From the NCBI GenBank assembly GCA_945907245.1, contig CAMDTB010000001.1:62001-126000 (forward strand): DNA of 64,000 nucleotides, written 5' to 3'. The notes under the pieces were generated by a model, which was given only the letters and a program-made list of their open reading frames with translations, did not search any database and had not been told where the DNA came from. Below, in pieces: positions 1 through 64,000 of this stretch. Position numbers and translations under genes: made by a program. The DNA is from Rhizobium sp. Q54. GTDB taxonomy: Bacteria; Pseudomonadota; Alphaproteobacteria; SMXS01. Within the stretch, counting starts at the first letter, position 1. Each line of letters begins with the position of its first letter.

Positions 1-2
1 GC

Positions 3-392
3 CGCGTGCGCGACATGGGATTCACCCGCAACCAGTGGCGGGTGCTCGCCCATCTGCGCCGGGTCGACGGCATCAACCAGAGCCAGCTCGCCGACCGCAT
101 GGACGTGGAGCCGATCGCGCTGGTGCGCCTGCTCGACAAGCTGGAGGCGGCGGGCTACGTGCAGCGCCGGCAGGACCCGCAGGACCGCCGCGCCTACCTC
201 CTCTACCTCACCGAAAAGGCCGGGCCGCTGATCGAACGGCTCCAGGCGGTTTCGGTCGAGCTGCGCGAAGAAATGCTGGGCGACCTCAGCGCAGGCGAGC
301 GTGACGCGCTGATCGACCTGCTGATGCGGATCAAGTCCCGGATGACCAACAAGACGACCCAAAAACTGCTGGAGGTCGCGGCCCATGAATAA
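3..392 (+). CDS. MarR-family transcriptional regulator (5' end outside window)
   Basis: This is probably the repressor of the efflux operon that follows. The visible part carries a winged helix-turn-helix: the recognition region reads INQSQLADRMDVEPIALVRL, and the wing is RRQDPQDRRAYLLYLTEKA, which is typical of MarR proteins. The frame is open to the left edge, and a GTG at position 6 falls inside the DNA-binding domain, so the true start is upstream and the gene is partial. The stop codon overlaps the start of the emrA-like gene by eight bases, so the two are translationally coupled. MarR proteins usually respond to small aromatic or hydrophobic compounds. The ligand here is unknown. Confidence 0.85.
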   Translation, partial: RVRDMGFTRNQWRVLAHLRRVDGINQSQLADRMDVEPIALVRLLDKLEAAGYVQRRQDPQDRRAYLLYLTEKAGPLIERLQAVSVELREEMLGDLSAGERDALIDLLMRIKSRMTNKTTQKLLEVAAHE

Positions 393-1500
393 GGTGGCGC
401 GCATCAACGAGGCCGACGCCTCGCCCATGGACACAATCCAACCCAAGGCGTCGTGGAAGACACGCAGCCGCGAACTGGTGCGCGTCGGACTGCTGGTGCT
501 GCTCGGGGTGGCGGTGCTGATCGGTCTTGGCATCTACCTGATGTCCGGCCGCTACGAGAGCACCGACAATGCCTATGTGCAGGCTAACAAGGCCTATATC
601 AGCGCCCAGGTGCAGGGACGCGCCGTCGAGGTCATGGCGCGCACCAACCAGACCGTAAAGGCCGGCGACGTGCTGTTCCGTCTCGACGACGCCTCCTACC
701 GGATCGCGCTCGCCATGGCCGAGGCCGACGTGGACACCACGCGCAACGACCTCGGCTCGCTGAACGCGTCCGTCGGCGAGAAGAGCGCGGCGGTCGGCAC
801 CGCCCGCGCCAACCTGGCCTTCGCCCAGAAGGAATATGACCGGCAGAAGGAGCTGGCCGCCCGCGGCGTTGTCTCCAGGGTCAAGCTCGACCAGGCCGAG
901 CACGACCTGTCCGTCGCCCGCCAGAAGGTGGCCGAGGCGCAGCAGGACCTCGCGGCGACCACGGCGAAGCTGGGCAAGGAGATCGGCCCGGCCGTCGACC
1001 AGAACCCGGAAGTGCGCCACGCCATCGCCGTGCGCGACCAGGCCAGGCTCGACCTGGAGCATACGGTGGTGCGCGCGCCCGAGGACAGTATCGTCGCCTC
1101 GGTCGACGTGCAGCTCGGCGAGCAGGTGATGCCCGAGAAGCCGGTGGTAAGCCTGGTGTCGAAGAATTCGCTGTGGATCACCGCCAACTTCAAGGAAACC
1201 CAGCTCACCAACGTCCATGAGGGCCAGGCCGCGACCATCACCGTCGACATCTATCCGGGCCGCGAATGGCACGCGACCGTGGGCAGCCTCAGCCCGGCGA
1301 CGGGCGCCGAGTTCTCGCTGATCCCGCCGCAGAACGCGTCGGGCAACTGGGTCAAGGTGGTGCAGCGCGTGCCGGTCCGGCTCTACCTGCTGGACTACAA
1401 GGGCGACGTGCCGCTGCCGGCCGGGCTCAGCGCCCAGGTCAAGGTCGACACCGGCCATCGCAGCGGGCTGGCGCGGCTGATCGAGAGCGTTTTCGGCTAG
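385..1500 (+). CDS. emrA: HlyD/EmrA-family membrane fusion protein of a multidrug efflux system
   Basis: This is the periplasmic adaptor that links an inner-membrane MFS exporter to an outer-membrane channel. The 371 residues hold a cytoplasmic N-terminus, one membrane segment at about 31-53, the family hallmark TDNAYV at 60-65, a biotinyl-lipoyl-like half (about 66-110), a coiled-coil hairpin (about 110-220) and the second lipoyl/beta-barrel part. The length matches EmrA. The ATG at 385 overlaps the marR stop, and the gene ends four bases before the emrB-like GTG, so the three form one operon. No outer-membrane TolC-type partner lies in the window. The symbol reflects family resemblance and the substrate range is unknown. 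Confidence 0.87.
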   Translation: MNKVARINEADASPMDTIQPKASWKTRSRELVRVGLLVLLGVAVLIGLGIYLMSGRYESTDNAYVQANKAYISAQVQGRAVEVMARTNQTVKAGDVLFRLDDASYRIALAMAEADVDTTRNDLGSLNASVGEKSAAVGTARANLAFAQKEYDRQKELAARGVVSRVKLDQAEHDLSVARQKVAEAQQDLAATTAKLGKEIGPAVDQNPEVRHAIAVRDQARLDLEHTVVRAPEDSIVASVDVQLGEQVMPEKPVVSLVSKNSLWITANFKETQLTNVHEGQAATITVDIYPGREWHATVGSLSPATGAEFSLIPPQNASGNWVKVVQRVPVRLYLLDYKGDVPLPAGLSAQVKVDTGHRSGLARLIESVFG

Positions 1501-1504
1501 ACCG

Positions 1505-3043
1505 GTGAGCACTCCAGCGCATACGCCGATGCCCTATCGCGGCATCGTCTCGGTGTCGGCCATGATGGCGACCACCATGCAGGCCATCGACGGCACCATC
1601 GCCAACGTGGCGCTGCCGCACATGCAGGCGAGCCTGTCGGCGACGCCGGACCAGATCGCCTGGGTGCTGACCTCCTACATCATCGCCTCGGCGGTGATGA
1701 TCCCGCTGACCGGCGTGCTGACCTTCCGCTACGGCCGCAAGAAGCTCTACCTTTTGTCCATCGCCGGCTTCACCATCGCCTCGGCGCTCTGCGGCATCGC
1801 CACGTCCCTCGAGGAGATGCTGGCGTTCCGCCTGCTGCAGGGCGTGATGGGCGCGGCGCTGGTGCCGCTGTCCCAATCGCTGATGCTGGATTCCTACCCG
1901 GACCACGAGCGCGGCAAGGCCATGGCCGTATGGGGCGTCGGCGTCATGGTCGGACCGATCCTGGGCCCGACGCTCGGCGGCTGGCTGACCGAATCCTACA
2001 ACTGGCGCTGGATCTTCTACATCAACGTGCCGTTCGGCATCGCCGCGTTCATGGGGCTGGCGCTGTTCTCGGGCGACACGCCCATCGACCGCAGCCGCAA
2101 GTTCTCGGCCTATGGCTACGCCATGCTGGCGCTCGCCATCCTGGCGTTTCAGCTCATGCTCGACCGCGGCGAGCGCGCCGACTGGTTCGAGTCCGACGAG
2201 ATTCTCATGTGGGCTGCGCTGGCCTTCATCGGCCTGTTCCTGTTCATCCACCACATGGTGTTCTCCGAGCATCCGTTCATCAACCGGACAGTGCTGAAGG
2301 ACCGTAATTTCGTCGCCGGCTCGGTGTTCTATTTCTCCGTCGCCATGGTGCTCTACACCTCCATGGCCATGGTCCCGGTGATGCTGCAGAACCTGATGCA
2401 CTATCCAGTGCTCACCACCGGCTTCCTGATCGCGCCGCGCGGCTTCGGCATGATGATCGGCATGACCATGGTGGGGCGGCTGGCCCAGCGCGGCCACAGC
2501 CCGCGGATGTTCATCACCCTGGGCCTCCTGCTGACTGTCTATACGCTGTGGGAGATGTCCCGCTTCAACCTGTACACCAGTTCGGCCGAGTTCATCTGGA
2601 TCGGGATCGTGCAGGGCGTCGGCATCGGCATGACCTTCGTATCGCTGAACCTGATCTCCTACGCCACCCTAGAAACCCGGCTGCGTACCGAAGCGGCGTC
2701 GTTCGCCAACACCATGCGCAGCTTCGGCTCCAGCATGGGCATCGCCGTGGTGTTCGCGTTCCAGACGCGCGCCGCCGAGATCAACCACGCGACGCTCGCC
2801 GAGCACTACACCCTGTCGAACAAGTCGTTCGAGATGATGCGTCCCGACATCTGGGACCTGGGCACGGCGGCGGGACGCGCGGCGCTCGATTCCGAGCTGG
2901 GCCGGCAGGCGGCGATGATGGCATTCACCACCGACTTCCAGCTGGTGATGGTCGCCACGATCTGCATCTTCCCGCTGCTGCTGCTGGTGAAGCTGCCGAA
3001 AAACATGATGAAGGCGCCGGCCGAGGCCGCAGCGCAGGAGTAG
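1505..3043 (+). CDS. emrB: DHA2-family MFS multidrug exporter (EmrB-like)
   Basis: This is a proton-driven drug exporter of the inner membrane, and the partner of the upstream membrane fusion protein. The 512-residue length and about 14 hydrophobic segments fit the DHA2 family. Segment 1 has the usual DGTIANVALPHM pattern, the loop 2-3 motif is RYGRKKLYLL, and WVLTSYIIASAVMIP marks segment 2. A GTG start four bases after the emrA stop gives the right N-terminus. The gene ends close to a convergent minus-strand gene, so the operon stops here. EmrAB pumps expel hydrophobic acids, uncouplers and antibiotics. The actual substrate cannot be read from the sequence. Confidence 0.88.
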   Translation: MSTPAHTPMPYRGIVSVSAMMATTMQAIDGTIANVALPHMQASLSATPDQIAWVLTSYIIASAVMIPLTGVLTFRYGRKKLYLLSIAGFTIASALCGIATSLEEMLAFRLLQGVMGAALVPLSQSLMLDSYPDHERGKAMAVWGVGVMVGPILGPTLGGWLTESYNWRWIFYINVPFGIAAFMGLALFSGDTPIDRSRKFSAYGYAMLALAILAFQLMLDRGERADWFESDEILMWAALAFIGLFLFIHHMVFSEHPFINRTVLKDRNFVAGSVFYFSVAMVLYTSMAMVPVMLQNLMHYPVLTTGFLIAPRGFGMMIGMTMVGRLAQRGHSPRMFITLGLLLTVYTLWEMSRFNLYTSSAEFIWIGIVQGVGIGMTFVSLNLISYATLETRLRTEAASFANTMRSFGSSMGIAVVFAFQTRAAEINHATLAEHYTLSNKSFEMMRPDIWDLGTAAGRAALDSELGRQAAMMAFTTDFQLVMVATICIFPLLLLVKLPKNMMKAPAEAAAQE

Positions 3044-3046
3044 AGG

Positions 3047-4129
3047 TTATTTCTTCTTTTTCTTTTTCGCGGGCTGCTTCGAGACGTTGACGGTGCCCTT
3101 GCCGATGATCCAGGGCAGGTCGAGGAACGTCTTCACGCCCGACGGCGCGTCGCACACATAGGGGATGGCGTTCACCGCGTGCATGGCCGTGCCCTGCAGG
3201 CCGTCGCTGATCCACTGGGCGCCGAAGTTGACATGCATGCGCGGCTCGCCCTCGATGGTCACCGAGTGGTCGCCCGTGGGCCATTCGGGGGCGACGCTCT
3301 CGTGGATGCGCCAGACCGTCTCGTGCACGATCACGTCCTGGCCGCCGGCGACGCCGGCCCAGGTCCAGTGCTGGCCCGCGACCGTGCCCTTCCGGACGAT
3401 GCCCGAGGCCGTCTCCAGATCGGCCGCGGCAAGTTCGCGGACGGTGTTTTCCCTGATGTCGTCGAGCTTCACCCCGAGCGCGTCGGCGATCATCTGGATG
3501 TTCTCGCGGAACAGGCCGGACAGCCAGAATGAATAGCGCTCGGCGTCCTTCTTGAACTGGGCCGGCGTCTTCGAGAAGCCCATCATGTCGAACATGATCT
3601 CGGGCGACGGATAGTGCTGGAAGTTGGAGATTTCCCGCACGTAGATCTTGTCGACCCGCCGGGACAGCGCCGTCATGGTCATGGGCAGCAGGTCGCCCAG
3701 CCAGCCCGGATTGAGGCCGGTGGAATGGAAGGTCGAGCCGCCCTTGCGGCAGGCTTCCTCCAGCCGCTTGTTCAGCTTCGGGCCATAGACCTTCGGATAC
3801 ATGTAGCCGACGGTGGTGATGACGTCCTTGCCCGAGGCGAGCAGCCGGCAGAACAGGTCGATGTCGGCCATCGGGTCGGCGCCGTAGACCAGCGACGGCA
3901 GCGCGGTGTGGATGACCACGTCGGCGTCCATGGCGACGATCCTCTCGACGTCATTGGTCGCCTTGACGCCCAGCTTGCCGACGCCGGCGATCTCGCCCGC
4001 GTCCTTGCCGGCCTTCTCGCCGGAGAACACATACATGCCGACCAGCTTCATGTCGGCCCGCTCGGCGACGGCGCGCACGGCGTGCTTGCCGACATTGCCG
4101 CTCGACCACTGGATGACTTTATAGGTCAT
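3047..4129 (-). CDS. Dihydrodipicolinate reductase-like NAD(P)H-dependent dehydrogenase
   Basis: This is a 360-residue cytosolic oxidoreductase with an N-terminal Rossmann fold: MTYKVIQWSSGNVGKHAVRA supplies the nucleotide-binding glycine loop. The family resembles the N-terminal domain of dihydrodipicolinate reductase and 2,4-diaminopentanoate dehydrogenase, but it is longer than DapB and is not expected to make lysine. It often sits in catabolic neighbourhoods, and its substrate is unknown. A GGGAAG ribosome-binding site precedes the ATG. The C-terminus ends in six consecutive lysines encoded by an A-rich run, probably a disordered tail. It converges with the efflux operon. Confidence 0.72.
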   Translation of the reverse strand: MTYKVIQWSSGNVGKHAVRAVAERADMKLVGMYVFSGEKAGKDAGEIAGVGKLGVKATNDVERIVAMDADVVIHTALPSLVYGADPMADIDLFCRLLASGKDVITTVGYMYPKVYGPKLNKRLEEACRKGGSTFHSTGLNPGWLGDLLPMTMTALSRRVDKIYVREISNFQHYPSPEIMFDMMGFSKTPAQFKKDAERYSFWLSGLFRENIQMIADALGVKLDDIRENTVRELAAADLETASGIVRKGTVAGQHWTWAGVAGGQDVIVHETVWRIHESVAPEWPTGDHSVTIEGEPRMHVNFGAQWISDGLQGTAMHAVNAIPYVCDAPSGVKTFLDLPWIIGKGTVNVSKQPAKKKKKK

Positions 4130-4225
4130 GGAAGCTTCCCGTTGCGTTGCCCTGCACGGCGGCCACGATACCGGGCGGCCGTGGCGGTTTCCAGCGGGGA
4201 GATTGCCGATGGTTCAGATGAAGCT

Positions 4226-4513
4226 TTAGGGTTTGCTGTGATCTTTCGGCAGGCCGATCCATATGCCTATACCGTCGGTTCCTTCGCCTTCCATGATCGC
4301 CTGTGTCTCGGGATCGAGAGGCTCGAACGCTTCCGGCGGCAGCCTCCAGTGCCTAGCTATGCCGGGCACGCGCGGCTGCTGCTGCGGCAGCTGCGCCAAC
4401 TTTGCAATTGGCTTGCCACGGCGTGAGATGATCACCTCCTCGCCGGCCGACGCCCGCGTGACGAGTTCGGAGAGCCGGGCTTTCGCCTCAGTGATGTTGA
4501 TGGGCTTGTTCAT
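4226..4513 (-). CDS. Phd/YefM-type antitoxin, apparently without a toxin partner
   Basis: This 95-residue protein has the Phd/YefM N-terminal DNA-binding fold: INITEAKARLSELVTRASAG followed by EEVIISRRGKPIAKLAQL is the classic pattern for antitoxins of PIN- or Doc-type toxins. The start chosen at 4513 matches where the family begins. A start at 4561 would add 16 residues that have no family support. Antitoxin genes of this class are normally followed directly by the toxin, but only about 100 bases separate the stop from an unrelated dehydrogenase, and no toxin frame is present. It may be an orphan left by toxin loss, or a stand-alone regulator. Confidence 0.75.
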   Translation of the reverse strand: MNKPINITEAKARLSELVTRASAGEEVIISRRGKPIAKLAQLPQQQPRVPGIARHWRLPPEAFEPLDPETQAIMEGEGTDGIGIWIGLPKDHSKP

Positions 4514-4566
4514 AGTCCGGATCTGGGAATTAGTCGGCAGTTGGTCAACCTGGTTGGACATCCGGT

Positions 4567-5562
4567 CTATGGCCGGTTCTGCGCCACCGCTTCTGCCAGG
4601 CTGCGGTTGACGGCGCGGACGCCGTCCATTACCGCCTGCTTGAAGATGTCCCGGTTGACCACGTACTGGTGCGCCGAAATCTCGTAGACCTTGCTCGGGA
4701 TCGCCCAGGCCGGCGTGTTCGGGTTGGTCCACAGCGATCCGACGACGGCCTCGTACTCGGCCTTGTTGCCGTAGCGCGCGGTCTCGACGAATTCGCCGGC
4801 CTGGCCGATGCCAACCTTGTCCTTCAGCAGCATGTTGGCGCCCTCGCCGGCGATGCGGATCTTGGCATGGAACATGTGGTGCTTGGTGAGGTGCGGCACC
4901 ACGTAGAGGCCCGGCTTGATGCTGATGTTGGCGCTGCTCGAATAGACCCGGAAGCCCGACCCGGACATTTCCGAGAAGTCGATCACCACCGTGGGGATGA
5001 CGATGACGGCCTTGGTGTCGACCGAAATCTGGTTCAGCGCCCGGCAGTTGCCCAGCGACATGGGCGACTGGTCGCTGATCGGCGCGTCATAGTGGCCGTT
5101 GATCAGCGGCCGGTCGCGCGGCGTCACCACATAGAACAGCCGCGCGTCGGCGAACGGGCTCTTCTCGAAGGGAACGGCCGTGGTCTTCAGTTCGCTCCAG
5201 CCCTTGCTTGCCTGGATTTCCTCCAGCGGCACGATCGGCCGGCCGGTGGCGGCGACCTGGGTGAGAACGTCGGCCAGCGCCTGGTCGGCGATATCGCGCA
5301 GATCGTCCAGCGCCACGCCCGCCAATGTCGCGCTCATCTCCAGCGAGACGTTGCCGCTGTCGCCCATGGCGCGCATGCCGTTGCGCACCACGAACACCAT
5401 GCGGTAGGTCGGCACCGCGATCCGGTCGGTCCGGGTCAGCAGCTTGATGCCGCCCTAGTCGAAGGAATCGAACGTCAGCTGCTCCGGCGTGATCTCCTTC
5501 GCGGCCGAGCCTGTCGCGACCAGTGCCGCCAGCAGCAGCGCGCCCATACCCAGCAGTTTCAT
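4567..5562 (-). pseudogene. Exported hypothetical protein interrupted by an in-frame TAG
   Basis: A good start at 5562 (GGGGG six bases upstream) opens a signal peptide, MKLLGMGALLLAALVATGSA with a further A, but the frame meets TAG at 5455-5457 after 35 codons. The same frame then runs open for 296 codons to 4567. The sequence across the stop reads TPEQLTFDSFD, stop, GGIKLLTRTDRIAVP, so both sides look like one protein and the TAG most simply replaces a tyrosine TAC or TAT. A 282-residue product could start at the internal ATG 5415, but it would lack the export signal. I recognise no family. It may be a pseudogene, a recent nonsense allele or a sequence error. Confidence 0.6.
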
Positions 5563-5738
5563 GCATGCCCCCAGCAATTGTTCGGCAAAAAGCCTGCCAG
5601 CAGGATCAATAATTGTCCACAGGGTTGGTATTTCGTTACCCGGCCGGTGATCGGATTCACGGGATTGTTCCTTGCCGTTGATTGGCGGGCCGGAACATGC
5701 GATTCCGGGTGCAGGGAACACGCACAAGGGGAAGATCG

Positions 5739-6164
5739 ATGGCCGATACCGCGCAATATGTCGCCGACCGCATGGCGCTGATGGACGTGATGCTGAAATA
5801 CGCCAAGGGCTGCGACAACCGCGACCTGGCGCTGTACCGGTCGTGCTTCGCCGATGACGCGGTGATCACCGGCTTCGGCGACGTCACCTACAACAGCGGC
5901 GATGCCTGGACCGCCTATGTGGTCGAGGCGCTGGGCCGCTTCGGGCCGACCCAGCACATGCTGGGCCCGCAGCTCGCCACCATCGACGGCGATACCGCCG
6001 AGTGCCGCACCGACGTGCAGGCCACCCACTATCTGAAGGACCAGGCCAGCACCACGCTGACGCTCTGGGCCACTTACGAGACCCGGATGAAGCGCATCAA
6101 CGGCGAATGGAAGATCGCCCGCCACCACCTGGTGCCGCGCGGGACTCGGGTCCAGTCGGATTGA
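5739..6164 (+). CDS. SnoaL-like / NTF2-fold protein
   Basis: This 141-residue protein has the NTF2-like cone fold used by polyketide cyclases, steroid isomerases and small dehydratases. The evidence is the opening ADRMALMDVMLKYAKGCDNRD followed by the CFADDAVITGFGD segment, and the C-terminal TYETRMKRINGEWKIARHHL strand. The start is fixed by AAGGGGAAG seven bases before the ATG. An in-frame ATG upstream has no such site. It stands alone and diverges from the interrupted exported gene. Members of this superfamily often act on cyclic hydrophobic compounds. The substrate and even catalysis are uncertain. A second SnoaL-like protein lies at 46056. Confidence 0.75.
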   Translation: MADTAQYVADRMALMDVMLKYAKGCDNRDLALYRSCFADDAVITGFGDVTYNSGDAWTAYVVEALGRFGPTQHMLGPQLATIDGDTAECRTDVQATHYLKDQASTTLTLWATYETRMKRINGEWKIARHHLVPRGTRVQSD

Positions 6165-6236
6165 GAGCGGGCGCGTTATGGCTGTCGGAGCAGAGCCCTG
6201 CGACACAAACCCGACTGGAAGGCCCTTATCGTAAAA

Positions 6237-6722
6237 ATGAGCTACTGGAAGCAGCTCATTAACGACAATGATCGTGTGGGCGCGATTCCGTGGCATCTAC
6301 CGAAAACTGCAGCCACGGAACGCGAGATATCCCACACGGAATCTGCGAACAACATCGAGCTATCGGAAGAGTACAGGGCCTTCCTACAGTGCGCGAATGG
6401 ATGGGTGGGCTTCCACATATCCACGGATCTCTTCGGGACCGATGAACTAAACAGCGCCTACAATGCTGACCCCCTCCCTATGCCGGAAGTCCGCGAGTTT
6501 ATTAAAGCCATTAATCTGGACGCGCAGCACGTGATCCCGATCGGCGTATCCCCGTTCGATCGGGATGTCTTCCTGCTGGTGTCGCCGTCCAGCCCCGTGG
6601 CGCCCAACCACGTGATCTGGTGGGCTGGCGAGGAGGTCGAACGATACGGCACCTTCGAAGAATTCTTTAACGCGATGATCGCCAGTAACGCCTATATCGC
6701 CCGCAAGCTTATGCCATCTTGA
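6237..6722 (+). CDS. SMI1/KNR4 (SUKH) family protein
   Basis: This 161-residue protein fits the SUKH superfamily: an N-terminal ELSEEYRAFLQCANGWVGF motif (helix followed by the NG turn), the middle DVFLLVSPSSP strand region and a VIWWAGEEVERYGTFEEFF end. Bacterial SUKH proteins are frequently immunity proteins for contact-dependent or polymorphic nuclease toxins, but many are orphans. No toxin, Rhs or HINT gene is beside it. The coding sequence is clearly poorer in G+C than its neighbours and uses rarer codons such as CTA, AAA and TTA, which suggests horizontal acquisition. The ribosome-binding site is weak. Confidence 0.72.
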   Translation: MSYWKQLINDNDRVGAIPWHLPKTAATEREISHTESANNIELSEEYRAFLQCANGWVGFHISTDLFGTDELNSAYNADPLPMPEVREFIKAINLDAQHVIPIGVSPFDRDVFLLVSPSSPVAPNHVIWWAGEEVERYGTFEEFFNAMIASNAYIARKLMPS

Positions 6723-6734
6723 CCACTTAGGTGC

Positions 6735-8306
6735 TCACCCCACCCGCCGATCCATCCCTGCCCAATAGGGCTCACGCAACTCACGCTTGAGCAGCTTGCC
6801 GATGGTGCTGCGGGGCAGGTCGTCGCGCAGCTCGACCTTGTGCAGGCGCTGCAGCTTGCCGAGGCGCTCATTGGCCCAGGCGCGGATTTCTTCGCCGGTG
6901 GCCTTGGCGCCGGGCTTCAGCACGACGAGGCCGAGCGGGCTCTCGCCCCATTCGTCGCTGGGAATGGCGATGACGGCGGCGTCGTCCACGTCCGGGTGCT
7001 TCAGCAGTTCGGCCTCGAGGTCGGCGGCGTAGATGTTGAAGCCGCCGGAGATGATCATGTCCTTGGCGCGGTCCAAGAGGACGATGAAGCCCTCGTCGTC
7101 CATCTTGCCCATGTCGCCGCTGCGCTGCCAGACGCGTCCCTCGGGATCGGTCCAGCGGGATTCGGACGTCTTGTCGGGCTTGTTGTAGTAGCCGGTCATC
7201 ATGAAGCCCGACCAGCCGATCAGCTCGCCTGTCTCGCCGCGCGGCACCTCGTTCATGTTCTCGTCGACGACGCGGATCTCGGTGCCTTCCCGGGCATAGC
7301 CGACGGTGTGCACCTTGTCCGGCCGCTCATGGGCGTTGAGGAAGCAGCCGACGCCGCCCTCGGTCATGCCGTAGACCTCGGTGAAACCGCCGGGCCAGGC
7401 GGTGATCAGCCAGGTCTTGAACTTGGGGCGGAGCGGGGCCGAGGTGCAGAACTTCCACACGAAGCTCGACAGGTCGTACTTGCCGAAGTCCGGGTGGTCG
7501 TGCAGCCGGTGATACTGCACCGGCACCTGCATGGTGTGGGTAGCGCGCTCCTTCTCGGCGAGGCGCAGGTAGTTCTCGGTGTCCGAGCGCGGCAGCAGGA
7601 TGGTGGTGCCGCCCCAGGCCAGCGCCGGCAGCAGGGCGAACAGGGTGGTGTTGGAATAGAGCGGCGTCGAGACGATCAGCCGCGTGTCCGGCCCATAGCC
7701 GAACGCGTCGCGCGTCGCCCAGTAGGAGATGCGGGTGCGGTGGTCGTGCAGGATGCCCTTCGGCACGCCGGTGGTGCCCGACGAATAGATGATGTTGAAG
7801 TCGTCCAGATTGTCGATCGTCACGCCCGGATTGGTCTCGGGATACTGCGCGATCCAGTCCTGGAAGCCGGCCCAGCGGTCGTCGGCGAAGTCGTAGGCGA
7901 TGCGGCCGCCGGGAACGAGCGTTGAAAGCCGCGCGTCGATCTGGCCGACCAGGTCCATGGTCTTTTTCGACACGAACAGCACCTTCGAGCCGCTGTCGGC
8001 GATCATCGCCTCAAGGCTCTCGGCGCTCGCCATGCCGGACAGCGGCACGGCGCAGGCGCCGGCCCGGATGATGCCCCAGAAGGTGAAGAAATACTCGGCC
8101 GAGGTGTCGGCCAGGATGGCGACCTTGTCGTTGCGCCCGATGCCCAGCGCGATCAGGCCGTTCGCCACCCGGTTGATGATCCTGTCGCCCTGGCCCCAGC
8201 TGTAGCGCTCGTCGTTGAACACCAGCATCTCGGCGTCCGGCCGCGTGCGCGCCTGGTAGTCCATGAGGTCGGAGAGGTTGGCTTCCCGTTCGAACTGCGT
8301 GAGCAT
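6735..8306 (-). CDS. AMP-dependent acyl-CoA synthetase/ligase
   Basis: This cytosolic enzyme activates a carboxylic acid to its CoA thioester via an acyl-adenylate. The 523 residues include the ATP/AMP motif YSSGTTGVPKGILHD, a second core motif EVYGMTEGG, the hinge RSGDMGKMDDEGFIVLLDR and a C-terminal RSTIGKLLKREL bearing the catalytic lysine. It is the last gene of a seven-gene minus-strand operon (two ABM proteins, P450, MDR, SDR, Fe-ADH), so its natural role is probably CoA activation of the acid produced by those oxidations. The acid cannot be named. AGGGA lies upstream of the ATG. Confidence 0.87.
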   Translation of the reverse strand: MLTQFEREANLSDLMDYQARTRPDAEMLVFNDERYSWGQGDRIINRVANGLIALGIGRNDKVAILADTSAEYFFTFWGIIRAGACAVPLSGMASAESLEAMIADSGSKVLFVSKKTMDLVGQIDARLSTLVPGGRIAYDFADDRWAGFQDWIAQYPETNPGVTIDNLDDFNIIYSSGTTGVPKGILHDHRTRISYWATRDAFGYGPDTRLIVSTPLYSNTTLFALLPALAWGGTTILLPRSDTENYLRLAEKERATHTMQVPVQYHRLHDHPDFGKYDLSSFVWKFCTSAPLRPKFKTWLITAWPGGFTEVYGMTEGGVGCFLNAHERPDKVHTVGYAREGTEIRVVDENMNEVPRGETGELIGWSGFMMTGYYNKPDKTSESRWTDPEGRVWQRSGDMGKMDDEGFIVLLDRAKDMIISGGFNIYAADLEAELLKHPDVDDAAVIAIPSDEWGESPLGLVVLKPGAKATGEEIRAWANERLGKLQRLHKVELRDDLPRSTIGKLLKRELREPYWAGMDRRVG

Positions 8307-8360
8307 CGTCTGATCCCTGAGAGTTTCTTGAGGCGCAGCGTGCCCGGGGCACGGCGCAAG

Positions 8361-9527
8361 TCAATAGGCGGCTTCGAGTATGGCTTTCACCGACTCCACG
8401 TCGGGCAGCGGGCGCGGATTGGTGCGCACCCACATGCTGGCCACGCTCCGGCTGGCGATGCCGTCGAAATCGTCGCGGCTCACGCCCACGTCCCTAAGCG
8501 TCTGGGGCAGGCCAAGGCTGCCCACGAAGTCGTAGACCAGGTCGGCGGCGTCGGCGTCGGGCTTGCCGAAGGCCGCCGCGACATAGCGCTGCGCCTGCTC
8601 GGTCACCGGCCGGTTGTAGCGCAGGACGTGCGGCAGCAGGATGCACGAGGTATGGCCGTGCGGCACCTCCTTCATGCCGCCCAGCACGCCGCCGATGCCG
8701 TGGGACGCGCCATAGGGCGCGCGGTCGATGCCGTGGCCTGCGATCCAGGTCGCCTGCTGGCAGGCGAGGCGGGCCTCCAGGTCGTTCGGGTCCGCCTTGG
8801 TGCGTGGCAGGTTCAGCCGGAACATCTCGATGGCCTGTCGGCAGCAGCCGGTGATGAACGGGTTGGCCCGGATCGAGCAGATGCCCTCGACGGCATGATC
8901 GAAGCCGCGGATGCCGGTCGACAGCCATAGCCATTCGGGCGTGTGCACGGTCATGGCCGGATCGAGGATGATCGACTGCCCGGCCGAGTTGGTGCCGACG
9001 AAGCCGTCCTTGAACTTCTTCCTCAGGTCGGTGACGCCGGCGATGGTGCTGAACTCCGCGCCCGACAGGGTCGTCGGCACGATGATCTGGCGCACCGTCG
9101 ACGGCCTGGTCTTCGGCGTGACGTAGGTGCCGTCCGGATTGACCCGCGTATGCCACGCGTCCATGCCCTCGACGGTGCGCACGTCCTCGGCGATGCAGAT
9201 CTGCACCGTCTTGACCATGTCGATGGCGGTGCCGCCGCCGATGGTGACAATCAGGTCGGCATTCGCGGCGCGCACCGCGTCGGCGCAATCCAGCACGGTC
9301 TCGCGCGGCGTATGCGCGATGCAGTCGTCATAGAGGCCGACGACGAGATCGCCCAGCGCGGCGCGCAGGTCCGAGATGGCCGATGTCTTCCGGTTCAGCG
9401 ACCTGGCGGTGACGATGAACAGGCGGTGCTTGCCGAGGCGCTCGGCTTCCGCGCGGATCGCTTCGGCCGCCGGGCGGCCGAAGACGATGCGTTCCTGCGG
9501 AATATAGTCGTAAGAGCCCGAAGGCAT
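8361..9527 (-). CDS. Iron-containing (class III) alcohol dehydrogenase / maleylacetate reductase type
   Basis: This 388-residue protein has an N-terminal Rossmann-like NAD(P) domain with VTIGGGTAIDMVK and a helical metal domain. The metal ligands are probably the His residues within FDHAVEG, YGASHGIGG and PHGHTSC, and an upstream aspartate. The PTTLSGAEFSTIAGVT segment is typical of the maleylacetate reductase branch, although alcohol-oxidising members share it. It is preceded by the SDR gene with a seven-base gap and followed by the acyl-CoA ligase, so an oxidation step from alcohol to aldehyde, or a ring-cleavage-product reduction, within the same pathway is likely. The substrate is unknown. 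Confidence 0.83.
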   Translation of the reverse strand: MPSGSYDYIPQERIVFGRPAAEAIRAEAERLGKHRLFIVTARSLNRKTSAISDLRAALGDLVVGLYDDCIAHTPRETVLDCADAVRAANADLIVTIGGGTAIDMVKTVQICIAEDVRTVEGMDAWHTRVNPDGTYVTPKTRPSTVRQIIVPTTLSGAEFSTIAGVTDLRKKFKDGFVGTNSAGQSIILDPAMTVHTPEWLWLSTGIRGFDHAVEGICSIRANPFITGCCRQAIEMFRLNLPRTKADPNDLEARLACQQATWIAGHGIDRAPYGASHGIGGVLGGMKEVPHGHTSCILLPHVLRYNRPVTEQAQRYVAAAFGKPDADAADLVYDFVGSLGLPQTLRDVGVSRDDFDGIASRSVASMWVRTNPRPLPDVESVKAILEAAY

Positions 9528-9534
9528 TTCCGGC

Positions 9535-10314
9535 TCAGGAGCCGCCGGTGACGTAGAGGCACTGGCCGGTCACCCAGCCCGATGCCGGCGAGACCATGTA
9601 GAGCACGGCGGCGCCGATGTCCTCGGGCGTGCCCCAGCGCTCCAGCGGCAGCTTGATGTATTCCTTCAGCTCGGCCTCGCGCTCGGGCGTGTGCATCTTC
9701 ATGGAATCGATGAAGTTCTCGGTCGGGATCGGACCCGGCGCCACCGCGTTGACGCGGATCTTCGGGGCCAGCTCGCGCGAGAACGTGGCGGTCAGGCTGT
9801 TCACCGCCGACTTCGACGCGCCGTACGGGCCGTTCTTCAGGTTCGGACCCATGTCCTTGGCCGCGCGCGACGAGATGTTGACGATGGCGCCGCCGTTCTC
9901 GCCCATGGCCTTGGCCGCGACCACGCAGCCGGCCCACACGGCTTTGATGTTCAGGTCGATCTGCGCCATGAACTGCTCTTCCGAGGTACGGGTCAGCCAG
10001 CGCGGCGTGCCGTCCGGCAGGCCGCCGGCGTTGTTGACCCAGATGTCGAGGCCGCCCAGTTCGTCCTGCGCCCGCTTGGCCAGGTTCTCGAGGAACTCCA
10101 TCTTGGTCACGTCCGTCGGCACCGCGATGGCGCGGCGGCCGCGTTCTTGGACTTCCTTCACCACCCGGTCGAGTTCGTCCTTGCTGCGCGAGGCAACGGC
10201 GATGTCGGCGCCCGCGTCGGCCAGCGCCAGGGCGATACCCCGGCCGATGCCCTTGCCGGCGCCGGTGATGACGGCGACCTTGCCGTCCAGCTTGAATAGA
10301 TCGAGAACGCCCAT
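9535..10314 (-). CDS. Short-chain dehydrogenase/reductase (SDR)
   Basis: This 259-residue classical SDR has the cofactor loop TGAGKGIGRGIA at about 18-29, the NNAG strand motif, the catalytic serine in NISSRA, and the catalytic YGASK (Tyr and Lys). The acidic or basic residues after strand 2 (ASRSKDEL) favour NADP over NAD, but this is not decisive. It is the fifth gene of the operon, seven bases before the iron alcohol dehydrogenase. It would interconvert an alcohol and a ketone on the operon's substrate. SDR sequence does not reveal which one. Confidence 0.87.
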   Translation of the reverse strand: MGVLDLFKLDGKVAVITGAGKGIGRGIALALADAGADIAVASRSKDELDRVVKEVQERGRRAIAVPTDVTKMEFLENLAKRAQDELGGLDIWVNNAGGLPDGTPRWLTRTSEEQFMAQIDLNIKAVWAGCVVAAKAMGENGGAIVNISSRAAKDMGPNLKNGPYGASKSAVNSLTATFSRELAPKIRVNAVAPGPIPTENFIDSMKMHTPEREAELKEYIKLPLERWGTPEDIGAAVLYMVSPASGWVTGQCLYVTGGS

Positions 10315-10365
10315 CCCGTTTGTCCTTTCGTCTTCCCTGTTGATTCTGGCCTGTTGGTATTGGTT

Positions 10366-11397
10366 CTAGGCCGAAGCCGCCGGCAGGCGGATGACCATCT
10401 TTCCCCGGTTCTCGCCATGATAGAGCCGCTGGAACACATCCGGGAAGTCGCCGACGTCGCCGTCGATGACATTTTCACGCATCACCAGCTTGCCCTCCTT
10501 GACCCATTGCGCGAGCTGCTGCTGGGCGGCGGCGAACTTGTCGGCATAATCATAGACCACGAAGCCCTGCATGCGGGCGCGCATGGTGCCCAGCCAGATG
10601 TAGTTGCTGGGGCCTTCCATCTTCTCCTGGGTGTATTGCGAGGTCGAGCCGCACAGCAGCACCACGCCGCGCAGGGCGATCCACCGGAGGGATTCGTTGA
10701 GGATGTCGCCGCCCACATTGTCGAAGATCGAGTTGATCCGGTCGGGCGCGGCCTTCACCAGCTGCTCGTAGAGGTCGCCCTTCTTGTAGTTGATGGCCAC
10801 GTCGAACCCGAGTTCCTCGGTCAGCCACTTGCCCTTCTCGTCGCTGCCGGTGATGCCGATCACCTTCGCGCCCATGATCCGCCCGATCTGCCCGGCGATG
10901 GAGCCGACCGCGCCGGCGGCGCCGTTCACCACCATGGTGTGGCCGGGACCCGGTTTGCATTCCTCGGTCACCGCGAAATAGGCGGTCAGGCCCGACACGC
11001 CCATGCCGCCCAGCCACTGCGGCAGCGGCGCGATCGAGGTATCCACCTTCGACAGTCCCGTGCCGTCCGACACGGCGTAGTTCTGCACGCCGAGCCCGCC
11101 CGTGACGTAGTCGCCGGCCTTGAAGTTCGGGTTGCGGGATTCGACCACCTTGCCGGCCACGCCGCCGCGCACCAGGTCGCCGGGCTGCACCCGGAACAGG
11201 AAGTCCTTGCTGTCGCGCATGATCAGCCTGAGCGCGGCGTCGACGGACAGGTAGTGGGCCTCGACCAGCACCTCGCCGTCCTTCGGCTCGGGCATGGGCG
11301 CCTCGCGCACCTCGAAGTCGCCGGGTCCGGCTTCCCCTTGTGGAAAGCGCGTCATGAAAAGCTGCCGGTTGCGGCCGTCGTTAGCGATTGTGCTCAT
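10366..11397 (-). CDS. Zinc-independent MDR-family NADP-dependent oxidoreductase
   Basis: This is a medium-chain reductase of the leukotriene-B4 12-hydroxydehydrogenase/CurA type, acting on alpha,beta-unsaturated or 15-keto-like carbonyls. The signature VVNGAAGAVGSIAGQIGRIM forms the NADP-binding loop, and IFDNVGGDILNESL is the usual downstream motif. Zinc ligands are absent. The ATG at 11397 lies four bases after the P450 stop. A start at 11424 would overlap the P450 and has less support. It is related to the tandem pair at 19860 and 20886 but lies in the P450 operon, so it is probably dedicated to a catabolic intermediate. Length is about 343 residues. Confidence 0.83.
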   Translation of the reverse strand: MSTIANDGRNRQLFMTRFPQGEAGPGDFEVREAPMPEPKDGEVLVEAHYLSVDAALRLIMRDSKDFLFRVQPGDLVRGGVAGKVVESRNPNFKAGDYVTGGLGVQNYAVSDGTGLSKVDTSIAPLPQWLGGMGVSGLTAYFAVTEECKPGPGHTMVVNGAAGAVGSIAGQIGRIMGAKVIGITGSDEKGKWLTEELGFDVAINYKKGDLYEQLVKAAPDRINSIFDNVGGDILNESLRWIALRGVVLLCGSTSQYTQEKMEGPSNYIWLGTMRARMQGFVVYDYADKFAAAQQQLAQWVKEGKLVMRENVIDGDVGDFPDVFQRLYHGENRGKMVIRLPAASA

Positions 11398-11401
11398 GGG
11401 T

Positions 11402-12640
11402 TCAACGCTTCTCGAAGGTGACATGCAGGTGCTTCAGCGCCCGGACCATAAAGTTGCCCTGGTGCTGGAAGTCGTTCTTGCCTGGCGCGAACTGGAAGTT
11501 CTTCATCCGCTCGAACAGGATTTTGAAGGCGATGTTCATTTCCTGCCGGGTCAGCGGCGCGCCGACGCAATGGTGCTCGGCGGTGCTGAACGCCAGATGC
11601 GCGCCTGCGTTCTTGCGGCAGACGTCAAGCCTGTCCGGCTCGGCGAACACCTTGGGATCGCGGTTGGCCGCGCCGAAGCGCATGTTGATCATGGAGCCGC
11701 GCGGGATGGTCACGCCGCCCAGTTCCGTATCCTTCACGGCCACGCGGAAGATGCCCTGGGTCGGGCTTTCGACGCGCAGCACCTCCTCGACGAAGTTCTT
11801 GATCAGCTTGGGGTCTTCCTGGACCAGCGCGTACTGGTCCGGATTCTGGATCAGCAGCATCATGCCCGACGACATGGCGTTGGTCGTGGTCTCGTTGCCG
11901 CCGACCAGCAGTTGCTCGGCCATGGACAGGATCTCGCGCGTCGTCAGGTGCCGCTCGCCGTTGAACAGGCCGTGCACCAGGTCACTGAGGATCCGGTCGT
12001 CGCGGTTCTGGCGCTTCTCCTCGAACTTTTCCACCAGGTAGCGCTGCAAGTCGACGATGTTGCGGGCGCACTCCACCTCGCGCTCGGCATTCATGGTATG
12101 GGCGTGCGGCAGCACCCATTCCTCCGACCAGAACTTCAGCCTGGGCAAATCCTCGGGCGGCAGGCCGAGCCGGTCGGCGATGACATGCATGGGCAGCGGG
12201 TAGGCGAAGTCGCGGATGAAGTCGCATTCGCCCTTGTCGATGAACTGGTCGATGAGGTCGTTGACGAGCCCGGAGATGAACGGCTCCATGGCGTCGATAC
12301 GGCTCTTGGTGAACGAGACGTCGACCAGGCTGCGATACATGTCGTGCAGCGGCGGATCGCGCGACAGGATGGCATCGCGGGGCCAGCCTTCCTTCTCGAA
12401 GATTTCCGGGATTTCCGGATTGCTCCAGAGCGTCTCCTGCGACCAGTCGGTGAGCTGGTCGGAGAAGGTCTCCCAGTCCTTCGCCACCTTGCGGCAGAGG
12501 TCGTAGGTGGTGACCACGTACCAGCCGGTCTCTGGCATCCGGTAGACCGGCGCTTCCTCGCGCAGGCGCTGATAGTCGTGATAGGGGCACTCGACGCTGG
12601 CCGGATCGAGCAGCCGGATATCGATGTTTTCCTTGTTCAT
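11402..12640 (-). CDS. Cytochrome P450 with an atypical heme-binding loop
   Basis: This 412-residue soluble bacterial P450 would insert oxygen into the operon's organic substrate. The I-helix motif LLVGGNETTTNAM (oxygen activation) and the K-helix EEVLRVESP (ExxR) are intact. The heme loop reads AFSTAEHHCVG. The cysteine ligand and preceding histidines are present, but both glycines of the usual FGxGxHxC pattern are replaced (by Ser and Ala). An AGGAAG site precedes the ATG. The gene lies between the ABM pair and the MDR reductase with short gaps. Ferredoxin and ferredoxin reductase partners are not encoded in the window. The related P450 at 39177 has a normal loop. Confidence 0.88.
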   Translation of the reverse strand: MNKENIDIRLLDPASVECPYHDYQRLREEAPVYRMPETGWYVVTTYDLCRKVAKDWETFSDQLTDWSQETLWSNPEIPEIFEKEGWPRDAILSRDPPLHDMYRSLVDVSFTKSRIDAMEPFISGLVNDLIDQFIDKGECDFIRDFAYPLPMHVIADRLGLPPEDLPRLKFWSEEWVLPHAHTMNAEREVECARNIVDLQRYLVEKFEEKRQNRDDRILSDLVHGLFNGERHLTTREILSMAEQLLVGGNETTTNAMSSGMMLLIQNPDQYALVQEDPKLIKNFVEEVLRVESPTQGIFRVAVKDTELGGVTIPRGSMINMRFGAANRDPKVFAEPDRLDVCRKNAGAHLAFSTAEHHCVGAPLTRQEMNIAFKILFERMKNFQFAPGKNDFQHQGNFMVRALKHLHVTFEKR

Positions 12641-12660
12641 GGTCTTCCTCGTTGTCCGTC

Positions 12661-13068
12661 TCAGCCGCGCCCGCGCAGCTTCAGCCACCAGTCCTGCATG
12701 ACCACGCCATGGTCCTGCGAATAGCGTTTGGCCAGTTCGCTGGCGTTGGGCGGCAACGGCTGGGGATTGGTCGCCGGCAACGCGTTCGCCCCGTCGACGG
12801 GATCGATCCACTCCAGCCGGTTGCTCTCCAGCAGCGAGCCGAAGTCCGGCGCCTCGTGGTGGTCGCTGGTCTGGTGGACCATGAAGGAGTTGAAGTCCTT
12901 GAACGACAGCAGGCAGTAATAGTGGCCGGGCTTTTCCGAGCGGAAATACTCGTAGCGCAGGACGTCCTTCTCGAGCGTGTGGGTCTGCTTCCACAACTCG
13001 CGGGCGACCTTCTCGAACTCGGCTTCCTTGCCGTCGAAAATCTTGATGTGGGCGAAGAACGTCGCCAT
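12661..13068 (-). CDS. ABM-like dimeric alpha/beta-barrel protein (monooxygenase-like)
   Basis: This 135-residue protein has the antibiotic-biosynthesis-monooxygenase type ferredoxin-like fold: MATFFAHIKIFDGKEAEFEK opens strand 1 and helix 1, and CLLSFKDFNSFMVHQTSDHH is the central strand-helix segment. GGGGAGA marks the start at 13068. It is a paralogue of the next gene upstream (13088-13495), and the two form a pair immediately before the P450. ABM proteins can be cofactor-free monooxygenases, or act as small-molecule binding or degrading proteins. Some only stabilise pathway intermediates. Which applies here is unknown. Confidence 0.75.
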   Translation of the reverse strand: MATFFAHIKIFDGKEAEFEKVARELWKQTHTLEKDVLRYEYFRSEKPGHYYCLLSFKDFNSFMVHQTSDHHEAPDFGSLLESNRLEWIDPVDGANALPATNPQPLPPNASELAKRYSQDHGVVMQDWWLKLRGRG

Positions 13069-13087
13069 GGCCAGTCTCCCCTGATTG

Positions 13088-13495
13088 CTAGTTGCGCAGC
13101 CCGTTCCACCAGTCGGCCATGCGGATGGCATAGGCCTTGGAATATTTCTGGACCAGCTCGCTGGCGCCGGGCGGCGCGTCCTGCGGCGCGTTGGGCGTCA
13201 GGTCGTTGGCGCCCGCGACGGCGTCGACCCACTCGATCCTGATGTCCTGCACCACGTCGCCGAACTCGGCGCCGAACTCTTCGTGGGCGTCGCTGGACTG
13301 ATGCACCAGGAAGGCCTGGAAGTCCTTGAACGACAGCAGTCCGTAATACGACCCTTCCGTCTCGCCGCGGAAGAACTCGTAGCGGATGGTGCCCGGCTCG
13401 GTGGCGTGGGTGGTGCGCCAGAGCGAGCCCTGCAGCTCCTCGAACCGGGCTTCCTTGCCCGGCTTGATCTGGATATGGGCGAGAATCGTCGCCAT
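13088..13495 (-). CDS. ABM-like dimeric alpha/beta-barrel protein, paralogue; first gene of the operon
   Basis: This 135-residue paralogue of the following gene has the same length, the same ATxxAHI opening and the same LLSFKDFQAFLVHQSSDAHE core. GGGGA precedes the ATG at 13495, whereas an upstream in-frame ATG at 13570 is unsupported. It is the promoter-proximal gene of the seven-gene operon that runs to 6735, and it starts about 350 bases from the divergent TonB receptor. Both copies keep histidines in the central segment, so a dimer of unlike subunits or two successive steps are possible. The function is unproven. Confidence 0.75.
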   Translation of the reverse strand: MATILAHIQIKPGKEARFEELQGSLWRTTHATEPGTIRYEFFRGETEGSYYGLLSFKDFQAFLVHQSSDAHEEFGAEFGDVVQDIRIEWVDAVAGANDLTPNAPQDAPPGASELVQKYSKAYAIRMADWWNGLRN

Positions 13496-13849
13496 CAGTT
13501 TGTTCCCCGTTTGTTGAAGCCCGCGTAGAGGGCTCAGCGGGGAACCCATGGAACCACCAGCAACCTTCATACGTGATTGTTATGTTGAAGTTTGGAGCCT
13601 AGGGCCATCGAGAGTCAAGGAATAAGGGCGCGCTCGATTGCATGCAGGTCCACATCGATCGACCTTGGGGCGCGGCCGAGGGGTGTAACATAAATGTCGC
13701 ACCTTGCAGGAAGTTTCGCGAACGACAGTCACGGTTGATCTTTAATAGTGACGTTTTACCGTCGTATTTATATCGTCCCATACCGAGGGGTTACCGGAGA
13801 GCCTAATCCGGAGACCTGGTCTCGTTATTAATCTGGGGAGTTCCACTGG
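13496..13849. promoter_or_regulatory. Divergent regulatory region between catabolic operon and TonB receptor
   Basis: These 354 bases hold no convincing gene. They separate the ABM/P450 operon (minus) from the TonB receptor (plus) and must contain both promoters. The segment 13731-13790 is distinctly richer in A and T. An inverted pair GTCAC (13728-13732) and GTGAC (13748-13752) lies 15 bases apart at its edge, as a regulator half-site pair would. I could not place confident -35 and -10 boxes. No regulator gene adjoins the locus. Confidence 0.4.
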
Positions 13850-16531
13850 ATGAAGTCATCTCTTAGACACACACTCAGCGTGCGCGCGCTGGCAACGGCG
13901 GTGGGGCTGACGCTTCTCGCCGCGCCCGCGGCTTTCGCCCAGGACGCCGCGCCTGCGGCTGCACCCGCCGCTACCGCCTCCGGCCTTGAAACCGTGACCG
14001 TGTCCGGTACCAAGCGCGAGGAAGCCTCGCAGGACATTCCGATCGCCATTACCGCGATTTCGGAGAATGCCTTGGCGCAGACCTTCCGCAACGACATTCT
14101 CGCGGTTTCCGACATGGCGGCGGGCGTGGCGCTCGGCCAGATGGCCGGTTTCCGCGCCGTCTCCGGCGGTATCCGCGGTACCGGCCAGAACGGCATTCTG
14201 GTGACGCAGGACAGTTCCGTCGCCGTGCTGGTCGACGAATTCGGCCTGAACAACGTGCAGGCTCAGTTCGTCGAACTGTTCGACGTCGAGCGGGTCGAGG
14301 TGTATCGCGGTCCGCAGGGTACCCTGTTCGGCAAGAACGCCACCGGCGGCGCGATCTCGATCGTCACCAAGCGCCCGGAGATGAACGTGTTCAGCGGCGA
14401 CGCCGAGTTGCAGTTCGGCATGTTCGACAGCAACAACGGCAAGATCGGCAAGGGCAAGCTCGCCATCAACATCCCGGTGGTCGAGGACAAGCTGGCCATT
14501 CGCCTGACCGGCATCATCGACTACGACGACGGCTATTACAGCAATACCAAGAATGCCAGCGGCTGGCCCAACTTCGTGCCGCTCTACGGGGCGTTCGGCC
14601 TGCCGGCGGTGAATCCGCCGCTGCCGCCCGAGCTGTTCCTGCTGCCGGGCACCAACGGCCGAGCCGCCGGCGGCCGCGCCAACGGCACGGACGTGTTCGC
14701 CGGCAAGATGAAGGTGCTGTTCACGCCGACAGACAACTACGAAGCCTACTTCATCATGGAGCTGCTGCGGGATCATTCCGAGTCCGTGGTCAGCGAGAAC
14801 GACTCGCCGATCATCGGCCAGATCGATCCGGATGGCGGTCCGCAGAACATGCTGATGCCGCTGCTCGGCTTCAACGGCATCTCGCAGTCGCCGCCCGGCA
14901 AGTGGGTGTCGGCGATCGACAACCAGTGCATCGGCAACAATCCGCGCGGCCTCTGCGTCCCCTCCGGTCACCGCGTCGAGGTGATGGGCTACAATTTGCA
15001 GCAGAGCCTCGACCTCGATGTGGTCGAGTTCAAGCTGATCACCGCCTATCGCCAGCAGAAGGAAATCCTGCCCAGCACCTATCCGGGTGAGTCCTTCGCC
15101 AGCCTGTTCTCTGCCAGCCGCAACCTGGAGCGCGAGCAGATTCAGATCGAACTGCGCGCCGCCACCAACTTCGACGGCCCGGTGAACTTCATCGCCGGCG
15201 GTACCTACCAGGAAGACAATGTCGACATGCGCTCGTTCGCCATTGTCGGCCTGTCCGGCCTGCTGCCCGTCACCGACACGGCGCTCGGCAACCCGGCGAA
15301 CGGCAATCCGTTCCTGGATGACCGCGGTTATGTCAACCTGAACCTGGACTACCTGACCGACCCGACGGTCGGCGGCGCCAGCCAGGACCGGACAACCTAC
15401 GCCTTCTACTTCGACGGCAACTGGGACCTCACCGAACGCCTGCGCCTGACCGCCGGCGTCCGCTGGACCCTGGACCAGAAGGACTTTTTCCGCCGCGCCA
15501 ACAATGGCGGTCTCTGCAACCAGTACACCAAGCAACGCGACCAGCGGACCATCAACGGCGTGTGCCGTGACGCCCGTTCCAACGCCATCTCGCGCGCCGG
15601 AATGACGGGCATCGATATCGACCCGCGCGTCTTCCCGCTGCCCGACGAGCAGTTCAGCCTGGTTATCAACACCAACGACAAGTGGGACCGCATCACCTGG
15701 CGCACCGTGCTCGACTACAAGGTCACCGACGAGGCCCTGCTCTATGCCAGCTATGCGACCGGCTTCATCTCGGGCGGCTTCACCGAAACCTGCTCCAGCG
15801 TGAAGACCTGTGTTCCGTTCCAGCCTGAAAAGAACTGGAACGCCGAACTCGGCCTGAAGGCGCGCTGGTTCGACAACACCCTGCAGACCAACGTGGCCGT
15901 GTTCTACACCCAGTACAGCGACCTGATCCGCTCGCAGGTGGTGCCGTTCACCGATTTCGCTGGTAACACCACGCAGGAAACCATCAACGTGAATGCCGGC
16001 AAGTCGCGCAACATCGGCGTCGAGCTGGAAGTCAACTGGATGCCGACGGAAGCGCTTCGCATCGACTTCTCGATGGCCTACATGGACCACGCGTACAAGC
16101 AGTTCCTGCTCGACCGTAACGGCGATGGGAAGTTCACCGGCTACACCCTGGCCAATGGATGGTTCATCAACGAGAACCTCAAGGACTACAACGTCCCGTA
16201 CTCTCCCAAGTGGAAGCTCGGTGCCTCGATCAGCTATGACGTCGCCCTGGGCAATTCAGGCATGCTGACCCTGAACACCACCGGCAGCTATCAGTCGGAG
16301 ACGGAGACGTCGGTGTTCAACTCGCTCAACACCCAGATGGAGGAGCGGTTCCTGTGGGACATCTCCGCGACCTGGCGTGACAGCGAGGAGCGCTACCGCG
16401 TGACCACGTTCGTCAAGAACATCCTCAACGAAAACCACCGTATCGGCGCCAACTCGGTGGCCGGTCTGTGGAACATGACGATCTATGGCCGCCCGCGGTC
16501 CTATGGCGTGGAACTCGGCTTCCACTTCTAG
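13850..16531 (+). CDS. TonB-dependent outer-membrane receptor
   Basis: This gated outer-membrane channel takes up a scarce or bulky ligand using TonB energy. The 893 residues show a signal peptide (about 1-30, ending AAFAQ), a TonB box-like ETVTVSG at about 46-52, the plug domain with IPIAITAISENAL and RVEVYRGPQGTLFGKNATGG, then a 22-strand-type barrel ending in the expected aromatic terminus LGFHF. It is divergent from the P450 operon and followed, after a hairpin terminator, by an MFS carrier. Receptors of this group in alphaproteobacteria often import hydrophobic or aromatic nutrients rather than siderophores, so the likely ligand is the substrate of the neighbouring operon (inference). 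Confidence 0.9.
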   Translation: MKSSLRHTLSVRALATAVGLTLLAAPAAFAQDAAPAAAPAATASGLETVTVSGTKREEASQDIPIAITAISENALAQTFRNDILAVSDMAAGVALGQMAGFRAVSGGIRGTGQNGILVTQDSSVAVLVDEFGLNNVQAQFVELFDVERVEVYRGPQGTLFGKNATGGAISIVTKRPEMNVFSGDAELQFGMFDSNNGKIGKGKLAINIPVVEDKLAIRLTGIIDYDDGYYSNTKNASGWPNFVPLYGAFGLPAVNPPLPPELFLLPGTNGRAAGGRANGTDVFAGKMKVLFTPTDNYEAYFIMELLRDHSESVVSENDSPIIGQIDPDGGPQNMLMPLLGFNGISQSPPGKWVSAIDNQCIGNNPRGLCVPSGHRVEVMGYNLQQSLDLDVVEFKLITAYRQQKEILPSTYPGESFASLFSASRNLEREQIQIELRAATNFDGPVNFIAGGTYQEDNVDMRSFAIVGLSGLLPVTDTALGNPANGNPFLDDRGYVNLNLDYLTDPTVGGASQDRTTYAFYFDGNWDLTERLRLTAGVRWTLDQKDFFRRANNGGLCNQYTKQRDQRTINGVCRDARSNAISRAGMTGIDIDPRVFPLPDEQFSLVINTNDKWDRITWRTVLDYKVTDEALLYASYATGFISGGFTETCSSVKTCVPFQPEKNWNAELGLKARWFDNTLQTNVAVFYTQYSDLIRSQVVPFTDFAGNTTQETINVNAGKSRNIGVELEVNWMPTEALRIDFSMAYMDHAYKQFLLDRNGDGKFTGYTLANGWFINENLKDYNVPYSPKWKLGASISYDVALGNSGMLTLNTTGSYQSETETSVFNSLNTQMEERFLWDISATWRDSEERYRVTTFVKNILNENHRIGANSVAGLWNMTIYGRPRSYGVELGFHF

Positions 16532-16555
16532 GCCTAAATCTCGGTCAGGCTTTTT

Positions 16556-16588
16556 GAACGGGCGCTTCGGCGCCCGTTCTTCTTTTCG
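16556..16588 (+). terminator. Rho-independent terminator after the TonB receptor
   Basis: A perfect 10-base stem GAACGGGCGC / GCGCCCGTTC is closed by a TTCG tetraloop and followed by TTCTTTTC. It sits 24 bases past the receptor stop. It separates the receptor from the MFS gene, which therefore probably needs read-through or its own promoter. Confidence 0.88.
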
Positions 16589-16672
16589 GCGGCCCCGCAT
16601 CTTTTCAGCCGACCTGAACTCGCGTAAACAAGTCGTCGCCTGCATGCCGCAGGTCCAGCGGTGCGGGGAGAG

Positions 16673-18040
16673 ATGCAGGAACCACCGACCGGTCGGCACG
16701 AGCCGCCGTGGCCCAGTCCGGCCTATGCCTGGTACGTGGTCTTCGTCCTGTTCATCGCCTCGATCGTGTCGTTCCTCGACCGGCAGATCATCGCCATCAT
16801 GGTCAGCGACATCAAAGCCGACCTGGGCCTCGACGACTTCCAGATTGGCCTGCTGCAAGGGCCGCCCTTCGGCATCTTCTACGCGCTGATGTCAGTGCCG
16901 ATCGCGCTTGCCGCCGACCAGCTCAACCGCCGCAACATCATCGCCATGGGCGTCACCTTCTGGAGCATCGCCACCGCCGCTTGCGGCCTCGCCGGCAGCT
17001 TCGTCCAGCTGTTCATGGCGCGCATCAGCGTGGGCGTCGGCGAGGCGACGCTCGGGCCGTCGGCCTATTCGATCATCAGCGACTACTTCCCCCGGCAGAA
17101 GCTCGCCATGGCCATGAGCGTGTTCACCATGGGCAACCTCACCGGCATCGGCCTGGCGCTGATGCTGGGCGCGACCCTGCTGGGCGCGATCAACGAGATC
17201 GGCGTCACCGAGGTCTGGCTGCTGGGCGAGGTGCGGCCGTGGCAGCTCGCCTTCATTGCGGTCGGCCTGCCGGGGCTGCTGCTGACGCTGCTGGTGCTGA
17301 CGATCCGGGAGCCGTACCGCCGCGGCCGCATCCGCAGCGAGGAGGCGGTCGGCGGCGCCGCCCAGATGGCCGAATTCTTCCGCCACCTGCGCGCCCATGG
17401 ACGGACCTTCACCCACATCCTCGTCGCCTTCACCACCATGGTGCTGGTGGCCTACGCCAATTTCGGCTGGGTGGTGCAGCACCTGGTGCGCGAGTTCGGC
17501 ACGACCCAGATTCATGCCGGGTACTGGTACGGCGTCGTGCTGCTGATCTGCGGCACCTCGGGCACGTTCTTCGGCGGCTGGTTCGCCGGGTACCTGGCGC
17601 GCCGGGGATATCCCGACGCCATGCTGCGCGCCAGCCTGATCTGCACCGCGCCGCTGGGGCCCGTCGCCGCGCTCACCTTCCTGTGGTCGCCCACTCTCGA
17701 CTGGGCCCTGTTCCTGCTCGGGCCATGCCAGTTCATGGGCGCGGTGCCGGCGGGCCTGGCGGGCGCGTCGCTGCTGTCGATCACACCCAACCAGATGCGC
17801 GCCAAGATCGGCGCGCTCTATGTGTTCCTGTCGAGCGTGGTCGGGATCAGCCTGGGCAGCACGCTGGTCGGCTTCCTGACCACCTATGTGTTCAGGAACG
17901 AGAAGATGCTGGGCGAGGCGCTGGCGGTGATCAACTGCATCGGCATCCCGTTCGGAGTGATCGTGCTGATCCTGGGCCTCAAGCACTACCGCGCCAGCCT
18001 CGAGCGGATTGAGGCGCAAACCCAGGCGGTGGCGACGTAG
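16673..18040 (+). CDS. MFS transporter (spinster-like family)
   Basis: This is a 12-segment inner-membrane carrier of about 455 residues. It opens with PAYAWYVVFVLFIASIVSFL, then DRQIIAIM, the usual N-terminal motif of the Spns/organic-acid branch. MARISVGVGEATLGPSAYS (segment 4-5) and a long central loop after IREPYRR also fit. The ATG at 16673 directly follows GGGGAG. A GTG at 16661 is an alternative. It comes after the TonB receptor in the same direction, consistent with moving across the inner membrane what the receptor brings in. The direction and substrate of transport are inferred, not seen. Confidence 0.8.
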   Translation: MQEPPTGRHEPPWPSPAYAWYVVFVLFIASIVSFLDRQIIAIMVSDIKADLGLDDFQIGLLQGPPFGIFYALMSVPIALAADQLNRRNIIAMGVTFWSIATAACGLAGSFVQLFMARISVGVGEATLGPSAYSIISDYFPRQKLAMAMSVFTMGNLTGIGLALMLGATLLGAINEIGVTEVWLLGEVRPWQLAFIAVGLPGLLLTLLVLTIREPYRRGRIRSEEAVGGAAQMAEFFRHLRAHGRTFTHILVAFTTMVLVAYANFGWVVQHLVREFGTTQIHAGYWYGVVLLICGTSGTFFGGWFAGYLARRGYPDAMLRASLICTAPLGPVAALTFLWSPTLDWALFLLGPCQFMGAVPAGLAGASLLSITPNQMRAKIGALYVFLSSVVGISLGSTLVGFLTTYVFRNEKMLGEALAVINCIGIPFGVIVLILGLKHYRASLERIEAQTQAVAT

Positions 18041-18265
18041 GCAGCGCGCCGTTGCCGGCGGCCGGTCCAGCGCGTGGCGCTTCGTTAACGGGTGATTGTG
18101 GGAGCGCGGGAGCAGGCCGAAGCGGTGCTTGCCGCCCGGCCCGGTCGACTGGCGATAAATCTAGAGGCCGCCGATGTGGTCGGCGACGCGCTCGTTCTCG
18201 ACTGGAGGAACGAGGCGCCCATCTCACCGAACTGGTCGATGTGCCGGCGGCCTCTTGTCTCGAAG
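18041..18265. repeat. Non-coding region with nested inverted repeats between convergent genes
   Basis: This 225-base gap separates the MFS gene and the phasin gene, which converge. A perfect 10-base inverted repeat AGAGGCCGCC (18163-18172) / GGCGGCCTCT (18246-18255) encloses a second, shorter pair CTCGTTC / GAACGAG. The arrangement could fold as a large stem with an internal hairpin. There is no T-run, so a terminator call is weak. A small RNA or a decayed element is possible. Confidence 0.4.
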
Positions 18266-18694
18266 TTACTTCTTGGCGGTCGCCTGGACCTCGGAAATGC
18301 TTTCCTGGACACGGCGGCCGATGATGCCCCACGCCTCGGTCTGCGACTTGCCGGCCAGCTCGGCCAGTTCCTTCATGTTGGCGACCGACTTCTCGAACGA
18401 GCCGCGGGCCAGCTCGACCGGCTTGGCGAACATGTCCGCGCCCTTGCCGGCGGTGATGGTCTTGGCGGTTTCCTGGAACTCGCCGAACGCCTCGGCGGCC
18501 ATTTCCTGCTGACGCCTGGCGACGGCCTGGAAGCCCTCGAGCGCAACGCGGTTGGCTTCGGTGAAGGCGGCGATGTTGGCCTGGCCGACCTTCATCAGGC
18601 CGTCGACATTGAGGCCCGGAACGGCGCCTGTGAACTGCGAGAAGCTCTTGGTCCAGTTCTCGAACACATCGGCGAACGGATTGGTCTGCGACAT
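18266..18694 (-). CDS. Phasin family protein
   Basis: This 142-residue, helix-rich amphipathic protein coats polyhydroxyalkanoate granules. The family pattern is clear: MSQTNPFADVFENWTKSFSQ at the start, ALEGFQAVARRQQEMAAEAF in the middle, VELARGSFEKSVANMKELAE and a short Ala/Lys tail. No cysteine is present. It is transcribed alone, away from the divergent hydrolase gene. A palindrome TTGCAGTGCAA lies about 60 bases upstream and may be the site of the PHA-sensing repressor PhaR. No PHA synthase gene is in the window. Confidence 0.87.
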   Translation of the reverse strand: MSQTNPFADVFENWTKSFSQFTGAVPGLNVDGLMKVGQANIAAFTEANRVALEGFQAVARRQQEMAAEAFGEFQETAKTITAGKGADMFAKPVELARGSFEKSVANMKELAELAGKSQTEAWGIIGRRVQESISEVQATAKK

Positions 18695-18755
18695 GGTGAT
18701 CTCCTAACTCGGTACAAGCTGCCAGTATTTGGTTTCGCGGGATTTCCCGCCTTTG

Positions 18756-18766
18756 TTGCAGTGCAA
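18756..18766. promoter_or_regulatory. Perfect palindrome upstream of the phasin gene, candidate PhaR operator
   Basis: TTGCAGTGCAA is an 11-base perfect palindrome around a central G, placed about 60 bases before the phasin start. Phasin promoters in alphaproteobacteria are commonly controlled by PhaR, which binds TGC/GCA-type inverted repeats, so this is a reasonable operator candidate. Binding is inferred from motif and position only. Confidence 0.5.
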
Positions 18767-18949
18767 TATAACTGTCAGGATTCCTTTTGCAACCGCAAAA
18801 AGCAAGCATGCTCGCATAAATGTTTGTGGCCTGCTGCGAACCGTTGCGGTCCGGAATCTGTTACTGACAGGTGACGATGCGGATTAACTGGCTATAGTGG
18901 CCGCAGGGAGAGACGCCCACGACAAATGGGCGCAAACGAGGAACCAACA

Positions 18950-19738
18950 ATGAACGCGGATGCGCACGTGAAGCTGGGCGCTCGGCACTATGATCCACCG
19001 GCAGTCATCTGGTCCATGCTCGAGCCCGCCCGGGCCGCCATGGAAATGGGCATGCTTCCGTTCGCCGCGCCCTGCCTGGGGCAGGCGCCGCGCGGCGACG
19101 GCCACCCGGTCATGGTCATCCCCGGCTTCATGGGCACCGATACGTCGACCGCCGTGCTGCGCGCCTACCTCAGCGCACTCGGCTACCAGGTCCATCCCTG
19201 GGCGCTGGGCCGCAATGTCGGCCCGCGCGGCGACATCGAGGAACGCATGGTCGAGCGCGCCAACCACCTCGCCGCCCGCTACGAACGCAAGGTCAGCCTG
19301 GTGGGCTGGAGCCTCGGCGGCATCTTCGCCCGGCAGATCGCCCGCGACATTCCCGACGCCATCCGACAGGTGATCACCCTGGGCAGCCCGTTCGGCAGTG
19401 CCGGCCAGGGCGGAACTAACAAGGAGATCGCCGAGCTCTACGAGATGTTGTCCGGCGACATGATCGGCCATGCGCCGGAGCACGTCCGGGCGCATCACCG
19501 CTCGCGGCCGCCGGTCCCCTGCACCGCGATTTTCTCGAAGACCGACGGCGTCGCCGTGTGGCAGGTCTGTACCGAAGAGGCCGGACCCGACACCGACAAC
19601 ATCGAGGTGTACGGCAGCCACACCGGCCTGGGTTTCAACCCGCTGGTGCTCTATGCGGTCGCCGACCGGCTGGCCCTGCCGGAAGATGCCTGGGCGCCGT
19701 TCGACCGCGGCGGCCTGAAGGCGCTGTTCTACCGGTAA
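18950..19738 (+). CDS. Alpha/beta-hydrolase (lipase/esterase-like)
   Basis: This is a 262-residue serine hydrolase. The oxyanion-side segment reads HPVMVIPGFMGTDTSTAVLR, and the nucleophile elbow is LVGWSLGGIFAR, with the serine at about residue 121. TLGSPFGS follows in the usual place, and a late histidine in YGSHTGLGFN is the likely catalytic His. GAGGAA before the ATG at 18950 favours this start over one at 18926. It is divergent from the phasin. An ester, lipid or short polymer substrate is possible. A role in PHA turnover is conceivable from position but unproven. No signal peptide is visible. Confidence 0.8.
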   Translation: MNADAHVKLGARHYDPPAVIWSMLEPARAAMEMGMLPFAAPCLGQAPRGDGHPVMVIPGFMGTDTSTAVLRAYLSALGYQVHPWALGRNVGPRGDIEERMVERANHLAARYERKVSLVGWSLGGIFARQIARDIPDAIRQVITLGSPFGSAGQGGTNKEIAELYEMLSGDMIGHAPEHVRAHHRSRPPVPCTAIFSKTDGVAVWQVCTEEAGPDTDNIEVYGSHTGLGFNPLVLYAVADRLALPEDAWAPFDRGGLKALFYR

Positions 19739-19859
19739 TTCCCTCCATTCTTTCTGTGATTTCACGCTGCTCGCGGAATCGCGCTGGTGGGCCACGCCTT
19801 TCTTTCCTTCAAACCGAGCCCCTCTCTGTTATGTTCCCCGTGAAGAACGGGAGGATGTC

Positions 19860-20876
19860 ATGAGCAATCTGGTCAATCGTCAATGGACGCTGGCGAACCG
19901 GCCCGCGGCCATGGTCAGCACGGACGATTTCAAGCTGGCCGAAGCGCCGGTGCCCGATCCGGCCGACGGCCAGATCCTGGTCAAGATCACCTATGTGGCG
20001 TTCGAGCCGGCCATGCGCGGCTGGATGGCAGACAATCCCGGCTACATGGCCGCCATTCCGATCGGCGGCGTCATGCGCTCCATGGCGGCGGGCGAGGTGG
20101 TCGTCTCCCGGCATCCCGACTTCAAGCCGGGCGACAAGGTCTCCGGCATGTTCGGCTGGCAGGAATACGCCGTGGTCGACGCCAAGGGCGCGCTGCTGCC
20201 GGTGCAGAAGCTGGCGCCGGGCGTGACCGAGGAAATGGCGCTGAGCGTGCTCGGCATCACCGGCCTCACCGCCTATTTCGGCATGCTGGACGTGGGCAAG
20301 CCGCAGCCGGGCGACACGGTTGCCGTCTCGGGCGCGGCGGGCGCGACCGGCTCCATCGCCGGCCAGATCGCGAAAATCAAGGGCTGCAGGGTCATCGGCA
20401 TCGCCGGCGGCGCCGACAAGTGCCGCTGGCTGACCGAAACCGCAGGCTTCGACGCGGCCATCGACTACAAGTCCGAGAACGTCAGGAAGCGGCTGCGCGA
20501 GCTGGCGCCCGACGGCATCAACGTGTTCTACGACAATGTGGGCGGCGAGATCCTGGAGGCGGCGCTGGACAACCTGGCCATCGGCGCGCGCATCACCCTG
20601 TGCGGCGCGATCTCGGGCTACAACACCGGTTCGGTGCCGCAGCCGCCGAAGAACTACATGGCGCTGATCCTGAAGTCCTCCAGCATGGCGGGCTTCCTGC
20701 TCGGCCAGTATGCCAAGCGGTTCGGCGAGGCTTCGGCCGACCTCGGCGCCTGGGTACGCGACGGCAAGCTGAAATTCGCCGTCGACGTGCAGGACGGGTT
20801 CGAGAACGTGCCGTCCACCTTCCTGCGTCTGTTCCACGGCCAGAACCTGGGCAAGCAGCTCAACCGGATCGGCTGA
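19860..20876 (+). CDS. MDR-family NADP-dependent oxidoreductase, tandem copy 1
   Basis: This 338-residue zinc-independent medium-chain reductase of the CurA/leukotriene dehydrogenase type has the cofactor loop VSGAAGATGSIAGQIAKIKG, then VIGIAGGADKCRWLTETAGF, which sets NADP specificity by family rule, and VFYDNVGGEILEAALDN. It opens MSNLVNRQWTLANRPAAMVS. A GGGAGG site precedes the ATG. It is followed after nine bases by a close paralogue, and together they run into hemH. Such enzymes reduce conjugated enones or aldehydes, and a detoxifying or catabolic role is likely. Confidence 0.85.
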   Translation: MSNLVNRQWTLANRPAAMVSTDDFKLAEAPVPDPADGQILVKITYVAFEPAMRGWMADNPGYMAAIPIGGVMRSMAAGEVVVSRHPDFKPGDKVSGMFGWQEYAVVDAKGALLPVQKLAPGVTEEMALSVLGITGLTAYFGMLDVGKPQPGDTVAVSGAAGATGSIAGQIAKIKGCRVIGIAGGADKCRWLTETAGFDAAIDYKSENVRKRLRELAPDGINVFYDNVGGEILEAALDNLAIGARITLCGAISGYNTGSVPQPPKNYMALILKSSSMAGFLLGQYAKRFGEASADLGAWVRDGKLKFAVDVQDGFENVPSTFLRLFHGQNLGKQLNRIG

Positions 20877-20885
20877 GACGCTCCC

Positions 20886-21908
20886 ATGGTGAAGCACCTC
20901 GTCAACCGCCAGTGGCTGCTGTCCAGCCGTCCCGAAGGCATGATCTCGGTCGACAATTTCGCGCCCGCCATCGCCAGCGTGGCCGAACCCGAAGACGGCC
21001 AGCTGGTGGTCAGGGTCACCCATATCGCCTATGAACCCGCCATGCGCGGCTGGGTGCGCGAGGTGCCGGGCCACGGCGCCAACCTGCCCATCGGCGGCGT
21101 CATGAAGGCGTCGGGCGCGGGCGAGGTGATCGTGTCGCGCCATCTGGGCTTCCAGCCCGGCGACAAGGTGACCGGCATGTTCGGCTGGCAGGATTACGCC
21201 ACCGTCGACGTCGCCGGCCAGCTGCTGCCGGTGCAGAAGCTGCCCGACCGGGTGACCGAGGAAATGGCGCTCAGTGTGCTGGGCATCACCGGCCTTACCG
21301 CCTATTTCGGCATGCTTGACGTGGGCAGGCCGCGCGCCGGCGACACGGTCGTGGTCTCGGGCGCGGCGGGCGCCACCGGCTCCATCGCCGGCCAGCTGGC
21401 CCGCATCTCCGGCTGCCGGGTGATCGGCATCGCCGGCGGCGCGGACAAATGCGCCTGGCTGACCGATGAAGCTGGGTTCGACGCGGCCATCGACTACAAG
21501 ACCGACGATGTCTCGGCCCATCTGAAGACGCTGTGTCCCACCGGCATCAACGTGTTCTACGACAATGTGGGCGGCGCCATCCTCGAGGCGGCGCTGGACA
21601 ACATCGCCATCGGCAGCCGCGTCGTCATCTGCGGCGGCATCTCGGGCTACAACGTCGCCGACGACGCGGTGGCCGGGCCGCGCAACTACATGCGCATCGT
21701 CAACAGCCCGTCGACCATCAGCGGCTTCCTGCTGGGCCAGTTCTCGGCCCGGTTCGACGAAGGCCGCCAGCGGCTGGCCGACTGGACCCGCGATGGCGCC
21801 ATCCGCTTCGCCGTCGACGTGCAGGAAGGCTTCGACAACGTGCCTGCCACCCTGCTGCGGCTGTTCCACGGCCAGAACCTGGGCAAGCAACTGTGCCGCA
21901 TTGGCTGA
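20886..21908 (+). CDS. MDR-family NADP-dependent oxidoreductase, tandem copy 2
   Basis: This 340-residue paralogue of the preceding gene is nearly alignable from end to end. It shares LVNRQW near the start, TEEMALSVLGITGLTAYFGM, VSGAAGATGSIAGQ and the final LRLFHGQNLGKQL. The two differ mainly around residues 55-65 and in the C-terminal substrate-pocket region, so they probably arose by tandem duplication and now prefer different substrates. The gap to the first copy is nine bases and to hemH about thirty, so all three may share one transcript. No zinc-binding residues are present. Confidence 0.85.
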   Translation: MVKHLVNRQWLLSSRPEGMISVDNFAPAIASVAEPEDGQLVVRVTHIAYEPAMRGWVREVPGHGANLPIGGVMKASGAGEVIVSRHLGFQPGDKVTGMFGWQDYATVDVAGQLLPVQKLPDRVTEEMALSVLGITGLTAYFGMLDVGRPRAGDTVVVSGAAGATGSIAGQLARISGCRVIGIAGGADKCAWLTDEAGFDAAIDYKTDDVSAHLKTLCPTGINVFYDNVGGAILEAALDNIAIGSRVVICGGISGYNVADDAVAGPRNYMRIVNSPSTISGFLLGQFSARFDEGRQRLADWTRDGAIRFAVDVQEGFDNVPATLLRLFHGQNLGKQLCRIG

Positions 21909-21939
21909 ACCGGGCAGGGAAGGCGACCGTACAACAGAG

Positions 21940-22941
21940 ATGAAAGAAACCGACACCAAGACCGGCGTGCTGCTGATCAATCTGGGCACGCCCGACGCGC
22001 CGACGCCGAAGGCGGTGCGCAGATATCTGCGCGAATTCCTCAGCGACCGCCGGGTGATCACCACCAACCCGTTGATCTGGCTGCCGATCCTGCACCTGTT
22101 CATCCTGCCGTTCCGGCCGCGCAAGACGGCCGAAGCCTACAAGCTGGTCTGGCGCGACGACGCCGACGGCTCGCCGCTGCGCCATTTCACCCGCACCTTG
22201 ACCGAGGCGACCGCCGTCCGGGTCGGCCAGTCGCGCAACGACGTCGTCGTCGACTGGGCCATGCGCTACGGCACGCCATCGGTGAAGGAGAAGCTGGAGA
22301 GCCTGCGGGCGCGGGGCTGCACCCGCATCCTGGCGATCGCGCTCTACCCGCAATACAGCGGCACCACGACCGCCTCGGCCTATGACGCGGTCACCGCCGG
22401 GCTGCGGGCGCTGAACTGGCAGCCGGACCTGAAAACCGCGCCGGCGTTCCCCGAGGACCGGACCTATATCGAGGGGCTGGCCCGCTCGGTCGAGGATCAC
22501 GTGGCCGCGCTCGCCTCGCCGCCGGACGTGGTCGTCGCCTCCTATCACGGCCTGCCGCAAAAATACGTCGACGACGGCGATCCCTATTACGACCAGTGCG
22601 TGAAGACCACGCGGCTGCTGCGCGAGCGTCTCGGCTGGGGCGAGGACAAGCTGCGCATGACGTTCCAGTCCCGCTTCGGCGCGCTGGAATGGCTGCGGCC
22701 CTACACCGACGTGGTGCTGGCCGCGCTCCCGGGCGAGGGCGTGAAGAAGATCGCGGTGATCGCGCCCGCCTTCCTCGCCGACTGCCTGGAGACGCTGGAG
22801 GAGATGGCCGAACGCGGCCGCGAAACCTTCCTGGAAGCCGGCGGCGAGCAGTTCAGCTACATCCCCTGCCTCAACGACACCCCGCCTGCGGTGGCTGTGC
22901 TCGACGGGTTGATCGCGCGGGAGCTGGAGGGTTGGGGTTAG
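21940..22941 (+). CDS. hemH: Ferrochelatase
   Basis: This enzyme inserts Fe(II) into protoporphyrin IX to make heme, at the inner face of the membrane. The 333 residues show GVLLINLGTPDAP at the start, YPQYSGTTTAS, SYHGLPQKYV with the catalytic histidine, and the hallmark FQSRFGALEWLRPYT. The length is typical of the proteobacterial enzyme. It follows the two MDR genes at a short distance, with no functional link evident. It is the only heme-pathway gene here apart from hemY at 61617. A strong extragenic inverted repeat follows it. Confidence 0.93.
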   Translation: MKETDTKTGVLLINLGTPDAPTPKAVRRYLREFLSDRRVITTNPLIWLPILHLFILPFRPRKTAEAYKLVWRDDADGSPLRHFTRTLTEATAVRVGQSRNDVVVDWAMRYGTPSVKEKLESLRARGCTRILAIALYPQYSGTTTASAYDAVTAGLRALNWQPDLKTAPAFPEDRTYIEGLARSVEDHVAALASPPDVVVASYHGLPQKYVDDGDPYYDQCVKTTRLLRERLGWGEDKLRMTFQSRFGALEWLRPYTDVVLAALPGEGVKKIAVIAPAFLADCLETLEEMAERGRETFLEAGGEQFSYIPCLNDTPPAVAVLDGLIARELEGWG

Positions 22942-22974
22942 GGCGGATTGGTGATGCAAGCCGCTATCTTCACC

Positions 22975-23044
22975 GTGCCCCTGAGCCTGTCGAAGGGCCT
23001 CGCACCCACGGTGATGCAAGGCCCTTCGACAGGCTCAGGGACAC
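22975..23044. repeat. Extragenic inverted repeat (25-base arms, 20-base loop)
   Basis: Arms 22975-22999 and 23020-23044 are complementary at 24 of 25 positions. The core is CCTGAGCCTGTCGAAGGGCC, and the loop is about 20 bases. The word GGTGATGCAAG occurs just before the first arm (22950-22960) and again at the loop/second-arm border (23010-23020). Core sequences like this are widespread dispersed extragenic palindromes in sphingomonads and some relatives (recollection). Placed between convergent genes, it may end transcription from both sides. Confidence 0.8.
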
Positions 23045-23077
23045 GGATAGAACGTGAGCTGCATCAGCAGCCGGAAT

Positions 23078-23461
23078 TCACTTCTTCGCCGCCGGGCCGT
23101 CGAACGACTTGATCAGCTCGTACCAGCCCGACCCCTTGACCGCGAGCGGCATCGCACCGAACTTCGCGGCCGTGTCCAGGTGCTTCTTGCGCCCTTCCCA
23201 GGCGTTGGGATTGCGCTGCCACTCGTTCAGCACCTTCTCGGCTTCCTCGTAGCTGGGCGCCTCGACCTCGTAGAGTGACAGATAGCCCGACACGGTCTCG
23301 CTGCCCAGATGGGCGCCCGCCAGCTTGAACACGCTGCCGCGCACGAAGTTGGGGCAATGGGCCGTGTCCTCGATGTGCTGGTCGACGAACCACTCGTCGA
23401 ACTGCGCCTGCTTGTCGGCGCTGGGCGGCTCGCAGAGCCCGATGAGAACGAAACGCGGCAT
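23078..23461 (-). CDS. Conserved hypothetical protein, probable dimeric alpha/beta-barrel (EthD-like)
   Basis: This is a 127-residue soluble protein. MPRFVLIGLCEPPSADKQAQ followed by FDEWFVDQHIEDTAHCPNFV resembles EthD/ABM-type ferredoxin-fold proteins, in which the strand is followed by a helix carrying FxxWxxxxH. YLSLYEVEAPSYEEAEKVL is the second strand-helix unit. The start at 23461 is fixed by a GGGGAGA site. It diverges from the squalene-hopene cyclase gene. Homologues are often found in degradation clusters. The function is unknown. Confidence 0.65.
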   Translation of the reverse strand: MPRFVLIGLCEPPSADKQAQFDEWFVDQHIEDTAHCPNFVRGSVFKLAGAHLGSETVSGYLSLYEVEAPSYEEAEKVLNEWQRNPNAWEGRKKHLDTAAKFGAMPLAVKGSGWYELIKSFDGPAAKK

Positions 23462-23541
23462 GGATGGTCTCCCCTGTCTGTGGTGATGTAGAACGTTAGC
23501 AGTTTCTTGACACAAGGGAACCGCTGACCCAAAACCGGCAA

Positions 23542-25575
23542 ATGAACGTCGAAACCCCGCTGACCGGCCCGGCCATGGACGACATTTTGCGCGGCGCGAT
23601 CCGTGACGGGTTCGCGTGGTCGGTGTCGACGCAGCATCCGGACGGCTACTGGGTCGGCAAGCTTCAGACCAACGCCTGCATGGAAGCCGAGTGGGTCCTG
23701 GCGCTGCACTTCCTCGGCCTGCACGACCATCCGCACCGGGAAGGGCTGAAGACATCGATCCTGCGCGGCCAGCGCGAGGACGGGTCGTGGTGCATCTATC
23801 ATGGCGCGCCCGCCGGCGACATCAACGCCACCGTCGAAAGCTACGCGGCGCTGCGCTGCATGGGCATGGCGGCCGATGATCCGGCGATGGCGAAGGCGCG
23901 CGAGTGGATCTTCGCCAGGGGCGGCCTGCGCAATGTGCGGGTGTTCACCCGCTACTGGCTGGCGCTGATCGGCGAATGGCCGTGGGACAAGACCCCCAAC
24001 ATCCCGCCGGAAGTGATCCGTTTCCCGCTGTGGTTCCCGTTCAGCATCTACAATTTCGCGTCCTGGGCGCGGGCGACGCTGATGCCCATCGCCGTACTGT
24101 CGGCGAGGCGTCCCGCGCGCCCGCTGGGCAAGGGCCGCACGCTGGACGAGCTGTTTCCCGGCGGCCGTGCCGCGTTCGACTATTCGCTGCCCAAGAAGAT
24201 CAGGCCGTTCACCTGGGAACAGTTCTTCATGGGCACCGATGCGATCCTGCACGGCGCCCAGACCCGCAAGCTGATCCCGGGCCGCGAGGCGGCCATCGCC
24301 CGCGTGCTGGAATGGATCATCAGGCACCAGGATGCCGACGGCGCCTGGGGCGGCATCCAGCCGCCATGGATCTACAGCCTGCTGGCGCTGCACATCGAGG
24401 GCTATCCCATGGGCCATCCTGTCATGGCCAAGGGGTTGGCGGCGCTGCACGACCCGCGCTGGTGCTACGAAACGGATGGCGCCGTCAACATCCAGGCGTC
24501 GGTGTCGCCGGTGTGGGACACGGTGCTGACCCTGCTGGCCATGGAGGATTGCGAGGCACTGGACGAGCATGCGCCGGCCGCCGACAAGGCCATCGGCTGG
24601 CTGCTCGACAACGAGGTTCGCTACTACGGCGACTGGTCGCAGAAGGTGAAGGGCGTCGCGCCCGGCGGCTGGGCGTTCGAATACGCCAACCAGTTCTATC
24701 CGGATGTGGACGACACCGCCGTGGCGCTGATCGTGCTGGCGAAGCACCGGCGCGACCCGAAATGGCAGGCGCGCGGCATCGACGCGGTGATTGGCCGGGC
24801 GGTGAACTGGATGCTGGCCATGCAGTGCCGGGGCGGCGGCTGGGCGGCGTTCGACCGCGACAACGACGCGGCGATCCTGACCCGCATCCCGTTCAGCGAC
24901 TTCGGCGAGGCGCTCGATCCGCCCAGCGTCGACGTCACCGCCCATGTGCTCGAAGCCCTCGGCGTGCTCGGCTACGACCGGCACCATCCGGCGGTCGAGC
25001 GCGGCGTCGCCTTCCTGCGCAAGGAGCAGGAGAAGGATGGCAGCTGGTGGGGCCGCTGGGGCGTCAATTACGTCTATGGCACCTCGGCCGCGCTGCCGGC
25101 ACTGAAGGCGGTGGGCGAGGACATGCGCGCCGACTACGTCACCCGCGCCGCCGACTGGGTGATCGCCCACCAGAACGCGGACGGCGGCTGGGGCGAGACC
25201 TGCGGCTCCTACATGGACCGGTCATTGGCCGGCAAGGGCGACAGCACCGCGTCGCAGACCGCCTGGGCGCTGATGTCGCTGCTCGCCGTCGGCCGGCCCG
25301 GGGACCGCGCCGTTGTCGAGACCGGGCTGGGCTATCTGACGGCGCGCCAGAACGAGGGGACATGGGACGAGGCCGAGTACACCGGCACCGGCTTCCCCGG
25401 CTACGGCCTCGGCCGGCACATCGATCTCGGCCAGGGCGTCGAGGAGAGCCTCGGTCAGTCCATCGAACTCAGCCGCGGCTTCATGATCAACTACAATCTC
25501 TACCGACACTACTTCCCGCTGATGGCCATGGGCCGGGCGCGCAAATACTTGGCGCGTTTGGGGAATGAATCCTGA
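23542..25575 (+). CDS. shc: Squalene-hopene cyclase
   Basis: This enzyme cyclises squalene to hopene/hopanol, the first committed step to hopanoids, on the inner membrane. The 677 residues have the catalytic DVDDTA motif at about 388-393 (the general acid aspartate), several QW repeats such as QREDGSW, MQCRGGGWAAFDRDND and QNADGGWGE, and the final NYNLYRHYFPLMAMGR. The length is normal. The gene is not beside other hopanoid (hpn) genes here. A hairpin terminator follows at once, so it is probably a single-gene transcript. Hopanoid synthesis is common in alphaproteobacteria. Confidence 0.94.
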   Translation: MNVETPLTGPAMDDILRGAIRDGFAWSVSTQHPDGYWVGKLQTNACMEAEWVLALHFLGLHDHPHREGLKTSILRGQREDGSWCIYHGAPAGDINATVESYAALRCMGMAADDPAMAKAREWIFARGGLRNVRVFTRYWLALIGEWPWDKTPNIPPEVIRFPLWFPFSIYNFASWARATLMPIAVLSARRPARPLGKGRTLDELFPGGRAAFDYSLPKKIRPFTWEQFFMGTDAILHGAQTRKLIPGREAAIARVLEWIIRHQDADGAWGGIQPPWIYSLLALHIEGYPMGHPVMAKGLAALHDPRWCYETDGAVNIQASVSPVWDTVLTLLAMEDCEALDEHAPAADKAIGWLLDNEVRYYGDWSQKVKGVAPGGWAFEYANQFYPDVDDTAVALIVLAKHRRDPKWQARGIDAVIGRAVNWMLAMQCRGGGWAAFDRDNDAAILTRIPFSDFGEALDPPSVDVTAHVLEALGVLGYDRHHPAVERGVAFLRKEQEKDGSWWGRWGVNYVYGTSAALPALKAVGEDMRADYVTRAADWVIAHQNADGGWGETCGSYMDRSLAGKGDSTASQTAWALMSLLAVGRPGDRAVVETGLGYLTARQNEGTWDEAEYTGTGFPGYGLGRHIDLGQGVEESLGQSIELSRGFMINYNLYRHYFPLMAMGRARKYLARLGNES

Positions 25576-25587
25576 CAAAACACGGAA

Positions 25588-25614
25588 AAAGCCGCCTCGA
25601 ATTGAGGCGGTTTG
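25588..25614. terminator. Hairpin terminator after squalene-hopene cyclase
   Basis: The stem CCGCCTC / GAGGCGG (25592-25598, 25604-25610) with a GAATT loop is flanked by AAAAAG on the left and TTT on the right, which extends the pairing. It lies 15 bases past the cyclase stop. The symmetric flanks allow termination from either direction. Confidence 0.75.
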
Positions 25615-25725
25615 CAGGCGAAATTATGGAATAAGTCTCTCAGCGCCCCGAACCGCGCGGTCCGGGCAGAAGGGCGGCGCTTGGAGGGCTCACGAGTGAG
25701 ACCCTCCCTGCAGTTCGCCGGCGTG

Positions 25726-25935
25726 TTAGCCGAGGACCTTCAGTTCTTCAGCTGAGCTTTTGCCGTTGCGGCCACGAGTCAGTTCGTAAGAGACCTTCTG
25801 GCCCTCACGCAGGCCCGACAGGCCGGCCCGCTCGACGGCGGAGATGTGGACGAAGGCGTCGGCCGAACCATCGTCCGGCTGGATGAAGCCATAGCCCTTG
25901 GTCGCATTGAACCACTTCACGGTTCCGTTGGTCAT
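25726..25935 (-). CDS. Cold-shock domain protein (CspA family)
   Basis: This 69-residue single-stranded nucleic acid-binding protein acts as an RNA chaperone. It carries both RNA-binding motifs, KGYGFIQP and AFVHISAV, in a five-stranded barrel that starts [14 protein letters not shown]. Longer in-frame starts upstream (to 26010) would add unrelated residues and are rejected. About 240 untranslated bases separate it from the rhlE-like helicase in the same direction, leaving room for a long 5' leader as in other cold-shock genes. CspA and RhlE are often linked in cold adaptation and RNA remodelling. Confidence 0.92.
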
Positions 25936-26100
25936 AGAGAGTGCTTTCTTCAATAATGGCATAACGACCATCCGCACCAACTGGTGCGGACGGATTCTCA
26001 GCTCGCTCAAGTCCTGGAGATCGGTAGCTCTGTCGGTGACGAAGCAGATGAGCCGGGTCTTAGGTCACTGATGTTGCGGATATAATCCCGGAAATCGACG

Positions 26101-26157
26101 AACACAAATAAAATTCGCCCGACGCGGCGCCGCGTCGCGGGCCGGAAACCGGCCCGC
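26101..26157 (-). terminator. Double hairpin terminator after the RhlE-like helicase
   Basis: Read on the minus strand, the first hairpin is a 9-base stem GCGGGCCGG with a three-base loop (26137-26157). The second is the palindrome GACGCGGCGCCGCGTC (26121-26136), followed by GGGCGAATTTTATTT. The T-rich tail directly after the second stem supports intrinsic termination of helicase transcripts before the cold-shock gene. Confidence 0.7.
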
Positions 26158-26176
26158 AGCGCGGGTTTGCGGGATG

Positions 26177-27463
26177 TCAGGCCGCCTTTTGCATGGGATT
26201 GCGGCGAGGGCGGCGACGGCGACGGCTCGGGTTGCGCCCGGCGTCCGGCTGCCGCGAGTCCGCCGTTGAGTCGCTCCGCTGCGGGCGGGCTTCGCGGGCC
26301 GGCGGGGCGTCGCTGCGCTCGGTCACGACCTCGCGGGGCGGCGATCCGGCGACGGCAAGTTGCACCCGGATCAGCTTCTCTATGCTTTTCAGATAGGGCC
26401 GCTCGGTCGGATCGCAAAACGCGATGGCGATGCCGCCGGCGCCGGCGCGCGCGGTGCGGCCGATGCGGTGGACGTAGCTTTCCGGCTCGTTCGGCAGCTC
26501 GAAATTGATCACGTGGCTGATGCCGTCCACGTCGATGCCGCGGGCGGCGATGTCGGTGGCGACCAGCACGCGGGACGCGCCGGACTTGAAGCGGTCGAGG
26601 GCGCCTTGCCGGGCGCTCTGCGACTTGTTGCCATGGATCGCATCGGCGGGCAGGCCCGACTTGGTGAGTTGCTCGGCAACGCGGTTGGCGCGGTGCTTGG
26701 TGCGGGTGAACACGATCACCTTGGTCAGCGCCTCGTCACGCAGCAGGCTGGTCAGCAGCGACTGCTTGCCGGCGGAATCGGTGAAATAGACGCTCTGGGC
26801 GATCTTCTCGACGGTGGTCGCCTGGGGCGTTACCTCGACGCGGACCGGCTCGATCAGCATGTCCTGGGCGAGCTTGGCCACGTCGGCCGGCATGGTCGCC
26901 GAGAACAACAGCGACTGGCGCTTGCGCGGCAGGTGGGCGACGATCCTGCGCACGTCGCGGATGAAGCCCATGTCGAGCATGCGGTCCGCTTCGTCCAGCA
27001 CGAGGATGCCGGTGCCGGTCAGGTTGATGTGCTTCTGGTTGACCAGGTCGAGCAGGCGGCCCGGCGTGGCGACGAGAATGTCGACGCCGCGCGCCATGGC
27101 CTTGACCTGCGGGTTCTGGCCGACGCCGCCGAGGATGACGGTGTGGCGCAGGTTCATGTGTGCGCCATAGGCCCGGATGCTGTCGGCGATCTGCACGGCA
27201 AGCTCGCGGGTCGGGGCGAGGATCAGCGCGCGCGCCGTCTTCGGCGCCGCCTGGATCTTCTCGGCGGCCAGCCGCTGCAGCATGGGCAGGGTGAACGCGG
27301 CGGTCTTGCCGGTGCCGGTCTGGGCGATGCCCAGCAGGTCGCGGCCCTGCAGCAGCAGCGGAATGGCCTGGGCCTGGATGGGGGTGGGGGTGGTATAGTT
27401 CTCGGCTGCCAGAGCGCGCAGCAGCGGCTCGATGAGGCCGAGATCGGTGAAATGGGTCGTCAC
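26177..27463 (-). CDS. rhlE: DEAD-box ATP-dependent RNA helicase (RhlE type)
   Basis: This enzyme unwinds RNA using ATP, in ribosome assembly or mRNA turnover. All core motifs are visible: [10 protein letters not shown] (Q), [11 protein letters not shown] (I), [12 protein letters not shown] (II), FSATMP (III), and [10 protein letters not shown] (VI). After the two RecA domains, a tail rich in Arg, Pro and Gln (about 375-428) ends [18 protein letters not shown] at 27463 with AGAAGGA upstream is taken as the start. An in-frame ATG ten codons further up is possible. The gene lies in line with the cold-shock gene. Confidence 0.9.
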
Positions 27464-27948
27464 TAAAACAGAATCCTTCTGCGCCGGGCGCACGCGGTGT
27501 TCGCGGACGCTCTCAGCGTGTTGCCTTTTCCACGCGCACCTGGAATGAAGCGGGGTTTTTCGATGATCATCCGGAAGGAAACGCCATTGCGGCGCATCGC
27601 GCGATCACGGTGATCTGAGGGGTAAGTGCGCCCGCGACGGGCCGATGTCAAGCGGTATCGGGTTATGACCCTGAAAGGTGATGCGTTTTCGCCACACTCC
27701 CGGATTCTTTTCCGGCCCTTGCGGCGAATCCTTTCCCTATACTTACGTCTTGTGCAACCACTGCCGCGCGCCGGGGTATGGGCGCGCGGCCGAAAAAAAG
27801 CCAGGGGAGCAACGATCGTCCGGCGCCCGTCGCTTTTCCCCTTCATCCGTCCCGTCCGGCTGCGGTTCGCGCAGTTGGGCGTTGCAATTTACCCTATGAA
27901 CAGTTGAGATTGCGCTCGCGCTGTCTGAACCACCCGAGAGGCTTCTGA
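27464..27948. promoter_or_regulatory. Intergenic region between rhlE and the autotransporter, with a strong hairpin
   Basis: These 485 bases separate two divergent genes and hold no supportable gene. A perfect 10-base inverted repeat, GCCGCGCGCC / GGCGCGCGGC (27763-27790, eight-base loop), is followed on the plus strand by CGAAAAAAAG. Because the A-run follows the stem on the plus strand, it is not a standard terminator for that strand. It might act in the autotransporter leader or as an element in the minus direction. Promoters of both genes must lie here, but I could not assign boxes. Confidence 0.45.
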
Positions 27949-30900
27949 ATGTACCAAGTCCGACCCCGCCGCCGAATGCGCGCCAGCTGCGCCATCGCCG
28001 GTGGCCTCGTGGTCGCCAGCACCATGGGCGTGCCCGATCTTTCGGAGGCCGCGGACCTGACCATCACGAAGACGGTGACCGAGCCGGTCAGAACCTCCAA
28101 CGCAAGCGGCGGACCCGGCAACATCCTTATCGAATCCAACGGCGGCGTCGTGGTCGACAAGGGCACCGCCGTCTTCATCGACAGCAGCCACAAGGTCGAT
28201 AACAAGGGCCGCGTCGAATCCAAGGGCATCGATGGCCGCGGCATCGTCATCACCGGTTCCGTGACCAGCACCGTCACCAACAAGGGCACGATCACCCTCG
28301 GCATCGACAGCGACGACAAGACCGTCGACGGCGGCAACATCGGCATCCTGCTGGACACCGGCGCCAGCATGACCGGCGATATCCTCAACGATACCAGCGG
28401 CACGATCAGCGTTTCTGGCGTCAAGTCGGTGGGCATCGTCACCCGCGGTTCGCTCGCGGGCAACATCAAGAACGATGGCAAGATCGCCGCCACCGGCGAT
28501 GGCGGCCTCGGCATGCTGCTCTCGGGCAACATCACCGGTATCGTCACCAACAACGGCACGATCAACACCGGTTCGGCATCGACCCAGTCCTTCGACAAGA
28601 ACGGCAAGACGATCACCAATCCGGAAACGGCTGGCGGCGACGGTCTCGCGGTCAGCGGCAATGTCGGTGGCGGCATTCTCAACACCGGCGACAAGCTGAC
28701 CGACCAGGAAGAGAAGGATCTCACCGCCGGCAAGGTCGAAACCGTGCGCGGACTGAAGAAAGATGCCATCGGCACCGACGCCACGATCACCATCATCGGC
28801 CCCGAGAATGCCTTGCATGTGGGTCCGGGCGCGGGCGGGACCGCCGGCGGCAGCATCACCATCGGCGCGGTCACCAAGGAATCCTACGGCATCATCAATC
28901 GCGGCGACATGGCCAGCAGCACGACGAAGGATCTCGGCACCGCCGAGACCGTGCGCATCGGCCTGGGCGCCGGGTCGGCGGCGTCGGGCACGACCACGGT
29001 GGTCGGCGGCTTCTTCAACGACGGCGGTAACATCACCACCAAGAGCACCAGCGGCAAGTCCACGAGCTTGGCCATCGGCTCTGGCGCGGTCCTGCCCGAG
29101 ATCAGAAATGTGGGCACCATGACGGCCACGACCACGACCGGCGACGCCGTGGTCATCGGGATCGAGGATAGCGCCCAGGTCGACAAGCTGACCAATTCCG
29201 GCCTGCTGCAGGCCGAGTCGACGTCCGTGGGTGGCGACGCCTTCACCATTGTCGATGCGTCCGGCACGCTGAAGGTGATCGAGAACACCGGCACCATCTC
29301 GTCGATCGAGACCACGGGCGTCGATGTGAAGGGCCAGCGGATCACCACCACGGGCACCGCCATCGACCTCAGCACCTCGGACGCCGACGTGACCGTCGTC
29401 AACAAGGGCGTCATCGAGGGCGACGTGCTGTTCGGCACCGGCGACGACATCTACACCCTGAATGGCGGCACACAGACCGGCACCATCGATTTCGGCGAGG
29501 GCGAGAACACCTTCTCGCTGAACAAGGCGATTTTCGCCGGCGACCTTGCCGCCACCAAGGGCGTCGTCGACCTTGTGGTCAAGGCGTCCACCTTCGCCAT
29601 CGTCAGCGAGGACGGCGCGCAGGTGCGCGACGCCACCTTCGACAAGGATTCGACGCTGATCGTGCCAATCTTCGGCAGCGACGCCATTGCCGGCACTCTC
29701 ACCGCCACCGGCACGGTCTCCCTGGCCAACGGCACCGGCCTGGTCACCGATTTCAAGACCCTGGCGTCGGAAGACATCACCTTCACCCTGGTCCAGGCCC
29801 AGACGCTGTCGCTCGAAGCCGGCATCGAGGGGCTGGACGTTTCCGACACCTCGGCGTTCTTCAATATCGATCTGGCGCTCGACAAGGAGGATCCCAACAA
29901 GCTGGTCGTCACTGTCCACCGGGCGACCGCCGATGAACTGGGCCTCAACAACAACCAGACCGCCGTGTTCAACGTCACCAAGACGGTGCTGGAACAGGAT
30001 ACTGAACTGGGCGCGGCGATGGCCAATCTGAAGACCAACGAAGAGGTCCAGGACGCATTCAACCAGCTCATGCCCGACAATAGCGGCGCGACGCAGCAGG
30101 GCATCTTCAAGACCCAGGCCGCCATCTTCGGTGCCATCAACAAGCGCATGGACGGCATCTACAAGCTGGACCAGCGCTACAAGGAGCGGGTCGAGCGCAT
30201 CGCCGGCAAGGATCCCAAACGCGCCAAGAAGATGGGGCAGCGCGACAAGCCGACGATCTGGGCCGAACAGCTCGTGCTGGTCGCCAACCAGAAGCCGTTC
30301 GACGACCAGCTCGGCTTTGGCGGCTACAGCTATGGCGTGGCGCTGGGCGCCGACTATCCGCTGCTCGGCCTCGACGCCGTGGGCATCAGCCTCTCGCAGG
30401 TCTGGTCCGAGTACAGGGAGAAGACCTCGTTCGACACGCCGACGGCGGTGTCGACCACCCAGTTCAACGTCTATGCGGGCTGGGAAAGCAAGGGCTTCTT
30501 CATCGACGTCAGCGGCGGCTACGGCTTCAGTTCCTATGACGGCGAGCGCAACATTGTCATCGGGTCGGTCAACCGGACCTCGCTCAGCGAGTGGAAAGGC
30601 CACCACTTCGGCGCCAATGTGCGCGGCGGCTACGGCGTGAACGTCGGCCGCTTCTCGCTGATGGCGGCCGCCAGCTTCAGTTGGCTGAAGCTGCACGAGA
30701 ACGGTTATGTCGAAAAAGGCCTGTGCAAGGAGTGCGTCACATCGGGCGCCGCCAGCAATCTCGTCGTGGGCGAGCAGGACGTCAGCTTCGCGCGGGGCAA
30801 TATCGGCCTGACGGCGGGCATGAAGTTCGAGGATGGCACCGGTATCATCGAGCCCAATGTCCGGGTCGGCGCCGTCCACGAGTTCAGCTACAAGGGACCG

Positions 30901-31128
30901 ACGAACACCGCCTATTTCGGCCATCTGCCGAAGAACGCGAACCTCCCGATCAGGTTGTCCGACGACTTCATGACCGTCGGCGCGCTGGCCTCGAAAACCA
31001 CGTTCTATGCGGGCGTGGGCGTCGATCTCAGCGCCCATTTCGGCACCCTGTCGTTCGACTACGACGCCGAGTTCGGCGGCGGTGCGCTGAATCACATCGT
31101 CTCGGGAACAGTCCGCGTCAGCTTCTGA
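27949..31128 (+). CDS. Autotransporter (type Va) with beta-helix passenger
   Basis: This is a large surface protein that exports its own passenger. The 1059 residues comprise a basic signal peptide (MYQVRPRRRMRASC through about residue 35, likely cut after SEAA), a long passenger (about 36-760) with recurring beta-helix rungs such as VTNKGTITLG, VTNNGTINTG, IRNVGTMTAT and IENTGTISSI, and a C-terminal autotransporter barrel (about 780-1059) ending in VRVSF with the required terminal aromatic. A linker helix with RMDGIYKLDQRYKERVERIA precedes the barrel. Two cysteines (LCKEC) in the barrel are unusual. Adhesion or surface interaction is likely, and the ligand is unknown. Confidence 0.88.
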   Translation: MYQVRPRRRMRASCAIAGGLVVASTMGVPDLSEAADLTITKTVTEPVRTSNASGGPGNILIESNGGVVVDKGTAVFIDSSHKVDNKGRVESKGIDGRGIVITGSVTSTVTNKGTITLGIDSDDKTVDGGNIGILLDTGASMTGDILNDTSGTISVSGVKSVGIVTRGSLAGNIKNDGKIAATGDGGLGMLLSGNITGIVTNNGTINTGSASTQSFDKNGKTITNPETAGGDGLAVSGNVGGGILNTGDKLTDQEEKDLTAGKVETVRGLKKDAIGTDATITIIGPENALHVGPGAGGTAGGSITIGAVTKESYGIINRGDMASSTTKDLGTAETVRIGLGAGSAASGTTTVVGGFFNDGGNITTKSTSGKSTSLAIGSGAVLPEIRNVGTMTATTTTGDAVVIGIEDSAQVDKLTNSGLLQAESTSVGGDAFTIVDASGTLKVIENTGTISSIETTGVDVKGQRITTTGTAIDLSTSDADVTVVNKGVIEGDVLFGTGDDIYTLNGGTQTGTIDFGEGENTFSLNKAIFAGDLAATKGVVDLVVKASTFAIVSEDGAQVRDATFDKDSTLIVPIFGSDAIAGTLTATGTVSLANGTGLVTDFKTLASEDITFTLVQAQTLSLEAGIEGLDVSDTSAFFNIDLALDKEDPNKLVVTVHRATADELGLNNNQTAVFNVTKTVLEQDTELGAAMANLKTNEEVQDAFNQLMPDNSGATQQGIFKTQAAIFGAINKRMDGIYKLDQRYKERVERIAGKDPKRAKKMGQRDKPTIWAEQLVLVANQKPFDDQLGFGGYSYGVALGADYPLLGLDAVGISLSQVWSEYREKTSFDTPTAVSTTQFNVYAGWESKGFFIDVSGGYGFSSYDGERNIVIGSVNRTSLSEWKGHHFGANVRGGYGVNVGRFSLMAAASFSWLKLHENGYVEKGLCKECVTSGAASNLVVGEQDVSFARGNIGLTAGMKFEDGTGIIEPNVRVGAVHEFSYKGPTNTAYFGHLPKNANLPIRLSDDFMTVGALASKTTFYAGVGVDLSAHFGTLSFDYDAEFGGGALNHIVSGTVRVSF

Positions 31129-31197
31129 CGTGGCAAGGACGAAGCCCGGCGGCTCGCACCGCGCGGGCCACGTCCCGTCTGTAGCCGGCTGAGACGA

Positions 31198-32940
31198 CTA
31201 CAGTCCTTGAACGGTTCTGTGGCGTAAAGGTTCCGCTCCTCGGGTGGCCCTTGCCGGCGTTGTCGTGCCGGCCGCCCAGCCTATGCGGCCGATGCGCCGG
31301 TCGCGTGCGCCAGCATGGTCCTTGCCGTCTCGCGTTCGGCCATCACCACCGTGGGTGGCGCCGTGGCCCGCCAGATAGTCCTGCTCGGCGTCCGAATGGG
31401 CGCGGGCGATGATCTCCAGCGACGGGTTGAGGGCGCGCGCCTGAGAGACGACCTGGCCGGCCTCGAACGACTGCGGAATGGCGACAAACAGCCAGCGCGC
31501 CTCGGCCAGGTTGGCGGCGGCCAGCACCTCGGCCGTGGCGGCGTTGCCGCCGATCACCTCGATGTCGCGCGCCCGGAGCTGCTCGATGATGCCCTTGTCC
31601 TCCTCGATCACCAGCACAGGGCGGTTGCGGAAGGCGTCGACGATCATGGCGCCGACCCTCCCGGAACCGACGACGACGGCGTGGCCGGTCTTGCTCGTCG
31701 GCACCAGCGTCTCGGTGCGTTCCGCCAGTGCGCCGGATGGCGCCTGCCGGCGTTCCCAGCGGTCGAGGATACTGAAGAAGATCGGGTTGGCGAAGATCGA
31801 CAGCAGGGCGCCGGCGAGGATCAGGTCCTGTCCCTCCTGCGGCAGCATGCCGAGGCCGACGCCCAGCGCCGCCAAGATGAACGAGAACTCGCCGATCTGC
31901 GCCAGGCTGGCCGAAATCGTCAGCGCCACGGAGTTGTTGTGGCCGTATGCCCGCACGATCAGGAATGCGGCGAGCGACTTGCCCACCAGGATGATGAACA
32001 CCGTCGCCAGCAGCGGCAGCGGATGCTCGAGCACGATGCGCGGATCGAACAGCATGCCGACCGACACGAAAAACAGGACGGCGAAGGCGTCACGCAGCGG
32101 CAGCGTTTCCTCGGCGGCCCGGTGGCTGAGCTGGGACTCGCTCAGGATCATGCCGGCAAAGAACGCGCCCAGCGCGAACGACACGCCGAACAGCTTGGCG
32201 GCCAGGTACGCGACGCCGAGCGCGATAGCCAGCACCGCGAGGCGGAACAGCTCGCGCGAGCCGGTGTGCGCCATGTAATGCAACGTCCAGGGGATGACCC
32301 TCCGGCCAACCACCAGCATGAAGGCGATGAACCCGCCGACCTTGCCCAGCGTCAGCGCCAGGGTTTGGGCGATGTCGCCGGCTGTCAGTGCCGGAGCGCC
32401 GTTGTCGGCCGGCTGCAGCAGGCTCGCCATCGCTGGCAGCAGGACGAGGGCAAGGACCATGGCGGGGTCCTCGACGATCAGCCACCCTACCGCGATCTGG
32501 CCGCGCTCGGTTTCCACCAGCCGCCGTTCCTGCAGCGCGCGGAGCAGCACAACGGTACTGGCGACGGACAGCGCCAGGCCGAACACCAGCCCGGCGCCGA
32601 CCGACCAGCCCATCGCCCACGCCAGGGCCATGCCGAGCAGCGTCGCGAAGGTGATCTGTCCAATGGCGCCCGGAATGGCGATGGCCCTGACCTTCAGCAG
32701 GTCCTTCAGGGAAAAGTGCAGGCCGACGCCGAACATCAGCAGGATCACGCCGATCTCGGCCAGTTCCTGGGCCAGCGCCGCATCGGCCACGAAGCCCGGT
32801 GTCGCCGGCCCTACCACCACACCCGCCAGCAGATACCCCACCAGCGGCGACAGGCGCAGGCGGTGGGCGACCGCGCCCAGCAGGAACGCCAGGCCGATAC
32901 CGGCGACGATGGTGGTGATCAGCGGCGTTGCGTGGGGCAA
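31198..32940 (-). pseudogene. ybaL: Kef/YbaL-type monovalent cation:proton antiporter-2, frameshifted near the 3' end
   Basis: This is an inner-membrane antiporter with 12 or so segments, then a RCK/TrkA-N domain starting VVVGSGRVGAMIVDAF. A TTG start at 32940 has AGGAG five bases upstream and gives the family N-terminus PHATPLITTIVAGIGLAFLL. After GATH at about residue 530, the frame changes character. In the other frame the expected continuation VVMAERETARTMLAHATG is intact and stops at 31281. Removing one C around 31347-31350 joins them into about 555 residues, close to YbaL's length. As it stands, the last 50 residues are out of frame. A recent mutation or a sequence error is possible. 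Confidence 0.8.
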
Positions 32941-33019
32941 TCCGGCTCCTGGGTCGCTGTAAGTTGTAAGTTTCAAGACAACAATGCCGGACCCAGCTTG
33001 AAATATCAATCAATTTGGT

Positions 33020-33035
33020 TTATTTTGATCAATAA
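33020..33035. promoter_or_regulatory. A/T-rich imperfect palindrome in the divergent ybaL/XRE promoter region
   Basis: TTATTTTGATCAATAA is an inverted repeat with one extra base (TTATT-TGATCA-AATAA). It lies just upstream of the small XRE regulator and about 80 bases from the ybaL start, in a stretch much richer in A and T than its surroundings. It could be the autoregulatory operator of the XRE protein or overlap its -10 region. Confidence 0.45.
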
Positions 33036-33047
33036 GGTTGAAATTTC

Positions 33048-33308
33048 ATGGGATGCAGCCCGTTGCCTATGTTCGCACCGGCCCAGTGCCGGGCCGCCCG
33101 AGGCCTTCTCGACTGGAACCAGGGACAACTCGCCCAGCAGGCCGGCGTGTCGCGTTCGACGGTGCGGGAGTTCGAGGCGGGTCATCACGAGTTGCACCGG
33201 TCGACGCAGACGCTGCTGGTGCGGGCACTGCAAGACGCCGGCGTTCGCCTGATCGACGCGGGCGAGGAGGGCTGCGGCGTCAGGCTGGCGAAGCCTTCAA
33301 TCCCCTGA
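33048..33308 (+). CDS. Small XRE-family helix-turn-helix regulator
   Basis: This is a cytosolic DNA-binding protein of 86 residues (79 if it starts at the Met at 33069, where relatives usually begin). The helix-turn-helix reads NQGQLAQQAGVSRSTVREFE, and the C-terminal half VRALQDAGVRLIDAGEEG matches a short alphaproteobacterial family of stand-alone XRE proteins. AAGG lies ten bases before the first ATG. It is divergent from the ybaL-like antiporter, which it might control. Its effector is unknown. Confidence 0.8.
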   Translation: MGCSPLPMFAPAQCRAARGLLDWNQGQLAQQAGVSRSTVREFEAGHHELHRSTQTLLVRALQDAGVRLIDAGEEGCGVRLAKPSIP

Positions 33309-33410
33309 AATCCGTGGCCCGACCGGCACCGATGCAGTATTGAGGACTGGCCTCCGGAGGGACCGCTGGCCGGTCCCGAAGCCAGCACTGCATAACGAGA
33401 AGCCAGCCCT

Positions 33411-34739
33411 ATGAGCACTACCGCCGCCACGGATGACCGGTCCAGCCGCCCGCTGTCCCGGCAGGACATGAAAACCCTGTCGCTGTCCGCCCTCGGCGGC
33501 GCGCTGGAGTTCTACGACTTCATCGTCTTCGTGTTTTTCACAGCGGCGCTCAGCAAGCTGTTCTTTCCGCCGGACGTCTCCGACTGGGTACGTCAGCTGC
33601 AGACCTACGGCATCTTCGCCGCCGGTTACCTGGCGCGGCCCTTGGGCGGCATCGTCATGGCGCATTTCGGCGACCTGGTCGGCCGCAAGCGCATGTTCAC
33701 CTTCAGCATCTTCCTGATGGCGGTGCCGACCTTCGCCATGGGCCTGCTGCCGACCTACGCCGAGATCGGCATCGCCGCGCCGATCCTGCTGCTGCTGCTG
33801 CGCATCATCCAGGGCGCGGCGATCGGCGGCGAGGTCCCCGGCGCCTGGGTGTTCGTGGCCGAGCACGTGCCGGACCGCCATGTGGGTTTCGCCTGCGGCA
33901 CGCTCACCGCCGGCCTGACCGTCGGCATCCTGATGGGATCGCTGATGGCGACCTTCATCAATCAGTCCCTGTCGCCCCAGGAAGTGCTGGACTACGGATG
34001 GCGCATCGCCTTCGTGCTCGGCGGCGTGTTCGGGCTGCTCGGCGTCTATCTGCGGCGCTACCTGAGCGAGACCCCCGTGTTCGAGGAAATGCGCCAGCAC
34101 AAGGCGCTGGCCCGCGAGCTGCCGATCAAGACGGTGATCCTCGCCCACCCAGGATCGGTGGCCCTGTCCATGCTGCTGACCTGGATGCTGACGGCCGCCA
34201 TCGTCGTGGTGATCCTGATGACGCCCAACTTCCTGCAGTCGGCCTACGGCTTCGCGCCCGCGGTCGCCTTCAAGGCCAATGCGGTCGCGGTGATCTGCCT
34301 GACGGCGGGGTGCCTGTTCGCCGGCTGGGCCGTCGACCGCTACGGATCGGGCACCACCTTCATCGCCGGCAGCATCCTGCTCGCGGCCTGCGTCTACGGC
34401 TTCTATACCAACATCGCGGAGGACCCGACCCTGCTATTCCCGTTCTACAGCCTCACCGGCTTCACCGTCGGCATCGTCGGCGCGGTCCCCTTTGTCATGG
34501 TGAAGGCGTTTCCGCCCGCGGTGCGGTTCTCCGGCCTCTCGTTTTCCTACAACATGGCGTACGCGATCTTCGGCGGTCTCACGCCCGTCGCGGTGGCGGC
34601 GCTGCTCAAGGAAAGCCCGCTGGCGCCCGCCTGGTACGTGATCGCCACCTGCGCCATCGGCCTGGTCCTCGGCATTTACATGAAACTGACGGGCTTCGGG
34701 CGGAGCCCGGTTGACCGTTCCGGCACAGGCCGTACCTAG
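33411..34739 (+). CDS. MFS transporter, metabolite:H+ symporter (MHS) type
   Basis: This is a 442-residue, 12-segment inner-membrane proton symporter. The family start LSALGGALEFYDFIVFVFFT, the cytoplasmic loop motif HFGDLVGRKRMFTFS and the LRIIQGAAIGGEVPGAWVFV segment are characteristic of the ShiA/ProP/citrate branch. Substrates of that branch are organic acids, osmolytes or shikimate. This one is unassigned. It converges with the LLM gene at a gap of three bases. No regulator or enzyme of an obvious pathway is directly coupled to it. Confidence 0.85.
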   Translation: MSTTAATDDRSSRPLSRQDMKTLSLSALGGALEFYDFIVFVFFTAALSKLFFPPDVSDWVRQLQTYGIFAAGYLARPLGGIVMAHFGDLVGRKRMFTFSIFLMAVPTFAMGLLPTYAEIGIAAPILLLLLRIIQGAAIGGEVPGAWVFVAEHVPDRHVGFACGTLTAGLTVGILMGSLMATFINQSLSPQEVLDYGWRIAFVLGGVFGLLGVYLRRYLSETPVFEEMRQHKALARELPIKTVILAHPGSVALSMLLTWMLTAAIVVVILMTPNFLQSAYGFAPAVAFKANAVAVICLTAGCLFAGWAVDRYGSGTTFIAGSILLAACVYGFYTNIAEDPTLLFPFYSLTGFTVGIVGAVPFVMVKAFPPAVRFSGLSFSYNMAYAIFGGLTPVAVAALLKESPLAPAWYVIATCAIGLVLGIYMKLTGFGRSPVDRSGTGRT

Positions 34740-34742
34740 CCC

Positions 34743-35603
34743 TTACAGGGCGGAGACGACCTCGTCGCCCAGCTGCTTGATCATGTCGGCGGCCTTGTCC
34801 GGCCATACCGCGAAGACGGGCACCGTGAGGCGGTGAACGCCGATGTCCTCGAAACGCCTCACCGCGTCGGTGCCGCCCTTCATCAACCACACGCCGGTGA
34901 TCTCGATTTCGTTGAAATCACGGCCCACCTCGTCGCAGGCCTTGCGCAGCAGGGCCAGATGTTCGGACAGTTCGGTGACGCTGCCGCTCGGCGAGTACCA
35001 GCCATTGCCATGGCGGGCGACCCGCTCGAATGCCTTGCCCTTGTTGCCGCCGATATGGACCGGCAGCGGCTTCTGCACAGGCAAGGGGTATGACTTGAAA
35101 TTGTGCCAGCTGAGGAACTCGCTTTCGTGCTCGACGACGTCGCCGGACCACACCTTGCGCATGGCCTGGATGTAGTCGTCGAACCGGGCGCCGCGGCGCT
35201 CGAACGGCGTGCCCATGGCGGCGAACTCTTCCTGCAGCCAGCCGATGCCGGCGCCAAGCATGAACCGGCCCCTGGACACGAAGTCCAGGCTGGCCACCTG
35301 CTTGGCCATCAGCAGCGGGTTGGCCTGCGACAGGATGTTGACGCCGGTGCCCAGCCGCAGCGTCTTCGTCGCGGCGGCTATGGCAGTCAACGCCAGCAGC
35401 GGGTCCACGTAGTTGGTTTCCGGCTCGGAGCTCATGCGGCCGCTGACGTTGTAGGGATAGCGGCTTTCATACTCCAGCGGCACGATGACGTGCTCGAAGG
35501 TCCACACGGACTCGATGCCGGCCTGCTCCGCCAGCTGGGCGTGGGCGATCATCTCGTCGGGCGACGCGACGCCTTTGTTGATGGGGGCGATGCCGAATTT
35601 CAT
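34743..35603 (-). CDS. LLM-class (luciferase-like) flavin-dependent oxidoreductase
   Basis: This 286-residue TIM-barrel monooxygenase/dehydrogenase has the bacterial-luciferase fold: MKFGIAPINKGVASPDEMIA, LGTGVNILSQANPLLMAKQV, FMLGAGIGWLQEEFAAMG and HIGGNKGKAFERVARHGNGW. Databases commonly label this subgroup F420-dependent. The sequence alone does not separate F420 from FMN, and F420 synthesis is not seen here. The ATG overlaps the MFS stop upstream (ATGA), with GAGAGGGA before it, so the two are co-translated. That pairing suggests the carrier supplies its substrate. Confidence 0.83.
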   Translation of the reverse strand: MKFGIAPINKGVASPDEMIAHAQLAEQAGIESVWTFEHVIVPLEYESRYPYNVSGRMSSEPETNYVDPLLALTAIAAATKTLRLGTGVNILSQANPLLMAKQVASLDFVSRGRFMLGAGIGWLQEEFAAMGTPFERRGARFDDYIQAMRKVWSGDVVEHESEFLSWHNFKSYPLPVQKPLPVHIGGNKGKAFERVARHGNGWYSPSGSVTELSEHLALLRKACDEVGRDFNEIEITGVWLMKGGTDAVRRFEDIGVHRLTVPVFAVWPDKAADMIKQLGDEVVSAL

Positions 35604-36823
35604 GAAGTCCCTCTCTTTCTGGTGGGCAGGAAGAACATGCCCGCCGCGGCGACCAGCGTGCCGCCGATATAGAATTCCAGCGCCGGATCGTAGGATTGGA
35701 AGGCGTCGAACACCCAGCCCGAAATGACCGCGCCCAGCGCACTGACCGTCAGGAACGGCATCAGCAGTCCGGCCACCTTGCCGAACGATGCCGCGCCGAA
35801 CCGCGCGCCGACCATGGCACCCAGCAGCGCCATGTGCGAGCCGCCGGTGAACCCGGCGAACGCGGCGACGACCAGCATGACCGGATAGCTGGGAAGGCTG
35901 ATCATGATCGCCATCGCGACCATCAGCGGGATCGACGTGCCCCAGTAGACGTAGCGCAGGTCGACCCGGTCCGACAGGGTGCCGACGGTCAGCTTCGAGG
36001 CGACCATGGCGATCGCGACAACCGACATCAGCGACGCGCTCAGCGCCGGCGGGATGCCGACATCCGCCGCATAGGGCCGCAGATTGGCCATGAAGCCGGC
36101 GAAGGCCAGCGCGGGCGGCAGGATGCCGACCACGATCAGCCAGAAGGTCCGCTCGCGCAGGATGTCGGCGTAGCTCCAGTCCCGGTGCAGGCCGTCGGCG
36201 GACGCCTGCCGCGACAGCGCGCTTTCCGGATCGGGCTCGATTCCCGCGGCTTCGGGGCTGTTGCGGATGATCAGCCAGGCCGGCGGGATGATGGCGAGTG
36301 CGGCGAAGGCGGCCAGGATCTGGTGCGCGGTGCGCCAGTCGAACTCCCGGGCAAGCACCGTGACCAGCAGCGGCAGCACCGCGCCGCCGATCGAGCTGCC
36401 CAACGAGACGATGCCGATGGCCAGCCCGCGCTTGCCGCGAAACCATTTGGCGGCAAGGGCCTGTCCGCCAAGCGATCCGGCCAGGGTGAAGCCGAGACCC
36501 AGCAGCACCGCATAGATGGCGACGATCTGCCACAGCGCCGTCGACACCGAGATCAGCGCCAGCCCGGCGGCATAGGCGACGCCGCCGAGACAGATCAGCA
36601 CCCGCATGGAGACCCGGTCGAACGCCCATCCGGCCGCTGGTCCCATCACGCCCAGCGCGATGGTGAAAACCGTCGTCGCCCACATCACATCGCCGCGACC
36701 CGCGCCGAACTCGCGCATCCAGTGCTCGACCCAGAAGGTGAAGGCATAGGAACCCAGGCCGAAGGTCACCGCCTGGAACAGCATGGCGACGGCGACCACG
36801 TACCAACCGTAGTAGATTTTCAT
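35600..36823 (-). CDS. MFS transporter (OFA/monocarboxylate-like)
   Basis: This is a 407-residue 12-segment carrier. It opens MKIYYGWYVVAVAMLFQAVT with the YGW-V-A signature of the oxalate/formate and monocarboxylate branch, followed by WVEHWMREFGAGRGDV. The central loop carries PDPESALSRQASADGLHRDW, and the second half starts ADILRERTFWLIVVG. It is translated together with the LLM oxidoreductase (ATGA overlap). A role in carboxylate uptake for that enzyme is inferred. The divergent DUF3300 gene begins within about 130 bases. Confidence 0.85.
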   Translation of the reverse strand: MKIYYGWYVVAVAMLFQAVTFGLGSYAFTFWVEHWMREFGAGRGDVMWATTVFTIALGVMGPAAGWAFDRVSMRVLICLGGVAYAAGLALISVSTALWQIVAIYAVLLGLGFTLAGSLGGQALAAKWFRGKRGLAIGIVSLGSSIGGAVLPLLVTVLAREFDWRTAHQILAAFAALAIIPPAWLIIRNSPEAAGIEPDPESALSRQASADGLHRDWSYADILRERTFWLIVVGILPPALAFAGFMANLRPYAADVGIPPALSASLMSVVAIAMVASKLTVGTLSDRVDLRYVYWGTSIPLMVAMAIMISLPSYPVMLVVAAFAGFTGGSHMALLGAMVGARFGAASFGKVAGLLMPFLTVSALGAVISGWVFDAFQSYDPALEFYIGGTLVAAAGMFFLPTRKRGTS

Positions 36824-36956
36824 GCAGGCACTTCTCCCCGAGGCGGCGATCTTACGGCCTTTGACCGCCAGGAAACCAGCATTCCCGAAGCAGCATTCTG
36901 GCGGCCCCGACTGGGGCGTGCGAAACTGCGCGGACGAGGCGGACCGGGAGAACGGA

Positions 36957-37877
36957 TTGCGAGGGTTTCTGATGATGTGCGTGGCGCTCGCGCTGGGTTT
37001 CGCGGCCGTGCCTGCGTCGGCGCTGGTCTATGCCGACCGGCCCGCGCCGGTGAGCCAGGACGATCTGGACCGCCTGCTGGCGCCCGTCGCGCTCCATCCC
37101 GATCCGCTGCTGGCGCACATCCTGGCCGCGTCGACCTATCCGGCCGAAGTAGGGGAAGCAGTGGTCTTCATGGAGGAGCATGAAGGCCTGCGCGGGCAGG
37201 AGCTTGCCATGGAGATCCGCAACAAGGGCTGGGAGCCCAATGTCGCCGCACTGCTGCAGTTTCCCGCTGTCCTGGCCATGATGCGCGACAATCCGGAGTG
37301 GGTGCGTCAGCTCGGCGACGTCTTCCTGCGCGAGGAGACGACGGTGCTGGAGACCGTCCAGACCCTGCGCGGCCTGGCGCTCGGGCAAGGGTCGCTGCGC
37401 ACCAGCCGCGAGCAGAACGTCTATACGTCCGGCGACGTCGTCACCATCGAGCCGGCCAATGCGCGCGACATCTGCGTGCCGGTCTACGATCCGTCGACGA
37501 TCTATGGAGCCTGGTGGCTGCCGGACACGCCGCCATTACGCTGGAGACCGAAGAGACAGGGACCGAGGGTGCATGACATGCTGTCGGCCGGAATCTCGTT
37601 CGCGCCCTGCAACACGCTCGCGGCCGCCTCCCATGCCAGCGCGCGCCCTGACTGGGAAAACCGCCAGCTCGCCGTCACGCGCCGGGGCACGACGGAAACC
37701 TGGGTGCATGACCGGGCGCACCGCCGTGATGTGCCCTATCCGACCGCCGCCGTGCGAGCGCGGTTCGAACCGGACGGACCGGGCGCCGGCGGCGGAATCC
37801 GCCGCGGCCCCGCGGGATCGTCGGGGGTCACCATCATCCGGCCGAAAGCGGACCCGCAGCCGGAAGCGGAGCGCTAG
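36957..37877 (+). CDS. DUF3300-domain exported protein
   Basis: This is a protein of unknown function with a Sec signal peptide (LRGFLMMCVALALGFAAVPA from the TTG start at 36957, read as Met). GGGAG six bases upstream supports that start. ATG at 36972 with GAGGG is an alternative. The DUF3300 core follows: LDRLLAPVALHPDPLLAHIL, ASTYPAEV, NKGWEPNVAALLQFPAVLAM, and VVTIEPANARDICVPVYDPS. The C-terminal third is rich in Arg, Pro and Gly and looks disordered. The domain is widespread in proteobacterial envelopes, and its biochemical role is unknown. Confidence 0.78.
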   Translation: MRGFLMMCVALALGFAAVPASALVYADRPAPVSQDDLDRLLAPVALHPDPLLAHILAASTYPAEVGEAVVFMEEHEGLRGQELAMEIRNKGWEPNVAALLQFPAVLAMMRDNPEWVRQLGDVFLREETTVLETVQTLRGLALGQGSLRTSREQNVYTSGDVVTIEPANARDICVPVYDPSTIYGAWWLPDTPPLRWRPKRQGPRVHDMLSAGISFAPCNTLAAASHASARPDWENRQLAVTRRGTTETWVHDRAHRRDVPYPTAAVRARFEPDGPGAGGGIRRGPAGSSGVTIIRPKADPQPEAER

Positions 37878-37909
37878 CAAGGTTTCGAAGTGCGGCGCCG
37901 TTCGGGCAA

Positions 37910-38482
37910 TCAGGGCCAGATCGGCTTTTCACCCTCAGGCAGGCGCGCGTCCGCCACGTTCAGCGTGAACGACACCAGGCAGTAATAGCCGACCAGCGCC
38001 GTCACTTCGACCAGCTTCGGATAGCCCAGCGCCGCGCTGGCGGCGGCGTGCAGGTCGTCGCTGACACGGCCCGTGCGCACGAGGTCGCGCGCCACTTCAT
38101 GCACCAGCCGCTGTGTATCGTTCTCGTAGGGCACCGGTGCTCCGGTGCGCAGCGCCTCGATGATCGCCTCCGGCAAGCCCTCGGCGCGGGCCATGCGGGC
38201 ATGGGCCCAGAACTCGTATTCCGCCCTCCAGTGCGCGCCGACGGTGAGGATCGCCAGTTCGCGCGACCGGCCGTCGAGCAACGAGCCGAAGCGCAGCCGC
38301 TCGCCCATCTTCGAGCCGATCCGGCCAAAGGACGGGATCTGCACCCAGGCGTTGAACGGCCCGCCCAGTTCAGCAGTGGGTACGCCCATGCTGGCCTTGC
38401 GCGGCCCCTCGACGATCTCGTCCCACAGGGCCGCCTGCTCGTCGTTCAGGTCGCCGCGCCGCAGCTTCGGAAATTCCACCAT
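37910..38482 (-). CDS. Carboxymuconolactone decarboxylase (CMD) family protein
   Basis: This 190-residue all-helical protein has the CMD core: ERLRFGSLLDGRSRELAILT then VGAHWRAEYEFWAHARMARA. The CxxC of AhpD peroxidases is absent, so the decarboxylase-like subgroup is favoured. The histidine of EFWAHARMA is probably at the active centre. It is the last gene of a P450-TetR-CMD operon, 30 bases after the tetR stop. Proteins of this subgroup are often found beside P450 and dehydrogenase genes in degradation clusters. The reaction is not known. Confidence 0.83.
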   Translation of the reverse strand: MVEFPKLRRGDLNDEQAALWDEIVEGPRKASMGVPTAELGGPFNAWVQIPSFGRIGSKMGERLRFGSLLDGRSRELAILTVGAHWRAEYEFWAHARMARAEGLPEAIIEALRTGAPVPYENDTQRLVHEVARDLVRTGRVSDDLHAAASAALGYPKLVEVTALVGYYCLVSFTLNVADARLPEGEKPIWP

Positions 38483-38512
38483 CGCATCCTCCCGTTTCGC
38501 GGAGGCATGATG

Positions 38513-39175
38513 TCAGCCTTGGCCCACCAGCCGAAGCGGTTTCCGCTGGCCGTCCACCACCAGGGTGCGGAACGCGTCCACGGCGCCGTCGAAATCGGCG
38601 AGCGACGGGTGCAGCAGCGTGTAGGCGGCGATGCCGGACATCACCAGCGACGACAGCACAGCGCCGGCCACCTGGACGTTCGTATCCGCCGGCAGCTCGC
38701 CCGCGGCCACCGCGTCGCCGACCACCCGCCGGAACGGCGCGTCGAGACGCTCGCGCGCGCTGCGGATCGCGCCGAACCGGTCCGGATCGCGCGCGCACTC
38801 GACGAGCGCCGACATGCCCAGGCGCTGCAGCACCATGTCCTCGCGGTAGAGTTCGTGGATCATGCCGAGAACGGCCGTCACCCGCGCCAGCCAGCCGCCG
38901 GGCACGGCGACGGTCTCCTCGATGGCGCCTGCGATCTCGTCGAACATGACGCAGGCGGCGGCGATGAACAGGTCGTCCTTCGACAAGAAGTGGTTGTAGA
39001 TCGCCGGCGCGGTCAGGCCCGCCGCGGCGGCGATCTCGCCCAGGGTCGTGCCGTGCAGGCCATTGCGGGCGAACAGGGCGGCGGCGGCCTGCAAAAGACG
39101 TTTACGCGTCTCCTCGGCGGTCGCGCCTTCCGGGCGGCCAAGATTGCGGGCGGTTATGCCGCCTTTGCCTGCCAA
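38513..39175 (-). CDS. TetR-family transcriptional regulator
   Basis: This 220-residue repressor has an N-terminal helix-turn-helix: RLLQAAAALFARNGLHGTTL followed by GEIAAAAGLTAPAIYNHFLS. The helical C-terminal ligand domain is typical of TetR. It starts one base after the P450 stop and is followed by the CMD gene, so it sits inside the operon that it presumably controls, with the divergent nitroreductase as a further candidate target. The ligand is unknown. A hydrophobic P450 substrate is the natural guess. Confidence 0.88.
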   Translation of the reverse strand: MAGKGGITARNLGRPEGATAEETRKRLLQAAAALFARNGLHGTTLGEIAAAAGLTAPAIYNHFLSKDDLFIAAACVMFDEIAGAIEETVAVPGGWLARVTAVLGMIHELYREDMVLQRLGMSALVECARDPDRFGAIRSARERLDAPFRRVVGDAVAAGELPADTNVQVAGAVLSSLVMSGIAAYTLLHPSLADFDGAVDAFRTLVVDGQRKPLRLVGQG

Positions 39176-39176
39176 G

Positions 39177-40436
39177 TCAGCGCTTCTTGAACGTGATCGG
39201 CAGTTCCTTCATGGGCATGAAGTACAGGCTGGGATTGTGCACCGGATAGGGCAACTCGCGTTCCAGCCTGATGTCGTCCAGCCTTGTCAGCAGGGCGGTG
39301 AACGAGCTGACCATCTCCTGCCGGGCCAGGCTGGCGCCGACACAGAAATGCGCGCCGGCGCCGAAGGCGATCTGCGCGCCGGCGTTCTTGCGGTCGATGT
39401 CGAACAGGTGCGGGCACTCGAATTTCTCCGGGTCCCGGTTGGCAGCGCCGTAGCGGGTCAGCACCATGGAGCCGGCGGGGATCAGCGTGCCGTTCAGCTC
39501 AACGTCGCGGGTCGTCTTGCGCGCCAGGCCCTGCACCGGGCTTTCGATGCGCATGGCCTCCTCGCAGAACGGCTTGATCAGGCTCATGTCGTCGCGGAGC
39601 CGCTGCATGGTCTCCGGATGCCGGAGCAGCAGCCACAACCCGTGAGCAATGGCGCTCTGCGTCGTCTCGAAACCGCCGCTGATCAGCTGGTGCATCAGGT
39701 TCTGCAGCTCATGCATGGACAGTGGCTCCTCGTCGTCGCCATGGGCGTGGACGAGGGCCGAGATCAGGTCGCCGGTGGGGTTCTTGCGCCGGTCCTCGAA
39801 TACGTCGAACAGGTAGTGCTGCATCTCCAGTTCGGTCTCGGCGATCTGGCGGATCTCGGGTTCGGTCCATTTGCGGATCGACAGGGCGATCAGCGCGTCG
39901 GCCCAGCGCTTGAATTTGGCGACGTCCTTGCGGCCGAGGCCCAGCTGTTCGGCGATGATGATGCCGGGCATCGGCATGGCGAACTCGCGGTTGAACTCGC
40001 AGCGCCCGTCGTCGATCCACGAATCGATCAGATCGTTGGCCACCTGGTCCACATAGGGCAGCATCTCGCGGACCCGCTTCACCGTGAACACCCGGTCCAG
40101 CAGCTTGCGGTAGCGGGAATGCTCAGGCGGGTCGGTGCGCTGCAGGGTCTGCACATGGGCCCAGCCGCGCTCGGCGATGATCTCCTCGTAGAGCACGCCC
40201 AGGTCGCCCTGGAGGCCCTTGCCGTCCTTGGCGCTGACGTCGTTGGAGAAGGTCTCCGTGTCCTTCAGCACCTGGCGCAGGTCGTCATATTTGGTGACCA
40301 TGTAGAAGCCGGTCTCCGGCATGCGGTAGACCGGGCACTGTTCGTGCAAGGTCGCGTAGAACTCGAACGGGTCGCTCTGTGTCGCGTGGTCCATGAGGCT
40401 GTAATCCTCGACCCGGCACTTGACCTCGGCATCCAT
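39177..40436 (-). CDS. Cytochrome P450
   Basis: This 419-residue soluble P450 has a fully canonical heme loop, AFGAGAHFCVGASLARQEM, the I-helix LISGGFETTQSA and the ExxR EEAMRIESP. It is related to the P450 at 11402 (shared opening EQCPVYRMPETGFYMVTKYD) but has normal glycines around the cysteine. It is the first gene of the P450-TetR-CMD operon and is divergent from the nitroreductase. Electron-transfer partners are not in the window. Hydroxylation of a hydrophobic compound is expected. Its identity is unknown. Confidence 0.93.
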   Translation of the reverse strand: MDAEVKCRVEDYSLMDHATQSDPFEFYATLHEQCPVYRMPETGFYMVTKYDDLRQVLKDTETFSNDVSAKDGKGLQGDLGVLYEEIIAERGWAHVQTLQRTDPPEHSRYRKLLDRVFTVKRVREMLPYVDQVANDLIDSWIDDGRCEFNREFAMPMPGIIIAEQLGLGRKDVAKFKRWADALIALSIRKWTEPEIRQIAETELEMQHYLFDVFEDRRKNPTGDLISALVHAHGDDEEPLSMHELQNLMHQLISGGFETTQSAIAHGLWLLLRHPETMQRLRDDMSLIKPFCEEAMRIESPVQGLARKTTRDVELNGTLIPAGSMVLTRYGAANRDPEKFECPHLFDIDRKNAGAQIAFGAGAHFCVGASLARQEMVSSFTALLTRLDDIRLERELPYPVHNPSLYFMPMKELPITFKKR

Positions 40437-40567
40437 GGCGTCCTCCCCCGGAATTCGATAGCAGAACCCGTTATGTTAATGACGGTTCATAAAATATGCA
40501 ACGGCGTGGCTTGCGGCGCGGCGCGCGGGCCGCGATCATGACCGCGCCGCATTCAGGGGAGGCGACC

Positions 40568-41206
40568 ATGGCCGAAGCGAACTTGTCCGACATCATCTTC
40601 TCCACCCGCGCCATGCGCCGGCTGAAGCCCGATCCGGTGCCCGACGATTTGATCGAACAGATCCTGCGCGCCGGCCAGGCCGCGCCCAGCGGCGGCAACG
40701 CCCAGAACTGGGGCTTCCTGGTGGTCAAGGACCCGGACGTGAGGCAGCAGGTGCAGGTCTACTACCAGCGCGCCTATGACGAGGGCGTCGGCAAGCACTA
40801 TGCCGAGCGGCTGGCGTCCATGCCCGCGGGCGAGGCGCGCGACAAGCTGGAGCGCCAGGTCGCCGCCGTACACCACCTGACCCTGCATTTCCACGAGGTG
40901 CCGGTGTGGATCGTGCCGTGCCTCGACGTGGGGCCGCGCGGTCCGGTCGGCATGAGCGGCTCCTCGGTCTACCCGGCGGTGCAGAACATGCTGCTGACGG
41001 CTCGGTCGCTGGGCCTTGGCTCTACGCTCACCTGCCGGCACATGATGTTCGGCAAGGAATGCGACGCCATCTTCGGCCTGCCCGACACCGTGGTGTCGTT
41101 CGCGATCCTGCCGGTTGGCTGGCCCGAAGGGAAATTCGGCCCTGTCAGCCGTGGGCCACTGTCGCAGGTGGTGTACAGGGACCGCTGGGGCCAGCCTTAC
41201 TTCTGA
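40568..41206 (+). CDS. Nitroreductase-family flavoprotein
   Basis: This 212-residue FMN enzyme uses NAD(P)H to reduce nitro, quinone or enone groups. IIFSTRAMRRLKPDPVPDDL opens the family, AAPSGGNAQNWGFLVVKD is the FMN-phosphate region, and AVQNMLLTARSLGLGSTLTC plus LPVGWPEGKFGPV complete the fold. GGGGAGG before the ATG at 40568 sets the start. It is divergent from the P450-TetR-CMD operon, with a shared 131-base promoter region, so it may belong to the same regulon. Confidence 0.86.
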   Translation: MAEANLSDIIFSTRAMRRLKPDPVPDDLIEQILRAGQAAPSGGNAQNWGFLVVKDPDVRQQVQVYYQRAYDEGVGKHYAERLASMPAGEARDKLERQVAAVHHLTLHFHEVPVWIVPCLDVGPRGPVGMSGSSVYPAVQNMLLTARSLGLGSTLTCRHMMFGKECDAIFGLPDTVVSFAILPVGWPEGKFGPVSRGPLSQVVYRDRWGQPYF

Positions 41207-41296
41207 TGCCCATGCGCGGGCCGCGGCCGCGGCGATCCGTCAACCCGACCTTGATTTAAGGTGCCACATCGTCTATCCGTTGCGGCGTTTTCCCGG

Positions 41297-41372
41297 GCCG
41301 CTTTAGCTCAGCCGGTAGAGCATCGCATTCGTAATGCGAGGGTCAGGTGTTCGAGTCACCTAAGCGGCACCA
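41297..41372 (+). tRNA. tRNA-Thr (CGT)
   Basis: This is a 76-base tRNA with encoded CCA. The acceptor arms GCCGCTT / AAGCGGC pair fully. The D-arm is GCTC...GAGC, and the anticodon stem-loop TCGCA-TTCGTAA-TGCGA gives anticodon CGT (41330-41332), reading ACG. The T-arm is AGGTG-TTCGAGT-CACCT. No integrase or duplicated 3' end flanks it within the window. Confidence 0.95.
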
Positions 41373-41581
41373 CTTCCCCCAGCGACCGGCCAGCTGGGCA
41401 TGGACCGGGACAACATCCACGAGATCGCGGACGGGGTGATCGAGACCGCACCATCGCGCTGTCGCCGATCTCGGTGCTCGCCGGCCGGGCCTGATAGCCC
41501 AAGGGCGCGGCTGGCCAAGGTCCCGCTCTGGCGCCCCGTGCTGGCGGTTGCTAGAGTGACCGCCGGGCCGGGAGCGTTTCC

Positions 41582-41884
41582 ATGCGGTACCTTACGTTCG
41601 TTTTCATCATGTTGGCTTCATCCTCCGCGCTTGCTGCGCCCGAGGGCGCCTGGGTCTGCCGGTACAAGGACCCGAACCAGAAGCAGACCGTGCGGCTGGA
41701 CTTCGCCGGCGGCGGGCTGACGGTGGATCGCGGAATCGGCGGCGTGCCGGCAAAGAACGCGGACATCACCGACGACCGCGTGACCTGGAATGACGGCGTG
41801 ACGTTCGCGTTCTTTCCCCGGGAGAAGCGGATGACCCGCACCTCCGCCAGCGGCACCGACGATCTGGTCTGCATCAGGGGCTAG
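41582..41884 (+). CDS. Small secreted hypothetical protein
   Basis: This 100-residue protein has a clear signal peptide (MRYLTFVFIMLASSSALA, cut before APEGAW), giving a mature domain of about 80 residues with two cysteines (WVCRYKD and DLVCIRG) that could form a disulfide in the periplasm. I recognise no family. The gene ends within CTAG, which also supplies the stop of the convergent msrB. A small hairpin GGCGGT...ACCGCC (41543-41564) lies upstream. The 200 bases between it and the tRNA contain no supportable gene. Confidence 0.6.
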   Translation: MRYLTFVFIMLASSSALAAPEGAWVCRYKDPNQKQTVRLDFAGGGLTVDRGIGGVPAKNADITDDRVTWNDGVTFAFFPREKRMTRTSASGTDDLVCIRG

Positions 41885-42387
41885 GAAGGGGCATTCGCGG
41901 GCCTGAAGGTCAGCGACAAACCATTCATGCAATACCGCAGCCCGGTCGGCTTCGGCCCATCCTTGAACACATGCCCGAGATGGCCGCCGCAGCGGCGGCA
42001 ATGCACCTCGGTGCGCACCCATCCGTGAGCATAGTCCGGCTTGGTTCTAACGGCATTCTCCAGCGGCCGGTAGAAGCTGGGCCAGCCGGTGCCGCTGTCG
42101 AACTTGGTTCTTGACGAGAACAGCGGCAGGTCGCAGCCGGCGCAGAAGAACGTGCCGACGCGCTTCTCGTGGTCGAGTGGGCTGCTGCCCGCCGGTTCCG
42201 TGCCCTCGTGGCGCAGCACCCGCCAGGCGGCATCGCCCAGTTGCGTGCGCCACTCGGCGTCGGTCTTGGTGACCTCGAAGACTTCCGCTTCGGTTTTCGC
42301 CAGCGAGCGGCCCGCGCCGATCACCCCGAACAGGGCGAACAGGCCGGCGCCGCCGAGCAACACGGATCGTCTGGTATGCATGGCCAT
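41881..42387 (-). CDS. msrB: Peptide-methionine (R)-S-oxide reductase, exported
   Basis: This enzyme reduces the R-epimer of methionine sulfoxide in oxidised proteins. The 168 residues start with a twin-arginine-like signal (HTRRSVLLGGAGLFALFGVI), so the enzyme probably works outside the cytoplasm. The MsrB domain then shows FCAGCDLPLFSS, FDSGTGWPSF, HCRRCGGHLGHVFKDGP and RYCMNGLSLTF, with the catalytic cysteine in RYC and the two CxxC zinc pairs. It follows msrA at a short gap. The pair is transcribed from a promoter that matches the ECF pattern seen for the divergent operon. Confidence 0.93.
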   Translation of the reverse strand: MAMHTRRSVLLGGAGLFALFGVIGAGRSLAKTEAEVFEVTKTDAEWRTQLGDAAWRVLRHEGTEPAGSSPLDHEKRVGTFFCAGCDLPLFSSRTKFDSGTGWPSFYRPLENAVRTKPDYAHGWVRTEVHCRRCGGHLGHVFKDGPKPTGLRYCMNGLSLTFRPANAPS

Positions 42388-42391
42388 GCTC

Positions 42392-43090
42392 CTAGCGGGC
42401 GGCGACCAGCACGGGCTGGTCGCGGTACTGGGTCGGGAACATCCGCTTCAGGTTGGCGACCTTCGGCAGGTCGTAAAATGCGATGTAGCTGTTGTCGGGG
42501 TGCCTGGTCGCGTAATCTTGGTGGTAACTCTCGGCTGGCCAGAACCTGGGGGCGGGCTGCACCTTGGTGACGATGGGCTTCGAATAGACCTTCGCCGTGT
42601 CGAGCTGGGCGACATATGCGGTCGCCACCTTCATCTGGCTGTCGCCGCTGGTGAAGATCGCCGAACGGTACTGGGTGCCCCGGTCGGGTCCCTGCCGGTT
42701 GAACTGGGTCGGATCGTGCACGACCGAGAAGAAGATGCGCAGTATCTGACCGTAGGACACCTGCTTCGGGTCGAAGGTCACCTTGACCGCTTCCGCGTGG
42801 CCCGTCCGGCCCGTCGTGACGTCGTCGTAGCTCGGCGATCTGGCCGTGCCGCCTGCGTAGCCAGAGACGGCGCTGGTGACGCCTATCGTATGCTGGAACA
42901 CCGCCTGCACACCCCAGAAGCAGCCGCCGGCGACAATCGCGGTTTCCGATGTCGCGGTCGACGGCGTGTCGAGCGAGGGCGGCGGAATGGCGACTGCCTT
43001 TTCGGCGGCTCCAGCGGGCACCGCGCTCAGCGTGGCGACGGCCAGCGCCGCGGCGAGCAAACGGGAAAGCGGACGAATGGATCGGTTCAT
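42392..43090 (-). CDS. msrA: Peptide-methionine (S)-S-oxide reductase, exported
   Basis: This enzyme reduces the S-epimer of methionine sulfoxide. The 232 residues start with a Sec signal (MNRSIRPLSRLLAAALAVAT, likely cut after AGA), then the MsrA domain: AIVAGGCFWGVQAVFQHTIG with the catalytic cysteine in GCFWG, GYAGG, HAEAVKVTFDPKQVSY and RGTQYRSAIFT. GGAGAG precedes the ATG. It is the promoter-proximal gene of the msrA-msrB operon, and a GTAACC-N16-CGAATG promoter lies about 50 bases upstream. An exported MsrA beside an exported MsrB points to repair of envelope proteins. Confidence 0.94.
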   Translation of the reverse strand: MNRSIRPLSRLLAAALAVATLSAVPAGAAEKAVAIPPPSLDTPSTATSETAIVAGGCFWGVQAVFQHTIGVTSAVSGYAGGTARSPSYDDVTTGRTGHAEAVKVTFDPKQVSYGQILRIFFSVVHDPTQFNRQGPDRGTQYRSAIFTSGDSQMKVATAYVAQLDTAKVYSKPIVTKVQPAPRFWPAESYHQDYATRHPDNSYIAFYDLPKVANLKRMFPTQYRDQPVLVAAR

Positions 43091-43137
43091 GTGCTCTCTC
43101 CTGAAGCAGCCTGGTTGGAACGCGGCTATGTCCTGCT

Positions 43138-43165
43138 CATTCGACGGACGACGCCCGAAGGTTAC
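43138..43165 (-). promoter_or_regulatory. ECF-type promoter of msrA-msrB
   Basis: On the minus strand, TGTAACC (with GTAACC at 43165-43160) is followed 16 bases later by CGAATG (43143-43138). The predicted start of transcription lies about 40 bases before the msrA ATG. The same pattern appears on the plus strand before the divergent operon that encodes an ECF sigma factor. The pattern agrees with what I recall of the Caulobacter sigma-F consensus. Confidence 0.72.
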
Positions 43166-43211
43166 AGTCCGTCGCCATTTCGGCCCCACGAGAAAAAATC
43201 TGTGACATAGT

Positions 43212-43240
43212 GTAACCCACAGACCCGCTTCCGGCGAATA
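43212..43240 (+). promoter_or_regulatory. ECF-type promoter of the cytochrome b/molybdoenzyme/sigma operon
   Basis: TGTAACC (GTAACC at 43212-43217) and CGAATA (43235-43240) are separated by 17 bases. Transcription would start about 30 bases before the ATG at 43276. It mirrors the msrA promoter, with 46 bases between the two -35 elements, so one sigma factor could fire both. Confidence 0.72.
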
Positions 43241-43275
43241 GGTCCTCATACGGTCCAGCACCCGGGGAAAACCGC

Positions 43276-43926
43276 ATGTCCGGCGACGCCAAGCCCAAAC
43301 CAGTCGCTTCCGAACCGCGAAAGCGCCGCGCCATCCATTCTTCTATCGTCCGGCTGACGCATTGGATCAACGCCGCGGCGATGGTCGTCATGGTGACCAG
43401 CGGATGGCAGATCTACAACGCCTCGCCGATTTTCGACTTCAAGTTCCCGGCGTGGATGACGCTGGGCGGCTGGCTGGCTGGCGCCATTGCCTCGCATTTC
43501 GCGGCTATGTGGGTGCTGGCGATCAACCTGCTGGTTTATTTGGTCTACGGGGTGGTCTCAGGCCATTTCCGCCGCGACCTGCTGCCGATCACGCCGGCCG
43601 GCGTCTGGCGCGACACGAGGGCGGCTCTGGCGTTCCGGCTGCCGCACGCGCTGGGCCGCTACAACGCGGTGCAGCGGCTGCTCTATGCCGGTGTCATCGC
43701 GCTGATCGTGCTCGTCGTCGTTTCGGGCCTTGCCGTCTGGAAGCCGGTGCAGTTCCAGACGCTGACGTGGCTGATGGGCGGCTTCGACAGCGCCCGCGTC
43801 GTCCATTTCTTCGCGATGGCCGGCATCGTCGGCTTCTTCCTCGTCCACATCCTGCTGGTCATGATCGTCCCCAGGACGCTGGCGCCGATGATCGTTGGCG
43901 GTACGGCCCCGGAGGCAACACCATGA
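43276..43926 (+). CDS. Cytochrome b/b6-type membrane electron-transfer subunit
   Basis: This 216-residue membrane protein has four or five segments and probably carries two b hemes. Candidate heme ligands are the histidines in SSIVRLTHWINAAAM, ASHFAAMW and ARVVHFFAMAGIVGFFLVH. It resembles the cytochrome b561/thiosulfate reductase type rather than the longer MsrQ with its flavin domain. The next gene overlaps by ATGA and encodes a molybdopterin enzyme, so it most likely passes quinol electrons to that enzyme. GGGGAAA lies upstream of the ATG. Confidence 0.82.
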   Translation: MSGDAKPKPVASEPRKRRAIHSSIVRLTHWINAAAMVVMVTSGWQIYNASPIFDFKFPAWMTLGGWLAGAIASHFAAMWVLAINLLVYLVYGVVSGHFRRDLLPITPAGVWRDTRAALAFRLPHALGRYNAVQRLLYAGVIALIVLVVVSGLAVWKPVQFQTLTWLMGGFDSARVVHFFAMAGIVGFFLVHILLVMIVPRTLAPMIVGGTAPEATP

Positions 43927-44681
43927 GCCTGATCCGGCCGCCACGGTCGTCGCTCGACGACCTCAAGCCCGAGCTTGTCGACCTGGAGCGCCGGCTGTTC
44001 CTGCGCGGCAGCCTGTCGCTGGGCGCGCTCACCATGCTGACCGGCTGCAACTTGGTCGAGGGCAATTCGGTCGACAAGGCGCTGCTGGCCATGTCGCGCT
44101 GGAACGACAAGGTGCAGGCCTGGCTGTTCGATCCGAACAAGCTGGCGCAGACTTACACTAGGGCCGACATCACCACGCCGTTTCCGTTCAATGCGTACTA
44201 CGGGAAATCCCGCGCGCCCGCCGTCGACGGTGCCGCATACAGGCTGGAGGTGTCGGGCCTGGTTTCGGACCGGAAATCCTGGACCGTCGAAGAGCTGCGC
44301 GCGCTGCCGCAGGAAAGTCAGATCACGCGGCTGATCTGCGTCGAGGGCTGGAGCGCCGTGGGCGAATGGTCGGGCGTGCGTCTCGGCGCCTTCCTCGACC
44401 GCATCGGCGCCGACAGTCGGGCGCGCTATGTGGGCTTCAAATGCGCCGACGGCTACTATTCCGGCATTGATATGGCTACGGCGCGCCATCCGCAGACCAT
44501 CCTGGCGCTGGATTTCGGTGGCGGAGCGTTGCCGCGGGAATACGGCTACCCCATGCGGCTGCGCATGCCGACCAAGCTTGGGTTCAAGAATGCCAAGCAT
44601 ATCGCCGCCCTGTTCGTCACCAACGACTATCCGGGCGGTTATTGGGAGGACAAGGGCTACAACTGGTTCAGCGGTTCCTGA
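43923..44681 (+). CDS. MsrP/YedY-like molybdopterin oxidoreductase with Tat signal and lipobox
   Basis: This 252-residue enzyme of the sulfite-oxidase fold has the molybdenum-binding cysteine in LICVEGWSAVGEWSGVRL, at about residue 139. The N-terminus carries a twin-arginine motif (ERRLFLRG, residues 22-29), a hydrophobic stretch and a possible lipobox LTGC (Cys42), so it may be a Tat-exported lipoprotein. Related enzymes reduce methionine sulfoxide in periplasmic proteins, or other S- and N-oxides. The pairing with a cytochrome b gene, the adjacent exported MsrA and MsrB and the shared promoter type support an oxidative-repair role, though sulfite chemistry is not excluded. Confidence 0.83.
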   Translation: MSLIRPPRSSLDDLKPELVDLERRLFLRGSLSLGALTMLTGCNLVEGNSVDKALLAMSRWNDKVQAWLFDPNKLAQTYTRADITTPFPFNAYYGKSRAPAVDGAAYRLEVSGLVSDRKSWTVEELRALPQESQITRLICVEGWSAVGEWSGVRLGAFLDRIGADSRARYVGFKCADGYYSGIDMATARHPQTILALDFGGGALPREYGYPMRLRMPTKLGFKNAKHIAALFVTNDYPGGYWEDKGYNWFSGS

Positions 44682-44699
44682 TCGATCGGGGTTTGCCAA

Positions 44700-45323
44700 A
44701 TGCAGGCCGGTATCCTTAGCCTGGAGTCCAGCGCGCTCCGCGCCATGGGAACCAGCTGCGTGGACAGACGGGATCCGGACCAGGCCGACCGCCGGCTCGG
44801 CGGGCTGATGGCGTCGGCGCAGGCCGGCGACCGCGCTGCCTATGATACCTTGCTGCGCGAGTCGGTGCCGATCATCCGCGCCGCAGCACGCGGGCGTGGC
44901 GTGGCGCCGGATGCCGTCGACGACGTGATCCAGGAAACCTTGCTGACCATCCACCGGGCCCGGCACACCTATGATCCCGGACGTTCCTTCCGTGCCTGGC
45001 TGCGCACCATCGCAGAGCGCCGCGCCATCGACCAACTGCGCCGGCAGGGCCGCCTGCGGTCGCGCGAAGTCCATGACGAGGCCGCCTACGAAACCCATCC
45101 GGACACGACCCCGGAGCCCGCCGCCGAACTGGACGCCGGTCTGTGCCAGGCGATCGATGGCCTGCCGGAAGGCCAGCGCCAGGCGGTCGAGGAGCTCACG
45201 CTGAAGGACAGGTCGCTGGCCGAGGCCGCCCAGGCGACGGGCCGCTCGTCCGGCGCGCTGAAGGTCAACCTCCACCGGGCGCTGAAAACGCTGCGCGCCC
45301 GATTGTCGGGGGAGGAGGGCTGA
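44700..45323 (+). CDS. ECF-type RNA polymerase sigma factor
   Basis: This 207-residue alternative sigma factor has region 2 with AVDDVIQETLLTIHRARHTYDP and FRAWLRTIAERRAIDQLRRQ, and region 4 with AIDGLPEGQRQAVEELTLKD followed by LAEAAQATGRSSGALKVNLH. ATG at 44700 gives an N-terminal extension. ATG at 44745 is a possible alternative start. The next gene starts within its stop codon (TGATG) and encodes an NrsF-type anti-sigma factor. The order matches sigma-F/NrsF pairs. It probably transcribes its own operon and msrA-msrB through the twin TGTAACC promoters. Confidence 0.9.
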   Translation: MQAGILSLESSALRAMGTSCVDRRDPDQADRRLGGLMASAQAGDRAAYDTLLRESVPIIRAAARGRGVAPDAVDDVIQETLLTIHRARHTYDPGRSFRAWLRTIAERRAIDQLRRQGRLRSREVHDEAAYETHPDTTPEPAAELDAGLCQAIDGLPEGQRQAVEELTLKDRSLAEAAQATGRSSGALKVNLHRALKTLRARLSGEEG

Positions 45324-45958
45324 TGGCGCGTTCGACCGAAAACCTGATCCGCGAACTGGGCGACGGACTGACGCCGGTACGCCGCATCGCTGCCCCCAAC
45401 TGCCTCGCGCTGCTATGGCTGGGCTTCTCCGTGCTGATCGCGGCGGGTCTCGCCGTCGTCTTCGGCGTGCAGGCCGGACTGGCAAGGCTCGGCTCCACCC
45501 CGGATATGTGGCTTGCCGCGCTAGGCTCCCTGCTCACCGCGGTCCTTGCCGCCAAGGCCGCCTTCGAACTGGCGATGCCGGGGCGGTCGCGGTTCTGGGC
45601 GCTGTTGCCAGTTCCCGCGCTCCTGCTGTGGATCGGGGCGAGCGGCATGGGCTGCCTGCGCACCTGGGCGACGGCAGGCTGGGATGGCGGCGTCCATACG
45701 GAATGCCTGATATCCATCGTCGGCATCTCCGTACCGCTTGCACTGGCCATGATCGTCATGCTGCGCCGGGCGTTTCCGCTCCATCCGGCGTTGACGGCCA
45801 TGCTTGCCGGCCTCGCCTGCGCGGCCGCGTCGGCCACCGTGCTCAGTCTCTTCCATCCCGGGGACGCCGCGGCCGCCGATCTCGCCTTCCATGCCCTGGC
45901 CGTGATGGTCGTCACGGCTATCCTGACCATCTCCGGGCAACGGCTGCTGCGGCGCTAG
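45323..45958 (+). CDS. nrsF: NrsF-type (DUF1109) integral-membrane anti-sigma factor
   Basis: This 211-residue protein has a short cytoplasmic N-terminus (ENLIRELGDGLTPVRRIAAP) that should hold the sigma factor, followed by about six membrane segments. Two cysteines on the periplasmic side, in GMGCLRTW and HTECLISIV, sit where DUF1109 proteins conserve a pair. In Caulobacter NrsF such cysteines are reported to sense heavy metals (recollection). It overlaps the sigma gene by TGATG. It would hold the sigma factor inactive until an envelope oxidant or metal signal arrives. Confidence 0.86.
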   Translation: MARSTENLIRELGDGLTPVRRIAAPNCLALLWLGFSVLIAAGLAVVFGVQAGLARLGSTPDMWLAALGSLLTAVLAAKAAFELAMPGRSRFWALLPVPALLLWIGASGMGCLRTWATAGWDGGVHTECLISIVGISVPLALAMIVMLRRAFPLHPALTAMLAGLACAAASATVLSLFHPGDAAAADLAFHALAVMVVTAILTISGQRLLRR

Positions 45959-46055
45959 GCTCTTCCCGCAGGTCGTGACAGGTTTCTGCCCCGCGAGACG
46001 ACGTGGTAGAACCTTGCCGCCTGCCGTGTCAGGCCTTGCACAAGGGGAGGACGCC

Positions 46056-46589
46056 ATGCCCTGCATCGAAGACAAGCTGGAAATCCACGAGACCCTCCAC
46101 CGCTATTGCCGGTCCATGGACCGCATGGACGCACCGCTGGCGCTCGACTGTTTCTGGCCCGAGGCCAATCTGGAATACAGCGGCCTGTACAACGGCTCGC
46201 CTGCCGGCTTCGTCGACTGGCTGTGGCCGGTGCATGCGGCCATGGTCTGCCACACCCACCGGGTCTGCAACATGCTGGTGGACTTCACTGGCGACACGGC
46301 AGCGGTCAGCGAGAGCATGGTGCAGGTGACCTTGCGCATGCAGCCCCAGGACGAGCTGATCGACCTGATCGGCCATGGCCGCTACCTGGACACCTGGCGC
46401 AAGGCCGATGGCCGCTGGCGCATCGCGGGCCGGGTGTTCGTGTCCGACATGAGCAGCATGGTGCCCGTGCGTGCCCGCGACGTCGGTGGTATCCTCTATC
46501 CGGGCACGCCCGGACAACAGCCGCTTCCCGGAACGCGCGACACCGCGGACCTGTCCTACCGTCTGCTGCCTAACCTGGGGAGAGCGTGA
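46056..46589 (+). CDS. SnoaL-like / NTF2-fold protein
   Basis: This 177-residue protein of the NTF2-like superfamily has CIEDKLEIHETLHRYCRSMD and RMDAPLALDCFWPEANLEYS at the start and WRKADGRWRIAGRVFVSDMS at the core. The start follows AAGGGGAGGA. The stop overlaps the LLM oxidoreductase ATG (TGATG), so the pair is translated together and probably acts on the same compound. It is longer than the SnoaL-like gene at 5739. Whether it is an isomerase, dehydratase or binding protein cannot be decided. Confidence 0.78.
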   Translation: MPCIEDKLEIHETLHRYCRSMDRMDAPLALDCFWPEANLEYSGLYNGSPAGFVDWLWPVHAAMVCHTHRVCNMLVDFTGDTAAVSESMVQVTLRMQPQDELIDLIGHGRYLDTWRKADGRWRIAGRVFVSDMSSMVPVRARDVGGILYPGTPGQQPLPGTRDTADLSYRLLPNLGRA

Positions 46590-47470
46590 TGAAGCTGGGT
46601 GCAGTCTATCCGCAAACCGAACTGAAAGGCGACCCGCAGGCCGTCCACGACATCGGCCTCGCCGTCGAGAAGCTGGGCTACGACCACATCCTGGTGTTCG
46701 ACCATGTGGTCGGCGCATCCCATGACCGCGAGCCGAAGTTGTGGGGTCCCTATACCGAGAACCATCCGTTCCACGATCCATTCGTGATGTTCGGCTACTG
46801 GGCGGGCATCACCCACCGGCTCGAGTTGGTCACCGGCGTGCTGATCCTGCCGCAGCGCCAGACCGTGCTGGTCGCCCAGCAGGCCGCCGACGTGGACCTG
46901 CTGTCGCACCAGCGTCTGAGGCTCGGCATCGGCACCGGCTGGAACTACGTGGAATATCACGCGCTCGGCCAGGACTTCGAAAGCCGCGGCGCCCGCGCCG
47001 ACGAGCAGATCCCGTTCCTGCGCAGGCTGTGGTCCGAGCACGTCATGAGCTTCGAGGGCAGGTTCGACCGGATCGACAAGGGCAACATCCTCCCCCGTCC
47101 GAAACGGCAGATCCCGATCTGGGTCGGCGGCTTCACCGAGCCGGCGTTCCGCCGCGGCGGCCGGCTGGGCGACGGCTACCTCTTCGCCGGCAATATCGAC
47201 CACGCGACCCAGGGCTGGGAGCGGGTGCGCCACCACCTGAAGGAATCGGGACGGGACGAGACGGGCTTCGGGCGCGAACTGATCACCATCCGCGCCACCA
47301 ATCTTCAGGAAACCGTCGACACCGTGAAGCGCTGGCAGGATCTGGGCGGCACCCATGCATCGGTCAACCCGATGGGTAAGGGCTTCACCACCGCCAAGGC
47401 GCATATCGATTTCCTGTCGGAAGTCCGCCACCGCATCGAGGCAGGTGGCGCCGCGCCTATGGTCGTGTGA
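46589..47470 (+). CDS. LLM-class (luciferase-like) flavin-dependent oxidoreductase
   Basis: This is a 293-residue luciferase-type TIM barrel, with KLGAVYPQTELKGDPQAVHD, GYDHILVFDHVVG, LVTGVLILPQRQTVLVAQQA, LRLGIGTGWNYVEYHALG and IPIWVGGFTEPAFRRGGRLG. The start codon overlaps the upstream SnoaL-like stop. The 3' end overlaps the convergent arylsulfotransferase-like gene by 14 bases. It is a second LLM enzyme, after the one at 34743. The flavin (FMN or F420) is not determined by sequence alone. Baeyer-Villiger-like or dehydrogenation chemistry on a cyclic substrate is possible. Confidence 0.83.
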   Translation: MKLGAVYPQTELKGDPQAVHDIGLAVEKLGYDHILVFDHVVGASHDREPKLWGPYTENHPFHDPFVMFGYWAGITHRLELVTGVLILPQRQTVLVAQQAADVDLLSHQRLRLGIGTGWNYVEYHALGQDFESRGARADEQIPFLRRLWSEHVMSFEGRFDRIDKGNILPRPKRQIPIWVGGFTEPAFRRGGRLGDGYLFAGNIDHATQGWERVRHHLKESGRDETGFGRELITIRATNLQETVDTVKRWQDLGGTHASVNPMGKGFTTAKAHIDFLSEVRHRIEAGGAAPMVV

Positions 47471-48740
47471 AGCCCCGGAAACTCTGATCCAGCATCCGGG
47501 CCTCGATCCGCTGGCCGGAAGCGATGACCGGGATATAGGCGTCGGCCTGACCGGCGCGCGGCGGGTTGGTGTATTCCCACACGACGGTGCCCCCCTCGTC
47601 GACTTCGATCAGCCGCCCGGCATCCGATTCGGTCAGCAGTGTGTTGCCATTGGGCAGCCGCCGGGCCGACAGCCGCGCCGTGCTGGCGAAGGGCTGGTCG
47701 GTGCCACCGCCATAAGACCAGACGACCGTGCTCGTCGACATGTCGATCTGCTGCGCCCTGCTGTCCTTGTCGTCGGGCGAGTCGGCCACCATCAGGTCGC
47801 CGCCCGGCAGCAGGCGCGCTTCGTGCTGGCCGTCCCACTCGCCCCGTGCCGCCCAGATGATCTGCTTGCCGGGAATGTCCAGCACTGCGACCGCGCCGAG
47901 ACCGCCGAACGACATCAGCACCCGTTCGCCGGCGCTTTCCGGGACGCCATTCGCCGTATCGCCGCCGATATACTGGACACTGGTCGCGCCCAGCGGGTCT
48001 GCAACTCCAGGCGGCGCCTTGCCCAGGAGCGAGGCGAACCGCGAGCGCTCCAGCGCGCCCACCAGCGAGATCTTCTCGATCTCCTGGCCGTCAGCGCCAA
48101 GGACCGCGAGGAAATCCTCCAGGAAAGGTGTCTCGATCACGGATTCCGGTTCATTGTCCTGTCGGATATCGTGAACCAGCACGAAGACGCGACCGTCGGG
48201 CGCCATGTCGAACGTGCCATGTGCGCGTTGCAGATAGCTCCAGAGGGGCGTCGAGTTCTTGTCCACCTTCGCCATGCCGTAGCCGTCCGGCATGTGGCCG
48301 GCGGCTTCGAACACGGCGATCAGGTCGCCGTTCGGCAGCAGGCGCGCGTCGCGCATGAACACCAGGTTGTCGGCTTGCGGCTCCTTCACCGCGGCGGTCT
48401 CCATCTTCCAGACCTTGCTGTAGGGGACGGTCCATTCGTGGACCGTCGCGCCGGTCATGGTCACCAGCCGAGCCACCGACCCTTCGCCCGACGTGTACAG
48501 GGTGAAGCCGCGCTGGGCGTTGATCGGATCCCAGATCGTCACGCCCTTGTCGGTCACACGGGCCTTGCCCCAGTGATCGGTCGCCAGCGGGTCGGTGATC
48601 AGTTGGCGCTCTTCCCGCAGCCTGTCACCATTCCAGGCATCGGTCACCAGTCGCGTAGCCGGCGGCCAGACCGCCACGGTCACGGTGGCGACGGCCACCA
48701 CGACCGCTGTTGCCAGCGCGATCCAGATTTTCTTTCGCAA
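47457..48740 (-). CDS. Arylsulfotransferase (ASST)-like beta-propeller protein
   Basis: This is a 427-residue membrane-anchored protein. A TTG start at 48740 with AAGGA upstream gives a basic n-region, then one hydrophobic segment (about 5-25). The rest is a beta-propeller with family-like blades, such as WDGQHEARLLPGGDLMVAD and ARRLPNGNTLLTESDAGRLI followed by EVDEGGTVVWEY. Secreted ASST enzymes transfer sulfate between phenols. The homologous domain also occurs in proteins with no tested activity. No disulfide-forming partner (DsbL/I) is near. Convergent with the LLM gene. Confidence 0.7.
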   Translation of the reverse strand: MRKKIWIALATAVVVAVATVTVAVWPPATRLVTDAWNGDRLREERQLITDPLATDHWGKARVTDKGVTIWDPINAQRGFTLYTSGEGSVARLVTMTGATVHEWTVPYSKVWKMETAAVKEPQADNLVFMRDARLLPNGDLIAVFEAAGHMPDGYGMAKVDKNSTPLWSYLQRAHGTFDMAPDGRVFVLVHDIRQDNEPESVIETPFLEDFLAVLGADGQEIEKISLVGALERSRFASLLGKAPPGVADPLGATSVQYIGGDTANGVPESAGERVLMSFGGLGAVAVLDIPGKQIIWAARGEWDGQHEARLLPGGDLMVADSPDDKDSRAQQIDMSTSTVVWSYGGGTDQPFASTARLSARRLPNGNTLLTESDAGRLIEVDEGGTVVWEYTNPPRAGQADAYIPVIASGQRIEARMLDQSFRGFTRP

Positions 48741-49067
48741 TACCGATTCCTTCCCGCGCCGTCCGATGCGGCACCATAGAGGTACTGTGCCCGGGCTGCC
48801 ATATCCACACGCGCCTGAACGAATGTGGCGGAGGGCGATTTTGTCCCAATAGGAGAATGACGATGTGTAGTATTCGATAACCACCATGAAATGAATTCAA
48901 TGAATATGCGGGAATTCAGAGATTCATCTGATGTTTCTCCGCCTCCACTATCGGGAGCCGTTGCCGCCGCCGAAGCGTTTTTTTGTCATGTGATGCATGT
49001 TTTCGCCGTGAGGCGTGGAAGGATAATGACCAGTATCGGAGGGCAGTGCCATTCGCGGTTTCACCCG
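48741..49067. other. Intergenic stretch without a supportable gene
   Basis: These 327 bases lie between the hybrid kinase (ends 49068) and the arylsulfotransferase-like gene (starts 48740), both on the minus strand. The part 48850-48940 is much richer in A and T than its surroundings, with repeated GAATTC and GATTCA words. It probably holds the promoter of the propeller gene. A plus-strand frame starting at 48891 runs into the kinase antisense and has no gene-like features. Confidence 0.5.
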
Positions 49068-52067
49068 TCAGCCGCCACCGTCCAGTACGGCCCTGACCTT
49101 CTGGGCCATCTCGGCCTTGCGGAAGGGCTTGCTCAGCAGGTTTACGCCTTCGTCCAGCCGGCCATGGTGGACGATGGCGTTGTCCGTGTAGCCCGATGAA
49201 TAGAGCACCTTGGTTCCCGGTGCCCGCCGCACCACCTCCTCCGCGATTTCCCGTCCATTCATGCCGCCAGGCAGCACGATGTCGGTGAACAGCAACTCGA
49301 AACGCAATCCGCCGTCCATGGCGCGCAGCAGATCGGGACCGGTCGGGAAAGAGGTAACGTCGTAGCCGAGCGCCTTCAGGTTCATTTCCGCGAACTGGCG
49401 CACCAATTCCTCATCCTCGACCAATGCGACCCGTTCCGTGCCCTTGGCGACCTGCGACTCGCCCGCTCTCAGGGTGTCGGCGGCGTCCTGGCGGTCGCCG
49501 GCGCGAGGCAGGTAGAGTTTGACCGTGGTGCCATATCCAGGCTCGCTGTACAGCTTCACGTGCCCACCCGACTGCCTGACGAAGCCATACACCATGCTGA
49601 GACCCAGGCCGCTCCCTTTGCCGACCGCCTTGGTGGTGAAGAACGGATCGAACGCGCGGCCGAGGACCGACGCGTCCATGCCGTGTCCGGTGTCGGAGAC
49701 GGCGATCATCACATATTGTCCCGCGCGGGTATCTTCCTGCTCGGCATAGTTCTCGTCGAGCCGCGTATTGGCGGTCTCGATCGTCAGCTTGCCGCCCTCG
49801 GGCATGGCGTCGCGGGCATTGATGGCGATGTTGAGCACGGCGCTCTCGAGCTGGGAACGGTCGACCACCGCCTTCCACAGACCGGCGCCGCGCACCAGTT
49901 CCAGGTCGATGTTCTCATGCAGGGTTCGGCGCAGCAGTCCCTCGAGCCCGGCAACGAGCTGGTTGGCGTCGACGACGACCGGCGCCAGCGGCTGGCGACG
50001 CGAGAAGGCCAGCAGGCGGTGCGTCAGGTCGGCACCCCGCTCCGCGGCGCTCTGGATCATCTCGGCGATGCCGCGCAGGTGCGCGTCGCTTCCGACCTCC
50101 TCGACCATCAGGTCGGCATTGCCCAGGATCACCGTCAGCAGATTGTTGAAATCGTGGGCGACCCCGCCGGTGAGTTGTCCCACGGCCTCCATTTTCTGCG
50201 CCTGGCGCAGCTGATTTTCCGCCCGGCGCCGCTCGGTGATGTCCGAGACATAGACGGTCATGCCGTCCTCGGCAGGGAACAGCCTTATCAGGTGGTGACG
50301 ATCGATGGGCGGGTAATGGTTTTCCAGGGTGGCATGCTCACCCGTTTCCATGGCGCGCTGGAAGGTGGTGTAGAGTACGGTACCGTAGAGCTCCGGGTAG
50401 ACGTCCCACATGGACTTGCCCAGCACCTCGGCTTCCTTGATGCGGAACATCTCCTCGGCCGCCCGGTTGACCCGTGTGTATCGCCAGTCCCTGTCGAGGT
50501 GGTAGAGGCCATCCGACATGGTGGAGAAGATGCTGGTGATCTCTCCCGGGCCTGCTCCGCCAGCGCCAGCGCATGGGTGCGGGCCTCCAGCAGCCGGACA
50601 TTCTCGATCGCTGCAGACACCATCTGGGCGAGCTGCATCAGCACGGCTTCGTCGCGATCGTCGAAATCGGCGGTTTCCCGGTCCGAGAGCTGGATCAGCC
50701 CGAGGTTGCTGCCATCCTGGGCGATCAGCGGCACCGCCAGCCAGCCGCGCATGGGGGGATGGCTGTGCCGTGCGTCGCCAAAGCCTCTCCAGGCCGGATG
50801 GTCTTCCAGTTCGTTCTGGGTCAGTCGCATGGCCTGGTTGCTCATGCACACCAGCCGGTAGATGCCCGATCCGTCGGCATGGTCTGCATAGGTTCGCCAC
50901 TTGCCGTATTTGTCGGAGAGCGAAACGGTGTGGACCGCCTGGGCATAGTCGAGGCCGATGGTCAGGCTCAGGACGGCCTGGTGGCTGGGCACCAGCTCGC
51001 GCGCTATCTCCACGGCCCTTTGCAGCACATCATCGGAACTGTGCTGGCCCGAGATGTCGACGGACGCCTCCGCGAGCCGGTTGAGCTGCGCCGTGGTCCG
51101 GTCCTGCTCGCGCTGGCGCAACCCGAGTTCGCGCACCGCAAGGCCAGTCGCCCCGATGATGAACAAGGTCAGGACCACGTCGACCAGCGTGCCGATCAGC
51201 GCGCGCATCTTCCAGCGTGCGAAGACCTCGCCTTCCGGCAGATGCACGACGACGACCAGGGGCAGGCCTTCAACCCTGGAAAAGACCGCCATGGCCCGCT
51301 CGCCGGAGGTGCCGGTGCCGCCGGTCCAGAACCAACCCGATGGGTTGCGGTCGGCAAGGCGGTTCTGGAACATCGCTGCGCTGCGCTGCGCTGCGCTGCG
51401 GGCTGAAGGCGCTGGAGGCTTCGCCACTGCCGGACAGCAGCACGCCGTCGTCGCGGAACAGGGCGATGCTGGTTCGGGGCCGGGCGATCATGGACTCGAA
51501 CAGTGTATGGAAATGCTCGATGCTGATCGTGCCGACGGCCCAGCCCTCCAGCACCCCCTGCGGGCCGATCCGCGGCCGCGCCAGCCGGATGATCTGGGCG
51601 CCCGCCGCCTGTCCGAGGCGCGCCACCAGCGGCGGGCTGATGCGCGGCGCCGTCTCGGGTCCGGCAGGCGGGACCGCGAAGGGTTGCTCGCCCGACAGGT
51701 CGACGGGCTCGGGCGACGGATCGTATGAGGCCGCGGCTACCTTGCCGGTCGCATCGACGAAGAAGAATTCGGTCACGCCGATCGTCGCGTCCCGGGCTGT
51801 CCGCAGGGTCTGGTGGACGACGCTGGCGGGCTGGGTCATGTCCATGCCACTGGCGATCCAGCGCACGCTCTGGTCGACGGTGCCGAGCGTCTGCCTGGTC
51901 TGGCCGGCCATCGCCCTGGCGATGTTGTGAAGGTCGGCCTGGACCTGCTCCGCCTCGCGATTCTTGTCGAACCGCATCTGCAGCCCGTGCACCACCAGGA
52001 GCGTGATTGAAATCGCGGCGACGAGTGCGACCAGAAGCCGAACAGACGTCGCCAGATGCGGTTTCAA
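49068..52067 (-). pseudogene. Hybrid sensor histidine kinase/response regulator split by two frameshifts
   Basis: One coding unit of about 1000 codons is spread over three frames. Frame 1 (52067 to about 51400; TTG start with AAAGGGGG) encodes a membrane segment (about 7-29) and a Cache-type sensor. Frame 2 (about 51395 to 50555) encodes the sensor end, a second membrane segment (MRALIGTLVDVVLTLFIIGA) and a GAF domain. Frame 3 (about 50550 to 49068) encodes PAS, HisKA (GGVAHDFNNLL), HATPase and a receiver with the phosphoacceptor in LLFTDIVLPGG. The first shift lies in five tandem GCTGC units, the second at GGGAGAGATC near 50545. Either may be variation, decay or sequence error. Confidence 0.8.
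51375..51399. repeat. Pentanucleotide tandem repeat (GCTGC)5 inside the hybrid kinase
   Basis: Five perfect tandem copies of GCTGC (plus strand) lie inside the kinase gene and coincide with its first frame break. The repeat unit is not a multiple of three, so every gain or loss of a copy shifts the frame. With three or six copies the sensor frame would run on into AAMFQNRLADRNPSG. With the five present it goes into a frame that ends without the kinase. Confidence 0.9.
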
Positions 52068-52252
52068 ATCGATGCCCCCTTTCGCCTGCAGCTACTCTGT
52101 ACCTGCGCGAAGCCCCGTTATTCCGGACCGGCGTACAGACCATGCTACACCGATTGCGCCGCGCCTGCCGACTCCGTGCTGTGCCGCCGCATCGGCCTGC
52201 TGCGCGGCAGGATAGTCTAGAGGTTGGCCGCATCCGCCGCTATTCTGCTGTC

Positions 52253-54973
52253 ATGGGGCCAAAGATCGACCATCGCCGGACCACGCGGCCACTGATTGGC
52301 GCGCTCGCTTGGGCGATGCTGTGCTGCCTTCCGGTCTACGGCGGCCCGGCGCACGCCGCCGTGGGCGAAGTGCCTCGGGTCGACATGAGCGTCGTCGAAC
52401 CCCAGGGCGCCCGCGCGTTCGATCCGCTTGCGGTGGGCGGCGGCGACAACAGCGACTACCTGCTGGAGCTCAAGACCTTCTCCGAGCTGGAGGACCGCGC
52501 CGAGCGGGGCGACGCCGACGCCCAGTGGCGGCTGGCGCTGTCCTATTATCGGGGCGCCGGTACCGCCGCGAACCCGGAAGCCGGGTTCGAATGGCTGACC
52601 CGCGCGGCCGAGAAGGGCAACCCGACGGCGGCGGCGATCCTCGGCAGCGTCTATCAGCGCGGCCTGGGTACGCAGGTCGACTACGACAAGGCCGTGCTGT
52701 GGCTGCAGAAGGGCGCCGATGCCGGCATTTCCATGGCGCTCTACCAGCTCGGCCTCCACGCCATGCGCGGCTGGGGCATGCCGGTCAACCGCGAGCATGC
52801 CCGCACCTGGTTCAAGTTGGCGCATGACAAGGGATTACCGGACGGCTTGTGTGCCCTCGCCCAACTCGAGTTCGAGGACGACCAGAGCCCCGAGGCGGGC
52901 AAGCGGATGGCCGAACGTGTCCGGCAGGCCGTGAGCGAGGGCTCGGAGCTGTGCATGATCTCGCTGGCCCAGCTCCAGCTTCAGGGCCGGCTGCTGGAAC
53001 AGGACGACAAGTCCGCGCGCGAACTGCTGCTGCGCTCGGCGGGGCTGGGCAATGCCTATGCCCAGTACCTGGCGTCGATCCTGCTGATGTCTGGCCGCGG
53101 CGGCGACAAGGATCCGGACCGCGGCATGGGCCTGCTGCGCCAGGCGGCCGAACAAGCGGTGCCCGACGCGCAGGCGGCGTTGTCAGCCGCCTACAGCATG
53201 GGCGAAGGTGTGCAGAAGGACCCGGGCAAGGCCTTCCAGTTGGCCAGTGCCGCCGCCGGGCAGGGATCGGCCTATGGCCAGCTATTGATGTTCAGCTACT
53301 ACCGCGAAGGCATCGGCGTCCCGGCCGACGCCGCGCTGGCCCGGTCCTGGCTCGAAAAATGCGCCGAAGCCGGCCAGGCGGACTGCCTCTACAATCTCGG
53401 CGTGCTCTACCTGCGCGGCGACGGCGCCGGCAGCGACCCGGCGAAGGCGGTCGAATACTGGACCCGAGCCGCCGAGGCCGGTCACCCGGATTCCCAATAC
53501 GCGCTGGGCAGCCTCTACATGACCGGCTCGGGCGTTCCCCGCGACAGCGCCAGGGCCCGAAAGCTGATGGAGCAGGCGGCTGCCGGTGGCGTCGACCAGG
53601 CCAACACGGCTCTGCGCTACATCACCGCGCAGGACGCCGCCGACGTGCCCGACCCGGCAACGGTGCCCGCCTCGAGCAGCCTTTACCAGGGCCAGGCGCT
53701 CACGCCGGCGGCGCCGGACGGCGCCGAAGGCCGCATCGCCCGCGCCCGCGACCTGCTGACCAAGGCCCGCCGCGCCGATGCCGCCGAGGCGCCCGCCCTG
53801 GTCGATAGGGCGATCGCCGAACTGTCCACCGCGTCCGACATGGGCTCCTCGGAGGCCGACTACATCCTTGCCCGGCTCTACACCGATTCCAGGTTCGGCC
53901 GCGTCGACGACGCGGCCTCCTTCGCCGCTGCCCTGAAGGCGGCGCAGAAGGGCAACGCGGACGGCCAGCGGCTGGCCGGCGTCGCCTATTACCTGGGCAA
54001 GGGCGTGGCGCAGGATGCCGCGGAGGCGCGGCGCTGGTTCGCCGCGGCGGCCGAGGCCGGCAACCTCGGCTCGCTGGCGAACCTGTCCTATATGCAGCTC
54101 AGCGGCGATGGCGGGCCGCGCGACAATGACGCCGCCTACAGGGGCTACCGCAAGGCGGCGGAAGGTGGCATCCCGGTCGCCCAGTTCTGGGTGGGCCGCC
54201 TCCTGCTGCAGGGCGTCGGCGTGGCGCGCGACGACGCGGCCGCGTGCCGCTGGCTCCAGAAGGCGCTCGACAATGGCTGGAAAAGCGCGGGGCTGTGGCT
54301 CGGCAAGTGCCTCTATTGGGGCTGGGGCGGCACCCGGGACACGGTTCGCGCCCGGGCGCTGTTCGAAGCGGCGGGCGACGCGGAATCGCTTTGGTACCTG
54401 TCGCAGCTCCATGCCAGGGGCGACGGCGTCCCGGCGGACCGCGACGCTGCCCTGCGCTACCTGAGGCAATCGGCTGACCGGGGCTATCTCGGCGCTGTCG
54501 CGGGTGTCGGCGAGGCCTATTACTACGGCAATGGCGTGCCGAAAGACGCCGCTATCGCCAAGGAGTGGTTCCTCAAGGCGGCGGAGAAGGGTCATCCGGG
54601 ATCGCAATATGCGCTTGGCATGCTCTACACGCGCGGCGAGGGCGTGGTGGCCGACCCCGAACGCGCGCTGGAGTGGTTCCGCCGCGCCGCCCGCAACGGC
54701 CATGTCGATGCCCAGATCCGACTGGGCAACCTCCTGGCCGGCCAGCCCGGCGCGCCTGCCGATGTGCAGGAAGAAGCGCTGTTCTGGCTTGGCGTTGCCA
54801 TCGACAAGCTGAAGCCCGGCCCGCTCCGCACCCAGGCGGAAGCGGCCGCCCGCTCGGTCGAGCAGCGGCTGACACCCGGCCAGATCGACGAGGTGCGCAA
54901 GCGCCGCGCCGACCGGGGCGCCGAACCGTCGGCCAGCGGGGACGACGAAGGAGTGCCTTCGGGCCAGAACTGA
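52253..54973 (+). CDS. Exported SEL1-repeat protein
   Basis: This 906-residue protein has a signal peptide (GALAWAMLCCLPVYGGPAHA, cut just after) and about 19 SEL1-like helical repeats of 34-38 residues, for example AQWRLALSYYRGAGTAANPE, SQYALGSLYMTGSGVPRDSA and SQYALGMLYTRGEGVVADPE. SEL1 arrays form right-handed superhelices that bind other proteins, often as scaffolds in the envelope. Repeat 4 and the segment around 455-520 are degenerate. The gene is divergent from the hybrid kinase and shares its 185-base promoter region. No enzymatic motif is visible. The partner is unknown. Confidence 0.85.
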   Translation: MGPKIDHRRTTRPLIGALAWAMLCCLPVYGGPAHAAVGEVPRVDMSVVEPQGARAFDPLAVGGGDNSDYLLELKTFSELEDRAERGDADAQWRLALSYYRGAGTAANPEAGFEWLTRAAEKGNPTAAAILGSVYQRGLGTQVDYDKAVLWLQKGADAGISMALYQLGLHAMRGWGMPVNREHARTWFKLAHDKGLPDGLCALAQLEFEDDQSPEAGKRMAERVRQAVSEGSELCMISLAQLQLQGRLLEQDDKSARELLLRSAGLGNAYAQYLASILLMSGRGGDKDPDRGMGLLRQAAEQAVPDAQAALSAAYSMGEGVQKDPGKAFQLASAAAGQGSAYGQLLMFSYYREGIGVPADAALARSWLEKCAEAGQADCLYNLGVLYLRGDGAGSDPAKAVEYWTRAAEAGHPDSQYALGSLYMTGSGVPRDSARARKLMEQAAAGGVDQANTALRYITAQDAADVPDPATVPASSSLYQGQALTPAAPDGAEGRIARARDLLTKARRADAAEAPALVDRAIAELSTASDMGSSEADYILARLYTDSRFGRVDDAASFAAALKAAQKGNADGQRLAGVAYYLGKGVAQDAAEARRWFAAAAEAGNLGSLANLSYMQLSGDGGPRDNDAAYRGYRKAAEGGIPVAQFWVGRLLLQGVGVARDDAAACRWLQKALDNGWKSAGLWLGKCLYWGWGGTRDTVRARALFEAAGDAESLWYLSQLHARGDGVPADRDAALRYLRQSADRGYLGAVAGVGEAYYYGNGVPKDAAIAKEWFLKAAEKGHPGSQYALGMLYTRGEGVVADPERALEWFRRAARNGHVDAQIRLGNLLAGQPGAPADVQEEALFWLGVAIDKLKPGPLRTQAEAAARSVEQRLTPGQIDEVRKRRADRGAEPSASGDDEGVPSGQN

Positions 54974-55074
54974 ATCGTGGCATAATCCCGTGTCTCGGCG
55001 GGCGATTTCTGCGATGATCCGGGGCAGAATGACTTATGTGCCGCAAGCACCCGCCGCCTGTATGGTCGGTCACG

Positions 55075-55569
55075 ATGGCCGCAGACACAAGAATGACCGT
55101 TGTAGCGACTCCCGCAGACTTGGCCGACAGGATCGGCCACATCCTCGCTGAGCATCAGGGGACAGATGGCGCGTGCCTGCTGGTGCTGCAGGCGATCCAG
55201 CGCGCGTTCGGCTATGTGCCGGCGGCGGCGCTGGAGCCGGTGGCCAAGGCGCTTTCCCTTTCCCATGCCGACGTCTACGGCGTGCTCACCTTCTATCACG
55301 ACCTGCGCCGCGCGCCGCCCGGCCGCCATGTCGTCCGCGTCTGCCAGGCCGAGGCGTGCCAGGCGATGGGCGCGCGAGGCCTTACCGAGCAGCTCGCCAG
55401 GCGCTTCGACGTTGCCTTGGGGGACACCACGAAGGACGGCGCGGTCACCCTTGAGCCGGTCTATTGTCTCGGGAACTGCGCGTTGTCGCCCGCCGTGACC
55501 GTGGACGGCGCGCTTTACGGCCGGGCGACCGAGTTCCTGGTGCTGGAACGGCTGGGAGCGGTGCGGTGA
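55075..55569 (+). CDS. fdsG: NAD-dependent formate dehydrogenase gamma subunit (NuoE-like)
   Basis: This is a 164-residue [2Fe-2S] thioredoxin-fold subunit. LLVLQAIQRAFGYVPAAALE and YGVLTFYHDLR match NuoE/FdsG, and four cysteines in VCQAEACQ and YCLGNCALSP bind the cluster. The Met at 55075 or 55093 may be the start. The stop overlaps the fdsB GTG (GTGA), so translation is coupled. It opens the five-gene operon fdsG-fdsB-fdsA-fdhD-fdsD, which encodes a soluble molybdenum-dependent enzyme converting formate and NAD to CO2 and NADH. Confidence 0.92.
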   Translation: MAADTRMTVVATPADLADRIGHILAEHQGTDGACLLVLQAIQRAFGYVPAAALEPVAKALSLSHADVYGVLTFYHDLRRAPPGRHVVRVCQAEACQAMGARGLTEQLARRFDVALGDTTKDGAVTLEPVYCLGNCALSPAVTVDGALYGRATEFLVLERLGAVR

Positions 55570-57119
55570 AGTCGGCGACCTTCTTCGTCTCGGGCGATTC
55601 CGCGTCGGTTTCCGTGGGCGCCGACGACCTGGTCCGCGCCATCGCGGCCGAAGCGAAGCGCCGCGGCATCGAGGCGCGGATCGTCCGGACCGGCAGCCGC
55701 GGCCTCTATTTCCTCGAGCCGATGTTCGAGGTGGAAACCGATGAAGGCCGGATGGGCTTCCGTCCATCGGGCACCATGGCCGAGTGCGTCACCGAGATGT
55801 TCGACAGCGATATCAGTCCCAAGGCGCGCACCTGTCTCGGGTTGATGGACGATCTGCCGTGGCTGCGGCGGCAGGAACGGCTGACATTCGAGCGTTGCGG
55901 GATCATCGACCCGCGATCGGTGGGCGACTACCGATTCCATGGCGGGTTCCTGGGGCTCGAGCGGGCGCTCGGCCTGACGCCAGAGGAAATCGTCGCGATG
56001 GTCACCGACTCCGGCCTGCGCGGCAGGGGCGGCGCGGGTTTCCCGGCCGGCGTGAAGTGGAACACCGTGCTCGGCGCGCCTGGCGACGTGAAATATATCT
56101 GCTGCAACGCCGACGAAGGCGACAGCGGCACCTTCGCCGACCGCATGCTCATGGAGGGCGATCCGTTCCTGCTGATCGAGGGCATGACCATCGCCGCGCT
56201 GGCGACGGGCGCCGCCAAGGGCTTCCTCTACATCCGGTCCGAATATCCCGCGGCCATCGCGATGATGCGCCATGCCATCGACGCGGCGCGTGCGGGCGGC
56301 TGGCTGGGCGTGGACATCAGGGGCTCCGGCAAGGCCTTCGACATCGAGGTGCGCGAGGGCGCCGGCGCCTATATCTGCGGCGAGGAAACCGCCATGCTGG
56401 AAAGCCTGGAGGGCAAGCGCGGCATGGTCCGTGCCAAGCCGCCGCTGCCGGCGCTGGAAGGCCTGTTTGGCAAGCCGACCGTGGTCAACAACGTGCTGAC
56501 GCTCGCCGCCGTGCCGCTGATCCTGTCGCGGGGCGCCGCCTATTACCGCGATCTCGGCATGGGCCGGTCGCGCGGCACCCAGCCGTTCCAGCTTGCGGGC
56601 TGTGTCCGCAACGGCGGGCTGGTGGAAAAGGCGTTCGGCATCACCCTGCGCACGCTGGTCGAGGACTTCGGCGGCGGCACGGCGACCGGCCGGCCGATCA
56701 AGGCGGTGCAGGTGGGTGGGCCGCTCGGCGGCTACATTCCGGAGGAGTTGCTGGACCTGCCCGCCGACTACGAGGCACTGGCCGAGGCCGGGTTCATGCT
56801 GGGTCATGGCGGGCTGGTGGTGTTCGACGACCGGGTCGACATGCTCGCGCAGGCGCGGTTCGCCATGGAATTCTGCGCCCACGAATCCTGCGGCAAGTGC
56901 ACGCCGTGCCGGATCGGGGCGGTGCGCGGTGTCGAGGTCATCGACCGGATTGCCGCCGGCGCCGAGCCTGCGAAGAATCTCGCGCTGCTCGAGGACCTCT
57001 GCACGCTGATGACCGATGGGTCGCTCTGCGCCATGGGCGGGCTGACGCCCATGCCGGTGCGCTCGGCGCTGCGCCACTTCCCCGACGATTTCCGGCGGTC
57101 CGCCGCCGCGGCGGAGTGA
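55566..57119 (+). CDS. fdsB: NAD-dependent formate dehydrogenase beta subunit (NuoF-like)
   Basis: This 517-residue subunit carries FMN and the NAD site. The motifs GLRGRGGAGFPAGVKW (NADH/FMN) and CCNADEGDSGTFADRMLMEG are intact. A C-terminal ESCGKCTPCRIGAVRG with a further downstream cysteine (DLCTLM) binds a [4Fe-4S] cluster. The GTG at 55566 overlaps the fdsG stop and starts at the family's expected N-terminus VKSATFF. It ends four bases before fdsA. It receives electrons from the alpha subunit and hands them to NAD. Confidence 0.93.
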   Translation: MKSATFFVSGDSASVSVGADDLVRAIAAEAKRRGIEARIVRTGSRGLYFLEPMFEVETDEGRMGFRPSGTMAECVTEMFDSDISPKARTCLGLMDDLPWLRRQERLTFERCGIIDPRSVGDYRFHGGFLGLERALGLTPEEIVAMVTDSGLRGRGGAGFPAGVKWNTVLGAPGDVKYICCNADEGDSGTFADRMLMEGDPFLLIEGMTIAALATGAAKGFLYIRSEYPAAIAMMRHAIDAARAGGWLGVDIRGSGKAFDIEVREGAGAYICGEETAMLESLEGKRGMVRAKPPLPALEGLFGKPTVVNNVLTLAAVPLILSRGAAYYRDLGMGRSRGTQPFQLAGCVRNGGLVEKAFGITLRTLVEDFGGGTATGRPIKAVQVGGPLGGYIPEELLDLPADYEALAEAGFMLGHGGLVVFDDRVDMLAQARFAMEFCAHESCGKCTPCRIGAVRGVEVIDRIAAGAEPAKNLALLEDLCTLMTDGSLCAMGGLTPMPVRSALRHFPDDFRRSAAAAE

Positions 57120-57123
57120 GCCG

Positions 57124-59910
57124 ATGGGCCTGATCCACGAGACCGATTTCGGCACGCCCGGGCGCGACGGCGCGGCGGTGACGCTCGAGATCGACGGCAT
57201 GGCGGTGACCGTGCCGGAAGGCACCTCTGTCATGCGCGCCGCCATGGAGGCGGGGGTGAGTGTCCCTCGGCTCTGTGCCACCGACAGCCTGGAAGCATTC
57301 GGCTCGTGCCGGCTGTGCCTGGTCGAGATCGAGGGCCGCAAAGGCACGCCGGCATCCTGCACCACGCCGGTTGCGCCCGGCATGAAGGTCGCCACCCACA
57401 CGAAGCGGCTCGCAGACCTGCGGCGCGGCGTGATGGAACTCTACATCTCCGATCACCCGCTCGACTGTCTGACCTGCGCCGCCAACGGCGACTGCGAACT
57501 GCAGGACATGGCGGGCGCGGTCGGCTTGCGCGAGGTCCGCTACGGCTATGACGGCGCCAACCACTTCGATGCGCCGAAGGACGAGAGCAACCCGTATTTC
57601 AGTTTCGACCCGGCCAAGTGCATCGTCTGCTCGCGCTGCGTCCGGGCCTGTGACGAGGTGCAGGGGACGTTCGCGCTGACCATCGACGGGCGCGGCTTCG
57701 CCTCGGCGGTGTCGCCGGGCGGCGACGATTTCCTCGACTCCGAATGCGTCTCCTGCGGCGCCTGCGTGCAGGCCTGCCCGACGGCGACGCTGATCGAGAA
57801 ATCCGTGATCGAGAGGGGCCAGCCCGAGCGCAGCGTGCTCACCACCTGCGCCTATTGCGGCGTCGGCTGCTCGTTCAAGGCCGAGATGCAGGGCAACGAG
57901 GTGGTCCGCATGGTCCCGTACAAGGACGGCGGTGCCAACGAGGGCCATTCCTGCGTCAAGGGCCGCTTCGCCTGGGGTTACGCAGTGCACCAGGACCGGG
58001 TGCTGAACCCCATGATCCGCGAGCGCATCACCGACCCCTGGCGCGAGGTGAGCTGGGACGAGGCCATCGCCTACACGGCGGATCGATTCCGTGCCATCCA
58101 GGAGCAATATGGGCGCGGCGCCATCGGCGGGATCACGTCGTCGCGCTGCACCAACGAGGAAGTCTACGTGGTGCAGAAGATGATCCGCGCCGCGTTCGGC
58201 AACAACAACGTCGACACCTGCGCCCGCGTCTGCCACTCGCCCACCGGATACGGCCTGAAACAGACCTTCGGCACCTCGGCCGGCACTCAGGACTTCCGCA
58301 GCGTCGCCAAGTCCGACGTGATCATGGTGATCGGCGCCAATCCCACCGACGGACATCCGGTGTTTGCCTCGCGGATGAAGCAGCGGTTGCGCCAGGGCGC
58401 GAAGCTGATCGTGCTCGATCCGCGGCGCATCGACCTGGTCGACGCGCCGCGCATGCCGAAGGCGCTGCACCTGCCGCTCCGGCCCGGCTCGAACGTCGCC
58501 ATGATCAACGCGCTCGCCCATGTGGTGGTGACAGAAGGTCTGGTCGCGACCGACTTCGTCGCCGAGCGCTGCGAGGACGGCAGCTTCGCGGCCTGGACGG
58601 ATTTCATCGCCGAGCAGCGGAATTCGCCGGAGGCGCTGGAGGCGGTGACCGGTTTGCCTGCCGCGCTGGTGCGCGAGGCTGCCCGGCTCTATGCGACCGG
58701 CGGCAACGGCGCGATCTATTACGGCCTGGGCGTCACTGAGCATTCGCAGGGCTCGACCATGGTGATGGGCCTCGCCAACCTGGCCATGGCGACCGGGAAT
58801 ATCGGCCGCGAGGGCGTCGGCGTGAACCCGCTGCGCGGCCAGAACAACGTCCAGGGCTCGTGCGACATGGGCTCGTTCCCGCACGAGTTGCCCGGCTACC
58901 GCCACGTCAGCGACGACGCCACCCGCGGCCTGTTCGAGAAGGTGTGGGGCGCCCGGCTCGAGTCCGAGCCGGGCCTGCGCATCCCCAACATGCTGGACGC
59001 AGCGCTCGACGGCAGCTTCCGTGCCATTTTCATCCAGGGCGAGGACATCGCCCAGTCCGACCCGAACACAAAGCACGTCACCGCCGCCCTCAGGGCCATG
59101 GACTGCGTCGTGGTGCAGGACCTTTTCCTGAACGAGACCGCCGCCTTTGCCCATGTGTTCCTGCCGGGCACCTCGTTCCTCGAGAAGGACGGCACGTTCA
59201 CCAATGCGGAACGCCGGATCAACAGGGTGCGCCCGGTGATGGCGTCGAAGACCGGCCTCGACGAATGGGAGGTCGCCTGTAGGCTGGCCACGGCGCTCGG
59301 CTACCCGATGAGTTACTCCGGCAGCGCGGCCATCATGGACGAGATCGCCAGCCTGACGCCGACCTTCTCCGGGGTCAGCTTTGCGGCGCTGGACCGGCTG
59401 GGCAGCGTACAATGGCCCTGCAACGAGGCGGCGCCCGAGGGGACGCCGATCATGCACATGGACCGCTTCGTGCGGGGCAAGGGCCACTTCGTTGTGACCG
59501 AATTCGTGCCGACACCGGAGCGCGCGACCCGCATGTTCCCGCTGATCCTCACCACCGGCCGAATCCTCAGCCAGTACAATGTGGGCGCCCAGACCAGGCG
59601 GACCGGGAACCTGGTCTGGCATACCGAGGACGTCCTGGAGATTCATCCGCACGATGCCGAGGAGCGCGGCATCGCCGACGGCGACCGGGTCATGATCGCC
59701 AGCCGCATGGGCACGACCACGCTGCATGCCATCGTCACCGACCGCATGCCGCAGGGCGTGGTCTACACCACGTTCCATCATCCGGTGAGCGGCACCAACG
59801 TCATCACCACCGAGTTCTCCGACTGGGCGACGAACTGCCCCGAATACAAGGTGACCGCGGTGCAGGTCACCCGGACCAACCTGCAGGTGGACGCCGAGGC
59901 GGCGGAATGA
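57124..59910 (+). CDS. fdsA: NAD-dependent formate dehydrogenase alpha subunit (Mo-bis-MGD)
   Basis: This is the 928-residue catalytic subunit. From the N-terminus, it has a [2Fe-2S] domain (FGSCRLCLVEIEGRKG), a His/Cys cluster (HPLDCLTCAANGDC), two [4Fe-4S] motifs (CIVCSRCVRACDE and CVSCGACVQACPT), another cluster before the molybdenum domain (CAYCGVGC), then the active-site RVCHSPTGYGL with the cysteine at about 370 next to a histidine. Cys replaces the selenocysteine of some formate dehydrogenases. The end overlaps the fdhD start (ATGA). It belongs to the O2-tolerant FdsABG type. Confidence 0.95.
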   Translation: MGLIHETDFGTPGRDGAAVTLEIDGMAVTVPEGTSVMRAAMEAGVSVPRLCATDSLEAFGSCRLCLVEIEGRKGTPASCTTPVAPGMKVATHTKRLADLRRGVMELYISDHPLDCLTCAANGDCELQDMAGAVGLREVRYGYDGANHFDAPKDESNPYFSFDPAKCIVCSRCVRACDEVQGTFALTIDGRGFASAVSPGGDDFLDSECVSCGACVQACPTATLIEKSVIERGQPERSVLTTCAYCGVGCSFKAEMQGNEVVRMVPYKDGGANEGHSCVKGRFAWGYAVHQDRVLNPMIRERITDPWREVSWDEAIAYTADRFRAIQEQYGRGAIGGITSSRCTNEEVYVVQKMIRAAFGNNNVDTCARVCHSPTGYGLKQTFGTSAGTQDFRSVAKSDVIMVIGANPTDGHPVFASRMKQRLRQGAKLIVLDPRRIDLVDAPRMPKALHLPLRPGSNVAMINALAHVVVTEGLVATDFVAERCEDGSFAAWTDFIAEQRNSPEALEAVTGLPAALVREAARLYATGGNGAIYYGLGVTEHSQGSTMVMGLANLAMATGNIGREGVGVNPLRGQNNVQGSCDMGSFPHELPGYRHVSDDATRGLFEKVWGARLESEPGLRIPNMLDAALDGSFRAIFIQGEDIAQSDPNTKHVTAALRAMDCVVVQDLFLNETAAFAHVFLPGTSFLEKDGTFTNAERRINRVRPVMASKTGLDEWEVACRLATALGYPMSYSGSAAIMDEIASLTPTFSGVSFAALDRLGSVQWPCNEAAPEGTPIMHMDRFVRGKGHFVVTEFVPTPERATRMFPLILTTGRILSQYNVGAQTRRTGNLVWHTEDVLEIHPHDAEERGIADGDRVMIASRMGTTTLHAIVTDRMPQGVVYTTFHHPVSGTNVITTEFSDWATNCPEYKVTAVQVTRTNLQVDAEAAE

Positions 59911-60701
59911 GCACGCCGGTGCTGCGGCCGCCCCGCTTCCGCGGCGGCGATGCCTTGGCCGACGGCCGGCTCCGCGCGGGCAAAGGCGTACGCTGGCATC
60001 TCGCCGAGGAAGTGCCCGCCGCGCTGACCTTCAACCAGGAATCGAGCGTGGTGATGATGGTCACGCCCGCCGACCTCGAAGACTTCGCCGTCGGCTTCGC
60101 GGTCAGCGAGGGCATGGTCCCGTCGGCGTCCGACATCACGAAAATCGACGTGCTGGCCAGCGCCAACGGCTATGTCATCGACATCAGGGCAAACCGGCTG
60201 ACCGAGCGCGCCGGACGTGAAAGGGTCATCGCCGGCCGCACCGGCTGCGGCCTGTGCGGCGTGGATTCGCTGGACGACGCGGTGCGGGCGGCCAGTCCCG
60301 TCACCCGTCGCTTCCAGCTCGAGCCGGTCGCCGCCGCCCGAGCGCTTGCTGCGCTGCCGGACCACCAGCCACTCAACCGGCTGAACCATTCGGTGCACGC
60401 GGCGGCCTGGTGTTCGCCGGAAGGGGAGATCCTGCGCGCCCGCGAGGACGTCGGCCGACATAACGCGCTCGACAAGCTGCTCGGCTCGCTGCTGCGCGAC
60501 GGACTGGACCCGGCTGATGGGTTTATCGCCCTGTCCAGCCGCTGCAGCTTCGAGCTGGTGCAGAAGGCGGCGGCTGTCGGCGTGCCCTATCTGGCAAGCA
60601 TTTCCGCGCCGACCACGCTGGCGCTGTCCATGGCTAAAGACGCCGGCATGGGCCTGGCGTGCCTGTCGCCGGACGGGATCGTCACGTTTGGAGCAGAATG
60701 A
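59907..60701 (+). CDS. fdhD: Formate dehydrogenase accessory sulfurtransferase FdhD
   Basis: This enzyme transfers sulfur to the molybdenum cofactor of the alpha subunit and is needed for activity. The 264 residues show FNQESSVVMMVTPADLEDFA, the sulfur-carrying RTGCGLCGVDS, a VHAAAWCSPEGEILRAREDV segment and SSRCSFELVQKAAAVGVP. The start overlaps fdsA, and the end overlaps fdsD (ATGA). In the known fdsGBACD order it is fdsC. Confidence 0.94.
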   Translation: MSTPVLRPPRFRGGDALADGRLRAGKGVRWHLAEEVPAALTFNQESSVVMMVTPADLEDFAVGFAVSEGMVPSASDITKIDVLASANGYVIDIRANRLTERAGRERVIAGRTGCGLCGVDSLDDAVRAASPVTRRFQLEPVAAARALAALPDHQPLNRLNHSVHAAAWCSPEGEILRAREDVGRHNALDKLLGSLLRDGLDPADGFIALSSRCSFELVQKAAAVGVPYLASISAPTTLALSMAKDAGMGLACLSPDGIVTFGAE

Positions 60702-60934
60702 TGGAGTCCGCGACCCTCGTCCGCATGGCCAACCAGATCGCCGACTTCTTCGTCGCGTCAGGCCATGACGAGGCTGTGAACGGCATCGCCGGCCATATCA
60801 GAAGCTTCTGGGATCCGAGAATGCGGCGGGCGCTCTACGCCCATGCCGAAGCGGGCGGGGAAGGGCTGGCGCAGCTTGTAATTGATGCGATAGCTGCACT
60901 CAGGTTGAGCGACAGCAAGATCCCAACTTCCTAG
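60698..60934 (+). CDS. fdsD: NAD-dependent formate dehydrogenase delta subunit
   Basis: This 78-residue small subunit or assembly factor of FDS enzymes has ATLVRMANQIADFFVASGHD and HIRSFWDPRMRRALYAHAEA, which match the family. It starts at ATG 60698 (overlapping the fdhD stop) or at 60701. It is the last gene of the operon, and a convergent vapC lies after seven bases. No terminator is evident in the tiny gap. Confidence 0.9.
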   Translation: MMESATLVRMANQIADFFVASGHDEAVNGIAGHIRSFWDPRMRRALYAHAEAGGEGLAQLVIDAIAALRLSDSKIPTS

Positions 60935-60941
60935 TCGGACG

Positions 60942-61340
60942 TCACACCCAGTTTACCGAACGCAGGCCGGGCATCCGTGAGAATTCCCGCATGTTGTTCG
61001 TGACCACGATCAGCCCTTCGCTGCGCGCGTGGGCGCCAATAAGCATGTCGTTCGAGCCGCATTGTGTACCTGCCCGGGTCAATTCGGCACGGATCTGTCC
61101 GTAGTGCATGGCCGCCTTCGCCGAGAACGGCAGGACTTCGACCCTGGCGATGAATTGTTCCAGCCCGCGCAGGTTATCCTCGCGCTGCGCCGACTTTTCG
61201 ACGCCGAAATACAACTCGGCGAGGGTGATGCTCGAAATGCAGAGTTGCTCCGCGGTGTCGTTGAAGCGCGATTCAAGGGCGGCCGGGACATGCTTCATCA
61301 CGTAGATGCAAATATTGGTGTCCAGCATGAACTGGAGCAT
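60942..61340 (-). CDS. vapC: PIN-domain toxin VapC
   Basis: This 132-residue endoribonuclease toxin of a type II system has the PIN acidic residues: FMLDTNICIYVM, ITLAELYFGVEKS and GSNDMLIGAHARSEG, plus the final VVTNNMREFSRM strand. Members of this family (FitB/MvpA-like) cut initiator tRNA or other RNAs. The start overlaps the vapB stop (ATGA), so antitoxin and toxin are translated together. It abuts the formate dehydrogenase operon end on end. Confidence 0.92.
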   Translation of the reverse strand: MLQFMLDTNICIYVMKHVPAALESRFNDTAEQLCISSITLAELYFGVEKSAQREDNLRGLEQFIARVEVLPFSAKAAMHYGQIRAELTRAGTQCGSNDMLIGAHARSEGLIVVTNNMREFSRMPGLRSVNWV

Positions 61341-61573
61341 CAGAGGGGTTCGCGGTCCTCGGGAGGCGGATCAGCGCGCTCGGTCATGAAGTCGTCGCTG
61401 ACCGCCGGTCCATTCCGGAAAAACTCCGTCCAGCGCTGGCCCACCGGCGTGATGATCCGGCTGTTGCCGACCTTGACGATTTCTACCTGATGCACATCGT
61501 CGGGAAAGGCGACCGCCTTTGGAAGCCGCACGGCTTGGCTCTTGTTGGTCGTGAACAAGGTGGATTTGGTCAT
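61340..61573 (-). CDS. vapB: VapB antitoxin (AbrB/SpoVT type)
   Basis: This 77-residue protein has the swapped-hairpin DNA-binding fold: KSTLFTTNKSQAVRLPKAVA followed by VEIVKVGNSRIITPVGQRW, then a toxin-binding C-terminus. It precedes and overlaps vapC. A perfect inverted repeat lies just upstream of the start and is probably the autoregulatory operator bound by VapB and the VapBC complex. This is the second antitoxin-type gene in the window, with a fold different from the orphan at 4226. Confidence 0.9.
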   Translation of the reverse strand: MTKSTLFTTNKSQAVRLPKAVAFPDDVHQVEIVKVGNSRIITPVGQRWTEFFRNGPAVSDDFMTERADPPPEDREPL

Positions 61574-61584
61574 CGACGTTTCCG

Positions 61585-61605
61585 GTATATCCCTTGGGGA
61601 TATAC
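61585..61605. promoter_or_regulatory. Perfect palindrome upstream of vapBC, probable operator
   Basis: GTATATCCC-TTG-GGGATATAC is a 9-base perfect inverted repeat with three bases between the arms, placed 11 bases before the vapB ATG. VapB-type antitoxins bind such palindromes to repress their own operon. The A/T-rich arms could also contain the -10 box. Confidence 0.7.
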
Positions 61606-61616
61606 ATATGCCGATC

Positions 61617-62921
61617 TCAGATCGGTTGCAATGGCGTTGCCATCTCTTCCTTGCGGACGGCCGTCCACTCCAGCGTCGCGAAGCTGCCGCAGCTGCCGCA
61701 CAGCTCGGACCATATGCTCTGGCGGTAGCCGCAATTGGTGCACTGCCACGCCGGATCGCGCGGCGCCGATGCGGCCTTGGTGGCGGCGAAGCGGGCGGCC
61801 GTGTCGTTGCCCAGCTTCTGCTCCAGCACTTCCAGTGTCTGATACACGCGCCGCTGCGGATTCAGCTCCAGCGCCGCGGTCAGGTGGCCGCGGGCCGGCC
61901 CGGGCAGGTCGGCGGCGATCGCCTGCCTGGCCAGCGCCAGATGGCCCTCGACGGTCTGTCGCTCGGCAACCAGTGCTTCCAACTGCTGGTACTGGTGTCC
62001 GGCTGAATTGTCGTCGGCCATGTCCAGCCATGCCGCGGACAGATCGGGATGGGGCGCGTGCCGCCAGCCCTCGCGCACCGTGGCGCGGGCCCGGCGCAGG
62101 GCGCCATTCTTGCGATACTGCGCGGCGGCCAGCAGCCGCGCAGGCACCAGTTCTGGCTCCAGCTTGATCGCTTCGCGCGCCAGTTTCAGCGCCTCGTCGT
62201 TCCGGCCTTCCGTGTCGGCCTTGCGCGCTTCGGCCAGCCTGATCGTCGCGCGGCGATGGCGGAACTCGGCGTCGGATACCCGCTTCGACCGATAGGCGGC
62301 GAGCAGCGCCTTGTCGGCGGCCGGCCAGTCGCCCAGCGCGGCGGCGCTCTCGAACAGGCCGGTCTGCGCCCAGTCGGCACGGGGAAGCTGCTCGATCGCC
62401 CGGCGCGCCGTCGCCAGCATGGCCGGCCGGTCGCCTTGCACGGTATCGGCGGCGAACAGCCCGTGCAGCGCCAGCGCCTTGGTGCGGCGGTCGCCTTCCA
62501 GCGCGCGGAAGCGCTTGCGGGCGGTGGCCATGTCGCCCTCGGCCAGCGCCGCCTGGCCGGCAAGCACGTCGGACAGCGCGGTCTGGCCGACCAGCTCCTC
62601 GAACTTCTTCGCATGTCGGGTGGCGCGCTTGCCGTCGCTCTCCATCAGCGCCGACAGCCCCCAGGCAAGCTCGTTGTAACCGCGCCGGTGGCGCGACAGC
62701 GCCTGGCGCTCCCACAGGCCGGTGGTGATCCAGCGCCACGCCAGCATCAGCAGCGCCGACAGCAGCATCAGCACGGCGACCGCGACTGCCAGCATGGCGA
62801 TGGACGTGTCGAGCCGGTGGTTGTCGAACTCGATGGCGACGCGGCCCGGATTGTCCGCCACCCACGCGCCCGCCGCCGCCAGGGCGGCCGCGACGGCGAG
62901 GGCGAAGAGCAGCCGGATCAT
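61617..62921 (-). CDS. hemY: HemY-type heme biosynthesis-associated TPR protein
   Basis: This is a 434-residue inner-membrane protein. MIRLLFALAVAAALAAAGAW opens membrane segment 1, and AMLAVAVAVLMLLSALLMLA is the second. Then tetratricopeptide helices (about 90-370) follow, and a zinc-ribbon-like end with CTNCGYRQ and CGSCGSF. HemY proteins of this class (unlike the Bacillus oxidase of the same name) accompany heme synthesis but have no proven catalytic role. The ATG overlaps the stop of the upstream acyl-CoA synthetase (ATGA). Confidence 0.83.
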   Translation of the reverse strand: MIRLLFALAVAAALAAAGAWVADNPGRVAIEFDNHRLDTSIAMLAVAVAVLMLLSALLMLAWRWITTGLWERQALSRHRRGYNELAWGLSALMESDGKRATRHAKKFEELVGQTALSDVLAGQAALAEGDMATARKRFRALEGDRRTKALALHGLFAADTVQGDRPAMLATARRAIEQLPRADWAQTGLFESAAALGDWPAADKALLAAYRSKRVSDAEFRHRRATIRLAEARKADTEGRNDEALKLAREAIKLEPELVPARLLAAAQYRKNGALRRARATVREGWRHAPHPDLSAAWLDMADDNSAGHQYQQLEALVAERQTVEGHLALARQAIAADLPGPARGHLTAALELNPQRRVYQTLEVLEQKLGNDTAARFAATKAASAPRDPAWQCTNCGYRQSIWSELCGSCGSFATLEWTAVRKEEMATPLQPI

Positions 62922-64000
62922 GCCGTCTGGATCTCCTTCGCATAGCCGACCGACCGGAGCGCGCGGGTGACATCGTCCAGCGTCGCCGGATCGTCGATGG
63001 TGGCGGGCATCTTCCAGGGCTCGCTATCGGCGATCTTGCGCATGGTGCCCCGCAGGAGCTTGCCCGAACGTGTCTTGGGCAGCCGCGGCACCACGGCGGC
63101 GGTCTTGAACGCGGCCACGGGGCCGATATGCTCGCGCACCCGGTCGACCAGCTCACTGACGATCTCGTCATGGGGCCGGTTGACGCCCGCCTTCAGCACG
63201 ACCAGCCCCAGCGGCGCCTCGCCCTTGAGCGGGTCGGCCACGCCGAAGCAGGCGCACTCGGCAACGTCGGCATGCCCGCCCAGCACCTCCTCGATGGCGC
63301 CGGTGGACAGCCGGTGGCCGGCCACATTGATCACGTCGTCGGTGCGGCTCATCACGTACAGATAGCCGTCCTCGTCGATATAGCCCGCGTCGCCGGTCTG
63401 GTAGTAGCCGGGGTACTCGGCCAGGTACTTCTCCACATAGGCGTCGTCGTTGCCCCACAGCGTCGGGAAGCACCCCGGCGGCAGCGGCAGGCGGATGACG
63501 ATGGCGCCGGTCTGGCCGGCCGGGACGGGCACCGCGTGCTCGTCCACCACCTGCACGTCATAGCCCGGCGACGGCTTGGTCGGCGAGCCGTGCTTCACCG
63601 GCAGCAGGCCCAGGCCAGCGAAGTTGCCGTTGATCGCCCAGCCGGTCTCGGTCTGCCACCAGTGGTCGATCACTGGCACGTTCAATGTCTGCTCGGCCCA
63701 CTGGATGGTGTTGGGATCGCCGCGCTCGCCGGCGACGAACAGGGTAGCGAAGCCGCTCAGGTCGAAGCCCTTCGCCAGCTTGCCTTCCGGATCCTGCTGC
63801 TTGATGGCGCGGATCGCGGTCGGCGCGGTGAACATGGCCTTCACGCCGTGCCGCTCGATGATCCGCCAATAGGTGGCGGCGTCCGGCGTACCGACCGGCT
63901 TGCCCTCGAACAGGATCGAGGTGTTGCCGTTCAGCAGCGGGCCGTAGCAGATGTAGGAGTGGCCCACCACCCAGCCCACGTCGCTCGCCGCCCACCACAC
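62918..64000 (-). CDS. prpE: PrpE/Acs-type propionyl- or acetyl-CoA synthetase (5' end outside window)
   Basis: These 360 residues of the C-terminal two thirds are present. The gene runs off the right edge. DHWWQTETGWAINGN and YYQTGDAGYIDEDGYLYVMS, then RTDDVINVAGHRLSTGAIEE, belong to the Acs/PrpE branch, and PKTRSGKLLRGTMRKIA contains the acetylation-regulated catalytic lysine. The DGYLYVMSRTDDVINVAGHR stretch and the overall spacing favour PrpE (propionyl-CoA synthetase) over Acs. The stop overlaps hemY by ATGA, so the two are co-translated. Confidence 0.85.
   Translation of the reverse strand: MWWAASDVGWVVGHSYICYGPLLNGNTSILFEGKPVGTPDAATYWRIIERHGVKAMFTAPTAIRAIKQQDPEGKLAKGFDLSGFATLFVAGERGDPNTIQWAEQTLNVPVIDHWWQTETGWAINGNFAGLGLLPVKHGSPTKPSPGYDVQVVDEHAVPVPAGQTGAIVIRLPLPPGCFPTLWGNDDAYVEKYLAEYPGYYQTGDAGYIDEDGYLYVMSRTDDVINVAGHRLSTGAIEEVLGGHADVAECACFGVADPLKGEAPLGLVVLKAGVNRPHDEIVSELVDRVREHIGPVAAFKTAAVVPRLPKTRSGKLLRGTMRKIADSEPWKMPATIDDPATLDDVTRALRSVGYAKEIQTA

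Follow-up and report, generated by a model that had tools for sequence, protein, structure and literature searches.

The window, that is the whole stretch of 64,000 bases that was analyzed, holds two predicted promoters of the ECF16/sigma-F type that lie back to back between two operons, one for two putatively exported methionine sulfoxide reductases and one for a cytochrome b, a molybdoenzyme, an ECF sigma factor and an NrsF-type anti-sigma factor. Very probably, one stress regulator turns on the repair of oxidised proteins outside the inner membrane through these back-to-back promoters. In the model that we propose, and that we consider highly probable as a whole, the ECF16-type sigma factor (gene at 44700-45323) would recognise the divergent promoters at 43139-43166 and 43211-43239, and would be kept inactive by NrsF (45323-45958), an anti-sigma factor in the membrane. 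Envelope stress would perturb cysteines on the periplasmic side of NrsF, and the sigma factor would be freed; the most likely inducers would be thiophilic metals, for instance copper, or oxidants, for instance hypochlorite. The freed sigma factor would then drive the exported MsrA and MsrB to the left, the pair of b561-type cytochrome and MsrP-like molybdoenzyme together with its own gene and nrsF to the right, and, on a different contig, an operon for bufferins. In the predicted regulon a single sigma factor would govern copper-binding bufferins along with MsrA/MsrB and the MsrP-like enzyme, which has a b561-type partner. As to the activity of the promoters, the identity of the sigma factor, its inhibition by NrsF and the inducer, the model follows published relatives. 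It is built on the motifs, their conservation and gene-specific distribution, the gene identities and the residue pattern of NrsF, as observed here. The features are:

41881-42387, minus strand: msrB, predicted exported methionine-R-sulfoxide reductase, 168 aa (PF01641, E 9.2e-46; TIGR00357 above cut-off)
42392-43090, minus strand: msrA, predicted exported peptide methionine-S-sulfoxide reductase, 232 aa (PF01625, E 4.8e-60, with a query that carried one extra upstream codon)
43139-43166, minus strand: predicted ECF16/sigma-F-type promoter of msrA-msrB (-35 TGTAACC at 43160-43166, 16-base spacer, -10 CGAAT at 43139-43143)
43211-43239, plus strand: predicted ECF16/sigma-F-type promoter of the cytochrome b-molybdoenzyme-sigma-nrsF operon (-35 TGTAACC at 43211-43217, 17-base spacer, -10 CGAAT at 43235-43239)
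43276-43926, plus strand: b561-type membrane cytochrome b, 216 aa (PF01292, E 4.7e-21)
43923-44681, plus strand: MsrP-like molybdoenzyme (Oxidored_molyb), 252 aa (PF00174, E 2.9e-30)
44700-45323, plus strand: ECF sigma factor, 207 aa (PF04542 and PF08281, Sigma70_r2/r4); a later ATG at 44745 is possible
45323-45958, plus strand: NrsF-type anti-sigma factor, 211 aa (PF06532, E 7.4e-25)

The twin sites and the genes beside them

The first-pass annotation had pointed to twin TGTAACC-N16/17-CGAAT sites, and a pattern scan of both strands for TGTAACC-N{15,18}-CGAAT agrees with it, giving exactly two matches in the window where 0.01 are expected; none of 100 shuffles yielded two. The two sites are arranged with their -35 elements towards each other and their -10 elements on the outer sides. 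From the 3' end of the left motif to the msrA ATG (43090) there are 48 bases, and from that of the right motif to the cytochrome b ATG (43276) there are 36, so that the sites do lie at promoter distance, as had been claimed. The likeness to the Caulobacter sigma-F pattern, which the annotation had pointed out, is exact when compared with the published GTAACC-N16-CGAA (PMC3511200). When measured by the ECF16 promoter consensus (T/C)GTAAC-N17-CGAA, equal to GTAACC-N16-CGAA and taken from PMC8315932 and PMC3511200, the left site is exact and the right site is one base longer.

The comparison set consisted of six other genomes of the same genus (G001-G006; the own genome is G000). Four of them (G001, G003, G005 and G006) have both sites and all six genes in unchanged order. 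G002 retains only sigma-nrsF, which is preceded by a site and lacks msr neighbors, and in G004 (78% complete) no relative of the window sigma factor or NrsF was found. When the intergenic stretch was aligned for five genomes, the own one and the four relatives with both sites, invariant columns made up 22 of 24 in the motifs and 48 of 165 elsewhere (Fisher p = 4e-9); selection seems to have preserved both sites in the genus. Each site specifies twelve bases and there are matches elsewhere without an assignment, so a chance match is conceivable; yet the low expected count in the window, the retention of the sites in four other genomes and the column conservation lead us to reject this origin, whose probability is close to nil. 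Immediately 5' of the right -35 box, at 43200-43210, there is also a conserved block that is TGGCATGA-like in the four relatives and reads TGACATAG in the window.

The right-hand spacer is 17 bases in the window versus 16 in all four relatives, and control of the own operon is therefore the less certain half of the model. It may be that only the left promoter works, that the 17-base spacer weakened or killed the right one, and that the sigma operon is transcribed from another promoter with autoregulation lost. In our class survey many longest-spacer matches fall within the reading frame of the sigma gene and seem spurious, which would fit such a loss; we nevertheless judge it unlikely, as both hexamers are perfect, the flanking block is retained and published spacers vary (N14-15 with a degenerate -10 for Bradyrhizobium EcfF; PMC3420878). 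The claim that the sigma factor controls its own operon and both msr genes is thus very probably right as a regulatory reading, and weaker for the own operon with its spacer of 17. Self-control of this kind is already on record for an ECF16 sigma factor.

The back-to-back arrangement of msrA-msrB and the sigma operon was also borne out, by Pfam and by start-stop overlaps. Because the cytochrome b and molybdoenzyme genes overlap start-stop (ATGA), as do the sigma and nrsF genes (TGATG), the right-hand genes look like one transcription unit. MsrA, whose gene has AGGAGAG as ribosome-binding site, shows a signal peptide, so that its export is suggested by the N-terminus, and a single cysteine, Cys57 in GGCFWG. 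MsrB has a Tat-like signal (RRSVLLGG), CxxC pairs at 82/85 and 130/133, a further Cys153 and the RYCMN motif. Both proteins have their family domain together with the catalytic cysteine motif (GGCFWG and RYCMN). With no cysteines beyond these (one in MsrA; the two CxxC pairs and Cys153 in MsrB), both exported enzymes probably need an external thiol donor.

The molybdoenzyme has a twin-arginine signal (RRLFLRG) at its N-terminus, and a lipobox-like LTGC comes after it. Its Cys139, in ICVEGW, aligns with RMRCVEAW of the PDB entry 1xdq and is the predicted Mo ligand, so that a CVE-type motif and a Tat signal are both present. The entry is named 'bacterial sulfite oxidase', and we take it to be E. 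coli YedY/MsrP. Among NCBIfam models MsrP (NF003767) is the best match, with E 4.3e-26, while the 92 bits are below the equivalog cut-off of 207, and for this reason the protein is called MsrP-like only. The partner found beside it is of the PF01292 b561 type and not the MsrQ-type haem protein expected for MsrP; from operon and family the cytochrome b is likely the electron donor to the molybdoenzyme. The low score, the partner type and weak matches to the SoxC and SorA models would also suit a sulfite dehydrogenase or other oxidoreductase, and the right operon would then not serve protein repair. We hold this to be rather unlikely, given that MsrP is the best model, that the catalytic motif aligns with that of 1xdq and that the pair is arranged together with msrA and msrB in five genomes.

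The sigma factor has regions 2 and 4 only and adjoins a DUF1109/NrsF protein with six transmembrane helices, as expected of an ECF16 system. The best NCBIfam models for it are generic sigma models, below their cut-offs except for the ECF superfamily model. No second relative of it was found in the own genome at E <= 1e-20.

The predicted regulon in the genus and the class survey

The first-pass annotation had proposed a scan of the whole genome for the same motif, and had called the locus a self-contained module and an msr regulon. In the own genome GTAACC-N16/17-CGAA occurs at nine places. Open frames and codon composition were inspected by eye, and on this basis three are plausible, the two in the window and one before bufA; the other six have no convincing gene start just downstream and most are in coding-like frames. 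A search with one mismatch added four further places, three of them inside long open frames of coding-like composition and the fourth (L187) near a contig end, while the reversed control gave three matches. The site before bufABC is a perfect sigma-F-type site on contig C47 (L066/L085, G000:C47:22064-23345). At L066 the families PF10048 (DUF2282 precursor), PF05114 (MNIO enzyme) and PF09836 (DUF2063 partner) follow in this order, which is a bufferin operon, with bufC partial as the locus ends inside the gene. Since this perfect site is on another contig the module is not self-contained. The regulon predicted from these matches would have three promoters in the own genome, those of msrAB, of cytochrome b-molybdoenzyme-sigma-nrsF and of bufABC at G000:C47:22064.

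Genus-wide, YGTAAC-N17/18-CGAAT matches at 34 places versus 7 for the reversed control. Twenty of them precede regulon genes: ten are in the divergent pairs and one is before sigma-nrsF of G002, and the others are before bufA (two), DUF1223 genes (four), redoxin genes (two) and the gene of a methionine-rich peptide (one). The remaining 14 have no regulon assignment, which, together with the 7 matches of the reversed control, counts against the regulon model. Four of the 34 matches came without a locus, namely the pair of G001 (two), its buf site (one) and one on C6 of G005 that was left unread. The distribution is gene-specific: among the 14 msrA-like genes of the genus the site is upstream of all five orthologues of the window msrA versus none of the nine others. 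DUF1223 was found in four genomes and has the site upstream in all four; the exported redoxin has it in both orthologues (a 29%-identical paralogue in G005 was left out of this count); and bufB, the bufferin enzyme gene, was found in three genomes, with the operon preceded by the site in each, once as CGAAA. The DUF1223, redoxin and buf families were confirmed by Pfam with one member each, and no Pfam family matched the methionine-rich peptide. With sites before bufABC in the own genome, and before DUF1223, redoxin and the methionine-rich peptide in relatives, the term msr regulon proves too narrow.

The four DUF1223 proteins (L074, L059, L075 and L067; about 1501-2276, site oriented +) are exported-looking and have a CSSC motif, which suggests a role in envelope thiol chemistry. 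DUF1223 and the redoxin are candidate thiol donors where they are present; in the own genome an orthologue of neither was found. They may supply electrons to exported Msr enzymes that have one cysteine only, and so bear on a gap in the understanding of periplasmic MsrA/B. In G006 the methionine-rich secreted peptide gene (L048, about 1501-1962, site oriented +) lies with its own site just behind nrsF; it is absent from the corresponding place in the window and is similar to genes for methionine-rich scavengers that were described for Brucella. The regulon would in this way combine several means of repairing or scavenging methionine in the envelope, with the peptide route in one relative.

Another ECF sigma factor or a transcription factor could also use the sites, with the sigma/NrsF pair being merely a neighbor. 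This is very unlikely in our view. For the Caulobacter sigF promoter, Kohler et al. (PMC3511200) report possible recognition by a further factor, but the own genome has a single ECF16-like sigma at the threshold given above, and in the incomplete G004 no ECF16, DUF1223, bufB or orthologous msrA was found and one unassigned match remains. We keep the sigma factor of the right operon as the probable reader of both sites.

To see the locus in a wider frame, 289 genomes of the class were surveyed for all NrsF places above the family cut-off, with their flanks, some of which are short as contigs end early. A bufA or bufB relative is found within 5 kb of nrsF in 26 of the 56 non-genus loci and an msrA or msrB relative in 6; one (in G300) has the molybdoenzyme/b561 pair, and none has this pair with an msr relative too. 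A site of the looser form YGTAAC-N16/18-CGA occurs within about 300 bases of the sigma start in 30 of the 56; this motif flag was unused for the genus rows because the site there precedes the cytochrome b gene and not the sigma gene. In G104 an exported-looking msrA-msrB cluster is divergent from sigma-nrsF, and at one non-genus locus (L181) DUF1223 is divergent from sigma. At L153 of G019 the ECF16-NrsF pair, with an NrsF of CxxC type, adjoins msrB, behind which lies a large membrane protein that by the look of its sequence resembles DsbD (about -3400 to -1170 from nrsF).

An internal promoter in the sigma genes of ten distant loci was considered and rejected as a coincidence of the coding frame. 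In L146, L147, L148, L153, L159, L160, L163, L164, L167 and L173 an in-frame peptide (VTE, VTN, VTS or VTA) mimics the motif about 230-350 bases before nrsF, and this coding stretch is a trap for motif scans.

The cysteines of NrsF

The AlphaFold2 model of the window NrsF (mean pLDDT 91.6) has six long helices of membrane-spanning length. The two conserved cysteines known from Caulobacter (C131/C181) and Bradyrhizobium (C129/C179) are not both present: between 45653 and 45856, Cys128 is the kept first cysteine, His178 replaces the second and another cysteine stands at 111. Position 178 is taken as Caulobacter C181 and Bradyrhizobium C179 from its spacing of 50 to the first cysteine. We aligned 62 NrsF proteins (61 loci and the window; four matches below the family cut-off and locus L043/G041 were left out, and G001 and G006 were added). 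A single-query NrsF scan of the contigs had given only two loci. The position of Cys128 is a cysteine in all 62. For the second cysteine there are three arrangements: 28 proteins have it at 178, another 28, the window protein included, have it at 111 and always with His178, and in the last 6 it makes up a CxxC with the first; cysteines at both 111 and 178 were found in 0 of the 62. In the tree the 28 Cys111 proteins and two CxxC members make up one clade of 30 with support of 100/98. As the Cys111 proteins fall in one supported clade, the relocation looks like a single event that was long maintained.

In the model Cys111 is within helix 97-118, Cys128 is at the start of helix 126-148 and His178 is just after helix 155-177. 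Closeness was judged from these helix positions, and the three residues would be on the same face, predicted to be the periplasmic one, if the N-terminus is cytoplasmic. L142, an NrsF with its cysteine at 178, gave a similar AlphaFold2 model (pLDDT 93.8). No PDB fold relative of NrsF was found at E <= 0.001, and no PDB sequence match at useful E-values.

In Bradyrhizobium the response to H2O2 depends on C179, and the binding of sigma on C129 (PMC3420878), so the exchange of the second cysteine should change the sensing of NrsF. That the window NrsF is without the second cysteine that matters in Caulobacter and Bradyrhizobium counts against the regulon model. As this loss is common to a clade of 30, we read the protein as a family variant that would work alike, though not as the Caulobacter type. 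One possible option, which we offer as a tentative idea and lean against rather than toward, is that NrsF senses through a periplasm-facing cysteine pair whose second member has moved, and that the window clade is a distinct sensor in which helices 3, 4 and 5 enclose a Cys2His site, attuned to copper or reactive chlorine and coupled to bufferins and the repair of methionine sulfoxide. If true, this would require pair chemistry (a metal site or a disulfide) and would run against the 2012 argument versus an intramolecular bond in Caulobacter. The relocated cysteine offers a natural experiment on stress sensing in a little-understood anti-sigma family; no announcement of it stood among the literature matches listed, and the available parts of the reviews PMC7464077 and PMC9751292 have nothing on NrsF.

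Comparison with known systems

The predicted regulon is close in content to that of Caulobacter crescentus sigma-F/NrsF, which shares the promoter type, the NrsF anti-sigma factor, bufferin-type operons and a YedY/MsrP-type enzyme (PMC3511200, PMC8224329). Its regulon is induced by Cr, Cd and Cu, the bufferin-type operons and the MsrPQ genes are copper-induced and the sigF mutant is copper-sensitive (PMC8224329, PMC3511200); such genes make copper-binding bufferins (PMC12452194). With copper-induced operons of this kind in the SigF regulon, copper would be at least as likely an inducer here as the unspecified metal or hypochlorite stress that the first-pass annotation had suggested for a check. 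Caulobacter differs in that, by the available part of PMC3511200, neither msrA homologue is sigF-dependent, which counts against the regulon model, and sigF shows no strong autoregulation, which counts against control of the own operon here. By gene number its MsrPQ genes are outside the sigF operon, and its NrsF has Cys131/Cys181 versus Cys111/Cys128/His178 in the window.

Bradyrhizobium japonicum EcfF/OsrA, also ECF16, controls peptide methionine sulfoxide reductases, one of them predicted to be periplasmic, from GTAAC-type promoters, and EcfF is autoregulated (PMC3420878). There the msr genes are away from the sigma locus by gene number, the targets include a thioredoxin and a DsbD-like protein (PMC3420878), and the window NrsF has no counterpart of the sensing Cys179. 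In Brucella melitensis, BcrS/AbcS has an adjacent MsrPQ-type operon, bcrXQP, with TGTAAC/CGAA promoters, and this BcrS-controlled operon is HOCl-induced (PMC8315932). It differs in combining a methionine-rich peptide with MsrQP, without MsrA/MsrB in the account available, and in having the sigma gene outside the reductase operon (PMC8315932); a methionine-rich gene with its own site is a likeness of the relative G006 only. The Sinorhizobium ECF16 sigma factor RpoE7 reads such promoters, and its targets were unresponsive to the stresses tried (PMC6180224, as far as the available part goes). Haemophilus influenzae RpoE2 is an ECF sigma factor linked to msrAB and hypochlorite stress (PMC7907618), and one of Neisseria is linked to msrAB (cited in PMC3420878); for these two the likeness rests on the msrAB link and not on ECF16/NrsF membership.

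It is already known that bufferins and a periplasmic methionine-sulfoxide reductase belong to the Caulobacter SigF copper regulon and that exported MsrA/MsrB are under an ECF16 sigma factor in Bradyrhizobium. The locus is a member of the known ECF16 family and not a new kind of system; its exact gene combination is seen in its genus only, among the genus and the 56 non-genus loci.
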